Part shown: one piece after another, positions 1-57,683 of the stretch | Numbering within the stretch: position 1 is the stretch's first letter | Layout: each line of letters opens with the position of its first letter | Origin: Arcobacter sp. F2176 | GTDB lineage: Bacteria; Campylobacterota; Campylobacteria; Campylobacterales; Arcobacteraceae | DNA length: 57,683 nt | NCBI RefSeq assembly: GCF_004116465.1 | Contig: NZ_PDJV01000016.1 | Location: forward strand, 1-57,683 | Direction: 5' to 3' | Translations under genes and position numbers: made by a program | The notes under the pieces: model-generated | Database searches by the model: none | The model's input: the letters and a program-made list of their open reading frames with translations, nothing else | Told to the model about the DNA's origin: nothing

Positions 1-1100
1 ATATCAATTTCATTTACTATGTTTGCTTTTCTATTCATAAAATCAAAGAATTCTTTAATACCTTCTCTAATTTTTAAAACAGCATCTTTAATTGTTTTAC
101 TTATATATACTCCAAGGAAAGTTGTAATTAATACTATAATCAATACAAGGGCAACATATAAAATAAAGGTATTGAATATCTTAGATTTTTTTTCTATAGT
201 TTCTTTTAGTATCTCTTTTGCTATTAAATCATCAGTTTGTTTAAGAAGATTTATTTTTTTTGTTATAGTCTTAAACCAAAAAGTTGGTTCAACTTCAGTA
301 TGACTACCTGCTATATTTGTAGTAATTATTTCACGCATTTTATTTACTTCATCTACAACATTTTTATCTAAAGTCTCTTTTTCAATCATTAGTATTTTTT
401 TATTAGCAAAATTACGAAATTCGCTAATGTATGTTTTTTGCATAGCAATTAATGAAATAAATTTACTCTTTAAGTTAATATCTATTTCCTGCGAACCAAA
501 TATTGCAGAACCAATTGCTCGTTCTAATCCTGCTAATTCTTTTGCTTCTAAAAACTCATAATATGCCATTGCTTGGCTTGAAAGGTCTGCATCTTTTGAA
601 TTTTTAAATGAGTATGTTGTCAAATGAAGTAAAGATGAATTTATATTTGAGTAATAATTAACAGCATCTTTTAGAGCAATTTTAAATTCATTGACATTTG
701 ATCTTATAGAACTAATTTTATCCAAGTCCTGAAAAATCTTGTTTATTTCATTTTTAGCTTCTGCTTCTGAAAGTTGTATAATATTATTATCTTTTATAAA
801 ATTTTCTAAATCTTTAATTTTATTATTAGTAGATAATCTTTGATTTTTTAGTATGTCAGAAAATTTCTCACCTTTACTTCCAATATATCCAGCACTTGCT
901 CCTCTTTCCTTTTGTAGTTCATGAAGAACTTGTGATATATTTGAATTAAGATTCATCATTATTTCTAGTTTTTGATAGTTTTTATAATCTTGATAATGTT
1001 CAAAAATAACTAAAGAAGATAAAAAAATAATTGCAACAAGAGGAACAATAAAGATTAAAAAGAGTCTTTTTTTAATTGAGCTATTTTCTATAATATTCAT
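1..1100 (-). CDS. Methyl-accepting chemotaxis protein with NIT-like sensor domain (partial, 3' end outside window)
   Basis: An uninterrupted minus-strand frame runs from an ATG at 1100 off the left edge (about 366 codons present). Visible in order: a short cytoplasmic N-terminus, a first membrane segment (about residues 11-33), a long periplasmic helical region, a second membrane segment (about residues 310-335) and the start of a HAMP-like linker. The periplasmic part carries the LQKERG and AKELAGLERA patterns of nitrate/nitrite-sensing (NIT) domains. The methyl-accepting signalling domain must lie beyond position 1. An AAGGAA ribosome site sits just upstream. It follows the PAS gene by 9 nt on the same strand, a bipartite arrangement like Campylobacter CetA/CetB energy taxis. 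The ligand is unknown. Confidence 0.8.
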   Translation of the reverse strand, partial: MNIIENSSIKKRLFLIFIVPLVAIIFLSSLVIFEHYQDYKNYQKLEIMMNLNSNISQVLHELQKERGASAGYIGSKGEKFSDILKNQRLSTNNKIKDLENFIKDNNIIQLSEAEAKNEINKIFQDLDKISSIRSNVNEFKIALKDAVNYYSNINSSLLHLTTYSFKNSKDADLSSQAMAYYEFLEAKELAGLERAIGSAIFGSQEIDINLKSKFISLIAMQKTYISEFRNFANKKILMIEKETLDKNVVDEVNKMREIITTNIAGSHTEVEPTFWFKTITKKINLLKQTDDLIAKEILKETIEKKSKIFNTFILYVALVLIIVLITTFLGVYISKTIKDAVLKIREGIKEFFDFMNRKANIVNEID

Positions 1101-1109
1101 AGAATTTCC

Positions 1110-1496
1110 TTATTTCATTGTGCTATAAAGCTTTGTAGCTTTTTCTATTTCATTTCTTGATGCAACTTTTCTGCATGACATATAACCTTTACTGCCATCA
1201 CTTAAAGTAAGTGGATATACAGTAGAATAGACCCAATAAAAATTATCGTTTTTAGTTCTGTTTTTTACAAAACCTTTCCATATTTTGCCCTCTTGAATGG
1301 TTTTCCACAAATCTTCAAATGTTGATTTGGGCATATCTTTATGTCTAAGTAAGTTGTGTGGTTGCCCAATAAGTTCTTCTAAAGTATATTCACTAACATC
1401 GCAAAACTCATCATTTGCATATCTAATAATACCCATCTCGTCAGTTTCTGAAACAATAAAAGAAGTAGAGTTCAATAATATCTCTTTATTATTCAT
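1110..1496 (-). CDS. PAS domain protein, Aer/CetB-like
   Basis: A 128-residue soluble protein made almost entirely of one PAS domain. The GIIRYANDEF, GQPHNLLRHKDMP and WKGFVKNRTKNDNFYWV patterns are those of the Aer-type redox-sensing PAS fold, which binds FAD in the known members. No membrane segment, HAMP or signalling domain is present, so it must act through a partner. The obvious partner is the chemoreceptor starting 9 nt downstream, as in CetB/CetA. Family assignment is firm; FAD binding and the partnership are inference. Confidence 0.8.
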   Translation of the reverse strand: MNNKEILLNSTSFIVSETDEMGIIRYANDEFCDVSEYTLEELIGQPHNLLRHKDMPKSTFEDLWKTIQEGKIWKGFVKNRTKNDNFYWVYSTVYPLTLSDGSKGYMSCRKVASRNEIEKATKLYSTMK

Positions 1497-1663
1497 TTGA
1501 AATCCTTTAAAAGTAATATTTAAGATTAGTATAACATATTTTAGTTGTTAGTAAATATCAAAAAGTAATAATTTACTTTAAGATAACAATAATTTAATTT
1601 GTTATTATAATGATATCTATATTATTAATATTATATTTAAAATAAATATATAATTAAAAGTGA

Positions 1664-2779
1664 TTAAGAAGTAATTTTAAGGTAAGTAATTTCAGAACTA
1701 GCACCTAGTCTCATAGGTGGACCCCAAAAGCCTGTCCCTTTGCTAACATATATTTGAGTTTTAGAATTATGTTGATGAAGACCTTTTATGTAGGGTTGTT
1801 CAAGTCTAACTAATAAATTAAAAGGAACTATTTGCCCTCCATGAGTGTGCCCACTTAAGACCAAGTCAATATTTTGGTTATCAAGTTCATTGATATATTT
1901 AGGTTGGTGGGCTAATAAAATTGTGGGAGAATCTTTTACATTTACTAAAGCTTTTTTAATATCTGGGGCAAACTTATTTGCTCTATATCCAAATATATCA
2001 TAAACACCTGCTAAATTAAAGCCTTGATTTTCTTTTCCAATATATACATTCTCATTTTCTAAAACACTAATATTTATAGATTTTAAATATGTGATTATCT
2101 CTTCTACACCATGAAAATATTCATGATTCCCAACTATAAAGTATGTGCCATATTTTGATTTTAAGTTTTTGAGTTCATCAATTGCATTTTTTGCAAATTT
2201 GATATTTGTATCTACTAAATCTCCTGTTATAAAAACTGCATCAGGATTTAGTTTATTTACTTTATAAACAATATTTTTAATAAAATCTTGATCTATCAAT
2301 CCTCCAATATGTACATCACTTAATTGAACTACATTATATGGTTTTTTTAAATTAGGAATTTTGACATTTACCTTTTCAATATAAGATTGTTTTGCATTGT
2401 ATATGGCTTTTGCAGTAATTGATGTGGCAAAAGCAAGTGAGCCAAAGTCAATTGATTTTTTCATAAAGGCTCTTCTTTTTTCATCTTTTTTAATTTTTGG
2501 AAGATGAGAAAGAACTTCATACATTAAAGTTGTACAAAAAAGTAAAAAAATAACACCAATAGGAAGTGAAAGCAAAAAGTACAAGTCATTTGGTACTGAA
2601 ATTAAGTATCTAGTACACATGTAAGCAACGACACCTAAAAAATTAACCAATAAAAATATATTTAAAAATAGTTTTGATTTTTTAGAAATATCTAATTTTT
2701 TGATAAATCTTTTTGAGATAAAGAGACTTAGTAATCCCATTACAAGTATAAAAACGGTAGCAAATAATATAAATCTCAT
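1664..2779 (-). CDS. Membrane-anchored metallophosphoesterase (calcineurin-like, YkuE/YaeI type)
   Basis: A 371-residue protein with about three N-terminal hydrophobic segments (residues 1-90) followed by a calcineurin-like phosphoesterase domain from about residue 145. All metal-binding motifs are present: DVHIGG, GDLVD, GNHEYF and GHTHGGQ. Relatives hydrolyse phosphodiesters, in some cases UDP-diacylglucosamine-type lipid precursors, but the substrate cannot be told from sequence. It lies 37 nt downstream of the small exported protein that ends the metal/cytochrome operon and could be read through from it. Confidence 0.85.
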   Translation of the reverse strand: MRFILFATVFILVMGLLSLFISKRFIKKLDISKKSKLFLNIFLLVNFLGVVAYMCTRYLISVPNDLYFLLSLPIGVIFLLFCTTLMYEVLSHLPKIKKDEKRRAFMKKSIDFGSLAFATSITAKAIYNAKQSYIEKVNVKIPNLKKPYNVVQLSDVHIGGLIDQDFIKNIVYKVNKLNPDAVFITGDLVDTNIKFAKNAIDELKNLKSKYGTYFIVGNHEYFHGVEEIITYLKSINISVLENENVYIGKENQGFNLAGVYDIFGYRANKFAPDIKKALVNVKDSPTILLAHQPKYINELDNQNIDLVLSGHTHGGQIVPFNLLVRLEQPYIKGLHQHNSKTQIYVSKGTGFWGPPMRLGASSEITYLKITS

Positions 2780-2816
2780 ATGGGATTATAACTTGTAAAG
2801 ATTAATAAGTCTTAAA

Positions 2817-3131
2817 TTATTTTACATAAATAATATATTTATGTTCAGGAATGTCTCTTAAATAAAACTCCATGAATTCTGGAGTATTTTGTAGTTGCAC
2901 TTTAATGCTTTTTTTTAAAAAAGGAAATTTTTTCTCTAAAAGTATTTTTTTATTTTTATTAAATACATGAATATTATATAGTCCACATTTATTTCTACTA
3001 CTACTTTTACATGTGATGAAGAGCTCTTTTTTTACTTTGTCATATGTTCCTTGTATATCCATTGTATAACTTACTGGGTGTGCAAACATATTTACTAAAA
3101 GAAGTAGGGTTATTAATACTATTTTTTTCAT
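2817..3131 (-). CDS. Small exported protein of unknown function
   Basis: A 104-residue protein if started at the ATG at 3131, which overlaps the stop of the DUF1007 gene by one base (TAATG) and is followed at once by a signal peptide (MKKIVLITLLLLVNMFAHP). An in-frame ATG six codons further upstream would put extra polar residues before the signal and is less likely. The mature part is basic, has two cysteines (about residues 50 and 58) and no recognised domain. Its translational coupling to the DUF1007/NicO genes suggests an accessory periplasmic role in the same metal-related system. Confidence 0.6.
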   Translation of the reverse strand: MKKIVLITLLLLVNMFAHPVSYTMDIQGTYDKVKKELFITCKSSSRNKCGLYNIHVFNKNKKILLEKKFPFLKKSIKVQLQNTPEFMEFYLRDIPEHKYIIYVK

Positions 3132-3613
3132 TATATTGTTCCTATGCAAAAGTCATATTCACTTTTTTGGGTTTGTATTTTTAATGTTGTATCAACACTA
3201 TTTAATTTAAATGCCATGTATACACTTGAATCGATAGTACACATGGTTGTTTCTTTTAAACTTTGTAGTTCAGTGGTGAAGTTTATTGTTAATCTTTTGT
3301 TTGTATAAGATATTTTAAAGTCATTGAGTTTTTTAAATTTATACTCTATTGTATTTGAGTCTATAAAAAGATGAAAATTATCTTTTTTTATGGGAGTTAG
3401 TATTGTCTTATAAAAGTCTATACTTTCATTCTTTTCAAAAATATTATTTCTATTTTTATCAAAATTAAATAGAAGTATTTTAGAATTGATTCTGTCAAAC
3501 TGCCATTGATGGTATATTTTATTTGCATTTATTTTTAAATCTACATCAATAAAATAGTGTGGATGGGCAAAGGCAATATTATATAAAAATATAAGAGAAA
3601 GTAATTTTTTCAT
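3131..3613 (-). CDS. DUF1007 family periplasmic protein
   Basis: A 160-residue protein with a clear signal peptide ending AFA, followed by HPHYFIDV, the start typical of the DUF1007 family. The histidines at the new N-terminus could bind metal, but this has not been shown here. The protein contains an EF-hand-like stretch (FDKNRNNIFEKNE, about residues 50-62). DUF1007 proteins are commonly found beside nickel/cobalt or zinc transport genes, and here the gene overlaps a NicO permease gene by 4 nt (ATGA). Likely a periplasmic metal-handling partner of that permease (inference). Confidence 0.75.
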   Translation of the reverse strand: MKKLLSLIFLYNIAFAHPHYFIDVDLKINANKIYHQWQFDRINSKILLFNFDKNRNNIFEKNESIDFYKTILTPIKKDNFHLFIDSNTIEYKFKKLNDFKISYTNKRLTINFTTELQSLKETTMCTIDSSVYMAFKLNSVDTTLKIQTQKSEYDFCIGTI

Positions 3614-4332
3614 AATAATAAAAAAAATCCTAAAATAAATAGTAGCGAAATACCTACATAAGTTGTAATATTAATAACAGCTTGATAATTTGAATATTTG
3701 GATTTTTTTATTGATGAGGCAAGAACCCCAAACAAAGAGATAGTTAAGCCCATACCTATACTCATAGTAATAGCACTAAAAATACCTAAACTGATATATC
3801 CCAAAATCATAGAATATAATACTATTGTCATAACTCCAGGACAAGGAACAAGACCAATTGAAAAAGCAACAGAAAGTATATTTTTATTCGCTAAAGGTTT
3901 CATCTTTTCTTTTATATGTCTATCTTTCAGGCTCTCATAGAGCAAGTAACAGGCAATGAATATTATAAAAACAGCTGATATTTTGTACATATGTGTGTTT
4001 ATTGTTTGAAAATAACTACTTAAGGCGTTTTGAAAAAATAAATATAAAAATGCTGTAATAACTAAAGCAGATAAAGTATGTATAATTGAGGTTAAAAAAC
4101 CTACTTTTAAAGCTTCACTTATCTTGGAACCCTTAGCAATAAAATAACTTGCAATTACCATCTTTCCATGACCTGGCCCTAAGGCATGTATAAGACCATA
4201 AAGAAAAGATATGAATAAAATGGAGATAATAATAGTATTATCTCCATTATCTAATAAGTCAAAATAATCAGAAATAGTTATATTTAATGTTTGTTGCCAT
4301 TTGACTATATAATTAAAAATAGAATCAATCAA
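3610..4332 (-). CDS. NicO/RcnA-family nickel/cobalt permease
   Basis: A 240-residue polytopic inner-membrane protein with about six hydrophobic segments. The first half carries the HALGPGHGK metal-binding motif of the NicO family and the second half the conserved VPCPGVMT motif. Family members move Ni2+ or Co2+ (RcnA exports them). A His-rich cytoplasmic loop as in E. coli RcnA is missing; only a short charged loop (about residues 135-145) is present. It overlaps both neighbours by 4 nt, so it is translated as part of the same mRNA. Metal specificity and direction are unknown. Confidence 0.8.
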   Translation of the reverse strand: MIDSIFNYIVKWQQTLNITISDYFDLLDNGDNTIIISILFISFLYGLIHALGPGHGKMVIASYFIAKGSKISEALKVGFLTSIIHTLSALVITAFLYLFFQNALSSYFQTINTHMYKISAVFIIFIACYLLYESLKDRHIKEKMKPLANKNILSVAFSIGLVPCPGVMTIVLYSMILGYISLGIFSAITMSIGMGLTISLFGVLASSIKKSKYSNYQAVINITTYVGISLLFILGFFLLL

Positions 4333-6083
4333 TTTATTACCTTTTGAAGATTTGTAGATTGACCTTGTGTTATTTCTTTATGCACATTTGTCACAGGTTT
4401 TATATGGGCATCTCTTCCATAAATGAAACTTTGTTCATCTACAATCACTTTATATGCTTTGTTTAGTTCTAAGGCTCTTTTTTTACTTGGTATAATTAAA
4501 TATGTGATATCTTTTTTAAGTTTATTAATTGCTTCTTTTTTAAGTTTCCAATCTTGATTTGGTACTATATTTGGATTTTCAAGTCGTGAAATTAAATCTT
4601 TTTCTATTTTACCTTTTTTATTTTCCCAATCTTTGTGAAAGAATTTATTCATAACTTCTTTATTTGCTCTAAATTCATCACCTGCATTGTTTAGTCTTAG
4701 GTATCTTGCATATTCTGTCTCCCCATTAGCAAGCTTTTTATCAGGAACATTTTTTAATCCTTTTTGACTCCAATGATACCAGCCATTTGCATAAGGGTCA
4801 TTTTCAAATTTTCTTTGAAAAACAAATGTAGAATCAGCAATTGCTCCTGTATTACTATGACAACCGATGCAAAAAAGTGTTTCTTCTTGGTTTTGGGGTC
4901 TTAAATCACCTTTTTCATCTTCAATGAAACCTTGATAATACCAACCTCTTTTATTATTTAAGCCTATTTCGATATTTCCTGTATATTGTTCAACTCTATC
5001 TGGAAAGTCATTTTTGTCTTTTATCTCTTCATTTCCTATTTGTTGAAGTTCTGAATAACTTGCCCAATATTTCTTTTTTGTATATCGAAGTTCTTTCATT
5101 CTAGAAGACATTATTATAGAAGAATCTTTGTTTATATCTAAATATCTAACAGAGTGTAAAAATTCTGTTCCTGTAGGATAAAGACCGGGTGCCATGTGGA
5201 GTTTATTTTTTAATAATGCATTTTTAGCAAGTCCCACATAACTCATAGAAAAGTTTCTTAGGGTATTTGATGAAATATCATAATCTGGAATAGTCCATTT
5301 ATATACAATTGTATTTGTAATGTCTATTTTCCCATCTTTATTTAAATCAATAGCATATTTTCTTTCATCAATTTTTTCAGTTGAGATAGTTTTTTGTTTT
5401 AAAAGACTTTCTACAATAGAGAGATTTATCTTATAAACTTCTAAATCAAAATTACCATTTTTATCTTTCCAAAAGATTTCTGGTAAACGAATGAGTACAT
5501 CATCCGTACTTCCATTTGTTGGCCAAAAGGTTCCTAAGAATGGATAATAAGCAAATGCTCTCCACCCTGTAATTTCTCCATTTGGCTTTCTATCAAAGCC
5601 TTCTTTATCAAAATTATAAAAACAATCAGGAATATATCCATCCCATTTACCATTATTATTCGCATCCCATTCTTTTGAAATATTTTTTAATTTTTGAGAA
5701 AGAATTAGTTGATTATTCTTATTTTTATAATTATCTTCTCTAATGTATTTTATAATTTCGTTATCTGAAATATTACTAACTTCTTTAGTTCTATCTTTAA
5801 ATAGGTTTATCCAAGGATTATTTAATGCCACTTCAGGAAAATCATATGCTTCTTGTAAATCAGAGTCATAAGAAGCAAAATTTGGTTCTTTATTTTTACT
5901 ATGACAAGAATAACAAGGATTGCTTAGGATATTTTCATCTTTTTCGTGATTTGTTTTAGTATAACATTGGCTTGAAATATAGGCTGTTGAATTATGAATA
6001 AAAGAGTCTTTTAAATCAACTTTATTTGCTTGAAGCATTACAGCACTTAGAAGTGCTGTAATTAAAAGTATAAGTCTTTTCAT
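4329..6083 (-). CDS. Periplasmic di-heme cytochrome-like protein with EF-hand-like motifs
   Basis: A 584-residue protein with a signal peptide (about residues 1-19) and two CxxCH heme-attachment motifs: CYSCHS near residue 56 and CIGCHS near residue 408. Between them are acidic calcium-loop-like stretches (WDANNNGKWDGY near 140; DLNKDGKIDI near 247; DINKDSSI near 307). No standard named domain was recognised beyond the c-type heme sites. The gene starts 9 nt after the PhoX-like gene ends and overlaps the NicO gene, so the three are one operon. A redox role in the periplasm, possibly calcium-stabilised, is inferred; substrate unknown. Confidence 0.7.
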   Translation of the reverse strand: MKRLILLITALLSAVMLQANKVDLKDSFIHNSTAYISSQCYTKTNHEKDENILSNPCYSCHSKNKEPNFASYDSDLQEAYDFPEVALNNPWINLFKDRTKEVSNISDNEIIKYIREDNYKNKNNQLILSQKLKNISKEWDANNNGKWDGYIPDCFYNFDKEGFDRKPNGEITGWRAFAYYPFLGTFWPTNGSTDDVLIRLPEIFWKDKNGNFDLEVYKINLSIVESLLKQKTISTEKIDERKYAIDLNKDGKIDITNTIVYKWTIPDYDISSNTLRNFSMSYVGLAKNALLKNKLHMAPGLYPTGTEFLHSVRYLDINKDSSIIMSSRMKELRYTKKKYWASYSELQQIGNEEIKDKNDFPDRVEQYTGNIEIGLNNKRGWYYQGFIEDEKGDLRPQNQEETLFCIGCHSNTGAIADSTFVFQRKFENDPYANGWYHWSQKGLKNVPDKKLANGETEYARYLRLNNAGDEFRANKEVMNKFFHKDWENKKGKIEKDLISRLENPNIVPNQDWKLKKEAINKLKKDITYLIIPSKKRALELNKAYKVIVDEQSFIYGRDAHIKPVTNVHKEITQGQSTNLQKVIN

Positions 6084-6091
6084 GCTTGAAT

Positions 6092-7906
6092 TTATTTAGA
6101 AATCACAGGAAGTGGTCCTACATAACCTGTATAAGCTTTCATATCGCCAACTGATTTAGCAGTTGATGGCATATTTTCTTCTTTTGTAATCGCATCACCT
6201 TCACCATATGGATGTTGGATAACTGCCATTAAATAACCGTGCCCACCAATATTGTTGTAATAATACGGAGAAGTTGTTTCAGAACCATATGGAGAAGTTA
6301 AGATCCTAGTTAGTTTTTTCTCCCCTAAGTTATAAGACCAAATAAAGTCATTTTGATGACCTGAACCTGTATCTTCACCGATTATTAAAGTATTTGTATT
6401 AGGAATAAAAGTAATATTATCAGGATTTGCTAATCCATCAAGAGAACATTTATTTGCTTTTGCTAACTCACCCGTTCCTTTATTTTTTTCACCTGCAACT
6501 AATCCAGTCATACTCTTTACAACATAATTAGAATTAATATACGAACCATCTTTTGCAGATTGAATATCATCTTCATGTGCAAGGTTTAATTCATATACTG
6601 CACCACATTTGTTGTAGTTAATTCTAATATCATTATTTCCACCTTTGTCATACTTGTCATTTGACTTACCACTTTTCATGTTATCTTCCATCCCTTTTGC
6701 TATCTCAGAGATTGATAGATATACTTTATTTTCATTTGGATTGTAAGTGATACCTTCCATTTTTCTAAATTCAGTAGTTGCACCTTTCATTGCTGCATAT
6801 CTTCTAGATTCCATTCTTGAAGCTAATTTTTCCATACCTGGTTTGATTTTTAAGTACTCTTGCCCCATTGTTGTATTTATTGAAGTAAATCCTTCTTTAG
6901 GAGAATCAGATGTTTCGAATAAATCATTAAAAGTTAATTTTTGATCCAATCCAGCTTTTACATAGTCATCACTTACATGACCTAAATTTACCCATCTTAT
7001 ATTTGCACTTCCAGCACCTATATTACTTGTTTGATCCCATTTTGCAGCATATAGTGTACCTGAACTTAAATCTTTTGCTTTATCAGCTATAAACATATAT
7101 AAGGCAACATTTGTTCCATCATCTGATAAATATACTGTCTTTTCATCTGGCATAACATAAGCTAATTCATGAGCAAATCTACCCATTGAATAATGTTTTT
7201 CAACTTTTACATCACCTTTTTCATTTAAAACAGTTATTTCAGGAGACCAACCATAATCATAAACATTTAATGATTTTAAATCTCCACCGAAATACTCTGC
7301 CATAGGAGCATAATAATCATCAATTGAACCATCAGCTGCAACTTTTCTTGCATCGGGTTCATACTCTTCGCTACCTAAATGTGTATGCCAAGGAGTTACA
7401 CTTCCTGCACAAGGAACCCAAAGTCCATTTACTTTGGCAAAATCAATATTTCTAGTATTTACAGCTGTTAATTTTCCATCTTTTGCTTGGTTTAACTCTG
7501 TGATATACATAGCAGCTGGTCTACTTTCAAAGTGTGATACCATAAAAAGTTTTTCACCTACTGGTAAAAGAGAAGCAAAGTCATTTGAGTTTGAGATTTT
7601 TAAAGAACCATCTTTTTGTCTTACTGGATTTCCTTCTTTGTCATATAAAAGACCAAAGATACCATTCCCAACTTTATCACCACTTCTTATAATAGTGTTA
7701 TAGCCAATATTAGTTTGTTGTCCATCAACTTCAATTTGGCTTGAAGCAACAATCTTTCTTTTTTCACTATCTGTTAAGGGAACTGGAACTTCATTGAACT
7801 TGATGCTATGTTGAGTTGTTGAGTTAACCATATTTGATTTTGTAGCACATGCTGAAAATAGAACAGATGCTGCAATAACTGAAGCTGTAATTACTTTGTT
7901 TTTCAT
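6092..7906 (-). CDS. PhoX-like (DUF839) lipoprotein, possible calcium/iron-dependent phosphatase
   Basis: A 604-residue protein starting after a good AGGAG site. The N-terminus is a lipoprotein signal with lipobox FSAC (cysteine at about residue 19), unlike classical PhoX, which has a Tat signal. The body matches the DUF839/PhoX beta-propeller family: CAGSVTPWHTHLGSEEYEPD (about residues 166-185) is the equivalent of the PhoX cysteine/acidic metal-site motif, and further conserved GEDTGSGH and GLANPDNI patterns occur towards the C-terminus. Known PhoX enzymes are Ca/Fe phosphomonoesterases. It is first in the operon with the di-heme protein and NicO permease, so a function other than phosphate scavenging is possible. 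No Pho-box was identified upstream. Confidence 0.75.
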   Translation of the reverse strand: MKNKVITASVIAASVLFSACATKSNMVNSTTQHSIKFNEVPVPLTDSEKRKIVASSQIEVDGQQTNIGYNTIIRSGDKVGNGIFGLLYDKEGNPVRQKDGSLKISNSNDFASLLPVGEKLFMVSHFESRPAAMYITELNQAKDGKLTAVNTRNIDFAKVNGLWVPCAGSVTPWHTHLGSEEYEPDARKVAADGSIDDYYAPMAEYFGGDLKSLNVYDYGWSPEITVLNEKGDVKVEKHYSMGRFAHELAYVMPDEKTVYLSDDGTNVALYMFIADKAKDLSSGTLYAAKWDQTSNIGAGSANIRWVNLGHVSDDYVKAGLDQKLTFNDLFETSDSPKEGFTSINTTMGQEYLKIKPGMEKLASRMESRRYAAMKGATTEFRKMEGITYNPNENKVYLSISEIAKGMEDNMKSGKSNDKYDKGGNNDIRINYNKCGAVYELNLAHEDDIQSAKDGSYINSNYVVKSMTGLVAGEKNKGTGELAKANKCSLDGLANPDNITFIPNTNTLIIGEDTGSGHQNDFIWSYNLGEKKLTRILTSPYGSETTSPYYYNNIGGHGYLMAVIQHPYGEGDAITKEENMPSTAKSVGDMKAYTGYVGPLPVISK

Positions 7907-7999
7907 ATCTTACTCCTAAATTTGAATCATTATTCAGGATTTTATATTTTATAAGTTACAAAGCAATTACAATTAAATTATATTTTGAAATTGTTTTTA

Positions 8000-9301
8000 T
8001 TAGATAGCGTTCTTAAGAGCTTTTATTAGCTCATCTATTTCTTCTTTTGTTTGAGTGTAGTGAATAGAAACTCTTATCCATCCGGGTTTTTTATTTAATT
8101 CATCTTTATTATTAAAGTGCAATAAGTCATGACCATATGGTCCTGCACATGAACATCCAGCTCTAGTTTGAATCCCATTATTAGTAGAAATTTTTTCGCA
8201 TATTTTATAAGGGTCTAAATCTTTAATATTAAATGAAACAATTCCAATGTTATATGATGTTTTATTTCCATAAATGATTATATTTGGTATATTTTGTGCT
8301 TCTTTTAAAAAATATTCTAATAATTCATCTTTTCTTTTTAATATAAAATTAAAACCTATTTCATTTCTTAGTTGATAAGCTAAACTTGCTTTTATCACTT
8401 GAATGATTCCTGGAGTTCCTGCTGTTTCCCTTGCTCTTATATCTTTTTCATATTCAACTGTAGATTTATTTACATAAGTAACTGTGCCTCCTCCTGCAAA
8501 AGTAGGAGATAAACTAGGGTCTATTAAATCTTTTTTTATAATAAGTAAGCCACAAGAACCAGGTCCTCCTAAAAGTTTGTGAGGAGATACATACATTACA
8601 TCAAAATAATTACAGTCTATATTCATATATGAAGATGAAGCTGCTGCATCAAGGGATACTATAGCATTATATTTTCTAAGCATTTTAGAAATTTCTTTGT
8701 AACAAGTTACTATTCCAGTAACATTTGAAGCTACACAAAATGAACCTATAAGTTCTCTGTGTTGATTTTCTTTTAAAATCTTTTCAAGCTCTTCTAAATC
8801 TACTAATCCCTCATTTGTAAGTCCAATTCTAGCTGTTTCACACATAGCTTCTCTATAACTTATTTCATTTGAGTGATGCTCATAAGGTCCAACAATTACA
8901 AGAGGAAGAGTTGATTTATCAATATTTATTTTTAATCTTCTTTTTGTAGCAGGTGGAATATAAAGCCCTAATAATTCTTGAAACCTTTTTATTGCAGCAG
9001 TTGAGCCACAGCCGCTGGGGATTATTTCAAATTCATCATTTAATTCTAAAGATTTTTTTAGATTAGTTAATGCTTCTTCATAATAAGTATTTGTTTGATT
9101 AGCCATACCTGACTCTTTTGAGTGTGTATTTGCATATGTTGTTAACATATCGTAAATACGATTTTCAATAGGCCTAAATGCTAATCCTGAAGCTGTATAG
9201 TCAAAGTAAGCACTTTTGTGCTTACCTATTGTTCCATACTTTAAGTATTGAAGTTTATCCGTATGCTGATTAATGAAGGGACGAAACAAATTCTTCGTCA
9301 T
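8000..9301 (-). CDS. Aminotransferase class V, cysteine-desulfurase-like
   Basis: A 433-residue PLP enzyme. The PLP lysine lies in SPHKLLGG (about residue 245) and a cysteine-containing active loop is visible in RAGCSCAGPYGHDLL near residue 385, at the place where desulfurases keep the catalytic cysteine. The sequence is related to SufS/Csd but is longer and divergent. The start overlaps the end of the siroheme reductase gene by 32 nt and has an AGAGAG ribosome site, so it is the last cistron of the sulfur-assimilation operon. Mobilising sulfur from cysteine for Fe-S or siroheme enzymes is plausible; substrate not proven. Confidence 0.75.
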   Translation of the reverse strand: MTKNLFRPFINQHTDKLQYLKYGTIGKHKSAYFDYTASGLAFRPIENRIYDMLTTYANTHSKESGMANQTNTYYEEALTNLKKSLELNDEFEIIPSGCGSTAAIKRFQELLGLYIPPATKRRLKINIDKSTLPLVIVGPYEHHSNEISYREAMCETARIGLTNEGLVDLEELEKILKENQHRELIGSFCVASNVTGIVTCYKEISKMLRKYNAIVSLDAAASSSYMNIDCNYFDVMYVSPHKLLGGPGSCGLLIIKKDLIDPSLSPTFAGGGTVTYVNKSTVEYEKDIRARETAGTPGIIQVIKASLAYQLRNEIGFNFILKRKDELLEYFLKEAQNIPNIIIYGNKTSYNIGIVSFNIKDLDPYKICEKISTNNGIQTRAGCSCAGPYGHDLLHFNNKDELNKKPGWIRVSIHYTQTKEEIDELIKALKNAI

Positions 9302-10859
9302 TTATTCTCTCTTTTAAAAATTTATTTAGATCATTTTCACCACTAGCTATATATTTTTGAATAATATTTTCTAAAATACCTTCAGCTTCTTCTGGTAAAA
9401 ATTTGATTTTTACTTTTTCTCCAAAGTTAGATTTACTTCCTTCTAGATTTCCACCTAAAATAAGTTCAAATCCAGGAACTGTAATTCCTTCTTTATTTTT
9501 TACTTTTAGTCCAAGTAAACCTATATCAACTACATGTGGATGAGCACAAGAGTTTGGACAACCATTTACAGATATAGAAACTGTCTCATTAAAATCAGGA
9601 AACTTTTTCTCTAAATGTTCTGCAAGTGAAATTGCTTTGTCTTTAGTCTCTGAAATAGCAAACTTACAAAAGTTTAATCCTGTACATGAAAGAGTTCTTG
9701 CTTTAAAAGGACTTGGAAAGGCATCAACTCCAATTGTTTTTAACTCTTGGGCAAGTTCTTCAGCACTTTTAGTAGGTACATCTTTTACTACAAAATTTTG
9801 TGTAGTTGTAGTTTTAATAGTTGTTGCACCATGCTTTTCTAAAATATTTGCTAAGTCTTCTAATCCTTGCGAACCAATATGTCCACCATTTATAGCACAA
9901 CCTATATATGATTTTGCTTTTTCTTTAGAATCATGAATACCAAAATGTTCTCTTTTTGCATAAGGAGTATACTCCATTATTTTTTCTTCTTTTATGGCAA
10001 CTTTTGATCTAGCAATTACTTCTTCTTTGAATTTTTCAATTCCCCACTCATCAATTAGATGCCCAAGTCTTGCTTTTCTTCTATTTTCTCTTAATCCATG
10101 GTCTCTATATATTGTACTAACAGCTTTTACTATTGGTAAGATTTGAGAAGGTGTTACAAATCCCATGTGCGTAGCAATTTGTTTATTTGAAGCTAATCCT
10201 CCTCCAACACTTACATCAAAAAGTACTTTGTCACTACAATCACATGGAACAGCAGTAAAAGATAAATCTTGTATCTCATGTCCCATACAGTGTTTATGAC
10301 AAGCACTAATACCAATTTTATATTTTCTTGGTAAATTTGATAAGTTTTTATTTCCTCTTAGATAATCATTTACTTTTTCAACAATTGGTCGTACATCATA
10401 AAGTTCATCATGGTCAATCCCTGAAACTGCACATGTAGTTACATTCCTTGGAACATCTCCAGCTGCAAAAATTGTTGATAATCCAACTTCATTTAACCTT
10501 CTAAATATTTCAGGCAAATCTTTTACTTGAATATAGTGCAGTTGAATATCTTGTCTAGTTGTAAAATCTGCTGTTCCTCTTGCATAGTCTTTAGATATTG
10601 CAGACACTTCTCTTAGTTGTTCTAAATTCATAGATCCACTCTCTAATTTTATTCTTAACATAAAATATAAAGTTGGGTCATCTTCTGCTTGAAGATTTCT
10701 ATTTTGAGTGTAAAGTCCATACCATTTAAATCTATCAATATCTTCTGGATGTACTTCTTCTCCTAAAACAGCGTAGACATATATATCTTTTAATACATCT
10801 AATCCATTCTTCTCTTTTTTTATTCGCTCTACTCTTTGAGCTGCACTCTCTTTTGCCAT
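9270..10859 (-). CDS. Siroheme/4Fe-4S sulfite (nitrite) reductase
   Basis: A 529-residue hemoprotein of the nitrite/sulfite reductase family with the two ferredoxin-like half-domains and the siroheme-[4Fe-4S] ligand cysteines in CTGLNFC (about residue 386) and NGCPNSCAHPH (about residue 428). Arginines of the anion site are in TRQD and PRNVTTC. The position directly after cysN in an operon with APS reductase indicates six-electron reduction of sulfite to sulfide. A ferredoxin is the likely donor because no cysJ-type flavoprotein is nearby. The family cannot be distinguished from assimilatory nitrite reductase by motifs alone; context decides. Confidence 0.85.
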   Translation of the reverse strand: MAKESAAQRVERIKKEKNGLDVLKDIYVYAVLGEEVHPEDIDRFKWYGLYTQNRNLQAEDDPTLYFMLRIKLESGSMNLEQLREVSAISKDYARGTADFTTRQDIQLHYIQVKDLPEIFRRLNEVGLSTIFAAGDVPRNVTTCAVSGIDHDELYDVRPIVEKVNDYLRGNKNLSNLPRKYKIGISACHKHCMGHEIQDLSFTAVPCDCSDKVLFDVSVGGGLASNKQIATHMGFVTPSQILPIVKAVSTIYRDHGLRENRRKARLGHLIDEWGIEKFKEEVIARSKVAIKEEKIMEYTPYAKREHFGIHDSKEKAKSYIGCAINGGHIGSQGLEDLANILEKHGATTIKTTTTQNFVVKDVPTKSAEELAQELKTIGVDAFPSPFKARTLSCTGLNFCKFAISETKDKAISLAEHLEKKFPDFNETVSISVNGCPNSCAHPHVVDIGLLGLKVKNKEGITVPGFELILGGNLEGSKSNFGEKVKIKFLPEEAEGILENIIQKYIASGENDLNKFLKERINDEEFVSSLH

Positions 10860-10884
10860 TATCTAATCCTTGAAAAATGTTCCA

Positions 10885-12345
10885 TTAAATTTCTTTACAT
10901 CCCCATTCTGGGAAATTATTTCTAATATATGCATTAAGCTCAACTTCTGCTTTTGAATAATCTCTTATTTTTTCTTCTTTATTTACAGATTCATTCATAA
11001 CTGAAGATACAATCATACCAGCACCAACTGTTGAATTTGTATATCTATCTATGATAATAAAACTTCCTGTATATCTGTTTTCATTATATGGATCAACTGC
11101 GATTTGTCTGTCTATTGCTAGGGTACATTTTGCGATATCATTTAACTCTAATTGATTTGCTTTAACTTCATCAAAAGTATTAATATCTTTTTTATACTCT
11201 ATTGATTTGAATGCTCCATTTATAACAGAAGTTGCTCTTTTAATAATATAGTTATTATTAAGTTCAAGCTTTTTCTCATCCATCCAAACAACCATCACTT
11301 CAAGTTTATTTGATACTTGTGGAATAGAACTTGATTTTACAATCATATCTCCTCTACTGATATCAATCTCATCTTTTAATGTGATTGTTGTAGCCATTGG
11401 AGCAAATGCTGTTTGTATAGTCTCAACAGTTTCATCTTTTCCTATTGGTCTTAAATCTTTAATTTCATTTGAAACAATAGATTTTACAATAGAAGTTTTT
11501 CTTGATGGTAATACAGTGATTTCATCACCTACAGAAATTTTTCCACTTGCAATAGTCCCAGAAAATCCTCTAAAGTTTAAATGAGGTCTTGATACATATT
11601 GAACAGGTAATCTAAAGTCATGATTCTCAGCTTTATGAATATCAATAGTATCCAATAATTGCATAAGTGGTAGACCTTTGTACCAAGTAGATTTTGGTGA
11701 ATTTGTAAGGATATTATCTCCATCAAGTGCAGAGATTGGAATATACTCAAAATTGATATCACTGTTATGTGGAAGATTAGGAATAATCTGCGCATAATCT
11801 TTTTTAATCTCTTCAAATCTATCCGAGCTAAAATCAACTAAATCCATTTTATTTATTGCAACAATAAGATTCTTAATACCCAAAAGAGAAGCTATATAAG
11901 AGTGTCTTTTTGTTTGTGTTAGCACCCCAGATCTTGCATCAATTAGGATAATAGCCACATCTGCTGTACTAGCACCTGTTACCATATTTCTTGTGTATTG
12001 TTCATGTCCTGGAGTATCTGCAATGATAAACTTTCTTTTTTCAGTTGAGAAAAATCTATAGGCAACATCAATAGTAATACCTTGCTCTCTCTCACTTGCT
12101 AATCCATCAACTAAAAGTGCTAAGTCAATTTTATCACCAGTAGTTCCACTTTTTTTACTATCTTTTTCTATTGCAGCTAATTGGTCTTCAAAAATCATTT
12201 TTGAATCATAAAGTAATCTTCCAATTAAAGTACTTTTCCCATCATCAACACTACCACAAGTTATAAATCTTAGTATCTCTTTATTCTCATGCTCTTTTAA
12301 ATATTGTTCAATATTTTCAGCTATTAAATCTGATTGGTGTGCCAT
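10885..12345 (-). CDS. cysN: Sulfate adenylyltransferase subunit 1 (GTPase)
   Basis: The regulatory GTPase subunit of ATP sulfurylase, which couples GTP hydrolysis to APS formation. G-motifs are clear: GSVDDGKST (P-loop), DTPGHEQY and NKMD. Elongation-factor-like beta-barrel domains follow. I place the start at the ATG at 12345 (protein MAHQSDLI..., 486 residues), one base after the cysD stop (TAAGATG), with GAGGGG about 10 nt upstream. A longer frame to 12396 would overlap cysD by about 50 nt and add an unconserved basic leader. No CysC (APS kinase) domain is fused, which fits reduction of APS directly. Confidence 0.92.
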   Translation of the reverse strand: MAHQSDLIAENIEQYLKEHENKEILRFITCGSVDDGKSTLIGRLLYDSKMIFEDQLAAIEKDSKKSGTTGDKIDLALLVDGLASEREQGITIDVAYRFFSTEKRKFIIADTPGHEQYTRNMVTGASTADVAIILIDARSGVLTQTKRHSYIASLLGIKNLIVAINKMDLVDFSSDRFEEIKKDYAQIIPNLPHNSDINFEYIPISALDGDNILTNSPKSTWYKGLPLMQLLDTIDIHKAENHDFRLPVQYVSRPHLNFRGFSGTIASGKISVGDEITVLPSRKTSIVKSIVSNEIKDLRPIGKDETVETIQTAFAPMATTITLKDEIDISRGDMIVKSSSIPQVSNKLEVMVVWMDEKKLELNNNYIIKRATSVINGAFKSIEYKKDINTFDEVKANQLELNDIAKCTLAIDRQIAVDPYNENRYTGSFIIIDRYTNSTVGAGMIVSSVMNESVNKEEKIRDYSKAEVELNAYIRNNFPEWGCKEI

Positions 12346-12346
12346 C

Positions 12347-13261
12347 TTAAAAATACCCCTCTTGTTTTTTCTTCTCCATTGATGCTTCACCATCACTATC
12401 TATAAGTCTTCCTTGTCTCTCACTAGTTGTACAAATCAACATCTCTTGAATAATCTCAGGCAATGTTGTTGCTTCACTATTAACTGCACCTGTTAAAGGA
12501 TAACACCCAAGTGTTCTAAATCTAACCATCTCTTTTTTTGCAGTCTTTCGTAATTCTTCAGGCATTCTATCATCATCAACCATGATTTTAGTACCCATGT
12601 ATTCCACAACTTCTCTCTCTTTAGAAAAATATAAATCAGGAATAGGAATACCTTCTAAATAGATATATTGCCAAATATCAAGCTCAGTCCAGTTAGATAT
12701 AGGGAAAACTCGAATAGACTCACCTTTTGTGTGTCTTCCATTGTAGATATTCCAAAGCTCTGGTCTTTGGTTTTTTGGATCCCATCTATGATTTTCATCT
12801 CTAAATGAATAGATTCTCTCTTTTGCCCGAGATTTTTCTTCATCTCTTCTAGCTCCTCCAAAAACTGCATCAAATTTTTGGATATTAAGCATATTTTTTA
12901 GACCTTCTGTTTTCATAATATCAGTGTGGACTGCTGAACCATGAGTAAAAGGAGAGATATTCATTTCTAAACCTTTTGGATTAGAGTAAACAATTAATTC
13001 CATTCCAACTTCTTTAGCTCGTCTATCTCTGAACTCTATCATCTCTTTAAACTTCCATGTTGTATCAACATGTACCAATGGAAGCGGTGGAGGAGCTGGA
13101 TAAAAGGCTTTTTGTAAAATGTGTAACATTACAGAAGAATCTTTTCCTACAGAGTAAAGCATTGCAGGATTTTGAAATTCTGCTATAACTTCCCTCATGA
13201 TATGAATAGATTCAGCTTCTAGTTGCTTTAAATGTGTAAGTCTTTCTTTACTAATCATCAT
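12347..13261 (-). CDS. cysD: Sulfate adenylyltransferase subunit 2
   Basis: The catalytic ATP-sulfurylase subunit, 304 residues, of the PP-loop family. It shows the [12 protein letters not shown]-loop (about residue 40), [26 protein letters not shown] and the C-terminal [12 protein letters not shown] region typical of CysD. Two adjacent ATGs are possible starts (13261 or 13258), both behind AAAAGGAA. It forms the CysDN pair with the next gene. A 148-nt spacer with several hairpins separates it from cysH upstream. Confidence 0.93.
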
Positions 13262-13409
13262 TTTCCTTTTAAATTGTTCCCCTTTAAAAGGGAACCTATT
13301 ATTTAATAACTACTTTTTAACAGGATTTATAAAAATCCTTAAAAGTAGCCTTGTGTTTACACTCTCTTTGAGAAAACCTAAAGGGCTTTGAGAACAAAGC
13401 TTTATGTTT
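13262..13409 (-). promoter_or_regulatory. cysH-cysD intergenic region with three inverted repeats
   Basis: The longest spacer inside the sulfur operon holds three hairpin-forming sequences. 13385-13400 is GCTTTG-AGAA-CAAAGC, just past the cysH stop. 13310-13348 has outer arms CTACTTTT/AAAAGTAG and inner arms AGGATTT/AAATCCT. 13276-13295 is GTTCCC-8 nt-GGGAAC, close to the cysD ribosome site. None ends in a strong T-run on the coding strand, so RNA processing, attenuation or an operator is as likely as termination. A separate cysD promoter here is possible but not identified. Confidence 0.5.
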
Positions 13410-14111
13410 CTATTTTGCGTGTAAGCCACACTCTTTATGTTCTGGGTTTTCCCACCACCATCTTCCACTTCTAATATCTTCACCTTCTTTTACAGCCCTT
13501 GTACATGGTGCACATCCAATACTTGGATAGCCTTGGTCATGAAGTTTATTGTATGGAACTTTGTTTTCTTTTATAAATTTCCATACATCTTCTTCGCTCC
13601 AAGATATTAGAGGGTTTACTTTTATTACTTGAAAATTATCATCCCATTCAACTAATGGCATCTCAACTCTTGTAACACTTTGTGATGCTCTTAAACCTGT
13701 AATCCAAACTTTTAATGGCTTCAATGCTCTTTTAAGTGGTTCAATTTTTCTTATATTACAGCATGATTTTCTATTATCTATAGATTCATAAAAACCATTT
13801 ATTCCATGACTTTTATAAAGCTCTTCTACATTTTCATTGTTAGGAAAAAAAACATTTACTTTTATATTATATTTTAAATTTGTACTATCCATAACATTAT
13901 ATGTTTCATATGGAAGTCTTCCTGTATCCAGTGTAAATATATTTGCACTTTTATCATGTTCTAACATCATATGAGTTAAAACTTGGTCTTCTGCTCCAAA
14001 ACTAGAAGATAATGCTACTTCATTTTTGTATTCATTCATAAAAAATTTTAAAATCTCTTCAGTACTACTATCTTCTAATTTTTTGTTTAATTCTTTTATT
14101 ACATCTATCAT
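13410..14111 (-). CDS. cysH: APS reductase (phosphoadenylyl/adenylyl-sulfate reductase)
   Basis: A 233-residue PP-loop reductase with the SSSFGAEDQVL motif (about residue 36), the CC pair of KSCCNIRKIEPLKRAL and CAPC near residue 200, plus the catalytic ECGLH tail. The CC...CxxC set marks the [4Fe-4S]-containing APS-reducing class, rather than cluster-free PAPS reductases. This agrees with the absence of an APS kinase gene. It makes sulfite for the siroheme reductase encoded downstream. Confidence 0.92.
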   Translation of the reverse strand: MIDVIKELNKKLEDSSTEEILKFFMNEYKNEVALSSSFGAEDQVLTHMMLEHDKSANIFTLDTGRLPYETYNVMDSTNLKYNIKVNVFFPNNENVEELYKSHGINGFYESIDNRKSCCNIRKIEPLKRALKPLKVWITGLRASQSVTRVEMPLVEWDDNFQVIKVNPLISWSEEDVWKFIKENKVPYNKLHDQGYPSIGCAPCTRAVKEGEDIRSGRWWWENPEHKECGLHAK

Positions 14112-14119
14112 TTTCTTTC

Positions 14120-14344
14120 CTAAATCTGATAATCTGGCTCTTTAACTTTCCCAAAAGAGATTTTATTCCAAGCTCTTTCGTGAAAATAATATAGAATCAT
14201 TTTTGTAAAAACTTCAATAGAACCTATAGAGGCGGCCATAACAAGGTCGCCTGTAATAAAATATGAGATAATCATGGTATCTAGAGTTCCTACTGTTCTC
14301 CACGAAATAGTTTTAACAATAGATCTATAAGCCTTTTCTGCCAT
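14120..14344 (-). CDS. DUF2061 small membrane protein
   Basis: A 74-residue protein with two hydrophobic segments and the DUF2061 pattern SIVKTISWRTVGTLDT...FTKMILYYFHERAW. Function of the family is not established, but it often accompanies sulfate-assimilation genes, as here between cysK and cysH (14 nt and 8 nt gaps). A membrane role linked to sulfate or sulfite handling is only a context inference. Confidence 0.8.
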   Translation of the reverse strand: MAEKAYRSIVKTISWRTVGTLDTMIISYFITGDLVMAASIGSIEVFTKMILYYFHERAWNKISFGKVKEPDYQI

Positions 14345-14358
14345 CTTTTTATTTAATC

Positions 14359-15288
14359 CTATTCATCATCTAATTGATATAATGGAGTACTTAAATATCT
14401 TTCCCCTGTATCACAAAGAATAGTAACTATTGTTTTACCTTTATTCTCTTCTCTTTGAGCAAGAGCAGTTGAAGCAAATACATTAGCTCCCGCACTAATA
14501 CCTACTAATAATCCCTCGTCTTTTGCTAAGTTTCTAGCAGTTTCCATTGCATCGTCATTTGACACAGTGATAATTTCATCATAAATTTTTGTATTTAATA
14601 CAGCAGGAACAAATCCAGCACCAATACCTTGAATTTTATGAGGACCAGGATTCCCACCTGAAAGTACTGGAGAATCAGTAGGTTCAACAGCTATTACTTT
14701 TACATTTGGATTTTTTGCTTTTACAACTTCTGAAATACCTGTAATACTTCCTCCTGTACCAATTGCAATAACTAAAACATCAACTTTATCTTCTGTATCT
14801 TTTAAAATTTCTAATGCTGTAGTTTTTCTATGAATATCTGGATTTGCTTCATTTGCAAATTGTTGTAATACAATTGAATTATCAAGTGATTCACTTAATT
14901 CATTAGCTTTCTCAACTGCACCTTTCATACCTTTTTCAGGCTCAGTTAATACAATTTGAGCTCCAAGGGCTTTTAAAAGTTTTCTTCTTTCAATACTCAT
15001 GCTTGAAGGCATAGTAAGAATTAGTTTGATACCTTTTGCTGCACAAACAGATGCTAAAGCAATACCAGTATTTCCACTTGTTGGTTCAATTACAGTTGTT
15101 CCTTCTGTTATTTTCCCAGCTTTAATCGCTTCATTAACCATATTAAATCCAATTCTATCTTTTACTGAGTGAGTTGGATTCATAAATTCACATTTACCTA
15201 AAACTGTTGTTCCATTTACGCTTGCTTTTTTTAATTTTACTAAAGGCGTATTTCCAATTAATTCTGTTACATCATTTGCATATTTCAT
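14359..15288 (-). CDS. cysK: Cysteine synthase A (O-acetylserine sulfhydrylase)
   Basis: A 309-residue fold-type II PLP enzyme of the usual length. The PLP lysine is in HSVKDRIG (about residue 43), the substrate loop is EPTSGNTGIALA and the phosphate-binding loop is GTGGSITG. It forms cysteine from O-acetylserine and the sulfide made by the downstream genes. It begins 9 nt after the Rrf2 regulator gene, after a GGAGAA ribosome site. Confidence 0.93.
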   Translation of the reverse strand: MKYANDVTELIGNTPLVKLKKASVNGTTVLGKCEFMNPTHSVKDRIGFNMVNEAIKAGKITEGTTVIEPTSGNTGIALASVCAAKGIKLILTMPSSMSIERRKLLKALGAQIVLTEPEKGMKGAVEKANELSESLDNSIVLQQFANEANPDIHRKTTALEILKDTEDKVDVLVIAIGTGGSITGISEVVKAKNPNVKVIAVEPTDSPVLSGGNPGPHKIQGIGAGFVPAVLNTKIYDEIITVSNDDAMETARNLAKDEGLLVGISAGANVFASTALAQREENKGKTIVTILCDTGERYLSTPLYQLDDE

Positions 15289-15297
15289 AATTTTCTC

Positions 15298-15711
15298 CTA
15301 AATATTGTAGTGTAAGTATTGATTATATTTATCTTGATACTGTGTTAAATCTTTCAGCGACAAGTTAAATAGTTTTTTTGTTTTTTCTTTTGTTTCGTCA
15401 AAAAATATATTCAAAATAGGGTTATTACTTTTTGAATCAATGATTTTTATATCATCTTCTAAAGCAATAATAATATCCTTGATAAGTATATCTTTTGGAT
15501 CTTTAGCTAACATATAGCCACCTTTTGAACCTCTTGTACTTAAAACCAAACCCGCATGTTTAAGTTTCCCTAGAAGTTGTTCTAAATAACTTTGAGGAAT
15601 ATCAGCTCTTGCTGATATCTCTCTACTTTGCATTGGTTTGTTCTCTTCATTTTGTAACAATTCATGCATGGCAGCAAGTCCATACACACCTTTTGAGGAG
15701 ATTAAAGCCAT
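15298..15711 (-). CDS. Rrf2-family transcriptional regulator (CymR-like)
   Basis: A 137-residue Rrf2 protein: winged-helix N-terminus (SREISARADIPQSYLEQLLGKL, with the wing in STRGSKGGYMLA) and a helical dimerisation tail. It contains no cysteine, so it cannot bind an Fe-S cluster as IscR or NsrR do and resembles CymR, the cysteine-metabolism repressor that senses O-acetylserine through CysK. It is encoded immediately upstream of cysK and within the sulfur operon, so autoregulation of the operon is likely (inference). Confidence 0.85.
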   Translation of the reverse strand: MALISSKGVYGLAAMHELLQNEENKPMQSREISARADIPQSYLEQLLGKLKHAGLVLSTRGSKGGYMLAKDPKDILIKDIIIALEDDIKIIDSKSNNPILNIFFDETKEKTKKLFNLSLKDLTQYQDKYNQYLHYNI

Positions 15712-15721
15712 AATCTCATCT

Positions 15722-16990
15722 TTAATTTAACGCTTGAGTTAAATCTTCAATTAAATCAATTGGATCTTCTAATCCAATCGAAAGCCTAACAGTTGAAGGA
15801 TTAACACCTGCTTTTATCAACTCTTCTTCATTCATTTGTGAATGAGTTGTAGAAGCTGGATGTACAATTAATGATTTAGAATCACCAATATTTACCACAA
15901 CTGAAAATAGTTTTGCACTATCAATTATTTTTTTAGCATCTTCATAAGATTGTGCTTCAAAAGATAATAGTCCAGATGATTTTCCATCTTTGAAATATTT
16001 TTGTGCTTTTTTATAATCAGCATTTGATTCTAACCCTGGATAGTTTACTGATTTAACTTTTGGATGTGATTCTAAGAATTTTGCAACTTCTAAAGTACTA
16101 CTTGAGTGTTTATCCATTCTTAAACTTAGAGTCTCTAAAGTTTGTAGTAATATCCAAGAGTTATGTGGAGATTGTGCTGCTCCAAAATCTCTAAGTAATG
16201 ATAATCTTGCTCTTAAACAAAAGTTTGGAAGAGGAACATCCACATAAACTAAACCATGGTATGATGGGTCTGGCTCATTAAATTCTGGATATCTTGAAGA
16301 ATTTTCTTTGAAAAATTCTGATAAACCATCTCTTTCAACAATAATCCCACCAATAGCACTACCTTGTCCATTTGTATATTTTGATGTTGAATGAACTACT
16401 ATATCAACTCCCCATTTGATTGGATTAAATAAAGTAGCACTTGCAACTGTATTATCACAAACAGTTAAAACACCTTTTCTTTTAGCAATAGAAACTATTC
16501 CTTCAACATCTGCAACAGCTATTTGTGGATTAGATAATGATTCAAAAAAGATTGCTTTTGTTTTATCATCAATTTGTTCTTCTAAATTAGAAGCATCAGC
16601 TACTCTAAATACTCTAGCTTCTATACCAAATCTTTTAAGAGTATGAGTTAAAAGAGTAACTGCCCCACCATATAATTTGTCAGAGATGATGATATTATCT
16701 CCTGCACTTGCCACATTTGCAATAGCATAAAAGATTGAACTTTGCCCTGAAGCTACACATAAAGCAGCAGCTCCTCCTTCAAGTTGTGCAAATCTTTGTT
16801 CTAATACATCAGTAGTAGGATTTGTAAGTCTTGTATAAATAGACCCTAACTCTTTAAGGGCAAATAAATTAGCTGCATGCTCTGCATCTCTAAATGCAAA
16901 AGCAGTAGTTTGAGCAATAGGAACATTCATTGTTCCCCATCCCTCTTTTTTATTATAACCTGCATGGACTGCAATAGTATCTTGTTGCAT
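15722..16990 (-). CDS. metY: O-acetylhomoserine/O-acetylserine sulfhydrylase
   Basis: A 422-residue Cys/Met-metabolism PLP enzyme with the PLP lysine in STSKYTNGQGSAIGG (about residue 207), the YTRLTNPTTD motif near residue 52 and the DNTVASA motif. The length and the Q-T-T-A-F start region fit MetY-type sulfhydrylases that join sulfide to O-acetylhomoserine. First gene of the sulfur operon, with an AAAAGGAA ribosome site; the promoter should lie in 16991-17150. Confidence 0.88.
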   Translation of the reverse strand: MQQDTIAVHAGYNKKEGWGTMNVPIAQTTAFAFRDAEHAANLFALKELGSIYTRLTNPTTDVLEQRFAQLEGGAAALCVASGQSSIFYAIANVASAGDNIIISDKLYGGAVTLLTHTLKRFGIEARVFRVADASNLEEQIDDKTKAIFFESLSNPQIAVADVEGIVSIAKRKGVLTVCDNTVASATLFNPIKWGVDIVVHSTSKYTNGQGSAIGGIIVERDGLSEFFKENSSRYPEFNEPDPSYHGLVYVDVPLPNFCLRARLSLLRDFGAAQSPHNSWILLQTLETLSLRMDKHSSSTLEVAKFLESHPKVKSVNYPGLESNADYKKAQKYFKDGKSSGLLSFEAQSYEDAKKIIDSAKLFSVVVNIGDSKSLIVHPASTTHSQMNEEELIKAGVNPSTVRLSIGLEDPIDLIEDLTQALN

Positions 16991-17200
16991 ATTTATTCCT
17001 TTTTGTATATCATATTAAATCTATAGTGAAATTGTAATATATTTTTCATTTAATGTCAAGTAATTTAATAGTGATTAATACACTTAGGTATATAAAATCT
17101 TATAAAAAGCTATTATATAGGCTTTTTATAATCTAAAATATTTAATTTTTATATAAAAATAATCTTGACTATTTTTATAAGAATTATAAAAAGAGAGAAA
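16991..17200. promoter_or_regulatory. Divergent intergenic region metY / cupin gene
   Basis: A 210-nt A/T-rich region between divergently transcribed metY and the cupin gene. On the minus strand an extended A/T stretch with TATAGATT and TAATATGATAT could supply a -10 for the sulfur operon. No clear -35 or Rrf2 palindrome could be fixed by eye. No gene is seen here. Confidence 0.35.
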
Positions 17201-17527
17201 ATGAAGAAAAAAAATATATTTGATAAAGTTATTGTTGATAAAAATAATGAAGAATATATCACTTTATTAAGAGAAAAAAGTGTTAGAGTTGAAAGAATTG
17301 TTTCAAATGGACAAAAAAGTGAAGATAACTTTTGGTATGAGCAAGATGAAAATGAGTTTATATTAGTTTTAGAAGGTGATGCTATTCTTGAGTTTGAAGA
17401 TAAAAGAGAAGTTGAATTAAAAAAAGGTGATTTCTTAGATATAAAAGCAAGGGAAAAACATAGAATAAAATATACTTCGACAAGCCAGCCCACAATTTGG
17501 CTAGCTATTTTTTATAATAATAATTAA
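17201..17527 (+). CDS. Cupin domain protein
   Basis: A 108-residue single-domain cupin (start chosen at the ATG at 17201 behind AAGAGAG; an upstream ATG at 17165 lacks a ribosome site and adds an unconserved leader). The core reads FWYEQDENEFILVLEGDAIL and KKGDFLDIKAREKHRI, the two cupin motifs, with only part of the usual histidine set (the first motif has no HxH). Function unknown. The stop codon abuts the stop codon of the convergent efflux gene with no base between. Confidence 0.7.
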   Translation: MKKKNIFDKVIVDKNNEEYITLLREKSVRVERIVSNGQKSEDNFWYEQDENEFILVLEGDAILEFEDKREVELKKGDFLDIKAREKHRIKYTSTSQPTIWLAIFYNNN

Positions 17528-18952
17528 TTATTTATCATCATTTGCTAAAACTCTATATAAAGTTACACGATTATTGATTTTAGTTAAACGCAAAGATATT
17601 AAGTTTTGTTCTACATTATATAAATTTCTTTGTGAGCTTAAGGCATTTAAATAAGTATCAATTCCTGATTTATATCGTTTCTGTGAAAGGAAAAAGCTAT
17701 TTTTAGATACATCTACTAGGTTTTTTTGTGCATTTAATTGATTTTCTATTGTTCCAAATCTAGCAAGGGCATCTGCAACTTCTTTAAAAGCAGTTTGAAT
17801 AGCAAATTCATATTTGGCTATGTACATATTTCTTTGGGACTTAGCATAATCCAAAGAAGCCCCTTTTGAACCCCAATCAAAAATTGGTAAAGAGATACTT
17901 GGAACAAAAGACCAAATAGAAGCAGCTCCTCCTGTGAAAAGATTATTTAAAGCACTACTAGCAATTCCAGCACTTGTAGTAATAGAAATAGAAGGAAAGT
18001 AAGCAGCTCTTGCAACACTAATATTTGCATTTGCAGCTTTTAAATCATGTTCAGCTTGTAATATATCTGGACGATTTAATAAAACATCAGAAGATAAACC
18101 AACTGGAATAGTTGCTAAATACTCTTTTTTCTCATCTAAAGAAGAGGGCAATAACTCTTCTTTTACATTTTCACCTACTAATAAATTAAGTGCATTTAAG
18201 TCTTGTGCAACTTGAGTTTTATATTTTTCAATGTCTGCTAGTGCTTGGTAATAAACTGTTTGAACATTATAAAGAGTAACTTTTGAATCTACACCTAATT
18301 TAACTCTTTGTTGTACAATGTCCAAACTTTTTTTACTACTATTTAAAGTCTCTTTTGCAAAATCTAGTAAGCTTTTGTCAGCAGCTAAGGTTAACCAAGC
18401 ATTTGTTACTTCTGCAATAGTAGTTATTCTAGTAACTTTTTGAGCTTCTTGTACAGATAAATACTTTTGAAAATCTGCCTTAGATAAATTTCTTGCTTTT
18501 CCAAAAAAGTCTAGTTCATATGAGCTTAAACCAACAGTTGCTTTATAATTTTCAGAGATACTTGATGTATCTTTGTTAGAGTTTGAACTATTTAATGAAC
18601 GAGCTTTAGTACCAGAAACTCCTGCATCAATTGATGGAAATTCTCCTGCATGTTGTACTTTATATGTGGCTCTTGCAGATTCTATATTTGCTATTGATTC
18701 TTTTATTGAACGATTTTGGCTAAGTGCTATTTTAATAACTTTTTTAAGCTTTTCATCTAAAATCATATTTTCCCATACAAGGGCTTTATTTATATTTGGA
18801 TTTATTTGCTCTTTATATGCTTCACCTTTAGGCCAATTTACTGGTACAGGAGCTGTTGGTTGTTTATAGTTTGAGTCTATTAAACTACAAGCACTAAGAA
18901 AAAATGATAAAGAAAAAGAGATAAATATATGGATTAGTTTATTTATTTTCAT
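17528..18952 (-). CDS. Outer-membrane efflux lipoprotein (NodT/TolC family)
   Basis: A 474-residue outer-membrane factor with a lipoprotein signal (lipobox LSAC, cysteine at about residue 22) and the duplicated helical OEP domains (about 60-265 and 280-465). Typical motifs are LDEKL, YELDFFGKARN and RPDILQAEHDLKAANANI. It forms the exit duct for the RND pump; its start overlaps the pump gene stop by 4 nt (ATGA). Equivalent in organisation to CmeC of Campylobacter. Confidence 0.9.
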   Translation of the reverse strand: MKINKLIHIFISFSLSFFLSACSLIDSNYKQPTAPVPVNWPKGEAYKEQINPNINKALVWENMILDEKLKKVIKIALSQNRSIKESIANIESARATYKVQHAGEFPSIDAGVSGTKARSLNSSNSNKDTSSISENYKATVGLSSYELDFFGKARNLSKADFQKYLSVQEAQKVTRITTIAEVTNAWLTLAADKSLLDFAKETLNSSKKSLDIVQQRVKLGVDSKVTLYNVQTVYYQALADIEKYKTQVAQDLNALNLLVGENVKEELLPSSLDEKKEYLATIPVGLSSDVLLNRPDILQAEHDLKAANANISVARAAYFPSISITTSAGIASSALNNLFTGGAASIWSFVPSISLPIFDWGSKGASLDYAKSQRNMYIAKYEFAIQTAFKEVADALARFGTIENQLNAQKNLVDVSKNSFFLSQKRYKSGIDTYLNALSSQRNLYNVEQNLISLRLTKINNRVTLYRVLANDDK

Positions 18953-21900
18953 TGATTTTCTCCTTTTTCAATTGTTTTTGCATTTGCTTTTTTATTTCTT
19001 CTAAATATTGAACTTATTAAAACATAAAATAATGGAATCATAAATACTCCAAGAATTGTAGCGCTAAGAGTTCCTCCTACAATTCCTGTTCCTATTGCTA
19101 TTCTACTATTTGCACCAGCACCAGTTGAAACAGCAAGTGGTAAAACTCCAACAACAAAGGCTAATGATGTCATTAAAATAGGTCTAAATCTTAATCTTGC
19201 CCCTTCTACTGCTGCATCTATTAATGAACGCCCCTCTTTATATGCAACTTCCACAAACTCTACAATCAAAATTGCATTTTTAGAGGATAATCCAATTACA
19301 GTTAGTAGGGCAACTTGAAAATAAACATCATTATCTAATCCTCTAATAGAGGTAATTGTAACAGCCCCAATTATTCCTAATGGAATAACTAATAAAACAG
19401 AAAAAGGAATAGACCAACTCTCATAAAGTGCGGCAAGGCATAAGAAAACAACTAAAATAGATATTGAATATAAAAGTGCACTTTGCCCACTTGAAAGGTA
19501 CTCTTGATAAGATAATCCACTCCAAGAAAAACTAGAACCTTTAGGAAGTTCTTTAGCTAATTTTGACATCTCTTCCATAGCAATTCCTGAACTTACTCCT
19601 TGCGAACCTGACCCTTGTATCTCATAAGAAGCTAAACCATTATATCTTGATAAACTCTCAGGTCCATAAGTCCATTTTGTTGTTGCAAAAGTTGAAAAAG
19701 GAGTCATACTTTCATTATCATTACTTCTTATATACCATTTGTAAAGATCATCTGGGGCAGAACGAAAGGCTGCATCACCTTGGATGTATACTTTTTTCAC
19801 TCGACCTCTATCAATAAAGTCATTTACATAACTTCCTGCCCATGCTGCATTTAAAGTGGAATTAATATCTGATAAATTAAGCCCCAAAGAAACTGCTTTT
19901 TCATGATCGATGTTAATGTGTAGTTGTGGAGTTTCAGACATACTTCCTAATCTAACTCTAGTTAGAAGAGTATCTTTTGCAGCATTATCTAATAAAGTAT
20001 CTCTCATTTGTTTTAATGTCTCTCTATTTGTCCCCGCACTTGCTTGAAGTTGAAACGTAAAACCATTGGTATTCCCTAATCCTCTTATTGAAGGAGGATT
20101 TAAAGCAAAGATGCTAGCATCTCTAGTTGTCGATAGTTCTCGATTGGTACGATTTACTATTGTACCTGCACTATCTTTTCTTTCATCCCAATCTTTTAAA
20201 GAAAGAAAAGCCATCCCTGCATTTTGACCACTTCCACTAAAGTTAAATCCTGAGATAGTAAAAATAGATTCTACATTATCTTTTTCTTTATTCAAAAAAT
20301 AATCTTCTACTTTTTTTGCTATTTCATCAGTTCTTTTTATTGAAGCACCTTCTGGTAATGAAATTTGAGCCATTACTTTACCTTGATCCTCTAAGGGTAA
20401 AAAGCTAGTAGGAAGTTTATATGTTAAATACGACATTGCTACTATAATTATTAGATATAAAAACATCCATCTTTTTGGTTTTATTAATACATTAAAAACT
20501 CTTTTTTCATATTTTTTAGTAATGGATTCAAAAGTATTATTAAACCAATGGAAAAAACCTGTATCTTTATCTAAATGATTTGAATTTAACAATGAAGCAC
20601 ATAAAGCTGGTGTCAAAGTTAAAGCAACAATAACTGATAAAATCATAGAAGAGACTATTGTAATAGAAAATTGTCGATAAATAACACCCGTTGAACCACT
20701 AAAAAATGCCATAGGTAAGAATACAGCAGAAAGAACAACAGCAATACCTATTAATACAGTACTTACTTCTTTCATTGATTCAACTGTAGCATCATGGGCA
20801 GAAGCACCTTTTTCTCTCATGATTCTCTCAACATTTTCAATTACAACAATAGCATCATCAACAAGTAAACCAATGGATAAAACCATTCCAAACATTGTCA
20901 AAGTATTTATTGAATACCCAAAAATTTGAAGAACCCCAAATGTACCTAAAAGTACAACAGGAACAGCGATTGCTGGTATAATAGTAGCTCTCCAACTTTG
21001 TAAAAAGAGAAAAACTACAAGAACTACAAGTATTATTGCTTCTATTAAAGTCTTTACAACTTCATTTATAGAGATACTAATAAATTTAGTGCTATCAACT
21101 GGATAAGCAATTTTATAACCATCTGGCATATTATGTTGTAATGAAGTAAGTACCTCTCGAACTCTTTTTGCAGTATTAAGTGCATTTGCTCCTGATGATA
21201 GCATAACAGCAAGTCCTGATGCAGGATGTCCATTTAATCTTGTTATGTTTTTGTATATTTCATTTCCTATTTCTACCCTTGCTACATCAGAAAGACGAAC
21301 TAAAGCACCATTTGTATCATGCTTTATAATGATATTTTTAAATTGTTGGGGAGTTTGTAATTTTGATTCAGCAGTTACAGTTGCATTTAATTGTTGGTTA
21401 GGCAAGGTAGGCATTGCTCCAATATCTCCTGCTGAAACCTGAACATTTTGAGTTTTAATAGCTGTTGCTATGTCTGAGGGCATAAGTTTGTATGATAAAA
21501 GTTTTGAAGGGTCCAACCAAATACGCATAGCATATTGAGAACCAAAAACTCTAATACTCCCAACTCCTTCTACTCTTGCAACAGTATCTTGTATGTTACT
21601 TACTAAATAATCAGAAATATCAGAAGCTGTTGCTTTGTCTGTTTCATCATATAGTGCAGCAATCATCAAGTAATCTGTTTGCGATTTTGTAACATTAACC
21701 CCTTGTTCTTGAACAGTATTGGGTAATCTAGTTGTTACTTGAGAAATTTTATTTTGAACTTGAACTTGCGCAGTATCTGGGTCTGTTCCTTGTTCAAAAG
21801 ATACATTTATAGATACTTTTCCTGACGAATCACTTGAAGAGGAAAAATATAATAAACCATCTAATCCTGTTAATTGTTGTTCTAATAATTGAGTAACACT

Positions 21901-22077
21901 ATTTTCAACAGTTTGGGCAGAAGCACCTGTATATGTAGTAGCAATTCTAATTGTAGGTGGAGCAATATCGGGATATTGGGCAACAGGTAAATTGAAAATA
22001 GAACCTAATCCACCTAACATTATTACGATTGAAATAACCCAAGCAAAAATGGGTCTATTTATAAAAAAAGCTCCCAT
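18949..22077 (-). CDS. RND multidrug efflux permease (HAE1, AcrB/CmeB type)
   Basis: A 1,042-residue RND transporter of normal length. Proton-relay residues are visible: the two aspartates of LSIGLLVDDAIVVIENVER in TM4 and the lysine of GLSSKNAILIVEF in TM10. The N-terminus FFINRPIFAWVISI and the porter-domain motifs are those of the HAE1 drug exporters. The stop/start with the upstream adaptor gene is TAATG and its stop overlaps the outer-membrane gene, so the three form one tightly coupled operon. Substrates are unknown. Confidence 0.93.
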   Translation of the reverse strand: MGAFFINRPIFAWVISIVIMLGGLGSIFNLPVAQYPDIAPPTIRIATTYTGASAQTVENSVTQLLEQQLTGLDGLLYFSSSSDSSGKVSINVSFEQGTDPDTAQVQVQNKISQVTTRLPNTVQEQGVNVTKSQTDYLMIAALYDETDKATASDISDYLVSNIQDTVARVEGVGSIRVFGSQYAMRIWLDPSKLLSYKLMPSDIATAIKTQNVQVSAGDIGAMPTLPNQQLNATVTAESKLQTPQQFKNIIIKHDTNGALVRLSDVARVEIGNEIYKNITRLNGHPASGLAVMLSSGANALNTAKRVREVLTSLQHNMPDGYKIAYPVDSTKFISISINEVVKTLIEAIILVVLVVFLFLQSWRATIIPAIAVPVVLLGTFGVLQIFGYSINTLTMFGMVLSIGLLVDDAIVVIENVERIMREKGASAHDATVESMKEVSTVLIGIAVVLSAVFLPMAFFSGSTGVIYRQFSITIVSSMILSVIVALTLTPALCASLLNSNHLDKDTGFFHWFNNTFESITKKYEKRVFNVLIKPKRWMFLYLIIIVAMSYLTYKLPTSFLPLEDQGKVMAQISLPEGASIKRTDEIAKKVEDYFLNKEKDNVESIFTISGFNFSGSGQNAGMAFLSLKDWDERKDSAGTIVNRTNRELSTTRDASIFALNPPSIRGLGNTNGFTFQLQASAGTNRETLKQMRDTLLDNAAKDTLLTRVRLGSMSETPQLHINIDHEKAVSLGLNLSDINSTLNAAWAGSYVNDFIDRGRVKKVYIQGDAAFRSAPDDLYKWYIRSNDNESMTPFSTFATTKWTYGPESLSRYNGLASYEIQGSGSQGVSSGIAMEEMSKLAKELPKGSSFSWSGLSYQEYLSSGQSALLYSISILVVFLCLAALYESWSIPFSVLLVIPLGIIGAVTITSIRGLDNDVYFQVALLTVIGLSSKNAILIVEFVEVAYKEGRSLIDAAVEGARLRFRPILMTSLAFVVGVLPLAVSTGAGANSRIAIGTGIVGGTLSATILGVFMIPLFYVLISSIFRRNKKANAKTIEKGENQ

Positions 22078-23243
22078 TAGATTATTTTAGAACTATTAAA
22101 TATAAATTTTGATGATAAATCTATATCTTTAACTTCATCACCGACTTTGATTTTATTTAAACCTTCAACAATCAAATGATCACCTACATTAAATCCATCT
22201 TTTATTAACCAATAATCTTTAATCGCTCTATCAATTACTATTTTCTTTTGTTCAACTTTATTATTTTTATTTACTACCATTGCTGTAGCATTTCCTTTTG
22301 GATCAAAAGTTACACCTTGTTGCGGTACTAAAATAGCTTTTGTATTAATAGCTTCGTTAACTATAATATTTACATACATTCCTGGTAATAATATATTTTT
22401 TGGATTTGGAAATTGTGCTCTTAGAGTAACAGAACCAGTTGCTTCATCTACTGTCAATTCTTGCAGTTTAAATTTCCCTTGATTCTCATATATTGAGCCA
22501 TCTTCAAGTTTTAAACTTACTGTTTCACTTGCTGCTTTTATATCTTTTTGTTTTAAAAATTTTCGTAAATTTAGCATTTGGACACTTGATTGAGTAAAAT
22601 CAACATAAATAGGATCAAGTGATCTAACAGTAGCTAAGGCAGTTGTTTGTTGTGCTGTAACAAGAGCACCCTCTGTTACCGTTGATATACCAATATGTCC
22701 AGAAATAGGAGATTTTATTTGTGTATATTCTAAATCAATTTTAGCACTTTGCATTGCAGCTTTTTTCTCTTCAACGCTTGCTAATGCTTGTAAATATGCA
22801 ACATGTGCATCTTCATAATCTTGTTTTGAAACACCATCAATTTTCAATAAGTCTTCGTATCTTTCATCTTTTAGTTTTGCTGCTTTAACATTTGCTAAGA
22901 CATTTTCATATGCTGCTTTTGTTTGATTATATGTTGCTTTATAACTTGATGAAACTACTTTATATAAAACATCACCTTTTTTTACAGTTGAACCTTCTTT
23001 AAATAGTTGATGCTCAATTATTCCATCAATTTGAGGACGAATTTCTGAGTTTAAAGCAATAACCGTTCTTCCTGGAAGTTCTTTTTGTAGTGTAATTTCT
23101 TTTTCATTTATTGTATAAGTTCCAACTTCTGTTACTCTTTTAGTAGGTGATTTCTTTTCATTTTGTTCTGTACATCCATTAAAAATAATGACTAATGTAA
23201 GTACACTAACAAATAAGTAATTTCTTGTTTTATAATTATTCAA
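22077..23243 (-). CDS. RND efflux membrane-fusion (adaptor) lipoprotein
   Basis: A 388-residue adaptor of the AcrA/CmeA family. The N-terminus is a probable lipoprotein signal with the cysteine in FNGCTEQ (about residue 24). It then has the barrel-sandwich half-motifs (PQIDGIIEHQLFKEGSTVKKGD and IKSPISGHIGIS) flanking a coiled-coil hairpin (about residues 90-165), then beta-barrel and membrane-proximal domains. First gene of the tripartite operon. No TetR regulator is encoded beside it. Confidence 0.9.
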   Translation of the reverse strand: MNNYKTRNYLFVSVLTLVIIFNGCTEQNEKKSPTKRVTEVGTYTINEKEITLQKELPGRTVIALNSEIRPQIDGIIEHQLFKEGSTVKKGDVLYKVVSSSYKATYNQTKAAYENVLANVKAAKLKDERYEDLLKIDGVSKQDYEDAHVAYLQALASVEEKKAAMQSAKIDLEYTQIKSPISGHIGISTVTEGALVTAQQTTALATVRSLDPIYVDFTQSSVQMLNLRKFLKQKDIKAASETVSLKLEDGSIYENQGKFKLQELTVDEATGSVTLRAQFPNPKNILLPGMYVNIIVNEAINTKAILVPQQGVTFDPKGNATAMVVNKNNKVEQKKIVIDRAIKDYWLIKDGFNVGDHLIVEGLNKIKVGDEVKDIDLSSKFIFNSSKII

Positions 23244-23506
23244 TGGTTTATTCCTTCACTTTATATGGGCTTATATATTAGCATATATTATTAATATTAT
23301 ATTAACAAAAAGTAAACTTAATTACAATGCATATAATTACGAAATAAGCAAAGGGCTTTAAAATGGTATCTTATTCTTATTTTAAAAGAAATACAAATAA
23401 CTCCACTTTGTATATAAGAAAGACTTTGTAAGAACTATGCTCTTTGCTTGAATAAAATCAAAACATAAAAAGTGTATAATCCAAAGCATAAAGATAAAGG
23501 CATACT

Positions 23507-24736
23507 TTGAAAATAGCAATAATAGGAGCAGGGGCAGCAGGAATAATAGCAGCCATTACTGCCAAAAGATTAAATAAAAATATAAAAATAGACCTCTTTG
23601 ATAACAATAACGCAATAGGTAAAAAAATACTGGCAAGTGGAAATGGAAGATGTAATATCTCAAATACCCAAGCAAGAGTAGAAAACTTCATAGGTGAAAA
23701 ACCAGAGTTTACAAGATATGCCTTAAAAGAGTTTGACTATAAAGCCTTTGAAAAGTTTTGTAAAAGTATTGGCTTGTTACTAGATATAAAAGAGACAAAC
23801 AAAGTATATCCACTATCAAATGAAGCAAAATCAGTAGTAAGCCTATTAGAAAATGAACTTGAAAATCTAGGAATAAACCTAATCCTAGAGACAAAAGTAA
23901 TAGACATAAAAAAACAAGAAAATAAATTCACAGTAAAAAGTACACACAATGAGTTTAAAGATTATGACAAAGTACTTATAAGCTCAGGGCTAGGAGCAGC
24001 ACCCCAACTAAATGCCACAGAAGAGGGTATGAACATAGCTCAAAATTTCGGACACACATATAACCTAACTTACCCCTCACTTGTAGGACTTCACACAGAT
24101 TTTGAGCAAGCTTCAAGAATACAAGGAGTAAAAAAAGAGGCAAATGTCTCTTTATACTTAGATGGAAAAAAAGAGTGTGAAATATACGGTGATGTACTTT
24201 TCACAAAATACGGCTTATCAGGATTTGCTATTCTGGATATTTCACAACATGCAGTATATCCGCTAAGCCTTTACCAAGATGTTCAAGTTTCAATAAATCT
24301 TTTCCCAAATATAAGCCGAAATGAACTTTTAGGACAAATAGAAAATCTATTTAAAACCTTACCAAACTCAAATGCAGTTTTACTACTAACAGGAATAGTA
24401 TCAAATAAGCTCTCTCCAGTAATATGTCAAATAAATGGCATAGACAAAGAGGTAAAAGCAAAAGATATAAATGCCAAACAAATAAGAAGTATAATAAATA
24501 CTCTCACAAACTGGAGATTTAAAATCACAGACACCCAAGGTTTCAAACACGCAGAAGCAAGTGGTGGAGGAGTGAGAACCGATGAGGTGGATAATAAAAC
24601 TTTTGAGAGTAAGAAAGTGGAAGGGTTGTATTTAGCAGGAGAGGTGCTGGATATAGTGGGAAACAGAGGTGGATATAACTTGCATTTTGCATGGGCGTCA
24701 GGCTACTTAGCAGGCATCAGCCTTGCTAAAAAATAA
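23507..24736 (+). CDS. BaiN/HI0933-family FAD-dependent oxidoreductase
   Basis: A 409-residue flavoprotein beginning at a TTG (23507) with AAGG upstream. It opens with the dinucleotide-binding motif IGAGAAGIIAAITAKR and contains ASGNGRCNISN near residue 44, a signature of the HI0933/YhiN/BaiN family. It closes with the second FAD motif GLYLAGEVLDIVGNRGGYNLHFAWASG. Reactions of this family are mostly uncharacterised. The stop codon lies in the left end of a large palindrome (24730-24850). Confidence 0.85.
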   Translation: MKIAIIGAGAAGIIAAITAKRLNKNIKIDLFDNNNAIGKKILASGNGRCNISNTQARVENFIGEKPEFTRYALKEFDYKAFEKFCKSIGLLLDIKETNKVYPLSNEAKSVVSLLENELENLGINLILETKVIDIKKQENKFTVKSTHNEFKDYDKVLISSGLGAAPQLNATEEGMNIAQNFGHTYNLTYPSLVGLHTDFEQASRIQGVKKEANVSLYLDGKKECEIYGDVLFTKYGLSGFAILDISQHAVYPLSLYQDVQVSINLFPNISRNELLGQIENLFKTLPNSNAVLLLTGIVSNKLSPVICQINGIDKEVKAKDINAKQIRSIINTLTNWRFKITDTQGFKHAEASGGGVRTDEVDNKTFESKKVEGLYLAGEVLDIVGNRGGYNLHFAWASGYLAGISLAKK

Positions 24737-24850
24737 CTACTTTCATTCAATTTCTGCGTTCGATACGAATTTTTTAGTTGTCACATACTTCTAGTATGCT
24801 CCGCCCAAAAAATTCTATCTGCCTTGAACTTGAATAAAATTAGTTATTTT
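24730..24850. repeat. 121-bp imperfect palindrome filling the gap between two convergent genes
   Basis: Outer arms AAAATAACTA (24730-24739) and TAGTTATTTT (24841-24850) are perfect complements and contain the stop codon of the flavoprotein gene and most of that of the restriction-endonuclease candidate. Further complementary blocks run inwards: ATTCAA/TTGAAT (24745-24750 / 24830-24835), GAATTTTTT/AAAAAATTC (24767-24775 / 24807-24815) and CATACT/AGTATG (24784-24789 / 24793-24798) around a 3-nt loop. The middle is more GC-rich than its surroundings. It may be a bidirectional terminator or a REP-like dispersed element. Confidence 0.7.
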
Positions 24851-25844
24851 AATATCTGACGGTTGTTCTTCTTTTTATATCGTCAATTTGTAAAAGAGTA
24901 TTAAGGTCGTGATACAAGTCAGATAAAGGTCTTAAAAATGGTTTTCCATTTATATTGAGAGGTAATTCTCTATTATTATCATTGTAATAATTTACTGCTT
25001 CTTGGTATGTGCTGACATCATTTGTTATTTGACTTTCGGTAATAGGTATATTAGGTATATACATTGCTAAAAAGCCAACTTTTATAAAGTTCCTCACTTT
25101 TATTTGACTTGTAAACTCATTGTAATCTGTAAAATAACCAACACCTATAATATCTGTAGTATAACCTGAAGCTAATAGTCTCTCTCTTGCAAAATTTGAT
25201 TTTACAGATATCCACAAGTTATTAGGTAAACACATTAATACAAAATCCCCATATGATTGTACATCATGATTTTGACTTCTGAAGAAGTTTGTGTTATCAA
25301 TAAGAGATTCCATAGCTGTTTCGAGTAATGTTTCAGAAATATTACCAAGAATAGACACTCCAGCTTGTCTTTCTGGTAAAGATTTTTCTCTAGTCCACTT
25401 TAAATTGTTAATTTCGTCAACTTGTTTTTTTATGTTTAGAAAGTTTTGTGATGAAACAGCTTCTCCAAATAAAGTTTCTGCATTTTTAATATTTATTGAA
25501 GGATCTGTATGAAGGTTTTTTAATAATAAATTAAAATCTGGAAATTGACTAAAAAATAAAACAAAAGCTTTTTGTATAGGATTGTTCTGCCATTCTGTTG
25601 TTGAAACTTTTTTCCCATTTATCTTTGTTAAAACTATTCTAGGATTATTTTCATCAATTAACCTTTGAATTAGGTTTGTATCTAATTCATCGTAATTAAT
25701 TTGAAATAATCCATTGTCTTCATTGAGTAATCCATATAAGTAAGTATAAACTTCTTGCAAAAAATGGGTTGCATTATGTAAATTGAAATCTATGTTAGTA
25801 GGTTCTTGAATAGTTACTAGAGTATTATTAAATTGAAATTGCAT
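24849..25844 (-). CDS. Putative type II restriction endonuclease (partner of the C5 methyltransferase)
   Basis: A 331-residue soluble protein with no family that I recognise with certainty. It is encoded divergently from, and 139 nt away from, a DNA cytosine methyltransferase, the usual arrangement of an endonuclease. A possible PD-(D/E)XK core is seen: an acidic helix (ETAMESL, about 174), GDFVL with Asp near 200 and ISVKSN with Lys near 215. The position normally held by Glu/Asp two before the lysine is Ser, so the assignment is tentative. Specificity cannot be predicted. Confidence 0.5.
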   Translation of the reverse strand: MQFQFNNTLVTIQEPTNIDFNLHNATHFLQEVYTYLYGLLNEDNGLFQINYDELDTNLIQRLIDENNPRIVLTKINGKKVSTTEWQNNPIQKAFVLFFSQFPDFNLLLKNLHTDPSINIKNAETLFGEAVSSQNFLNIKKQVDEINNLKWTREKSLPERQAGVSILGNISETLLETAMESLIDNTNFFRSQNHDVQSYGDFVLMCLPNNLWISVKSNFARERLLASGYTTDIIGVGYFTDYNEFTSQIKVRNFIKVGFLAMYIPNIPITESQITNDVSTYQEAVNYYNDNNRELPLNINGKPFLRPLSDLYHDLNTLLQIDDIKRRTTVRY

Positions 25845-25983
25845 TATTATGAAATCCTTATAAAAAGTTATTAAGTAAATTATATCTACATGATAATCAA
25901 AAGAAACTTCATTTATGTATTTTTTAATTTTCTAATAATATTAATCAGGGTATAATTATATACCTTAAATCAAAAGATAAACC
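25845..25983. promoter_or_regulatory. Divergent restriction/methyltransferase promoter region with palindromic operator
   Basis: The region contains a perfect inverted repeat, GGTATA-ATTA-TATACC (25949-25964), which includes TATAAT (25951-25956), a likely -10 box for the methyltransferase gene. The palindrome ends 20 nt before its ATG. Binding there would block transcription. The methyltransferase itself carries a ribbon-helix-helix-like domain, making it a candidate autorepressor. No separate controller (C) protein gene is seen. Confidence 0.6.
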
Positions 25984-27087
25984 ATGAATATGAATACTAC
26001 AAAACAAATACATGTAAAATTAGATGAAGATGTAAAAATAAAGTTAAAAATTAAATGTGCAAAATTAGATACAACAATTCAAGAGCATATAACAGATTTA
26101 GTTTTAAATGATTTGAAAAAAGATGAAGATGATAAAAAAGAAAAACATAAATTTAAATTTATTGATTTATTTTCTGGAGTTGGTGGATTAAGAATACCAT
26201 TTGATGAATTGGGTGGAGAATGTGTATTAAGTTCTGAAATAGACAAATATGCAAAAATGACTTATCAAGCTTATTTTGGTGACATGCCTAAAGGGGATAT
26301 TGCACAAATTAAACCGTGTGAAATAGAAGAGTTTGATATATTAGTTGGCGGGTTTCCTTGTCAACCATTTAGTTTAGCTGGACATAGAAAAGGCTTTACA
26401 GATACAAGAGGAACTCTTTTCTTTGAGATTGAAAAAATTTTACGATGTAAAATGCCTAAAGCCTTTTTACTTGAAAATGTAAAAGGACTAAAAGGGCATG
26501 ATAAAGGTAATACTTATAAGGTTATAAAAGAATCTTTAGAGTCTATGGGATACTTTGTGACAGAAAAAATATTAGCAGCAAGAGATTTTGGTTTACCTCA
26601 AAATAGAGAAAGAATTTATATAGTTGGTTTTTTAGATGAAAGACATTATGAAAAATTTGAATATCCTAATAAATTAAATGTCGAAACAAAACTAGGAAAT
26701 ATTTTAGAAAAAATAGTTGATGATAAGTATACAATTTCTGATAAATTATGGGCTGGGCATCAAAGAAGAAAAATAGAGCATAAGAAAAAAGGAAATGGAT
26801 TTGGATATGGATTATTTAATCATGATTCAGAGTATACAAATACAATTTCAGCTCGATATTACAAAGATGGTTCTGAAATTTTAATTGAGCAAATAAATAA
26901 AAATCCTAGAAAGCTAACTCCTTTAGAAGCAGCTAAGTTACAAGGTTTTCCTCCTGAAATAGTAGAAAAAGCAAAAAAAGCTGGAGTATCAGATACTCAA
27001 TTATATAGACAGTTTGGAAATGCTGTTCCAGTTAATGTTGTTAGAGAAGTTGCAAAAAAGATATATGAAGTGATATATAATAATTAA
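25984..27087 (+). CDS. DNA (cytosine-5) methyltransferase with N-terminal ribbon-helix-helix-like domain
   Basis: A 367-residue protein. All key C5-methyltransferase motifs are present: I FIDLFSGVGG (about 59), IV GGFPCQPFS with catalytic Cys near 126, VI ENVKG (about 165), VIII QNRERIYIVGF, IX RKLTPLEAAKLQGFP and X FGNAVPVNVV. Before motif I lie about 50 extra residues: a beta-strand-like KQIHVKLDEDV followed by two helices with the turn DTTIQEHITDLV, the pattern of a CopG/Arc-type DNA-binding fold. Some C5 methyltransferases (for example M.EcoRII, M.SsoII) use N-terminal extensions for autoregulation; here the extension appears to be of RHH type. Modifies DNA to protect against the divergent endonuclease candidate. 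Confidence 0.88.
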   Translation: MNMNTTKQIHVKLDEDVKIKLKIKCAKLDTTIQEHITDLVLNDLKKDEDDKKEKHKFKFIDLFSGVGGLRIPFDELGGECVLSSEIDKYAKMTYQAYFGDMPKGDIAQIKPCEIEEFDILVGGFPCQPFSLAGHRKGFTDTRGTLFFEIEKILRCKMPKAFLLENVKGLKGHDKGNTYKVIKESLESMGYFVTEKILAARDFGLPQNRERIYIVGFLDERHYEKFEYPNKLNVETKLGNILEKIVDDKYTISDKLWAGHQRRKIEHKKKGNGFGYGLFNHDSEYTNTISARYYKDGSEILIEQINKNPRKLTPLEAAKLQGFPPEIVEKAKKAGVSDTQLYRQFGNAVPVNVVREVAKKIYEVIYNN

Positions 27088-27118
27088 AGTTTATTTGAAT
27101 TAATAGTTAAATAAGTTA

Positions 27119-27139
27119 GGATATATTATTAATATATCC
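27119..27139. repeat. Perfect hairpin downstream of the methyltransferase gene
   Basis: GGATATATT-ATT-AATATATCC is a 9-bp perfect stem with a 3-nt loop, 32 nt past the methyltransferase stop. No T-run follows, so it may be a weak terminator or a protein site. It marks the end of the restriction-modification cassette. Confidence 0.4.
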
Positions 27140-27168
27140 GAGTTAAAACTAAACTTAATAACAAGAAC

Positions 27169-27250
27169 TCAAGAAATATAAATCCCCACATCTGCAGAAG
27201 CCGAGCGTTTAGTTTTCTCTTCTCTAAACAAGATTGGCAACTGTTTGAGC
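27169..27250 (-). pseudogene. Short gene remnant (C-terminal tail only)
   Basis: On the minus strand a frame of about 26 codons ends in KTKRSASADVGIYIS and a TGA at 27171-27169; an in-frame TAG blocks it just upstream. The stretch is more GC-rich than its surroundings and reads like the conserved C-terminus of a larger protein, but I cannot name the family. It abuts the HepT remnant, so this junction looks like a recombination scar. Confidence 0.35.
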
Positions 27251-27251
27251 T

Positions 27252-27461
27252 ATTGAAGAGGCATTAAAAAATCTTAATAAAAGAGAAGAGGAATTTCTTT
27301 TAAAAGTTGCAGATAAAACTTATTGGAGTAGAATCATTAAAACAAGAGATTTTATTTCTCTTCATTATGTTGATATTGATGCAGAAACAGTTTTTGATAT
27401 TTGTTCTAATGAACTAGAAGAGATAGAAAGAAAGATTTTAGAAGTTAAAAATAATAATTAA
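27252..27461 (+). pseudogene. HepT-like (DUF86) ribonuclease toxin remnant
   Basis: A frame of about 70 codons without a start codon (TGA immediately upstream) ends at the TAA at 27461. It matches the C-terminal half of HepT/DUF86 proteins: WSRIIKTRDFISLHYVDIDAETVFDICSNELEEIE. Functional HepT proteins have an Rx4HxY active site; here the aligned residues read RDFISLHY, so the first histidine position appears to be leucine. No MntA-type nucleotidyltransferase antitoxin gene is adjacent. Together these indicate a decayed toxin gene. Confidence 0.6.
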
Positions 27462-27488
27462 GTCTCTTTTTTTTATAAGCTTAATTCA

Positions 27489-27677
27489 TTAAAACCTATC
27501 TTTCAAAACAACAACTTTTTTAATCTTCTCTATCTCAAAGTTACCACTATCCGTATAAATCAAACCATTCTCAAACTTTAAAATCTTGACACTTTTAAAA
27601 CTCTCTTGCTCATACATAAAGCAGACAAAGTTATTATCTTCCATAGCTTTTAATAAAAAGCGTTGTTCTATATTCAT
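27489..27677 (-). CDS. Small WYL-like protein
   Basis: A 62-residue protein. The start is taken at the ATG at 27677, 5 nt after AGGAG; a GTG two codons upstream would leave no spacing from the ribosome site. The pattern of short beta-strands (FVCFMYEQESFKSVKILKFENGLIYTD) resembles the core of WYL domains, without a DNA-binding domain. Function unknown. Confidence 0.55.
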   Translation of the reverse strand: MNIEQRFLLKAMEDNNFVCFMYEQESFKSVKILKFENGLIYTDSGNFEIEKIKKVVVLKDRF

Positions 27678-27795
27678 AATCACTCCTAAAACTAATTTAT
27701 ATCATACATTTAATCCAATAGTCAACTGTAAAATCAAAACCAATGATTCCCCTAAGTTCAATTAGATACAATACAAAAAAAATACTAGGATATTA

Positions 27796-28479
27796 TTGAA
27801 TTTCAAACAAATAAGCATAGCTATTTATGCCACATACCTTACAAATAAATATGGATTTAAACTAAAAAAAGTAAAAAACTCTCAAGAAATATTTGATTTA
27901 CGACTTGAATATGCCCAAGAATTATTAGGAAAATTAAATATAAGCGTTGAAGTAATAAATAAAGAAAAACTGCCACTTGATGGGCAGTATTTAGTGGTCT
28001 CAAATCATAGAAGTATTATTGACCCTTTGATTATTGAACTTGCTTTAAAAAATAGCAATATCAATGGCTTTTGGGTAGCAAAAAAAGAGTTATATAACTC
28101 TTTCTTCTTTGGAACATTTACACGAAATGCTGGTACAGTCTTATTAGATAGGGACGCTTCAAATATGGCACCATTTTTTAAAGATACTAAAAAAATAGTA
28201 AAAGAGGGACACTCTATTTTTATCTTCCCCGAGGGAACTAGAAATAAAGAAAATACCCCTTTGTCCTCTTTTAAAGAAGGTTCTAGAATAATTGCTTTAA
28301 AAAATAGATTGCCTATCTTGCCTTTGTATATAAAATCAAATGCAAATGAGGTTTTAGAAGAGGCTATTAACAATAGAACAAAAGGTTTGAGAGTTCAGAT
28401 TGAAATTGGTGATATAATTGATTATAAAGATAAGACCGCTTTAGAAGAAAATTATAGAAAACAGTTTATAAAAGAGTAG
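27796..28479 (+). CDS. plsC: 1-acyl-sn-glycerol-3-phosphate acyltransferase
   Basis: A 227-residue acyltransferase starting at a TTG with AGGA upstream. The catalytic HX4D motif is NHRSIIDPL (about residue 72) and the glycerol-phosphate motif is FPEGTRNK (about residue 150). It transfers the second acyl chain to lysophosphatidic acid at the inner membrane. It ends in a hairpin shared with the convergent cyclase gene. Whether it is the main housekeeping PlsC cannot be judged here. Confidence 0.88.
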   Translation: MNFKQISIAIYATYLTNKYGFKLKKVKNSQEIFDLRLEYAQELLGKLNISVEVINKEKLPLDGQYLVVSNHRSIIDPLIIELALKNSNINGFWVAKKELYNSFFFGTFTRNAGTVLLDRDASNMAPFFKDTKKIVKEGHSIFIFPEGTRNKENTPLSSFKEGSRIIALKNRLPILPLYIKSNANEVLEEAINNRTKGLRVQIEIGDIIDYKDKTALEENYRKQFIKE

Positions 28480-28503
28480 GTTTAAAACAGTTTTAAAACC
28501 TAC
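28476..28503. terminator. Bidirectional terminator between plsC and the diguanylate cyclase
   Basis: Arms GTAGGTTTAAAAC and GTTTTAAAACCTAC pair with one bulge; T-rich or A-rich stretches flank both sides. The plsC stop codon (28477-28479) lies inside the left arm. Confidence 0.6.
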
Positions 28504-28523
28504 CTTTTAAAACAAGGACTTTT

Positions 28524-30671
28524 TTAATCTTTTACGGTAACTCTATTTCTGCCAAAGTTTTTAGCTTCATAAAGTGCATCATCTGCTCTTTTTAGAATTG
28601 ATTCAACTGTATCATTTTCTTTAGATAATGCAATACCAAAGCTAACAGTTATATTTCCTATATTTTTAAAATCATAGTTTGATATATCTAAACGAATACT
28701 TTCCATTAAATTAAATACACCATCTTCTTGTGATTCTGGACAGATTATTACAAACTCTTCTCCACCAAATCTTCCTACAAAATCTGTTGTTCTTATATGA
28801 GTTTTTAATATATTTGAAATTTCTATTAAAACTTTATCTCCTGTTTGGTGTCCAAAAGTATCATTGACTTTTTTAAAATAATCTATATCTAAAATAGTTA
28901 CAGCAAATGTATGTTTAAATCTTTCAGATCTATTTAACTCATTTTGTAATAGTTCATCTAATTTTCTTCTATTATATAAATTTGTCAATTTGTCTGTTAT
29001 TGCAAGTTTTTCTAACTCTTTATTTTTTACTTCAATATCTTTTTTTGCTTCTTGTAATAACTTATTTGTTTGTATGATTTTTCTATTCCAATAAACAACA
29101 AGAATGATAAATAATATAGCCCCAATAGAAATTTTCCAAACTAAATCATAGTCTATACCTTTTTGGTATTTTATAGGAACCCATTTACTAAAAATTTCTC
29201 TGTGCATTTCATTTGTTATTTTATTGACTGTTTTTTGTAAAATAGTTAATAATGTCTTATCTTCTTTTACAATAGCAATTGATAGTTTCAAATTTTCAGA
29301 TATCTTTCCTGCAATTTTAAGTTCTCCAAAATACTTTTGTTGAAATTCATACCCTATACTAGCCAAGGTATCTATATATCCAAATAGTTCTCCATCTTTA
29401 ACTTTGTCTAGACCTTCTTTTATATCAGTTACTTCTATTAGATTTAAAGAAGGGTACTTCTGTCGAAGTATCTTTACAAAAGCATCTCCTTTTATGATAC
29501 CAATTTTTTCATTTTCTAAGTCTAGTATTTGATTTATAAATGGCACATCAACTCTTGTTGCTACTACTAGGGGAACTTCTAAATAACTACTTGTAAAGTT
29601 TAGATTTCTTTTTCTTTCAGGAGTTTCCATTCCAAGAGCCAACATGTCACATTTCTTTTGCTTTATAAAAGTGATTGATTCATTCCAGTTATTTGTTTTA
29701 ACAAGTTCAAATTTTGCTGATAGCATTTTTTCAAATAAAGTATAATAATCTGAACTCATTCCTGTATGTTCACCTTTTTCATTAAGTCCTTCAAATGGCA
29801 TACCATCAGGATTTATACAATATTTGATAACTTTTGTATTAAGGTAAGCTTTTTGTTCTTTGTTGAGTTCAATATGTCCGCCTTTGTACTGTTTTATGGA
29901 ACCAATCCACTTAGTGACTAAATCTTCTTTTTCTTTTTTACTTAAAGAATCAAGAGCTTTTTCTAAAATAGAAGCTAAAAGTGGTTTTTCAGGTTGAACA
30001 CCAAATCTTAAATCCTCTTTTTTTGTATTTGGAAGAATTAATTCACTTGCTAGTTTCACATTAGAGTATAAATATTTTTTTATAAGATAATTAATATTTG
30101 TAAGATTTTGAATCAAGGCATCGATTTTGCCAAAGACTAAATCATTTAATAAATCAGTATAGTTGTCATAATAGACTAAGTCCATTGTCTTCATATCTTC
30201 TAATTCTTTGACATAAAAGACATCTTTTAAAACTCCTACTTTCTTCCCTTTAAGACTTTTAATTCCCTTATATTCTCCAAAGTCATCCCTTACAAATATC
30301 ATAATAGGTATTTCATAATATGCACTTGTAAAAATAGTAAAAGGTTCTCGATATTTTTTATATGAAATACTAGTAACCATATCTATATTTTTATCTTTAA
30401 AAGCAGAATATACTTTTGTCCAGTTATCTATTTTTCTTTCAAATATTAAGCCTGTTCTTTTGGAAATTATATTTAATAAATCATGTTCAAACCCAACGGG
30501 TGTATTTTTTATATAATAAGTAAATGGTGTAAAGTCTGGCATCATCCCCACTTTGATTATTGGATGTGAAGCAATAAAGGTTTTTTCATCTTTTGTTAAT
30601 TTAATAGGTTCTGCTATTACATTTATTGATAAATAAAATAAAATAAATAATGGTATAAACAATATTCTCAT
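28524..30671 (-). CDS. Diguanylate cyclase with two periplasmic SBP_bac_3 sensor domains
   Basis: A 715-residue protein: signal peptide (about 1-20), two tandem amino-acid-binding-type periplasmic domains (about 25-250 and 270-485), a membrane segment (about 498-518), a short coiled coil and a C-terminal GGDEF domain (about 550-712). The active-site motif GGEEF is intact, so it should make cyclic di-GMP in response to a periplasmic ligand. Its second SBP3 domain and membrane junction closely resemble those of the histidine kinase at 37413-39926 (shared KWV-IKY-IDY pattern before the membrane segment), suggesting a common sensor origin. Confidence 0.9.
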   Translation of the reverse strand: MRILFIPLFILFYLSINVIAEPIKLTKDEKTFIASHPIIKVGMMPDFTPFTYYIKNTPVGFEHDLLNIISKRTGLIFERKIDNWTKVYSAFKDKNIDMVTSISYKKYREPFTIFTSAYYEIPIMIFVRDDFGEYKGIKSLKGKKVGVLKDVFYVKELEDMKTMDLVYYDNYTDLLNDLVFGKIDALIQNLTNINYLIKKYLYSNVKLASELILPNTKKEDLRFGVQPEKPLLASILEKALDSLSKKEKEDLVTKWIGSIKQYKGGHIELNKEQKAYLNTKVIKYCINPDGMPFEGLNEKGEHTGMSSDYYTLFEKMLSAKFELVKTNNWNESITFIKQKKCDMLALGMETPERKRNLNFTSSYLEVPLVVATRVDVPFINQILDLENEKIGIIKGDAFVKILRQKYPSLNLIEVTDIKEGLDKVKDGELFGYIDTLASIGYEFQQKYFGELKIAGKISENLKLSIAIVKEDKTLLTILQKTVNKITNEMHREIFSKWVPIKYQKGIDYDLVWKISIGAILFIILVVYWNRKIIQTNKLLQEAKKDIEVKNKELEKLAITDKLTNLYNRRKLDELLQNELNRSERFKHTFAVTILDIDYFKKVNDTFGHQTGDKVLIEISNILKTHIRTTDFVGRFGGEEFVIICPESQEDGVFNLMESIRLDISNYDFKNIGNITVSFGIALSKENDTVESILKRADDALYEAKNFGRNRVTVKD

Positions 30672-30818
30672 TTTAATTCCTTATAAAGAAACCATTATAA
30701 CAAGTAAAAGTTTCGAATTACTTTTATATAAATTTCTTTTTAAATATTAAGTTCTTATTTTATAGAAAAAAAAGTATAACCTATTATAATAAGAAATATA
30801 TTTTATAGAGGATTTTTT
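30672..30818. promoter_or_regulatory. Divergent intergenic region upstream of the cyclase and the 127-aa protein
   Basis: 147 nt, very A/T-rich, with TATAATAAG at 30782-30790 as a likely -10 for the rightward gene and an AGAGGA ribosome site just before its ATG. No operator-like repeat was found. Confidence 0.4.
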
Positions 30819-31202
30819 ATGGATAAAACAAAAATAGTGCAAAAACCACAAACCGAATTTGAAAGTAAATTATCACAAGATGAATACAATATAAATGTTG
30901 CTTTTTATGTGCACTTAAAAGAGTACAATAATTCAGTAAGAGATGAATTAGAAAAAAGATTAGGGGAAGTGTTTTTATTTTCAAAAGGTGTTGAGTGGAA
31001 ATTTGATAGTTTTGGAATAGAAAAAACAGGTTCTAGGGGTAAGCAAATATTGGGTTATTTTATTTTTAGAACGGCAAATATTAGTGATCTTCAAAAATTA
31101 TTTACAAAAGAGTTTGCAGATTATAAAAATGCTCTTAAAATAACTTGTTCAGTAGCTGAATATAAAAAGATTGATGAAAAATTTTTTGAAGTAGAGTTGT
31201 AA
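30819..31202 (+). CDS. Conserved-looking hypothetical protein
   Basis: A 127-residue soluble protein with mixed alpha/beta pattern, no signal peptide, no membrane segment and one cysteine. A good promoter and ribosome site (GAGGATTTTTT then ATG) support expression. I do not recognise the family. It is monocistronic and ends in a perfect palindrome shared with the convergent phosphatase gene. Confidence 0.6.
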   Translation: MDKTKIVQKPQTEFESKLSQDEYNINVAFYVHLKEYNNSVRDELEKRLGEVFLFSKGVEWKFDSFGIEKTGSRGKQILGYFIFRTANISDLQKLFTKEFADYKNALKITCSVAEYKKIDEKFFEVEL

Positions 31203-31223
31203 AATAGCAAAGCTATTTTACAA
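31197..31223. terminator. Perfect 12-bp palindrome at a convergent junction
   Basis: TTGTAAAATAGC-AAA-GCTATTTTACAA. The stop codons of both convergent genes (31200-31202 and 31218-31220) lie inside the stem. Likely a bidirectional terminator although no long T-run follows. Confidence 0.6.
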
Positions 31224-31868
31224 TGATGTTACATAATCAACTATATCCATAGGCTTATATGCAATAAAATCAGCTCCTGCTTCTTTTAATTCTTCAATGG
31301 GTCTAAATCCCCAAGCTACGCCAATACTTAACATATTCGCATTTTTAGCTGTTTTTATATCAGTTGAAGTGTCACCAATAAATACGATTTGATTACAAGG
31401 AGTGTTTAGTTTTGTAGCAATTTGTATAGCCATGGTTGGATCTGGTTTTTTAGGAACATCACTTTTTTGTCCATGAATTTCTTGAAAATTAAAATTATTA
31501 AATAAGTTTTCCATATATTTTAGAGTAAATAGGTGTGGTTTATTTGATAATATTGCTTTTTTGATTTTTAACTTTTCTAATTTTTCTAACATCTCATAAA
31601 TACCTTCATATGCAAAAGTATTATTGTGAGTATTTTGTTCATAAATTTCAATAAAACTTTTTAATACTAATTGAACATCTTCTTGTGTTGTATCTTGTGG
31701 TAAAGCATTTTTCACTAAAACTAAAGCACCATCTCCCACAAAATAGTTATATTTGTCAATTTCATGTGTTTCATAGCCATGTTTTTCCAATACTTTATTC
31801 ATGCTAAGAGCAATGTCTAAAAGAGAGTTTATTAATGTTCCATCCAAATCAAAAATAAGAGATTTCAT
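31218..31868 (-). CDS. gph: HAD-superfamily phosphatase, phosphoglycolate-phosphatase-like
   Basis: A 216-residue HAD hydrolase with motif I DLDGTLINS (residues 6-14), motif II ILSNK near residue 107, the lysine region KPDPTMA near 142 and motif III IGDTSTDIKTAKNA. A helical cap domain of the Gph/phosphatase subgroup lies between motifs I and II. Removal of phosphate from 2-phosphoglycolate is the family's typical role, but substrate range is broad. Confidence 0.75.
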   Translation of the reverse strand: MKSLIFDLDGTLINSLLDIALSMNKVLEKHGYETHEIDKYNYFVGDGALVLVKNALPQDTTQEDVQLVLKSFIEIYEQNTHNNTFAYEGIYEMLEKLEKLKIKKAILSNKPHLFTLKYMENLFNNFNFQEIHGQKSDVPKKPDPTMAIQIATKLNTPCNQIVFIGDTSTDIKTAKNANMLSIGVAWGFRPIEELKEAGADFIAYKPMDIVDYVTSL

Positions 31869-32163
31869 ATATTATTTTCCTAATCTTTTTTAATGATTTT
31901 ACATTAAAAAACTAAATAAAAAATAAGGATAAAATATTAAAATATAAAGGTTTAAAACCTTAATTTATGCAGAGATTTAAATTTAATTATTTATTTTAAT
32001 GTAACTATAATATTGGTTTTTTGAAAAAGTGTGTAATAATAGAACTAAAACAAATTTTTTTTTATTCAACATAGGGAAAACTTGATTTTAAGACATTTCA
32101 AACGTAAGTTGTGAGAAACTTATCAAAATAAAATTTTTAATAAACAAAACAAAGGGAAAAAAA
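31869..32163. promoter_or_regulatory. Upstream region of the ThDP enzyme/ALDH operon
   Basis: 295 nt without a gene. It holds a perfect 15-bp palindrome AAGGTTT-A-AAACCTT (31947-31961), a candidate operator, a TAATAAT at 32034-32040 that could serve as a -10, and an AAAGGG ribosome site just before the ATG at 32164. The TACT-N7-TACT repeat found at other promoters of this region is absent here. Confidence 0.4.
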
Positions 32164-33828
32164 ATGAAGGCATCTGATTTATTTGTAAAAGCCTTAGAAA
32201 ATGAAGGCGTTGAGTACATATTTGGAATACCTGGTGAAGAAAACTTAGATTTTTTAGAATCATTAAGAAAATCTAAAATTAAATTGATTTTAACAAGGCA
32301 TGAACAAGGGGCAGGTTTCATGGCTGCAACTTATGGAAGACTAACAGGAAAAGTTGGAGTTTGTATCTCTACTCTTGGGCCTGGAGCTACTAACTTTGCA
32401 ACAGCTGCTGCTTATGCACAACTTGGTGGAATGCCAATGATGATGATTACTGGACAAAAACCAATTAAAAAATCTAAACAGGGAAGATTTCAAATTATTG
32501 ATGTTGTTGGTATGATGAGACCAATGACTAAATATGCTAAACAAGTTGTAAATGGAAATAACATTCCATCAATGGTAAGAGAAGCATTTAAAGTAGCAAC
32601 AGCAGAAAGACCAGGTGCAGTTCATATTGAATTACCTGAAGATATTGCAGAAGAAGAAGCTGGGGATCATGTTTATCCAGTAAGAAATGTAAGATATCCA
32701 TTTGCTGAGAAAGCTACAATCTTACAAGCAGTTAGAATGATTGAAGAATCAAAAAAACCATTAATTCTAATTGGGGCAGGAGCTAATAGAAATAGAATTG
32801 GTGATGCTTTAACTGATTTTGTTAATGACACAGGAATTCCATTCTTTACTACTCAAATGGGTAAAGGTGTGATTGATGATAATCATAAGTTATGTTTAGG
32901 AACAGCTGCTCTTTCTGCTGATGATTTTATTCATGCTGCTATTTCAACAGCCGATTTAATTATCAATGTTGGTCATGATGTTATTGAAAAACCACCATTT
33001 TTCATGGAAGAAGGTCCTGATGCTTGTAAAGTTATTCACTTGAACTTCTCTCCATCAGAAGTTGATGATACTTATTTCCCACACTTAGATGTTGTTGGTG
33101 ATATCGCAGGAAGTATTACAGATTTAAATAGAGCATTATCTCCTCAAGCTCATTGGGATTTTGAATTTTATAAAACAGTTATTAGAACTATTAACAAAAG
33201 ATTGACTAAATATTTTGGTGATATGAGATTCCCTATTTTACCTCAAAGAGCTGTAAAAACTATTAGAGATATTTTAGCACCTGAAGATATTTTAACACTA
33301 GATAATGGTGTATATAAAATCTGGTTTGCTAGAAACTATAAAGCAGCTAGACCAAATACTGTATTACTAGATAATGCACTAGCTACTATGGGTGCTGGTC
33401 TTCCATCAGCAATGACAGCTAAAATGGTTTATCCTGATAGAAAAGTTGTAGCAGTTTGTGGTGATGGTGGGTTTATGATGAATTCACAAGAACTAGAAAC
33501 AGCAGTAAGACTTGGTCTTGATATTACTGTAGTAATTCTAAATGATAATGCATTTGGAATGATTAAATGGAAACAAACTGGTATGGGATTTGATACATTT
33601 GGACTTGACTATAATAATCCAGATTTTGTTAAATATGCAGAAAGTTATGGTGCAATTGGACACAGACCTGCATCTTGTGAAGAGTTTACAGAAACATTAG
33701 AAAAATGTGTAAATTCTAAAGGTGTACATTTAATAGATTTAGCTGTTGATTATTCATTAAATCACGCTATCTTAAATGACCTTGTGAAAAATGCTGAAAC
33801 ATTATTAGAAGGAGAAGAAAATGAGTAA
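32164..33828 (+). CDS. Acetolactate-synthase-like ThDP-dependent enzyme (possible 2-oxoacid decarboxylase)
   Basis: A 554-residue ThDP enzyme with the three classic domains: the PYR domain with catalytic Glu47 in RHEQGAG, a central domain, and the PP domain with the GDGGF...NDN cofactor motif (about 437-466). It resembles catabolic acetolactate synthases but stands without a regulatory subunit gene. Its stop overlaps the start of the aldehyde dehydrogenase by 8 nt (ATGAGTAA). A decarboxylase making an aldehyde for that dehydrogenase is therefore attractive; the cyanobacterial 2-oxoglutarate decarboxylase, long annotated as acetolactate synthase and paired with succinic semialdehyde dehydrogenase, is the closest known precedent. 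Substrate is inference. The sulfoacetaldehyde acetyltransferase (Xsc) pattern does not fit. Confidence 0.8.
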   Translation: MKASDLFVKALENEGVEYIFGIPGEENLDFLESLRKSKIKLILTRHEQGAGFMAATYGRLTGKVGVCISTLGPGATNFATAAAYAQLGGMPMMMITGQKPIKKSKQGRFQIIDVVGMMRPMTKYAKQVVNGNNIPSMVREAFKVATAERPGAVHIELPEDIAEEEAGDHVYPVRNVRYPFAEKATILQAVRMIEESKKPLILIGAGANRNRIGDALTDFVNDTGIPFFTTQMGKGVIDDNHKLCLGTAALSADDFIHAAISTADLIINVGHDVIEKPPFFMEEGPDACKVIHLNFSPSEVDDTYFPHLDVVGDIAGSITDLNRALSPQAHWDFEFYKTVIRTINKRLTKYFGDMRFPILPQRAVKTIRDILAPEDILTLDNGVYKIWFARNYKAARPNTVLLDNALATMGAGLPSAMTAKMVYPDRKVVAVCGDGGFMMNSQELETAVRLGLDITVVILNDNAFGMIKWKQTGMGFDTFGLDYNNPDFVKYAESYGAIGHRPASCEEFTETLEKCVNSKGVHLIDLAVDYSLNHAILNDLVKNAETLLEGEENE

Positions 33829-35215
33829 AACAATAGAAGTAACATCACCGTATGATGGGAAAGTAGTAGGGAATGTTCCGTTTAATAGTGAAGAAGAAGT
33901 ACAAGCAGCGATAGATTTAGCAAGTGATACTTTTTTAGATCATAAGAATGCCTTACCAAAATATAAAAGAATAGAGATTTTAGAGAAAGTAGCAGAAATA
34001 ATGTCTTCTCAAATAGAAGAATTAACAATACTTTGTGCAAGTGAAGGTGGGAAGCCTTATGTAGATTCTAAAGTTGAAATAAATAGAGCAATCAACGGTA
34101 TAAAACTATCTATTGAAGCCCTAGGAGCACTAGAAGGAAAAGAAGTGGCAATGGGTCATACAGCTTCAAGTGCAAATAGAATGGCTTACACATTTAGAGA
34201 ACCAATAGGAGTGGTAGCAGCAATATCAGCATTTAATCACCCATTTAACCTAGCAGTTCACCAAGTAATTCCAGCAATCGCAGTAGGATGCCCAGTAGTA
34301 ATCAAACCAGCAACTCAAACTCCAATGAGTGCAATAAGATTAGTAGAAATTCTAGAAGAAGCAGGACTTCCAAAAGGATGGGCACAAGCAGTAGTTTGTG
34401 ATAGACATGGAGGAGAACTGCTTGCAACTTCTCCTAAAGTAGATTTCCTAACATTTATAGGTTCTGGTGCAGTTGGTTGGTACTTAAAATCTAAAGTGGC
34501 AAATGGAACAAGAGTAGCACTAGAACATGGTGGTGTTGCACCTGTAATAGTAGAACCAGATGCAGATATCGATGCAATGATTCCAGACTTAGGTAAAGGT
34601 GGATTCTACCACGCAGGTCAAGTTTGTGTTTCTGTGCAAAGAGTATATGTACATGAATCAATTTGTGATGAAGTGTCTTCTAAACTTTCTGATTATGCAT
34701 CTAAATTAGTAGTAGGTGACCAATTAGACCCTAAAACAGAAGTAGGACCACTAATTAACCATAATGAAGTAAATAGAGTAGAAGAATGGGTAAATGATGC
34801 AGTAGCAAAAGGTGGGAAAATATTAACTGGTGGTAAAAGAATTTCAGATTCTTGCTTTGAACCAACAGTAATATTAAACCCAAGTGATGATGCAATTATT
34901 TCTCAAAAAGAGATATTCGGACCAGTAGTAGTAATTTATTCTTACTCAGATATAGAAGAAGCATTCGATAGAGCGAACTCTTTAGATGTGTCTTTCCAAG
35001 CAGCAGTGTTTACAAAAAATATAGATACAGCATTAAAAGCAGTGAAAAGAATAAATGGAACAGCAATAATGGTAAATGACCATACAGCATTTAGAGTAGA
35101 TTGGATGCCGTTTGGAGGAGCGAAAGCTTCAGGATTAGGATTAGGTGGAATACACTATAGTATGGAAGAGATGACAAACCAAAAAATGATGGTAATCAAA
35201 TCACCAGTATTATAA
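33821..35215 (+). CDS. NAD(P)-dependent aldehyde dehydrogenase, copy 1 (succinic-semialdehyde-type candidate)
   Basis: A 464-residue ALDH. Catalytic residues are in place: Asn139 (AFNHPFN), Glu235 (RVALEHGG), Cys269 (HAGQVCVSVQR) and the cofactor motif GSGAVGWYL near 215. It oxidises an aldehyde to the acid. Start is coupled to the ThDP gene (8-nt overlap), so copy 1 probably represents the native location of this reading context. The protein is identical to the second copy at 44889-46283. Codons favour A-ending forms (GTA, ATA, CTA) more than in the ThDP and aminotransferase genes, which may reflect a separate origin. Substrate candidates: succinic semialdehyde, sulfoacetaldehyde or malonate semialdehyde. 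Confidence 0.88.
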   Translation: MSKTIEVTSPYDGKVVGNVPFNSEEEVQAAIDLASDTFLDHKNALPKYKRIEILEKVAEIMSSQIEELTILCASEGGKPYVDSKVEINRAINGIKLSIEALGALEGKEVAMGHTASSANRMAYTFREPIGVVAAISAFNHPFNLAVHQVIPAIAVGCPVVIKPATQTPMSAIRLVEILEEAGLPKGWAQAVVCDRHGGELLATSPKVDFLTFIGSGAVGWYLKSKVANGTRVALEHGGVAPVIVEPDADIDAMIPDLGKGGFYHAGQVCVSVQRVYVHESICDEVSSKLSDYASKLVVGDQLDPKTEVGPLINHNEVNRVEEWVNDAVAKGGKILTGGKRISDSCFEPTVILNPSDDAIISQKEIFGPVVVIYSYSDIEEAFDRANSLDVSFQAAVFTKNIDTALKAVKRINGTAIMVNDHTAFRVDWMPFGGAKASGLGLGGIHYSMEEMTNQKMMVIKSPVL

Positions 35216-35235
35216 GAAGAGATTTAATCTAAATT

Positions 35236-35270
35236 AAAAGGGGGAAGCTTTATTGTTTCCCCCTTTTTTT
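35236..35270. terminator. Strong bidirectional terminator after ALDH copy 1
   Basis: Stem GGGGGAA (35240-35246) / TTCCCCC (35257-35263) is extended by AAAA/TTTT, with a T-run on the plus strand and an A-run on the other side that becomes a T-run for the convergent regulator gene ending at 35291. Confidence 0.85.
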
Positions 35271-35290
35271 ATGGATTTAAATATCACTTA

Positions 35291-36022
35291 TCAATAATCA
35301 GCTTTATATCCCATCCCATAAATATTTTTTACATGTAATTGGGGTACTTTTTTTCGTAAACGAGAAATGATATTTTTAAGATTTCTAATATCTGCATTAA
35401 CATCAAACTCTTCAAACCAAATAATATCAATCAGTTCATCTACTGTACATATTCTCCCATTATTACTTAGTATTGTATCTACAAAGATAATCTCTTTTTT
35501 TGTTAGTTTTATTTCTGCATTATTTTGCATTAGTCTTTTATTTTCTATATCCCAAACTAAAGACTCATCAATTCTTAATACATTTTTATTATCATTTAAT
35601 TTCAAATGGTAAATCTGATTAGATAGTTTAAAAATATCATCCAAAAAAGTAGAATAATTTATTGGTTTAGTGAAAAACTGATGTATTCCTAGATTGACTA
35701 AAGGCAAAAGATATTTGAATTCATTTCTTGCAGATAAGATTACAATAGTTTGATCATCTTTTATTTTATATATTGCCTCAACTAATTGGGTACCATCAAA
35801 ATTTGGCATTTTTATATCTGAAATTATCAAATCATAAAATTTATTTGTTTGTGCATAAAATTCTTTATACTTGTTTAAGGCATCTAATCCATCAACTGCT
35901 ATTGTAACTTTTGGAAAAATATCTTGGAGTAATTCAAAAAATTCTTTTCTAAAGTCAATGTCATCTTCAACAAAAAGTACATTAAAATCTTTAGTATATT
36001 TTTTCAACAATCCATAATCCAT
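35291..36022 (-). CDS. OmpR-family response regulator
   Basis: A 243-residue regulator: receiver domain with acidic pair ED at 19-20 and phospho-acceptor Asp69 (LIISDIKMP), lysine in FTKPI, and a C-terminal winged helix with the OmpR-family recognition region (IRNLKNIISRLRKK, then YGMGYKADY). It is divergent from the two histidine kinase genes. Nearby promoters carry 11-bp-period direct repeats (TACT-N7-TACT), the form of site used by OmpR/PhoB regulators, so it is the likely output protein of the local signalling system. Confidence 0.88.
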   Translation of the reverse strand: MDYGLLKKYTKDFNVLFVEDDIDFRKEFFELLQDIFPKVTIAVDGLDALNKYKEFYAQTNKFYDLIISDIKMPNFDGTQLVEAIYKIKDDQTIVILSARNEFKYLLPLVNLGIHQFFTKPINYSTFLDDIFKLSNQIYHLKLNDNKNVLRIDESLVWDIENKRLMQNNAEIKLTKKEIIFVDTILSNNGRICTVDELIDIIWFEEFDVNADIRNLKNIISRLRKKVPQLHVKNIYGMGYKADY

Positions 36023-36192
36023 TAGAATCCTTTTAAAAAGTTATAGTAGCATTTTGTTTCTTATATTTGTGTATAAAAAAGCTTTCCAAGATAGAGTACT
36101 AATATATAAATTATGATAATATTTAAATAGTAATTGAATACTATTTGAATACTATTTATTGCTAAACTATTTAAAAATTTAAAAGAGATTCA
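36023..36192. promoter_or_regulatory. Divergent promoter region with tandem GAATACTATTT repeats
   Basis: Two perfect adjacent 11-bp direct repeats, GAATACTATTT, at 36136-36146 and 36147-36157, place TACT at 36139 and 36150. They are followed after 6 nt by TGC-TAAACT (36161-36168... by eye), an extended -10-like element, and the ATG at 36193. The geometry, direct repeats replacing the -35, is that of a site for an OmpR/PhoB-type activator. Because the region also precedes the regulator gene itself, autoregulation is possible. Confidence 0.6.
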
Positions 36193-37386
36193 ATGATAGA
36201 TAATCAAGTTCTAAAAAATATAACGGTTCTTTATGCAGAAGATGAATCTATAATACAAGAAGGAATAACAGAAACTCTAAATCTTTTTGGAATAGATGTT
36301 ATTTGTGCTCAAAATGGGCAAGAAGGTTTATCTATTTTTAAATCTTCTAGTAAAAAAATAGATTTAATCTTAACTGATATTAAAATGCCCAAACTAGATG
36401 GTCTTGGAATGATTGAAAAAATTAGAGAAATTGATAAAGATATTCCAATAATTATTACAACAGCTCACCATGAAACAAGTTTCCTTTTACACTCAATTGA
36501 ACTAAATATTGATGCTTATGTATTAAAACCTATTGATATTTATAAATTAAAAGAAAATTTAATAAAAGCAATATCGGCAAAAGTATTAAAAGAAGAATTA
36601 ATAAAAAAAAATGAAAAACTAGAAATAGAAATTAAAAAAAATGAAGAGAAACAACATATTATAGAAAGTCAATCAAGGTTCGCAGCAATGGGCGAGATGA
36701 TAAGTATGATAGCTCATCAGTGGAGACAACCTTTATCTTCAATTGGAACGGCGTCTTTTAATTTAAAATATAAATTATTATCTGAAAAATTTGATTTAGA
36801 TACACAAGAAGGAAGAATTGAACAAACTAAATTTTTTACTAATAAGCTTGATGAAATAGAATTTTATGTACAAAATTTAACTACTACGATAGATGATTTC
36901 AGGAATTTTTTTAAAACAGATAAAGAACTTGTTAATACAACTATTGAAAATTCTATTAAAAAATCACTAAAGATAATACAAAGAGATTTAGAATCTAATA
37001 ACATTGAATTAATACAAAATTTTGAAAGTGAAAATAGAATTAATATTTATGAAAATGAGATGATTCATGTATTTATAAATATATTAAAGAATGCCCAAGA
37101 TAAATTTTTAGAAAAAAAGACTAAAAATGCGAAAATAGAAATTAAAACTTGGGATTTAGAGAATAGTATAAAAATAGAAATACATGATAATGGAGGAGGA
37201 ATTGCAGAAGAAGACCTAGATATTATTTTTGAACCATATTTTTCAACTAAAAAAGAAAAAAATGGAACAGGAATAGGTCTTTATATGTCAAAAATCATAG
37301 TGCAAAGTCACCATCAAGGAGAATTATTTGCAAAAAATATTAAAGAAGGTATTTCTTTTTATATAATAATACCTAGTATGCTATAA
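36193..37386 (+). CDS. Response-regulator/histidine-kinase hybrid (REC-HisKA-HATPase)
   Basis: A 397-residue soluble protein: N-terminal receiver domain (Asp62 in LTDIKMP), a coiled-coil linker (about 125-160), H-box with His175 in [12 protein letters not shown], and an ATPase domain with N-box [16 protein letters not shown] and GTGIGLYMS. No membrane segment, so it is a cytoplasmic relay or an intermediate between the membrane kinase and the DNA-binding regulator. The next kinase gene begins 26 nt downstream, so both are co-transcribed. Confidence 0.9.
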
Positions 37387-37412
37387 TCAAAAAAATATTT
37401 AGGGGTAATTGT

Positions 37413-39926
37413 TTGAAGTTTCTTTTTTTTCTTTTTTTCTTTTTTAGTGTTTTATATGCTAACTCAACGGATTTAAGTAAAGAAGAGAAAAAGTGGATTA
37501 AAAACAATGAAATAAAAATAGGTATTACAGATTTATATCCCTTAAGTTACTTAACCCGAGATTATCAAAGAAATGGCTTTGCAAATGATGTTTTAAATCT
37601 CATAATAAAGAAATTCCAAATTAAAACTAAATCAGTTGATATTACTCAAGGAGATGTAGAATCTGCATTTGAAAATCAAGAAATAGATGTAGCTCCTGTG
37701 ATAAATCAAAAAAAAGTAAAAAGTGATTATGGTGTATACACTTCTGATATCTTAGAAATTAAGAATATTTTATTTGTAAAAAAAGAACAAATTAATATTA
37801 ATTCAATTGATGATTTGGAAAATAAAAGAGTAGCTGTTATTAATGAAGCAGGAGCAATATCAAATATTAAAAAACAATATCCATTTATAAAAATAGTAGA
37901 AACAAAAAATGCGCAAGAATCTGCACAAGAACTTCTTGAAGGAAATGTTGATGCACTAATAGCTTCTCCTATTCTTATTCAAAAGTATTTGGAAAAAAAT
38001 TTGATTATTGATTTAAAAGCTATGCCACTTATTAGTTTTAATCCTTCAAAATTATATTTTTTTATTAGAAAAGATAAAAGAGAACTCCAATCCATTTTAG
38101 AAAAAGGATTAAACTCTATTTCAATAAAAGATACTAAAAAACTTTTTGACAAATGGTTTTTAAAAGACTTGGCTAACTTACCTATTATGTTTACAAAAGA
38201 ACAAATTAATTATTTGCAAAGAAGAACAAATATTAATTTGTGTGTGGATCCAGATTGGATGCCCTATGAAAAAATAGAGAATCATAAACATGTTGGTATT
38301 GTTGCTGATTATATGAAAGTTTTTGAGAAAAAAATTGGAATTCCTTTACATCTTATAGAAACAAAAAACTGGACAGAATCTTTAAAGTACATGGAAGAGA
38401 GGAAGTGTGATGTTCTTTCCCTTGTTCAAGATATAAAGTCAAGAGAACATTATATGAATTTTACAAAACCATATGTAACTGCTCCTTTGGTTTTAGTTAC
38501 AAAAAGAAATGTAAGCTTTATTAGTGATTTGAAAATGCTAAAAAACAAAAAGATTGGTATTCAAAAAAACTTTGCATATAATGAAATAATAAGACGAGAT
38601 TACCCTAATTTGAAAGTTGTAGATATGGATCACTTACGAATGGGGTTGAAAAAAGTTGAAAGAGGAGAACTCTTTGGACAAGTAACTACACATCTTAATG
38701 TTGCTTATGCTTTTCAAGAAGAGTTTTATGGAAGTTTACAAATATCAGGTAAATTTGACGAGAAATGGCATCTATCTGTTGGTGTAAGAAATGATGATCC
38801 CGTACTTCTAAGTATATTTGAGAAAGTAGTTGATTCTATAAGTGATGAAACAAAACAAAGAATTATTAATAAATGGGTATCTATTAAATATGAAAAAAGT
38901 ATTGATTATAAATTATTTTGGAGTGTTATATCTTTTTTATTTTTTATTTTACTTTTAATTTTATATACATACATACTTCAACGCAACTACATTAAAAAAC
39001 TGACAAATGTGAAAGAAGAAATAGAGATGTTAAATAGTACTTTAGAAAAGAAAGTACAAAGTAGAACTCAAGAATTAGAACTTTCAAATAAAAAACTAAA
39101 AATCAAAACTCACGAACTTGAACATCTAAATAATACCTTGGATACTAGAATAAAAGAAGAAATCAATAATAGAAAAAAACAAGAACAACTATTGATTCAA
39201 CAATCTAAACTTGCAGAAATGGGAGAGATGATAAGTATGATTGCTCATCAATGGAGACAACCATTAAGTGCATTAAGTACAGTTATTCAAAATATACATT
39301 TAAGACACTCTCTTGGAAAACTAGATAAAGAGTATTTGGAGAAACAAAGAGTTTTAAGTAATGCACTTACAGATAAAATGTCAAAAACAATTGATGATTT
39401 TAAAAACTTTTTTAAACCAAATAAAGAAAAACAATTATTTTCAATAGGGGATGCTTTGCAACAAACAATATTTCTTATTGATGATAGTTTTAAAAGTAAT
39501 AATATTAAAATTGAAAATAGAATTTCATATGATGCCATTATATGTGGATTTGAAAGTGAACTCTCTCAAGTTTTATTAAATATCCTTACAAACTCAAAAG
39601 ATGCTTTTTTAGATTTGAAAATAAAGAATCCATGTATTACGATAACAACTAAGAAAGCTGAAACTCATATTAGAATATTAATTGCAGATAATGCAGGTGG
39701 AATAAATGAATCTATTATTCATAAAATATTTGAACCTTATTTTACTACAAAAGATAGCTACAATGGTACAGGGCTTGGGTTATATATGAGTAAAATGATT
39801 ATTGAACAAAATATGAAAGGCGAATTAAGTGTTCAAAATATTCCCAATGGAGTTAAATTTTCTATTTTTATTCCCATTAATATAAAGAATAACTTTTCAC
39901 TAGAAAATAAGAATCAAAATAAATAG
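37413..39926 (+). CDS. Membrane histidine kinase with two periplasmic SBP_bac_3 domains
   Basis: An 837-residue sensor kinase starting at a TTG (GGGG ribosome site upstream). Signal peptide (about 1-18), two SBP3 domains (about 22-260 and 275-500), membrane segment (about 507-530), coiled coil (530-600), H-box with His612 in [12 protein letters not shown] and an ATPase domain (NILTNSKDAF, DNAGGI, GTGLGLYMS). The BvgS-like layout points to detection of a small periplasmic amino-acid-like ligand. Since the next genes encode an aminotransferase and a TRAP importer, the imported substrate is the likely signal. Confidence 0.9.
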   Translation: MKFLFFLFFFFSVLYANSTDLSKEEKKWIKNNEIKIGITDLYPLSYLTRDYQRNGFANDVLNLIIKKFQIKTKSVDITQGDVESAFENQEIDVAPVINQKKVKSDYGVYTSDILEIKNILFVKKEQININSIDDLENKRVAVINEAGAISNIKKQYPFIKIVETKNAQESAQELLEGNVDALIASPILIQKYLEKNLIIDLKAMPLISFNPSKLYFFIRKDKRELQSILEKGLNSISIKDTKKLFDKWFLKDLANLPIMFTKEQINYLQRRTNINLCVDPDWMPYEKIENHKHVGIVADYMKVFEKKIGIPLHLIETKNWTESLKYMEERKCDVLSLVQDIKSREHYMNFTKPYVTAPLVLVTKRNVSFISDLKMLKNKKIGIQKNFAYNEIIRRDYPNLKVVDMDHLRMGLKKVERGELFGQVTTHLNVAYAFQEEFYGSLQISGKFDEKWHLSVGVRNDDPVLLSIFEKVVDSISDETKQRIINKWVSIKYEKSIDYKLFWSVISFLFFILLLILYTYILQRNYIKKLTNVKEEIEMLNSTLEKKVQSRTQELELSNKKLKIKTHELEHLNNTLDTRIKEEINNRKKQEQLLIQQSKLAEMGEMISMIAHQWRQPLSALSTVIQNIHLRHSLGKLDKEYLEKQRVLSNALTDKMSKTIDDFKNFFKPNKEKQLFSIGDALQQTIFLIDDSFKSNNIKIENRISYDAIICGFESELSQVLLNILTNSKDAFLDLKIKNPCITITTKKAETHIRILIADNAGGINESIIHKIFEPYFTTKDSYNGTGLGLYMSKMIIEQNMKGELSVQNIPNGVKFSIFIPINIKNNFSLENKNQNK

Positions 39927-40074
39927 CCTTGTTTTTATTCACTTTATACATAAAATATCTTCTATAAATATCCTTTAATAAAACATTAAAAATAATCAAT
40001 AATGATACTATTTGAGTACTCTCTTCTGTAATAATTAAATGAAGCAAAATTATTAAAAATAAAAGAGGAAAAAA
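39927..40074 (+). promoter_or_regulatory. Aminotransferase gene promoter with TACT-N7-TACT site
   Basis: GATACTATTTGAGTACT (40004-40020) holds TACT at 40006 and 40017, 11 bp apart, nearly the same sequence as upstream of the hybrid kinase gene. Six bases later comes TGT-AATAAT, an extended -10-like element (40027-40035), and an AGAGGAA ribosome site precedes the ATG at 40075. Confidence 0.6.
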
Positions 40075-41355
40075 ATGACAAATCAAAAATTACAAGAACG
40101 AAAAAACAAAGTATTTGCTAGAGGACAAGGAAATACTTATCCTGTATTTGTTAAAGAAGCAAAAAATGCAGAAGTTTGGGATGTTGAAGGTAATAGATTT
40201 ATTGATTTTGGAACAGGGATAGCTGTATGTAATACAGGGCATAGTCATCCAAAAATTGTTGAAGCTGTAAAAACACAAATAGAAAATTTTAGTCATACTT
40301 GTGTAATGGTAAATCCTTATGAAGTAGCAGTTGAATTAGCAGAAAAATTAACTGCATTAGCTCCTGGTGATACTCCAAAAAAAGCAATTTTTGTAACAAC
40401 TGGTGCAGAAGCAGTTGAAAACTGTGTAAAAATTGCAAGAGCACATACAAAAAGAAGAGCTGTAATCGCATTTAATGGAGCTTTTCATGGAAGAACTAGT
40501 TTAACAATGGCATTAACAGGTAAAACAGCCCCTTACAAAATTGGATTTGGACCATTTCCTGGTGAAATTTATCATGTTCCTTTTCCAGCTGATGCTTATG
40601 GTGCTACTGTTGAAGATTCTTTAAGAGCTATTAAAAATGTATTTAAATCAGATGTAGTAGCAGAAGATGTAGCAGCAATTATTGTAGAACCAGTTCAAGG
40701 TGAGGGTGGATTTTACCAAACACCAGTTGAACTATTACAAGCTTTAAGAAAAATATGTGATGAAAATGGAATTGTATTAATTTTTGATGAGATTCAATCA
40801 GGATTTGGTAGAACTGGAAAAATGTTTAATAGTGAATATTCAGGTGTTGAACCAGATTTAATGACTATGGCAAAAGGTATTGCTGGTGGTTATCCATTAT
40901 CAGCAGTTGTTGGAAAATCAGAAATTATGGATGCTCCTGTTCCTGGTGGATTAGGGGGAACTTATGGTGGTTCACCAGTAGGTTGTGCAGCAGGTTTAGC
41001 AGTACTTAAAGTTATGGAAGAAGAAGATTTATTAAATAGATCAGTAATTATTGGAGATTTATTCAATAAAAGATTAACTGAATTACAAAATGAATTCCCA
41101 ACATTAATATCTCATGTACGAAATAAAGGTTCTATGATTGCAATGGAATTAATGGTTGATGGTGATGCGAATGTTCCAAATACAGACTTAACTAAAGCAA
41201 TTATTTCAAAAGCAGTAGAGTATGGATTGATTTTATTATCTTGTGGATATAACGGAAATGTAATTAGATTTTTACCTCCATTAACAATAAGTGATGAAAC
41301 TGCAAATGAAGGTTTAGATAAATTCTCAGAGTTATTTAGAAGTTTAATAAAATAG
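40075..41355 (+). CDS. gabT: 4-aminobutyrate aminotransferase-like class III transaminase
   Basis: A 426-residue PLP enzyme co-linear with GabT, including EPVQGEGGFY (about 205), FDEIQSGFGRTG with Asp238, the PLP lysine Lys267 (MAKGIAGGYP) and GLGGTYGGSP. Known relatives move the amino group of omega-amino acids (GABA, beta-alanine, taurine) to a 2-oxoacid, giving a semialdehyde. The neighbouring aldehyde dehydrogenase would oxidise that product. The GABA assignment is the best guess from overall similarity; taurine:2-oxoglutarate transaminases are close relatives, and a TRAP plus UspA neighbourhood is also seen in taurine loci. Confidence 0.8.
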   Translation: MTNQKLQERKNKVFARGQGNTYPVFVKEAKNAEVWDVEGNRFIDFGTGIAVCNTGHSHPKIVEAVKTQIENFSHTCVMVNPYEVAVELAEKLTALAPGDTPKKAIFVTTGAEAVENCVKIARAHTKRRAVIAFNGAFHGRTSLTMALTGKTAPYKIGFGPFPGEIYHVPFPADAYGATVEDSLRAIKNVFKSDVVAEDVAAIIVEPVQGEGGFYQTPVELLQALRKICDENGIVLIFDEIQSGFGRTGKMFNSEYSGVEPDLMTMAKGIAGGYPLSAVVGKSEIMDAPVPGGLGGTYGGSPVGCAAGLAVLKVMEEEDLLNRSVIIGDLFNKRLTELQNEFPTLISHVRNKGSMIAMELMVDGDANVPNTDLTKAIISKAVEYGLILLSCGYNGNVIRFLPPLTISDETANEGLDKFSELFRSLIK

Positions 41356-41501
41356 AAATTTAAATTATAAGAAAAGGGGGGACTTTTTATTATTAAAATA
41401 GGTGTAAACAACTAATCTGGATACTAATGATTTACTTTTTTGTAAATCATTAATTAAAAGTTTTAATTGAGAAAATAAAAATAAAAATAAAAAGGAATAA
41501 A
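41356..41501 (+). promoter_or_regulatory. dctP leader region with regulator site and two perfect inverted repeats
   Basis: GATACTAATGATTTACT (41420-41436) again gives TACT at 41422 and 41433. It overlaps the left arm of a perfect 11-bp stem, TAATGATTTAC / GTAAATCATTA (41425-41435 / 41442-41452) with a T6 loop. A second palindrome AATTAAAA-G-TTTTAATT follows (41452-41468). A GTAAAT at 41442 could be a weak -10. The ribosome site AAAAAGGAA precedes the ATG at 41502. The structures may act as promoter/operator or as an RNA stabiliser between aminotransferase and transporter genes. Confidence 0.5.
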
Positions 41502-42518
41502 ATGTTTAGTAAGTTAAAAAAGAACATAATGGCGACATCTATAATTGCATTATTAGGTGTTATGGCTATGGTTGATACTGCTTCTGCAGCAGAGTTTAAT
41601 TGGAGGTTCGGTAATTTATACGGACGAGGAACAGCATTTGGTAAAATCTATGAAGATCTTGCTAAAGGAATAGAAACAAAAACTAATGGAGAGATTAAAG
41701 TTCAAGTACTTTTCTCAGGAGAAGGTGTTGGTAGTTCTGGATTATTAGGAGCTGCAAAATCAGGTTTAGTACAAATGATTGCACCTTTCCAAGCACTTAA
41801 TGCAGGAGAATTACCAGCAGGTATAGTTGAACTTGGTTTACCAGGTGGTACAGCAGATACTGATAAATTATATAAACTTTTCCATGAACAAGGTTTTGGA
41901 GATATCCTTAAAAAAGCTTACGCTGCTCAAGGACTTGTATGGTTAGAGCCTTATATTCAACCACCAGTTTATATTATTACTAAAAAACCAATTAATTCAA
42001 TTGCAGATTTCCAAGGGCTTAAAATTAGAGCACCAGGTGCATATGGTAAATTCTTAAGAAACTTAGGAGCATCTCCTGTATCTTTAGCTTGGAGTGAAAT
42101 TTATACAAGTTTAGCAACAGGTGTTATTGATGGTTCTATTGGTTCAAATATGATTGACCACAGAGATGGAAATCACGTAGAAGTTGCGAAATATATGTAT
42201 AAATTACCATTAGCTGGTGCACAAGTATTACCTATTCTTGTTAATAAATCAGCTTGGGATAAATTATCTGATAAATTAAAAAAAGAAGTGTATGAAGCAA
42301 CTGTAGATCATGCAAAAGAACAATTAACTAAATCAAGACAATGGGAAAAAGAAGCTGTTGATGAAATGGTTAAAAAAGGTCTAAAATGGAGTCCAGAACC
42401 TTCAGAAGCTGATAAAGCAGCTTGGAAAAAAGCAGGTGCTGGTTTATGGGATGAATATTCTAAAAAAGGTCCATATAGTAAACAATTAATTGATGTTCTT
42501 AGAAAAACACAAAACTAG
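41502..42518 (+). CDS. dctP: TRAP transporter substrate-binding protein
   Basis: A 338-residue DctP-family protein with a signal peptide (cleavage after ASA, about residue 29). The family core is clear, including GLKIRAPGAYGKFLRNLGASPVSL with the conserved arginine near 175 that binds the ligand carboxylate, or another acid group in taurine/sulfonate-type members. It captures the substrate in the periplasm for the DctQM permease. The strong ribosome site fits the high expression expected of a binding protein. Confidence 0.9.
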   Translation: MFSKLKKNIMATSIIALLGVMAMVDTASAAEFNWRFGNLYGRGTAFGKIYEDLAKGIETKTNGEIKVQVLFSGEGVGSSGLLGAAKSGLVQMIAPFQALNAGELPAGIVELGLPGGTADTDKLYKLFHEQGFGDILKKAYAAQGLVWLEPYIQPPVYIITKKPINSIADFQGLKIRAPGAYGKFLRNLGASPVSLAWSEIYTSLATGVIDGSIGSNMIDHRDGNHVEVAKYMYKLPLAGAQVLPILVNKSAWDKLSDKLKKEVYEATVDHAKEQLTKSRQWEKEAVDEMVKKGLKWSPEPSEADKAAWKKAGAGLWDEYSKKGPYSKQLIDVLRKTQN

Positions 42519-42544
42519 TAATTGAATTTTGAACAAGTATTACC

Positions 42545-43087
42545 ATGTTTAAAAGGATTTTACAACTATTTTGTGTATCAATTGATACATCGGTTATGTG
42601 GTTAGGCAAGGGGGTATCAGTAATGGTACCCATGCTTGCTTTTGTTGTTTTTTATGGAACAATAGCTCGATATATGTTTGATTCCCCTCCTATTTGGACA
42701 TTTGATATGGCATTATTCCTATTTGGTTATGTTGCTGCGATAGGTGGAGCTTATGCCCAACAAAAAAGATCTCATATTAATGTAGATATATTCTATATAA
42801 AAGTTTCTCCTCGAGTTAAGGCTATTTTTAATCTTATTACTTATTCTTTAGGTATCTTTTTTCTTATTATTGTTTGTTATCTTTGTCTTACTAAGTTTAA
42901 TGAAGCTATGGCTTTAAATTATCGTCGTCAAACGGAATGGGCTCCTCCAATGTGGCATTTCTGGCTTATGTTTTGTATTGCAAGTGGATTCTTTATAGTT
43001 CAATTATTTAGAGATTTGATTACAGAACTTTATTTCCTTTTTACAGGAACACCACTTTTAGAAAAGGAGCATAAAAATGGGAATTGA
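42545..43087 (+). CDS. dctQ: TRAP transporter small permease
   Basis: A 180-residue four-helix membrane protein of the DctQ family; helices at about 20-40, 57-75, 95-115 and 140-160, with the family's RYMF motif after the first and KRSHINVD after the second. It overlaps dctM by 11 nt and follows dctP by 26 nt. Confidence 0.88.
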   Translation: MFKRILQLFCVSIDTSVMWLGKGVSVMVPMLAFVVFYGTIARYMFDSPPIWTFDMALFLFGYVAAIGGAYAQQKRSHINVDIFYIKVSPRVKAIFNLITYSLGIFFLIIVCYLCLTKFNEAMALNYRRQTEWAPPMWHFWLMFCIASGFFIVQLFRDLITELYFLFTGTPLLEKEHKNGN

Positions 43088-44399
43088 GACACTTTCTATT
43101 GTTTTATTACTTTGTCTTTTATTTTTCTTCATAATTGGATCTCCTGTAGGTCTAGCACTAGGTGGAATTGCCATGTTAATTGGTTATTTTTCTTGGGGAA
43201 CAGGAATCTTTAATGTAATACCAACAACAATAGAATCGACATATTTTAGTTATATTTTACTGGCTATTCCTCTTTATATTTATATGGGACAGCTGTTAAC
43301 ACATACGGGAATTGGCGATGCTATGTTTAAAGCAAGTCAATTAATGATTGGTAAAGTTCGTGGTTCACTAGCGATTAGTGTTGTTTTTATCTGTTCTATG
43401 ATTGGAGCTATGGTTGGAATAATTGGTGCTGGGATTATGAGTTCTGGAAGTATTGCTTTAAAACCAATGCTAGATGCAGGATATGATCGTAAGTTAGCGC
43501 TTGGAACAATTATGGCAGGTGGTGCTTTAGGAATATTAATTCCTCCAAGTATTCCAATGGTTATGTTTGCAGCTTCAACACACAATTCAGTTGGACGAAT
43601 GTTTATAGGTGCAATTATGCCAGCTTTATTGACGATTACACTTATAATAATTTATATCGTAATTAGTACAAAACTAAATCCAAAGCGTGCTCCTTTGCTT
43701 AGTGAAACAATAGGTTTACCTGTTTTAAAAGCAAAAGATAAATTTAAAATAGCTGTAGATGGATTTTTCTCTATAGGTTTGATTTTTGTTGTTTTAGGAA
43801 GTATTATTTTAGGTATAGCTACACCAACTGAATCAGGTGCCCTAGGAGTAGCAGGAGCAGTTGTTCTTGCAATGTTTTTTAAACGATTTAAATTTGAAAT
43901 ATTCAAAAAAGCAGGTTTACAAGCAGCTTCATTGATTAGTGTTGCTATGTGGATTATTTTAGGTGCTTCATTATTTAGTAATTTCCAGTTACTTATGGGA
44001 ATTCAAAGTATGATTGCTAATTTTGCACAAGGTTTAGATTTACCTCCAATTGTTATTATTATGATGTTCCAAGTTATAATGATATTATTGGGATTTATAC
44101 TTGATGATTATGTTATTGTATTAATGTGTGCACCGTTATTTACGCCTATTGCAGTTTCATTGGGTTATGACCCAATTTGGTTTGGTGTACTGATGATTAT
44201 TAATATTTTAATTGCAGTTCAAACACCACCTTATGGATTTGCGCTGTTTTATCTTAAAGGGATTACTCCTCCTGATGTAGGGATGGGTGAAATTTATAAA
44301 TCAGTAACTCCTTTTATACTTATTAATTTAGTTGTATTAATTATTTGTATGATTTTTCCAGACATTGTTGTTTGGCTACCCGATTTGATTATGGGATAA
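43077..44399 (+). CDS. dctM: TRAP transporter large permease
   Basis: A 440-residue DctM-family permease with 11-12 hydrophobic segments and family motifs GGALGILIPPSIPMV (about 145) and GIATPTESGALGV (about 245). It uses the sodium gradient to import the ligand delivered by DctP. Ribosome site AAAGGAGC lies within the end of dctQ. Confidence 0.92.
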   Translation: MGIETLSIVLLLCLLFFFIIGSPVGLALGGIAMLIGYFSWGTGIFNVIPTTIESTYFSYILLAIPLYIYMGQLLTHTGIGDAMFKASQLMIGKVRGSLAISVVFICSMIGAMVGIIGAGIMSSGSIALKPMLDAGYDRKLALGTIMAGGALGILIPPSIPMVMFAASTHNSVGRMFIGAIMPALLTITLIIIYIVISTKLNPKRAPLLSETIGLPVLKAKDKFKIAVDGFFSIGLIFVVLGSIILGIATPTESGALGVAGAVVLAMFFKRFKFEIFKKAGLQAASLISVAMWIILGASLFSNFQLLMGIQSMIANFAQGLDLPPIVIIMMFQVIMILLGFILDDYVIVLMCAPLFTPIAVSLGYDPIWFGVLMIINILIAVQTPPYGFALFYLKGITPPDVGMGEIYKSVTPFILINLVVLIICMIFPDIVVWLPDLIMG

Positions 44400-44411
44400 A
44401 GGAAAGTTTTA

Positions 44412-44840
44412 ATGTTTAAAAATATTTTAGTACCGATTCATATTGCATATTCAAAGAATCACGAAAAGTTATTTAAAGGTGCCTTGGAAGTTTTAGATGA
44501 TGATGGAAAAATGACTTTGTTATTTACAAATCAAAATCGTATACATGGTTCTGTGGTTTTAGATGATGACAATCAAACAAATTACGATCATGAGGCATTG
44601 GATAAATTAAAAGAGATTGCTAATAAACATTCATTACCATTGGATAAAGTATCTTTTTTAGTAAAAGATGGGATTGTTCATGATGAGATTCTTGATGAAG
44701 CAAAAAGAAGAAAGGCTGATGCAATTGTAATGATGGCAACAAGACCTGGACTGAGTAGTTATTTTATTAGTAGCACAGCTGAACGTGTAATTAGACATGC
44801 TCACTGTTCTGTATTTGTAATACGATTAGAAAATCGTTAG
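44412..44840 (+). CDS. Universal stress (UspA) family protein
   Basis: A 142-residue single UspA domain following dctM by 12 nt. The nucleotide loop region reads MATRPGLSSYFISSTAERVI, which lacks the second glycine of the usual G-2x-G-9x-G(S/T) ATP motif, so ATP binding may be altered. UspA proteins encoded with TRAP operons (TeaD of the ectoine system) tune transport; that role is inferred here. Confidence 0.85.
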   Translation: MFKNILVPIHIAYSKNHEKLFKGALEVLDDDGKMTLLFTNQNRIHGSVVLDDDNQTNYDHEALDKLKEIANKHSLPLDKVSFLVKDGIVHDEILDEAKRRKADAIVMMATRPGLSSYFISSTAERVIRHAHCSVFVIRLENR

Positions 44841-44888
44841 TTTAATAATAGTTTTTTATATATAAATATTTTTTAGGAGAGTAGTAAA

Positions 44889-46283
44889 ATGAGTAAAACA
44901 ATAGAAGTAACATCGCCGTATGATGGGAAAGTAGTAGGGAATGTTCCGTTTAATAGTGAAGAAGAAGTACAAGCAGCGATAGATTTAGCAAGTGATACTT
45001 TTTTAGATCATAAGAATGCCTTACCAAAATATAAAAGAATAGAGATTTTAGAGAAAGTAGCAGAAATAATGTCTTCTCAAATAGAAGAATTAACAATACT
45101 TTGTGCAAGTGAAGGTGGGAAGCCTTATGTAGATTCTAAAGTTGAAATAAATAGAGCAATCAACGGTATAAAACTATCTATTGAAGCCCTAGGAGCACTA
45201 GAAGGAAAAGAAGTGGCAATGGGTCATACAGCTTCAAGTGCAAATAGAATGGCTTACACATTTAGAGAACCAATAGGAGTGGTAGCAGCAATATCAGCAT
45301 TTAATCACCCATTTAACCTAGCAGTTCACCAAGTAATTCCAGCAATCGCAGTAGGATGCCCAGTAGTAATCAAACCAGCAACTCAAACTCCAATGAGTGC
45401 AATAAGATTAGTAGAAATTCTAGAAGAAGCAGGACTTCCAAAAGGATGGGCACAAGCAGTAGTTTGTGATAGACATGGAGGAGAACTGCTTGCAACTTCT
45501 CCTAAAGTAGATTTCCTAACATTTATAGGTTCTGGTGCAGTTGGTTGGTACTTAAAATCTAAAGTGGCAAATGGAACAAGAGTAGCACTAGAACATGGTG
45601 GTGTTGCACCTGTAATAGTAGAACCAGATGCAGATATCGATGCAATGATTCCAGACTTAGGTAAAGGTGGATTCTACCACGCAGGTCAAGTTTGTGTTTC
45701 TGTGCAAAGAGTATATGTACATGAATCAATTTGTGATGAAGTGTCTTCTAAACTTTCTGATTATGCATCTAAATTAGTAGTAGGTGACCAATTAGACCCT
45801 AAAACAGAAGTAGGACCACTAATTAACCATAATGAAGTAAATAGAGTAGAAGAATGGGTAAATGATGCAGTAGCAAAAGGTGGGAAAATATTAACTGGTG
45901 GTAAAAGAATTTCAGATTCTTGCTTTGAACCAACAGTAATATTAAACCCAAGTGATGATGCAATTATTTCTCAAAAAGAGATATTCGGACCAGTAGTAGT
46001 AATTTATTCTTACTCAGATATAGAAGAAGCATTCGATAGAGCGAACTCTTTAGATGTGTCTTTCCAAGCAGCAGTGTTTACAAAAAATATAGATACAGCA
46101 TTAAAAGCAGTGAAAAGAATAAATGGAACAGCAATAATGGTAAATGACCATACAGCATTTAGAGTAGATTGGATGCCGTTTGGAGGAGCGAAAGCTTCAG
46201 GATTAGGATTAGGTGGAATACACTATAGTATGGAAGAGATGACAAACCAAAAAATGATGGTAATCAAATCACCAGTATTATAA
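44889..46283 (+). CDS. NAD(P)-dependent aldehyde dehydrogenase, copy 2
   Basis: A 464-residue protein identical to that at 33821-35215 (same Asn139, Glu235, Cys269). Unlike copy 1 it has its own intergenic ribosome site (TAGGAGAG) and lies 48 nt after the UspA gene, so it is the last cistron of the aminotransferase/TRAP cluster. It would oxidise the semialdehyde formed from the imported amine. Having a copy in each operon lets each pathway express the enzyme under its own control. Near-perfect DNA identity means either very recent duplication or ongoing gene conversion. Confidence 0.88.
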   Translation: MSKTIEVTSPYDGKVVGNVPFNSEEEVQAAIDLASDTFLDHKNALPKYKRIEILEKVAEIMSSQIEELTILCASEGGKPYVDSKVEINRAINGIKLSIEALGALEGKEVAMGHTASSANRMAYTFREPIGVVAAISAFNHPFNLAVHQVIPAIAVGCPVVIKPATQTPMSAIRLVEILEEAGLPKGWAQAVVCDRHGGELLATSPKVDFLTFIGSGAVGWYLKSKVANGTRVALEHGGVAPVIVEPDADIDAMIPDLGKGGFYHAGQVCVSVQRVYVHESICDEVSSKLSDYASKLVVGDQLDPKTEVGPLINHNEVNRVEEWVNDAVAKGGKILTGGKRISDSCFEPTVILNPSDDAIISQKEIFGPVVVIYSYSDIEEAFDRANSLDVSFQAAVFTKNIDTALKAVKRINGTAIMVNDHTAFRVDWMPFGGAKASGLGLGGIHYSMEEMTNQKMMVIKSPVL

Positions 46284-46303
46284 GAAGAGATTTAATCTAA
46301 ATT

Positions 46304-46338
46304 AAAAGGGGGAAGCTTTATTGTTTCCCTCTTTTTTT
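46304..46338. terminator. Terminator after ALDH copy 2
   Basis: Same hairpin as at 35236-35270, with one change (T at 46330) that turns one G-C pair into a G-U-type wobble. It also serves the convergent MFS gene ending at 46345. Confidence 0.8.
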
Positions 46339-46344
46339 ATGGAT

Positions 46345-47517
46345 TTAAATAGTGATTTTTTTATATGAAAAAATAATAGAAGAAATAAATCCAAAAAAAC
46401 TTAATACAAAAGTCATGAAAAATACATAATCATAAGATTTAAAAGTATCATGGATATATCCAGCTGCTAAAGGTCCTATAATTTGTCCTATAGCAAAAAG
46501 AAGAGTTACCAAAGAAAATACTTGTGCCGTTTTTTTAAGCCCAAAGAATTCAGTACAAAGTATGGTAATCATTGTGGGTACACTCCACACTGATATTGCG
46601 AAAAAGAATACAGAAACAAATAGTGCGAAGCTTGGTGTATTAAAAATAAGTATAAAAATAGAGAACGCTTGAAATCCAAAAACTAAAATTAGTGTTTTAA
46701 AAGTTCCATATTTATCTGCAATTATTCCAAATAAAAATCCTCCAAATATACAAATAAATCCAAAAGTTGACCAAAACATACCAGATATTTGTGAACTCAA
46801 ATTCCATTTATCAATAGCAGCACTTACAAAAAAAGTTACATACACGACATAAGAGATGCCAAAAAAGAAGTAAAGTGAGCCTATCTTCCAAAAGTTTTTA
46901 TTTTTTATATAAGAATAAAATTTTACATCTGATTTTACACTGTGATCCACATCATAAGTTAGTAAATACTTTATTGAAAAGGAAATAACAATAATAATTA
47001 AAGAAAAGACAATCCAAGATACTCTCCATGAATTTGTTTGATAAAATTGTTCTAAATAAGGGACTAGAAGACCTGAAAATATAATACCAACACCATTCCC
47101 ACTTACTGCTATTCCAAGTGCTTTCCCTCGTATCTTATTAGGTATTGCATGTGATAAATAAACAATGATGGCAATATTTAAAATGGCAGCTAAAAAACCA
47201 GTTAAAAAATATAAAATACATATAATAAAATAATTATCAGCTAAGGCCATTAATATCATAGTAAGACCTTGAAGAAAAAGACATATTGAAATTAAAGGTG
47301 TAGTTCTAAAGTGTGAATATATTTTACTTGCAAAGATTATACCTACAAAGTATCCAGCAAAGTTTGCACTTCCAATTAATCCTGCAACTGTCGTTGAAAT
47401 ATGTAAGTCACTTTGCATATTTGGTAAAACCATACCAAATGCAAATCTAGCTAAACCCATACATGATAAGATAATTAAAAATGAAGCTAAAAAAAGTTTT
47501 GAAAAAGATTTTATCAA
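46345..47517 (-). CDS. MFS transporter (YbfB/YjiJ-like)
   Basis: A 390-residue major facilitator with 12 predicted helices. The N-terminal GLARFAFGMVLPNMQ and the loop SHAIPNKIRGKALGIAVSGNG match the YbfB/YjiJ group, whose substrates are unknown. Its upstream neighbour overlaps it by 4 nt. The end of the gene lies inside the duplicated ALDH tract. It could export an end product of the amine pathway, but there is no direct evidence. Confidence 0.82.
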   Translation of the reverse strand: MIKSFSKLFLASFLIILSCMGLARFAFGMVLPNMQSDLHISTTVAGLIGSANFAGYFVGIIFASKIYSHFRTTPLISICLFLQGLTMILMALADNYFIICILYFLTGFLAAILNIAIIVYLSHAIPNKIRGKALGIAVSGNGVGIIFSGLLVPYLEQFYQTNSWRVSWIVFSLIIIVISFSIKYLLTYDVDHSVKSDVKFYSYIKNKNFWKIGSLYFFFGISYVVYVTFFVSAAIDKWNLSSQISGMFWSTFGFICIFGGFLFGIIADKYGTFKTLILVFGFQAFSIFILIFNTPSFALFVSVFFFAISVWSVPTMITILCTEFFGLKKTAQVFSLVTLLFAIGQIIGPLAAGYIHDTFKSYDYVFFMTFVLSFFGFISSIIFSYKKITI

Positions 47518-47906
47518 ATCTTTATACCCTTTAATAGTTCAATATAATTTTTGTAATGAATCTTTTTGATATATAAATATATAAAAGTAACAACAAGTAT
47601 ATTAATATGAATCATTGCTTCTGCAAAGTCGAAAAAAATAAAAAATATACCAGCAACCAAAATAAAAGCTGGATACATAAGTTTATTGAAACCTATTTGT
47701 TTCTCATGTAAAACTTGATATTCATTTAGGTTTTTCTTGATAAATTCTTTGTCCTCTGTAGATAATTTTTTTTCCTCTTCTAATTTATACAATCCATCTA
47801 TTACTGCAACTTTTTTCTTGTAATTAATAAATTTTACAATTATTAGTATTATAATTAATAAAGATACAATGTTAGATACAATTTCTATTGGGAAGTTTTG
47901 AAGCAT
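47514..47906 (-). CDS. Small membrane protein of unknown function
   Basis: A 130-residue protein with an N-terminal membrane segment (about 8-28), a charged coiled-coil-like stretch (about 40-75) and two closely spaced hydrophobic segments near the C-terminus. Not assigned to a family. Its stop overlaps the MFS start by 4 nt (ATGA), so the pair is translated together. Confidence 0.6.
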   Translation of the reverse strand: MLQNFPIEIVSNIVSLLIIILIIVKFINYKKKVAVIDGLYKLEEEKKLSTEDKEFIKKNLNEYQVLHEKQIGFNKLMYPAFILVAGIFFIFFDFAEAMIHINILVVTFIYLYIKKIHYKNYIELLKGIKI

Positions 47907-48017
47907 TTAATTCCTTTGTTTTATATAATAATACATTAAACATTATAAATATAACTAAAAAAATAGTGTTGTATTAAATAGAATTTTTTGTATAATAACT
48001 TTTTATAAAGGATTTAT

Positions 48018-48383
48018 TTGAATTATACATATATAGCCTTAGGCATAGGATTGTTTATAATTTGTCTTGTTTTATATTATGCTTTTTTTATGACAAAAGA
48101 GGATTTTTACAAATATAAAGAAGATAATTTATATGAAGTTCCTTGGCGATGGGAATGGAAGAAAAAAGAAATTGTAAATTTAAAATGTCATTGCTTAGAT
48201 TGTGGTGAAACATTGGTTTATGAAAATGACTATTTATTACATAAGACCTATTTTTTATGCCCCTCTTGTGAATCTCAAAAAGCTGTAATTGGTGGAGGAG
48301 ATAGCAAATATGCCTTTGGTATAATAAAAAGAGAAATAAATAGAAAAATTAGAACAAAAGAGTATAAAGATTTAATATCTTAA
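48018..48383 (+). CDS. Membrane-anchored zinc-ribbon-like hypothetical protein
   Basis: A 121-residue protein starting at a TTG with AAAGGA upstream. One N-terminal membrane helix (about 5-26) is followed by a cytoplasmic domain with a four-cysteine zinc ribbon: CHCLDC near residue 56 and CPSC near residue 80. Function unknown; it leads a small rightward cluster with the YchJ and YaaA genes. Confidence 0.65.
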   Translation: MNYTYIALGIGLFIICLVLYYAFFMTKEDFYKYKEDNLYEVPWRWEWKKKEIVNLKCHCLDCGETLVYENDYLLHKTYFLCPSCESQKAVIGGGDSKYAFGIIKREINRKIRTKEYKDLIS

Positions 48384-48401
48384 ATAAAAATAGGAGTGAA
48401 T

Positions 48402-48818
48402 GTGGCTTATAATGAACATGCTGCTTGCCCATGTGGTAGTAAAAAAAGTTATAAAAATTGTTGTAAAATCTTTCATGAAGGTGAATATCCACAAACTGCT
48501 GTAGAACTTATGAAATCTAGATTTTCAGCTTTTGTAGTAGGAAATATAGATTATATAATTAGTACAACTCATGAAGATAATATTGAGTACTCGAAAAATA
48601 AAAGTAAATGGAGAGAAGATCTCCAAGATGTTATAAATTCAAATGATTTTTATAGTCTTGAAATACTTGATTTCATAGATGGAGATGAAGAGTCTTATGT
48701 GACATTTAAAGTAGGAATTAAACAAAGAGGATTGGATGTTTCATTTACTGAGAAAAGTAAATTTTTAAAAATAGATGGGAAATGGCTATATAGAAGTGGC
48801 GAATTCTTAGATGATTAG
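48402..48818 (+). CDS. ychJ: YchJ-family SEC-C motif protein
   Basis: A 138-residue protein with an N-terminal SEC-C zinc motif (CPCGSKKSYKNCC) and a C-terminal NTF2-like domain typical of YchJ. The start is put at the GTG at 48402, five bases after AGGAG; the in-frame GTG at 48396 overlaps that ribosome site. A UPF0225-type protein of unknown biochemical role. Confidence 0.8.
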   Translation: MAYNEHAACPCGSKKSYKNCCKIFHEGEYPQTAVELMKSRFSAFVVGNIDYIISTTHEDNIEYSKNKSKWREDLQDVINSNDFYSLEILDFIDGDEESYVTFKVGIKQRGLDVSFTEKSKFLKIDGKWLYRSGEFLDD

Positions 48819-48825
48819 GAAATAA

Positions 48826-49563
48826 ATGAAGGTATTACTAGCTCCAGCTGAGACAAAAAATAGTGGAGGAGAAGAGACTTTCTTTTCAAAAGAGAATTTC
48901 TTTTTAGAAAAAAATTTTTCTTTGAGACAAGAGGCTTTTGAAGTTTATGAAAAGCATGTACAAAGTTTAAGTTTACAAGAGCTATCTTCTTGGTTTGGAA
49001 TAAAAAAACTAGATGATGTAAAGAAGTATCAAGAGAGCTTGAGAAACAAACCTTCTATGAAAGCAATACAAAGATATAACGGTGTAGCTTTTGATGCTTT
49101 AGCGTACAATAGCTTGACAAAGGAAGAACAAAATTATATTGATGAGAATGTAATTTTATTTTCTAATTTATTTGGACCTATAAAAGCTAGTGATAAAATA
49201 CCTGATTATAAATTTAAACAAGGTGCTAAGCTGGCAAATATGAATATTGAAAAGTTTTATAAAGATAATTTCTCAAAAGATTTAGATGAATACATTGGCG
49301 ATGAAATTATTGATTTAAGAGCCGGTTTTTATGAAAAGTTTTATACTCCCAAAAGTGCAACTGTTATTACTATGAAGTTTTTAAAAGATGGTAAAGTTGT
49401 ATCTCATTGGGCAAAGTATTATAGAGGTATGGTTTTAAATACTCTTGCTAAAAAAAATGTCCAATCAATAGCTGAATTTATGAATACTCAAATTCCAGGA
49501 TTAGAACTAGTGGAGATACAAGAAAAAAAGAATATAAAATTACTAATTATGAATATAAAATAA
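48826..49563 (+). CDS. yaaA: Peroxide stress protein YaaA (UPF0246)
   Basis: A 245-residue protein with the family start MKVLLAPAETK and the conserved RYNGVAFDAL (about 82) and DLRAGFYEKFY patterns. YaaA limits intracellular iron and protects DNA under peroxide stress in E. coli. It begins 7 nt after the YchJ gene, so the two are co-transcribed. Confidence 0.88.
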   Translation: MKVLLAPAETKNSGGEETFFSKENFFLEKNFSLRQEAFEVYEKHVQSLSLQELSSWFGIKKLDDVKKYQESLRNKPSMKAIQRYNGVAFDALAYNSLTKEEQNYIDENVILFSNLFGPIKASDKIPDYKFKQGAKLANMNIEKFYKDNFSKDLDEYIGDEIIDLRAGFYEKFYTPKSATVITMKFLKDGKVVSHWAKYYRGMVLNTLAKKNVQSIAEFMNTQIPGLELVEIQEKKNIKLLIMNIK

Positions 49564-49573
49564 TTAGCAATTT

Positions 49574-52114
49574 TTACATTCTTATCTCTTTGTTTGGTTT
49601 TCCTATATGGTAACCTTGAACATAATCAATATCAATATCTTTTAAAAAGTCTAAAATCTCTTCATTTTCTACAAATTCAGCAATTGTTTTAACTTTTAAT
49701 TCTTTTGCTAAAGCAACGATTGATTTCACAAAAGCCACATCTTTTTTATCTTTAGTTATATTTATAATAAAATCTCCATCAATCTTAATATAATCAATTG
49801 GAAACTTTTTAATATAATGAAAAGAAGAAAATCCTGAACCAAAATCATCTATTGCAAAACTAAAGCCTTGCAGTTTAAGGTTTTGAACAAATCTTTCTAA
49901 TAAAGAGAAACTTTTAACAGTCTCTCTTTCTGTAATTTCAAATACTATATTATCTCTGTTTATATTATAATTGTGGGCAAGTACTACTATTTTGTTTATA
50001 AATTCACTTATAATTAAAGCTTTTGGAGAAAGATTTATAAATAAAAGACCTTGATAATTTGTTTCATTGATTTTTGCAAAAGCTTTTTCTATTACCATAT
50101 AATCCATTTTATGAACTATTCCTAGAGATTCTGCTGTTTCTATAAATTTAGCAGCTGGTAAATACTCTCCATCTATTTCTATTCTCATTAAAAGTTCATT
50201 TATCTCACATTTGTTTGTTTTTAGATTTACTATTGGTTGAAAATGAGGAATAATATTTTCATTTTTAATAGCATTTAAAACAAGCATGGATTTATCTTCA
50301 GCTTCCTTATGAATCTCTTCTAAATCATATTCAGTTGGAAATTTAATTGAGTTTTTACCCATAGTTTTTGCTTCATACATCATTGCATCTGCTATGTTAA
50401 ATAACTCAATTTGTAAAGTTGAGTGTTCAGGGTACATAGCCATACCAATAGAAACAGTCATGCTACATTTAGTTCCATCAGGGCTTATTAGTTCTAAATC
50501 ACTTACATTATTTAAAATTCTTTGCGCAACTGTAAAGGCCTCTTCTTTATTGCACTCTGGTAAGATTAGGGTAAATTCATCTCCTCCATATCTTGAAAGT
50601 ATATCTTCATCCCTTTTTGAATCAGCAAGTATATTTCCAAGTGCTTTTAAGAATTCATCCCCAAAGGTATGGCCATGAGCATCATTTATTGGTTTAAAGT
50701 TATCACAATCTATAACTAATAGTCCAAAAGTGTAGTCATGTCTAGCGGCTCTTTTAATCTCATATTCCATTAAATCTCTAAATACTCTTTGTGTAAATAA
50801 TGATGTTAGTGGATCTCTAGTGGCATAAAATTCTAGGTTTTCAGTGTATTTGTTTATGGCTTTAATTGAACCTACAAGGTTTAATAAAGTTGTTAAGATA
50901 GAGTCTATAACAATTGAATGAATTGAGTCTTTCTCTAAATTTGATTGAATTCCAAGTCCAACAATTCCTCCAATTTTTGGAGCATCTAAAAGAATAGATT
51001 TTGCTTCATGTTCTATATCTTTTATATCTAAAGCTATAAGAGAATAATTTTCATTTGTAAAATTGTGATTAATACTACAATCAAGAATATCTAACTTGTG
51101 GTGAGATTTAATCATTTCAAATGATACTGATTCAATGTGTTTAATTACTTTATCATTTGGTTTTCCTAACCAAAAAATTTCAATCTCATAAAATTCATCA
51201 TTTGCTTTAAATATAGTAATAAGGCAATGAACTGGCAATACAAGATTTATGTCATGCAATAAGTCTTTTATATACTCTTTCCAGTCCCTAATCACATCAG
51301 AGGTTATTATCATTTTATCTAGTAATTTTACTTCAAACTCTAATATATCTTTATCAACTGCTATATTTCTTAGCTTATTGCTTAAATCAGTTAATCCATT
51401 CATTATGTGGTTAAACTCGGTGAAACTTTTTTTAGGAGGTGATAAGTCTAAAGTTTTAAAATCTTTTACACTATTTATACTTTCTATTTTGTCTTTAAAC
51501 CCTTTAATCGAAATATCTATTTTTTTTAGTAGATTTCCAGAAATTAGAAATGCACAAAATATCATAAATGGTAAGATTATTAATGACAATAAAAAGTATT
51601 GGTATTTAGTTTCATTTATTAGATAATTAAAATCATATTCTATATCAACAGCACCTAAAATATCACCGACTTTCGAATTTGTATGGCAGGCTAAACACTC
51701 TTGTTTTGCCAATATTGGAGTTATATTTCTAATTTTATTATCTTTTGAGAGGTTAAATTCTTTTTTTGTATCAAAGACATATTGTAGATTTTTTGTGATT
51801 TCTCCTTGATTTATTTTACCAAAGAGATCTTCAACTTTTTTTGAACGGTAGACTTCAATACTATATGAAGACTCTTTAAATGAACTTTTAATATCTCCCA
51901 TAAATTGTGTTATTTCTTCTCTTGTCCAGCCTTTTCTCATAACTTGATACATAGAGTTAAAGATTTGTTTTGATAATGATTGCGATACTCTTTCATTTTC
52001 TTGAATTGTTAAATTTGTATGAATTGTCGAAGAAAAAAAATAAAAGATAATAAAAAGTAATAAGCTAATGGCTAGTATTGAAATCCGGAAATAATTCTTT
52101 AGTGTTTTAATCAT
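49574..52114 (-). CDS. GGDEF-EAL protein with periplasmic CxxCH (heme-type) sensor
   Basis: An 846-residue membrane protein: helix (about 10-33), periplasmic domain (35-165) with a heme-attachment motif ECLACHT near residue 139, helix (about 170-197), a HAMP-like/GAF-like region, GGDEF domain with intact GGDEF near 510 and EAL domain (about 605-846). In the EAL domain the signature reads ELL and DDFGSGFSS and KTIAEFVE are kept, so phosphodiesterase activity is possible. The single-heme periplasmic part resembles Tll0287-like redox/gas sensors. It should adjust cyclic di-GMP to a redox or gaseous signal. Confidence 0.88.
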   Translation of the reverse strand: MIKTLKNYFRISILAISLLLFIIFYFFSSTIHTNLTIQENERVSQSLSKQIFNSMYQVMRKGWTREEITQFMGDIKSSFKESSYSIEVYRSKKVEDLFGKINQGEITKNLQYVFDTKKEFNLSKDNKIRNITPILAKQECLACHTNSKVGDILGAVDIEYDFNYLINETKYQYFLLSLIILPFMIFCAFLISGNLLKKIDISIKGFKDKIESINSVKDFKTLDLSPPKKSFTEFNHIMNGLTDLSNKLRNIAVDKDILEFEVKLLDKMIITSDVIRDWKEYIKDLLHDINLVLPVHCLITIFKANDEFYEIEIFWLGKPNDKVIKHIESVSFEMIKSHHKLDILDCSINHNFTNENYSLIALDIKDIEHEAKSILLDAPKIGGIVGLGIQSNLEKDSIHSIVIDSILTTLLNLVGSIKAINKYTENLEFYATRDPLTSLFTQRVFRDLMEYEIKRAARHDYTFGLLVIDCDNFKPINDAHGHTFGDEFLKALGNILADSKRDEDILSRYGGDEFTLILPECNKEEAFTVAQRILNNVSDLELISPDGTKCSMTVSIGMAMYPEHSTLQIELFNIADAMMYEAKTMGKNSIKFPTEYDLEEIHKEAEDKSMLVLNAIKNENIIPHFQPIVNLKTNKCEINELLMRIEIDGEYLPAAKFIETAESLGIVHKMDYMVIEKAFAKINETNYQGLLFINLSPKALIISEFINKIVVLAHNYNINRDNIVFEITERETVKSFSLLERFVQNLKLQGFSFAIDDFGSGFSSFHYIKKFPIDYIKIDGDFIINITKDKKDVAFVKSIVALAKELKVKTIAEFVENEEILDFLKDIDIDYVQGYHIGKPNKEIRM

Positions 52115-52179
52115 AGTGATAAGTCTCTCTTAATGCAAGTAAATAAAGATAAAATAATATAATACTATTATAAATATAA

Positions 52180-53268
52180 TTAAATTTTTCTTTCAGTTTT
52201 TATAGTACTAACAAAAAGTAATGAAATCGCTGCAAAAATACTAGAATATAAGAATAAATTCTCTCCATATAACCATCCTGCGACTAAAGCACCTATAAAA
52301 CCACCAAGTCCATAAGCAACTCCATACATAAATTGCTGAGCAAGTTTTTTATTTTCATAGATTGAATACAAATATATAATTACTGAACTATGGTATAGTC
52401 CAAAAGAAAAGGCATGTATTGATTGTGTGAAAAAAGTCACATATAAGTTATCAGGATATAAATAGAGTAATAACCATCTAATTGTAGTCAAAAAAATAGA
52501 AAATTTTATTATAGTTAAAAGATTATTTTTTAATATTGGAGCTTGGAAATAAAACATTAATATTTCACAAATCACTCCAAAAGACCAAAGATAAGAAGTC
52601 ATTTCTAATGATATTCCATGCTCTGTTTCATATATAGTAAAAAAGTTGTAAAAGCCACCAAAACTTATTTGCATAAAAAATAGACTTAACCAAAATGGCC
52701 AATATTCAAGAACAGAAAAGGGTTTTGAACTGATTGTATCTTTATGCTCAACATCATGTTTTAAAAGTAAAAGTGAAAAAAATACAATAAAAATATTTAT
52801 AGTTAAATAATAGTGTAATGCAATTTGTGGTTCAGTCAAGAATTTTGCTAAAACTAAAGCAATTACCGTAAAACCAATTGAACCATATAATCTAGATCTT
52901 CCATATTTATCTTTACCCAAATCTTTTAAGGCAATAACTTCAATATAAGGTAATATAAGGCTTAGACAAACTCCTAAAAGAGCATTGTTTAACATAAAAG
53001 CATAAAAATTATGTAGTGTAAAATAAAATCCAATTGAACAAAGTATTGACGTAAATAATGCTAATCTAAAAATATTTCTATCAAGTTTAATATGCTTTAA
53101 AAATAAAAATGGAGTAGCAAATCTCATCAATGGAGCTAGGGCAAATATTACTCCAATTTGTGAAGGAGTGTACCCTATGTCATGGAGTACTTTTGGCATA
53201 AATATAACATATACTGCAACGGCTGCAAAATAAAAGAAATAAAATGCAGATAAGTTAAAAAAAAGCAT
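52180..53268 (-). CDS. MFS transporter (MFS_1-like, HcaT/LacY-type)
   Basis: A 362-residue protein with about 11-12 membrane helices. The inter-helix loop with KDKYGRSRLYGSIGF is characteristic of the MFS_1_like subgroup (nucleoside, phenylpropionate or sugar permeases). Substrate unknown. It directly abuts the RDD gene (stop of that gene then ATG), suggesting a shared mRNA with rdd-pyrE-frr. Confidence 0.8.
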   Translation of the reverse strand: MLFFNLSAFYFFYFAAVAVYVIFMPKVLHDIGYTPSQIGVIFALAPLMRFATPFLFLKHIKLDRNIFRLALFTSILCSIGFYFTLHNFYAFMLNNALLGVCLSLILPYIEVIALKDLGKDKYGRSRLYGSIGFTVIALVLAKFLTEPQIALHYYLTINIFIVFFSLLLLKHDVEHKDTISSKPFSVLEYWPFWLSLFFMQISFGGFYNFFTIYETEHGISLEMTSYLWSFGVICEILMFYFQAPILKNNLLTIIKFSIFLTTIRWLLLYLYPDNLYVTFFTQSIHAFSFGLYHSSVIIYLYSIYENKKLAQQFMYGVAYGLGGFIGALVAGWLYGENLFLYSSIFAAISLLFVSTIKTERKI

Positions 53269-53754
53269 TTATTTTTTAAAAATTTTAATTACAAGTGTAT
53301 TAGCAACTAGATCCTGAAAAGTTTTTTTATCTTTTCTAAAAAATGGTAAAAATGCAAGAACTATAGTAGTTGAGGCAAATAAAAAGCATAAATATCTTAA
53401 AATAGCTTTTGGGAAGGATATTTTTTCTTTTGTTTTTTCATCTACTAGTTTTAAACTGTAAGCTTTTAATCCTGGTGTTTGACCTTTTGCTATCCAAAAA
53501 ACAATAATAATCAAACCATAAATAATAGATAGACTCCATCTTGCTTCTTCGCTGCCTTGGAAGTCATCTTTCCCATTCATAAAAACATAAGTTGTAACAT
53601 AAGCTAAGGGCATCATTATCATAAACATGTCTACAATAAAGGCCTTAATTCTAGCAGGAATAGATGTACAGATAGTAGAGTTTAAATTAGTGTTTTTAGA
53701 CTCTTCATTAAGTGGTTCTTTTTTACCAGCTTTTATATCTCTCCATCTACTCAT
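53269..53754 (-). CDS. RDD family membrane protein
   Basis: A 161-residue protein with the RDD signature near residues 32-45 (ARIKAFIVDMFMI), QTPGLKAYSLKLVD near 110 and three hydrophobic segments. Function unproven; some relatives influence ion or proton exchange. Six nt downstream of pyrE. Confidence 0.85.
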   Translation of the reverse strand: MSRWRDIKAGKKEPLNEESKNTNLNSTICTSIPARIKAFIVDMFMIMMPLAYVTTYVFMNGKDDFQGSEEARWSLSIIYGLIIIVFWIAKGQTPGLKAYSLKLVDEKTKEKISFPKAILRYLCFLFASTTIVLAFLPFFRKDKKTFQDLVANTLVIKIFKK

Positions 53755-53760
53755 TATGGA

Positions 53761-54369
53761 TTAGTTTCCTCTACTTCCAGGTTTATATGCAACTGATCCT
53801 TCTTTACACATAGGACAATTTTCAGGAGCATACATTTCAAAGGTAAAATCATCTAAAGCAAAAAGTGGTTTATCAAGTGGTAATTTACAATTATCTTTTG
53901 GTTCTATTTCACTTCCAACTCTTGAACAAAAACCTCTATTAGCTAATGCTGCATAAGCAAGTATCTCACCACCATCTTTTTCGATTTGTTTAGCAGCTTC
54001 CAAAGCACTACCTCCCGTAGTAATAATATCTTCACAGATAATATATTTTTCACCACGAGTTACTTCAAAACCTCTTCTTATAGTCATCTCACCATCAACT
54101 CTCTCTGCAAAGATAAATCTTACATCAAGGGCAGTTGCTAGTGCAAATCCTGCAATTAATCCACCAAGAGCAGGTGAACAAACAGCATCAACTTTTAGTC
54201 CAGATTCTTTTATTTGCTTTGCTAATTCTTCAGCTAATAATTTTGCAGTTTTAGGATCTTCTAGCACTTTTGCTGATTGTAAATAGTATTTAGAGTGATT
54301 ACCTGAACTTAATTTAAAATGACCTTCTAATAGAGCATTTGCATCTTTGTATATTTGTTCTACTACCAT
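53761..54369 (-). CDS. pyrE: Orotate phosphoribosyltransferase
   Basis: A 202-residue type I phosphoribosyltransferase. The PRPP-binding motif is [15 protein letters not shown] (about residue 110) and the active-site region is [12 protein letters not shown] (about 62). It makes OMP in pyrimidine synthesis. It starts 2 nt after frr ends. The C-terminal tail contains CPMC, a small cysteine pair often seen in the group that has this longer form. Confidence 0.9.
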
Positions 54370-54371
54370 AA

Positions 54372-54929
54372 TTATACTTTTAAGATTTCAGCTTCTTTTG
54401 CCTTGAAAGTATCATCAGCTTTTGTTACATAAGAATCTGTAATTTTTTGTATTTCATCTTGAGCTTTTTTGTTTTCATCATCAGTTATTTCTTTATCTTT
54501 ATGAAGAACTTTTACTCTATCATTTGCATGTTTTCTGATATTTCTAATAGCAACTTTTGCATCATCAGTCATACCTTTTGCTTGTTTTGCACTCTCTTTT
54601 CTTTGGTCAACAGTCATAGGAGGGAAAAATAGTTTAATTACTTCACCATCATTATTTGGATTAACACCAATATTAGCATTTTGAATTGCTTTTTCAATAT
54701 CACCTACAAGATGTTTTTCCCATGGATTTATTACAATGGTAGTAGCATCAGGTGCTAAAACTGAACCCACTTGAGTTAAATCAGTTGGTGTTCCATAATA
54801 ATCAATTTTTATCCCATCTAAAATTGTAGTACTTACTTTACCTGTTCTTAGTGTTTTGTAGTCTCTTTTTAATGCTTCTATTGCACTATCCATTTTCTCT
54901 TTTGTTTCTGAATAAATCTCATTTAACAT
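54372..54929 (-). CDS. frr: Ribosome recycling factor
   Basis: A 185-residue RRF of standard length: [20 protein letters not shown] (about 39-58) and [12 protein letters not shown] (about 130) are family hallmarks. It releases ribosomes after termination. AGGAGAG ribosome site just upstream. Confidence 0.95.
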
Positions 54930-55116
54930 TCTCTCTCCTTTGATTTATTATTAAATTTTGCATATTATACCATTTATTAATTGGCATACTTAACTGAAAT
55001 AAATTTTTGATAATATATTTTCTTTGAAATTTAAAAGAAAACATATTTTCTTTTTTTATTAAATGGAGAAGTAGCTCTTTGAAAATATTTCATTTGAACT
55101 ACTTCTTGAAAATCAA
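54930..55116. promoter_or_regulatory. secG-frr intergenic region with two hairpins
   Basis: 187 nt. A hairpin with arms AGAAGTAG (55067-55074) and CTACTTCT (55099-55106) plus short inner pairs lies just past the secG stop and may end or process the secG transcript. A second A/T-only hairpin AAAAGAAAA-cata-TTTTCTTTT (55033-55054) follows. The frr promoter presumably lies in 54930-55030. Confidence 0.5.
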
Positions 55117-55485
55117 CTATTTTTCAGTAGTTGGTACTGTAGGTGCAGCTTTTTGTGTTGGTACAGCTGGTGCTACAGGAGCAGTAGGTGCTTGAGTTTT
55201 TTCAGGAGTTTTTGGAATTAAACTTTCTGTTTGTACATTGTCTACTGCACTTTTTTGTCTATTTTCATTATAAAAATAACCTAAAAATAGAGTATTTAAA
55301 ACAAAAATTAATCCTAAAATCATAGTTGCTTTTGTTAAAAAGTTTCCAGGACCTTTTGCTCCAAATAAAGATTCGTTGCTTCCGCTGTAAGCTCCTAATC
55401 CCATACTTGAACTTTTTTGAAGTAAGATGCAAATTGTTAATAGTACTGCTAAAATAAATTGAACTACTAAAAGTGTTGATGTCAT
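55117..55485 (-). CDS. secG: Preprotein translocase subunit SecG
   Basis: A 122-residue SecG with two membrane helices and the conserved LQKSSSMGLGAYSGSNESLFG loop (about 22-42). The C-terminal tail (about 85-122) is an Ala/Pro/Thr-rich extension of low complexity, common in this bacterial group. Part of the SecYEG channel. Confidence 0.93.
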   Translation of the reverse strand: MTSTLLVVQFILAVLLTICILLQKSSSMGLGAYSGSNESLFGAKGPGNFLTKATMILGLIFVLNTLFLGYFYNENRQKSAVDNVQTESLIPKTPEKTQAPTAPVAPAVPTQKAAPTVPTTEK

Positions 55486-55555
55486 AATTTTATTCCTTTG
55501 AAAAAATGGTAGGTATTTTATCCAAAATTTATTAAAAAAAAGTTAAGATTCGATT

Positions 55556-56248
55556 ATGTCCGTAAAAAACGAATTTTCAAAATACGCAAATCAATATAAC
55601 TCATACAATATTGTACAACAAATTGCAGCAAAATCTATCATTAGAGATATAAATTGTCAACCTAAAAGAATATTAGAGTTAGGTTGTGGCTCTGGGCAAG
55701 TTATTAAAAATGTTTCTTGGGAGTATGATTTTTATAAGGCTATGGATTTTTCACAAAACATGTGTGATATTCATCCTAAAGCTAATAATATACAAGTGGA
55801 ATGTTTTGATTTTGATACTGATGCTTTTTTTGAAAATATAAAAAATGACAGATATGATGTTGTTATATCTTCTTCTGCCCTACAGTGGTCAAAGGATTTA
55901 AGTAAGATAGTTAAAGCTATTAGTGCTATTTCTCCTAAGATTTATGCTGCTTTATTTACTTCAAATACTTTTAAGACAATACAAACAATAACAAATAAAA
56001 AATCACCAATATTAGATGACCAATCAATAAAAAAAGCTTTTACTCAATATTGTGATTGTGAATTTGAAACTATAACTTATAATTTAGAGTTTGATAATAA
56101 GAAAAAATTATTTGATTATATTAAGAAATCAGGTGTAAGTGGTGGAAATACTCTTGAATTTAAAGATGCTAAAAAATTATACAAAGAGTATAGTTTAAAT
56201 TATTTAGAGTTTGAAGTTATCTTTGTCAAAGCTTTTTCTAAATCATAA
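55556..56248 (+). CDS. bioC: Malonyl-ACP O-methyltransferase
   Basis: A 230-residue class I SAM methyltransferase with motif I ILELGCGSGQV (about 39), the AMDFSQNM motif and SSSALQWSKDL, as in BioC. It methylates malonyl-ACP to start pimelate (biotin) synthesis. Its last 49 nt overlap the end of the convergent thiamine-related gene. Confidence 0.85.
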   Translation: MSVKNEFSKYANQYNSYNIVQQIAAKSIIRDINCQPKRILELGCGSGQVIKNVSWEYDFYKAMDFSQNMCDIHPKANNIQVECFDFDTDAFFENIKNDRYDVVISSSALQWSKDLSKIVKAISAISPKIYAALFTSNTFKTIQTITNKKSPILDDQSIKKAFTQYCDCEFETITYNLEFDNKKKLFDYIKKSGVSGGNTLEFKDAKKLYKEYSLNYLEFEVIFVKAFSKS

Positions 56249-56604
56249 AGTTCATATCTTATATATTTAAATACTTCACTGCTATTATTTTCTTCTAGTT
56301 TGCAAACTTCTTCTAGAACTCTAGAACTCTCTTGCGCTCTTTTAAAGTTAGCTATTAGAATAGAGTTTAAGTCATCTCTACTTTTTTCTGATGCAGTGCT
56401 TTGTTTTAAGACATCATTTTTTATATCTCTTGAGTCTAAAAGTTCATCATAAATAGATATTCTTGATTTGTGTCTTAATTCTTTTAGTTTTGAAGCGATA
56501 TCTTTATTATTGTAAACGTATCTAAAGATATCTTCTACAACTCTAATTCCCTCTCTTAGGCGATTTAGATTTGCATCAATAAGTCTTAATTCGGTTGTAT
56601 TCAT
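56200..56604 (-). CDS. Thiamine-phosphate-pyrophosphorylase-like protein (ThiE N-terminal/ThiD2-like family)
   Basis: A 134-residue helical protein with the motif LRLIDANLNRLREGIRVVEDIFRY (about residues 6-29), which is the N-terminal domain found before ThiE in some bacteria. Annotated in relatives as thiamine-phosphate pyrophosphorylase, although the catalytic barrel is absent here. Role in thiamine synthesis is therefore by association only. Tail overlap with bioC is real in both frames. Confidence 0.7.
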   Translation of the reverse strand: MNTTELRLIDANLNRLREGIRVVEDIFRYVYNNKDIASKLKELRHKSRISIYDELLDSRDIKNDVLKQSTASEKSRDDLNSILIANFKRAQESSRVLEEVCKLEENNSSEVFKYIRYELYDLEKALTKITSNSK

Positions 56605-56641
56605 GTTATAAGAAGTAAATCATAACTCGAGGAGTTATGAT

Positions 56642-57340
56642 TTAGTCGTCACTACTATTAAAAATACCAAGTATTTGTAATAATGAAATAAATAGATTAA
56701 AGAAATCTAAGTATAAAGAAATAGCAGCTTCAATTGGAGTTGAAAACCCACCTTTTATAATTTGTTGTGTATCATAAAGAATAAACGCAGAAAATAAAAC
56801 AGCTCCCACCATCGCTATTCCAAGTTGTAATAATGGCGCTTGAATAAAAATATTAGAAATAGATCCTACTACTAATATAATAAGAGCAATAAACAACATT
56901 TTCCCCATACCAGAAAAATCTCTTTTAGTTGTAAGGGCAAACATTGAAATTCCACCAAAAGCTACTGAAGTCATTAAAAATGCTTGTGCTACTATTGAAG
57001 CACCTGCTGGCATTGCAAATACTGAAGCTAATAAAGGAGTAATTGTTAAACCACTTACAAAAGTAAATCCAAATAAAACTGCTAAGTTAATACCAGGTTT
57101 ATTTTTAACTGCAAATAGTCCAAATAATAAAGCAAATTCTAAAATAACTAATCCCCAATACCAACTAGCAATAGTTGAAACCATACCTAACCCGATATAA
57201 GCTCCTGCAGTTGCAGCAAGTAATGAACCTGCAAATAATTGATATGTAGCTTTTAAAAAGCTCATTAATTCAACTTTAGATGATTCTTGTGTATATTGTT
57301 GCGTTGTATCTTTATGAGATAAATAATCTCTGTTGTACAT
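56642..57340 (-). CDS. Bax inhibitor-1 (BI-1/YccA) family membrane protein
   Basis: A 232-residue protein with seven hydrophobic segments and the BI-1 features: short hydrophilic N-terminus, GGISMFALTTKRDFS (about 132-146) and the final DTQQIIKGG...ISLYLDFFNLFISLLQILG. Bacterial members act in membrane protein quality control (YccA with FtsH) or as pH-sensitive calcium leak channels. Monocistronic. Confidence 0.88.
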   Translation of the reverse strand: MYNRDYLSHKDTTQQYTQESSKVELMSFLKATYQLFAGSLLAATAGAYIGLGMVSTIASWYWGLVILEFALLFGLFAVKNKPGINLAVLFGFTFVSGLTITPLLASVFAMPAGASIVAQAFLMTSVAFGGISMFALTTKRDFSGMGKMLFIALIILVVGSISNIFIQAPLLQLGIAMVGAVLFSAFILYDTQQIIKGGFSTPIEAAISLYLDFFNLFISLLQILGIFNSSDD

Positions 57341-57544
57341 TATGTCTTCCTTTTTGTATTTTATATATACAGTTGATATTTTAATATGTAAAGCTTAATA
57401 ATATCTTTAAATATGATAATTAAATGTACTTTATAAACATAGTTGATTAACATGACTATATTATCTTATATATGTATATAAAAACTAAGAAAAAGTAGAA
57501 ATTTAAAAAATTTCAAAATTTAAGCTACAATTAATCTGTACCTC
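57341..57544. other. Gene-free A/T-rich spacer upstream of the rRNA promoter
   Basis: About 200 nt with no coding potential; runs of A/T (57480-57535) just before the -35 box could act as an UP element for the strong promoter that follows. Confidence 0.5.
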
Positions 57545-57683
57545 TTGACAAAGGGTAAAAAACCTATTATAATTCCCGTCCAATTTGAGTGACAAACGTC
57601 GCAAAGGGTTGATGTTCTTTAACAAACTACGGTTTTAAGAAGTAAGTAACTTTTATAAACCGAATATGATATAAAACAAGAGA
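57545..57683 (+). promoter_or_regulatory. rRNA operon promoter and leader (16S rRNA start at or just beyond the window edge)
   Basis: A perfect sigma-70 promoter: TTGACA (57545-57550), a 17-nt spacer, TATAAT (57568-57573), followed by a GC-rich discriminator (TCCCGTCC) typical of stringently controlled rRNA promoters. A boxA-like antitermination element GTTCTTTAACA lies at 57614-57624. The final bases (AACAAGAGA) look like the sequence immediately preceding or starting 16S rRNA (followed in most bacteria by GTTTGATC). The gene itself is outside, so its presence is inferred. Confidence 0.8.

Follow-up and report, generated by a model that had tools for sequence, protein, structure and literature searches.

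An inverted repeat upstream of an RHH-headed cytosine methyltransferase gene as a putative operator for the enzyme itself

A restriction-modification (R-M) system needs methylation to come before cutting, without overproduction of the methyltransferase. In the window, the whole stretch of 57,683 nucleotides of Arcobacter sp. F2176 analyzed here, the gene of an RHH-headed C5-cytosine DNA methyltransferase is preceded by a short inverted repeat. The question raised by this locus is whether that repeat is read by the enzyme itself. The present work suggests that it is likely to be the operator of the methyltransferase's own fused RHH head (probability about 0.75), because a box of the same spacing accompanies heads of this type and not 134 other methyltransferases. 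The coordinates of the features are collected in Table 1.

Table 1. Features of the methyltransferase locus in the window
Feature	Position	Strand	Evidence
RHH-headed C5-cytosine DNA methyltransferase, 367 aa	25984..27087	+	PF00145 E 3.9e-100; ParG 21.6 bits
N-terminal RHH head, residues 1-50, strand KQIHVKL	25984..26133	+	Pfam ParG above cut-off
Divergent ORF, 331 aa, presumed partner restriction enzyme	24849..25844	-	Position and orientation only
Proposed operator GGTATA-ATTA-TATACC (GG-N12-CC)	25949..25964		Same register in 9/9 KQ[VIM]H-headed relatives, 0/134 others
TATAAT inside the repeat, candidate -10 of the methyltransferase gene	25951..25956	+	Sequence
TCTAAT, alternative -10, 18 nt upstream of the box	25931..25936	+	Pattern in relatives, inference
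TATAAT, candidate -10 of the divergent ORF	25879..25884	-	Sequence; the promoter scan gave two other - strand sites

The inverted repeat in the intergenic region

The 16-mer GGTATAATTATATACC is present on the forward strand at 25949-25964, as an earlier note on this DNA had quoted it. The same note called it a perfect palindrome, which is incorrect: the reverse complement, GGTATATAATTATACC, differs from the forward strand, and the central ATTA is non-palindromic. The element is an interrupted inverted repeat, in which 6-bp arms (GGTATA and TATACC) surround an ATTA spacer that is not self-complementary. A gap of 19 nt separates its end from the methyltransferase ATG (25984). The TATAAT that had been noticed within the repeat was confirmed on the forward strand and also appears on the reverse strand (25960-25955).

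The intergenic region is 139 nt long with 17% GC, and the 16-mer is its sole repeat in which the arms measure 6 bp or more, each arm has two or more G/C and the spacer is 0-10. In 500 shuffles of this region the mean number of comparable repeats was 0.09, and 9.2% of the shuffles contained at least one; when AT-only arms were admitted, the proportion of shuffles holding a repeat rose to 86%. Over the whole window, 86 such repeats were counted as against 60-75 in five shuffles, a slight excess only. The 3.27-Mb assembly contains no second exact copy of the 16-mer, and an excess of near-copies that would point to a genome-wide regulon was not detected in it (5 sites with at most 2 mismatches, the 16-mer included, vs 4 for the reversed pattern). 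Judged by these counts, the sequence at 25949-25964 is by itself mildly unusual and does not prove function; the argument rests on conservation.

The RHH head and its distribution

The window enzyme carries a PF00145 domain together with the motifs DLFSGVGG and GGFPCQPF, as is characteristic of C5-cytosine methyltransferases. The RHH nature of its N-terminal head, which the earlier note had proposed, was supported by two lines of comparison. In Pfam, the full protein passes the ParG cut-off narrowly (21.6 vs 21.4 bits), and the head scanned alone passes it clearly (26.9 bits). In PDB, a profile built from 12 heads found AvtR first (E 0.0019), followed by HP0222, E73 and 56B, all of which we take to be RHH proteins. 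At the lower ranks of this search, which gave 17 sequences up to E 10, ORF56 and ParG were mixed with NF-Y histone-fold chains and others.

Most family matches of single heads are weak. With phmmer, residues 1-59 of the window enzyme matched only ParG (E 0.023) and 56B (E 0.18) in PDB up to E 10, both weakly, and ParG was reached at E <= 1 by just two of the 12 heads. The Pfam families 56B_RHH and RHH_10 remained below their cut-offs on the window head; no HTH family was listed for it by Pfam, RHH families being listed instead. An AlphaFold2 model of the head monomer from a two-row alignment consists of one long helix (mean pLDDT 88) and lacks the RHH fold. Low weight was given to this model, since a shallow alignment underlies it and the strand of an RHH protein finds its pairing partner in the dimer only. 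All 12 heads share the K and Q of the strand, and PMC10853773 describes the RHH strand as the part entering the major groove.

Relatives were classed by the strand motif of their heads, either KQ[VIM]H, the type of the window, or KQ[VI]N. Among the 145 distinct methyltransferases that passed the motif filter, 10 have a KQ[VIM]H head, the window enzyme included; the His of this motif is a selection criterion and not a result. The KQ[VI]N heads, L175 (KQVN) and L188 (KQIN), were placed among the other methyltransferases in the counts given below.

Heads of the same kind on the same catalytic domain were found on two lactobacillar plasmids (L036 and L076), in a faecal phage record (L077) and on a viral contig (L088, identical with L194, L197 and L210), which was alone in the viral-contig scans in having a head of the KQ[VIM]H type. 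The plasmid sample consists of L036, L076 and L190 out of 7 records covering at least 80% of the query, and more plasmid members may exist. In Clostridia, the class of G423, six of the 391 sampled genomes encode a head of this kind (L172-L177); L188, like L175 of the KQ[VI]N type, belongs to the same class and is the one relative added by searching the families and orders around the matches. In Bacilli, the class of G421, 13 of 398 genomes matched, one of them (L168) into the head, which is of another type. In the phylum of the window (397 genomes, its own included; residues 1-129, E <= 1e-12), no stop-free match to the head was found beyond its own genome, and two matches reach residues 19-20 but with internal stops, in a search that is blind to heads too diverged to align. 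By eye, the methyltransferases L093/L206, L126/L131 and L168/L190 also have RHH-like extensions at the N terminus, which differ from the KQ[VIM]H type.

Conservation of the upstream box

Within -60 to -10 of the start codon, the pattern GGTA[CT]-N9-CC occurs in all nine KQ[VIM]H-headed relatives and in none of 134 other methyltransferases, the latter being those with enough upstream DNA, for which any possible start codon was allowed. The box begins 28-41 nt before the start codon in all nine relatives, and CC stands at its positions 15-16 in 10 of 10 genes with the window counted, in agreement with the GG-N12-CC spacing of the window repeat. This pattern was fixed after the relatives had been seen, whereas GGTATA had been fixed before. 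Within -50 to -18, GGTATA was found in six of nine relatives as against 3 of 134 others, a count that leaves out the GGTATA of L036 at -8 (Shine-Dalgarno region), and GGTA[CT] in nine of nine as against 8 of 134.

Shuffles of the regions gave an expectation of 1.04 relatives with GGTATA in place of the six observed (P 4e-5, an optimistic value that ignores shared descent). GGTATA is moreover the commonest 6-mer of the ten regions (7/10), and only 4 of 1000 shuffled sets reach 7 with any 6-mer; the corresponding test with the commonest 5-mer is weaker (28 of 1000). As the ten genes are of common descent, and the KQ[VI]N pair represents a single lineage, these P values overstate independence. 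When the 60 nt upstream of the window gene were aligned with gaps, the KQ[VIM]H relatives showed 34-38 identities to them and the KQ[VI]N pair 36-39, so that there is no sign of a general upstream similarity that would explain the box. A second upstream copy with CC in register is present in L077 and L174 (at -99 and -93). In the two KQ[VI]N-headed genes, L175 and L188, ACTA replaces GGTA in the same register.

Further matches to GGTA[CT]N9CC exist in the window. One, at 50431-50446, lies inside an 846-aa ORF and was taken as chance; another is located at 11684 on the reverse strand.

The earlier note had expected the palindrome to recur upstream of orthologous genes. GGTA[CT] and CC do recur, with the same spacing, in every KQ[VIM]H relative, whereas two full GGTATA arms are confined to the window and the second half in the relatives is CC, within CCC in eight of nine. 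CCC is also present in the KQ[VI]N pair. On this comparison the part of the box that follows the head type is GGTA, and CC may belong to an outer frame rather than be read by the head. An extra GGGA or GGGG is found about 11 bp upstream of GGTA in seven of the nine relatives, and is missing from the window. A frame of this kind (GGGA...TCCC or TGGG...CCCA) stands upstream of 12 of 144 methyltransferases, as compared with 3.1 expected from shuffles, and five of the 12 are RHH-headed enzymes of the KQ type. Since it occurs with other heads too, part of the element in the relatives is not head-specific.

The excess of this frame is what would be expected if the box served another regulator, or were part of a frame common to many R-M promoters, and did not belong to the fused head. 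Against this, GGTA tracks the head type, the spaced motif being found at none of the 134 others and ACTA accompanying KQ[VI]N heads, and the window, which has no outer frame, still keeps GGTA and TACC. An origin of the box outside the fused head is considered unlikely.

TGGG...CCCA frames around inner repeats were also observed at methyltransferases with other N-terminal heads (L093, L098, L103, L196 and L206), and the inner repeat of L098, GGACATAATGTCC, resembles the SsoII operator.

The position of the box relative to the promoter can be read in two ways. A simple promoter scan listed no site on the forward strand. Inspection by eye showed a TATAAT-like hexamer upstream of GGTA in seven relatives, at a distance of 17 or 18 nt in L036, L076, L077, L172, L173 and L174 and of 21 nt in L088; L176 (TATATT) and L177 (TATAAT) have none upstream, and their hexamer is only within or beside the box, where the window has one too. 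The window has both hexamers, TCTAAT at -18 and TATAAT in the repeat, so that the -10 of the methyltransferase gene may be placed at either of the two sites in Table 1. With either placement, a protein on the repeat would cover the -10 or the first transcribed bases and could block the polymerase.

The repeat could also be merely a promoter element, an AT-rich -10 region that is symmetric by chance. Shuffled intergenic regions do produce comparable repeats at the rate given above, the repeat holds TATAAT on both strands, and in L177 and L176 as well a -10-like hexamer is located in the box or next to it. The GGTA...CC register is nevertheless kept in all nine same-headed relatives, seven of which have their TATAAT-like hexamer upstream, and in none of the 134 others, which makes a promoter element alone an improbable explanation.

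As RNA, the repeat could tune translation from within the 5' leader, by a hairpin with a GGUAUA/UAUACC stem and an AUUA loop. The window 16-mer does fold into a 6-bp stem of -3.9 kcal/mol, and a stretch of 44 nt into an 8-bp stem of -6.9. Among the 16-mers of the nine relatives, however, five are unfolded, L172 pairs only inside (-0.1), L076 and L176 form marginal stems (-0.2 and -0.1) and L173 a 5-bp stem (-3.0), while their 44-nt stretches fold variously. The hairpin was rejected as the main function, the stem not being kept in relatives whereas GGTA and CC are, and a leader hairpin is the least probable of the explanations weighed here.

Comparison with self-regulating systems and the proposed mechanism

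Several modification enzymes are described as regulators of their own genes in the literature consulted. M.Ecl18kI, which binds an inverted repeat (a 15-mer), is both a repressor of its own gene and an indirect activator of the restriction gene (PMC3695355). A review covers modification enzymes in which an N-terminal helix-turn-helix domain mediates repression of the enzyme's gene, and gives Omega as an RHH protein binding a recognition sequence in its own promoter (PMC3874152). M.EcoRII has a fused repressor domain, and methylation of its sites is the condition under which it represses its own gene (PMC12707154). The self-repressing methyltransferases described in this literature act via a helix-turn-helix head.

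The window locus resembles the SsoII/Ecl18kI systems in its C5-methyltransferase with an N-terminal DNA-binding head, its inverted repeat before the methyltransferase start and its divergent neighbor. Residues 63-364 of the window enzyme are 57.7% identical to SsoII-like plasmid enzymes, and the SsoII-like plasmid locus L215 has divergent restriction and methyltransferase genes with GGACAAATTGTCC 31 nt before the methyltransferase start. In the window, the putative operator lies 19 nt before the start and is conserved together with the head. The head itself is not of the HTH type: it matches RHH, whereas the head of M.SsoII is predicted to be HTH. The repeats also differ, GGTATA-N4-TATACC in the window as against GGACAAATTGTCC, and the neighboring ORF of the window has no EcoRII-C match while that of L215 has one. 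A likeness to EcoRII is seen in the RHH-headed relatives, which adjoin EcoRII-type restriction enzymes; the window differs in that its neighbor has no EcoRII domain, and in that CCNGG is absent from its intergenic region whereas M.EcoRII represses only with methylated sites.

ParG, Arc and CopG are RHH autorepressors, and the window case differs from them in that the RHH domain is fused to a modification enzyme. Autorepression by the enzyme is inferred as the most probable consequence of binding because of the precedent of M.SsoII, M.Ecl18kI and M.EcoRII, whose fused repressor heads are of the HTH type. The RHH heads would dimerize, and two dimers, or one dimer and a weaker contact, may occupy two GGTA half-sites that lie 12 bp apart, about one helical turn; both DNA binding and dimer geometry are part of the model. 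Bound heads would then obstruct RNA polymerase at the promoter or start site of the methyltransferase gene, which is repression rather than activation by the protein. On entry of the system into a cell, the promoter would be free and methylation would come first; as the enzyme builds up, its own gene would be shut down and its level held. Any effect on the divergent ORF is likewise conjectural.

An RHH-headed self-regulating cytosine methyltransferase was not found in the accessible text of the open-licence literature searched, including PMC3346939 and PMC1282579. We incline, by somewhat more than an even chance, to the view that RHH-headed C5-methyltransferases are a distinct self-regulating class with the operator GGTA[CT]-N9-CC common to distant bacteria, that His or Asn in KQx[H/N] tracks the switch of half-site from GGTA to ACTA, and that RHH and HTH heads have been exchanged on one catalytic chassis with matching operators. 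If this is true, two different DNA-binding folds have arrived at the same solution on one enzyme core, and natural head/operator pairs (His-GGTA, Asn-ACTA) would be available for reading RHH recognition.

The divergent ORF is presumed to be the natural candidate for the restriction enzyme. No match to it was found in Pfam, NCBIfam, PDB, plasmids or phages, and no relative in 59 related genomes or in the viral contigs. Weak PHROG matches were obtained, together with one weak PADLOC match to an oligonucleotide-cyclase model (E 0.00039, 17.7 bits). Its residues 194-215 (D...SVK) fit PD-(D/E)xK by eye, as one of seven stretches agreeing with the loose pattern. The AlphaFold2 model was unusable (pLDDT 34), and blastp revealed no meaningful likeness to the EcoRII-type enzymes of the relatives.

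These results bear on whether the repeat, as an operator, serves mainly for activation of the divergent ORF by the bound enzyme, as with M.Ecl18kI, rather than for self-repression only. The divergent layout resembles the SsoII-like locus, and M.Ecl18kI does both, repressing itself and activating the restriction gene (PMC3695355). The divergent ORF, however, is not recognizable as a restriction enzyme, 65 bp separate its candidate -10 from the repeat, and in the relatives the EcoRII-like gene is in tandem (L036, L077, L088, L172 and L174; L076 by annotation) or, in L177, downstream on the opposite strand. Activation as the main role is possible but doubtful, and self-repression through the fused head is preferred.

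Two minor observations concern other neighboring genes. Directly downstream of the methyltransferase gene, a 69-aa frame without a start codon (27252-27458, forward strand) is a remnant corresponding to the C-terminal part of a HepT-like ribonuclease (PF01934, E 3.4e-07). Frames resembling Vsr-like mismatch endonucleases by eye adjoin the RHH-headed methyltransferases L176, L175 and L188.
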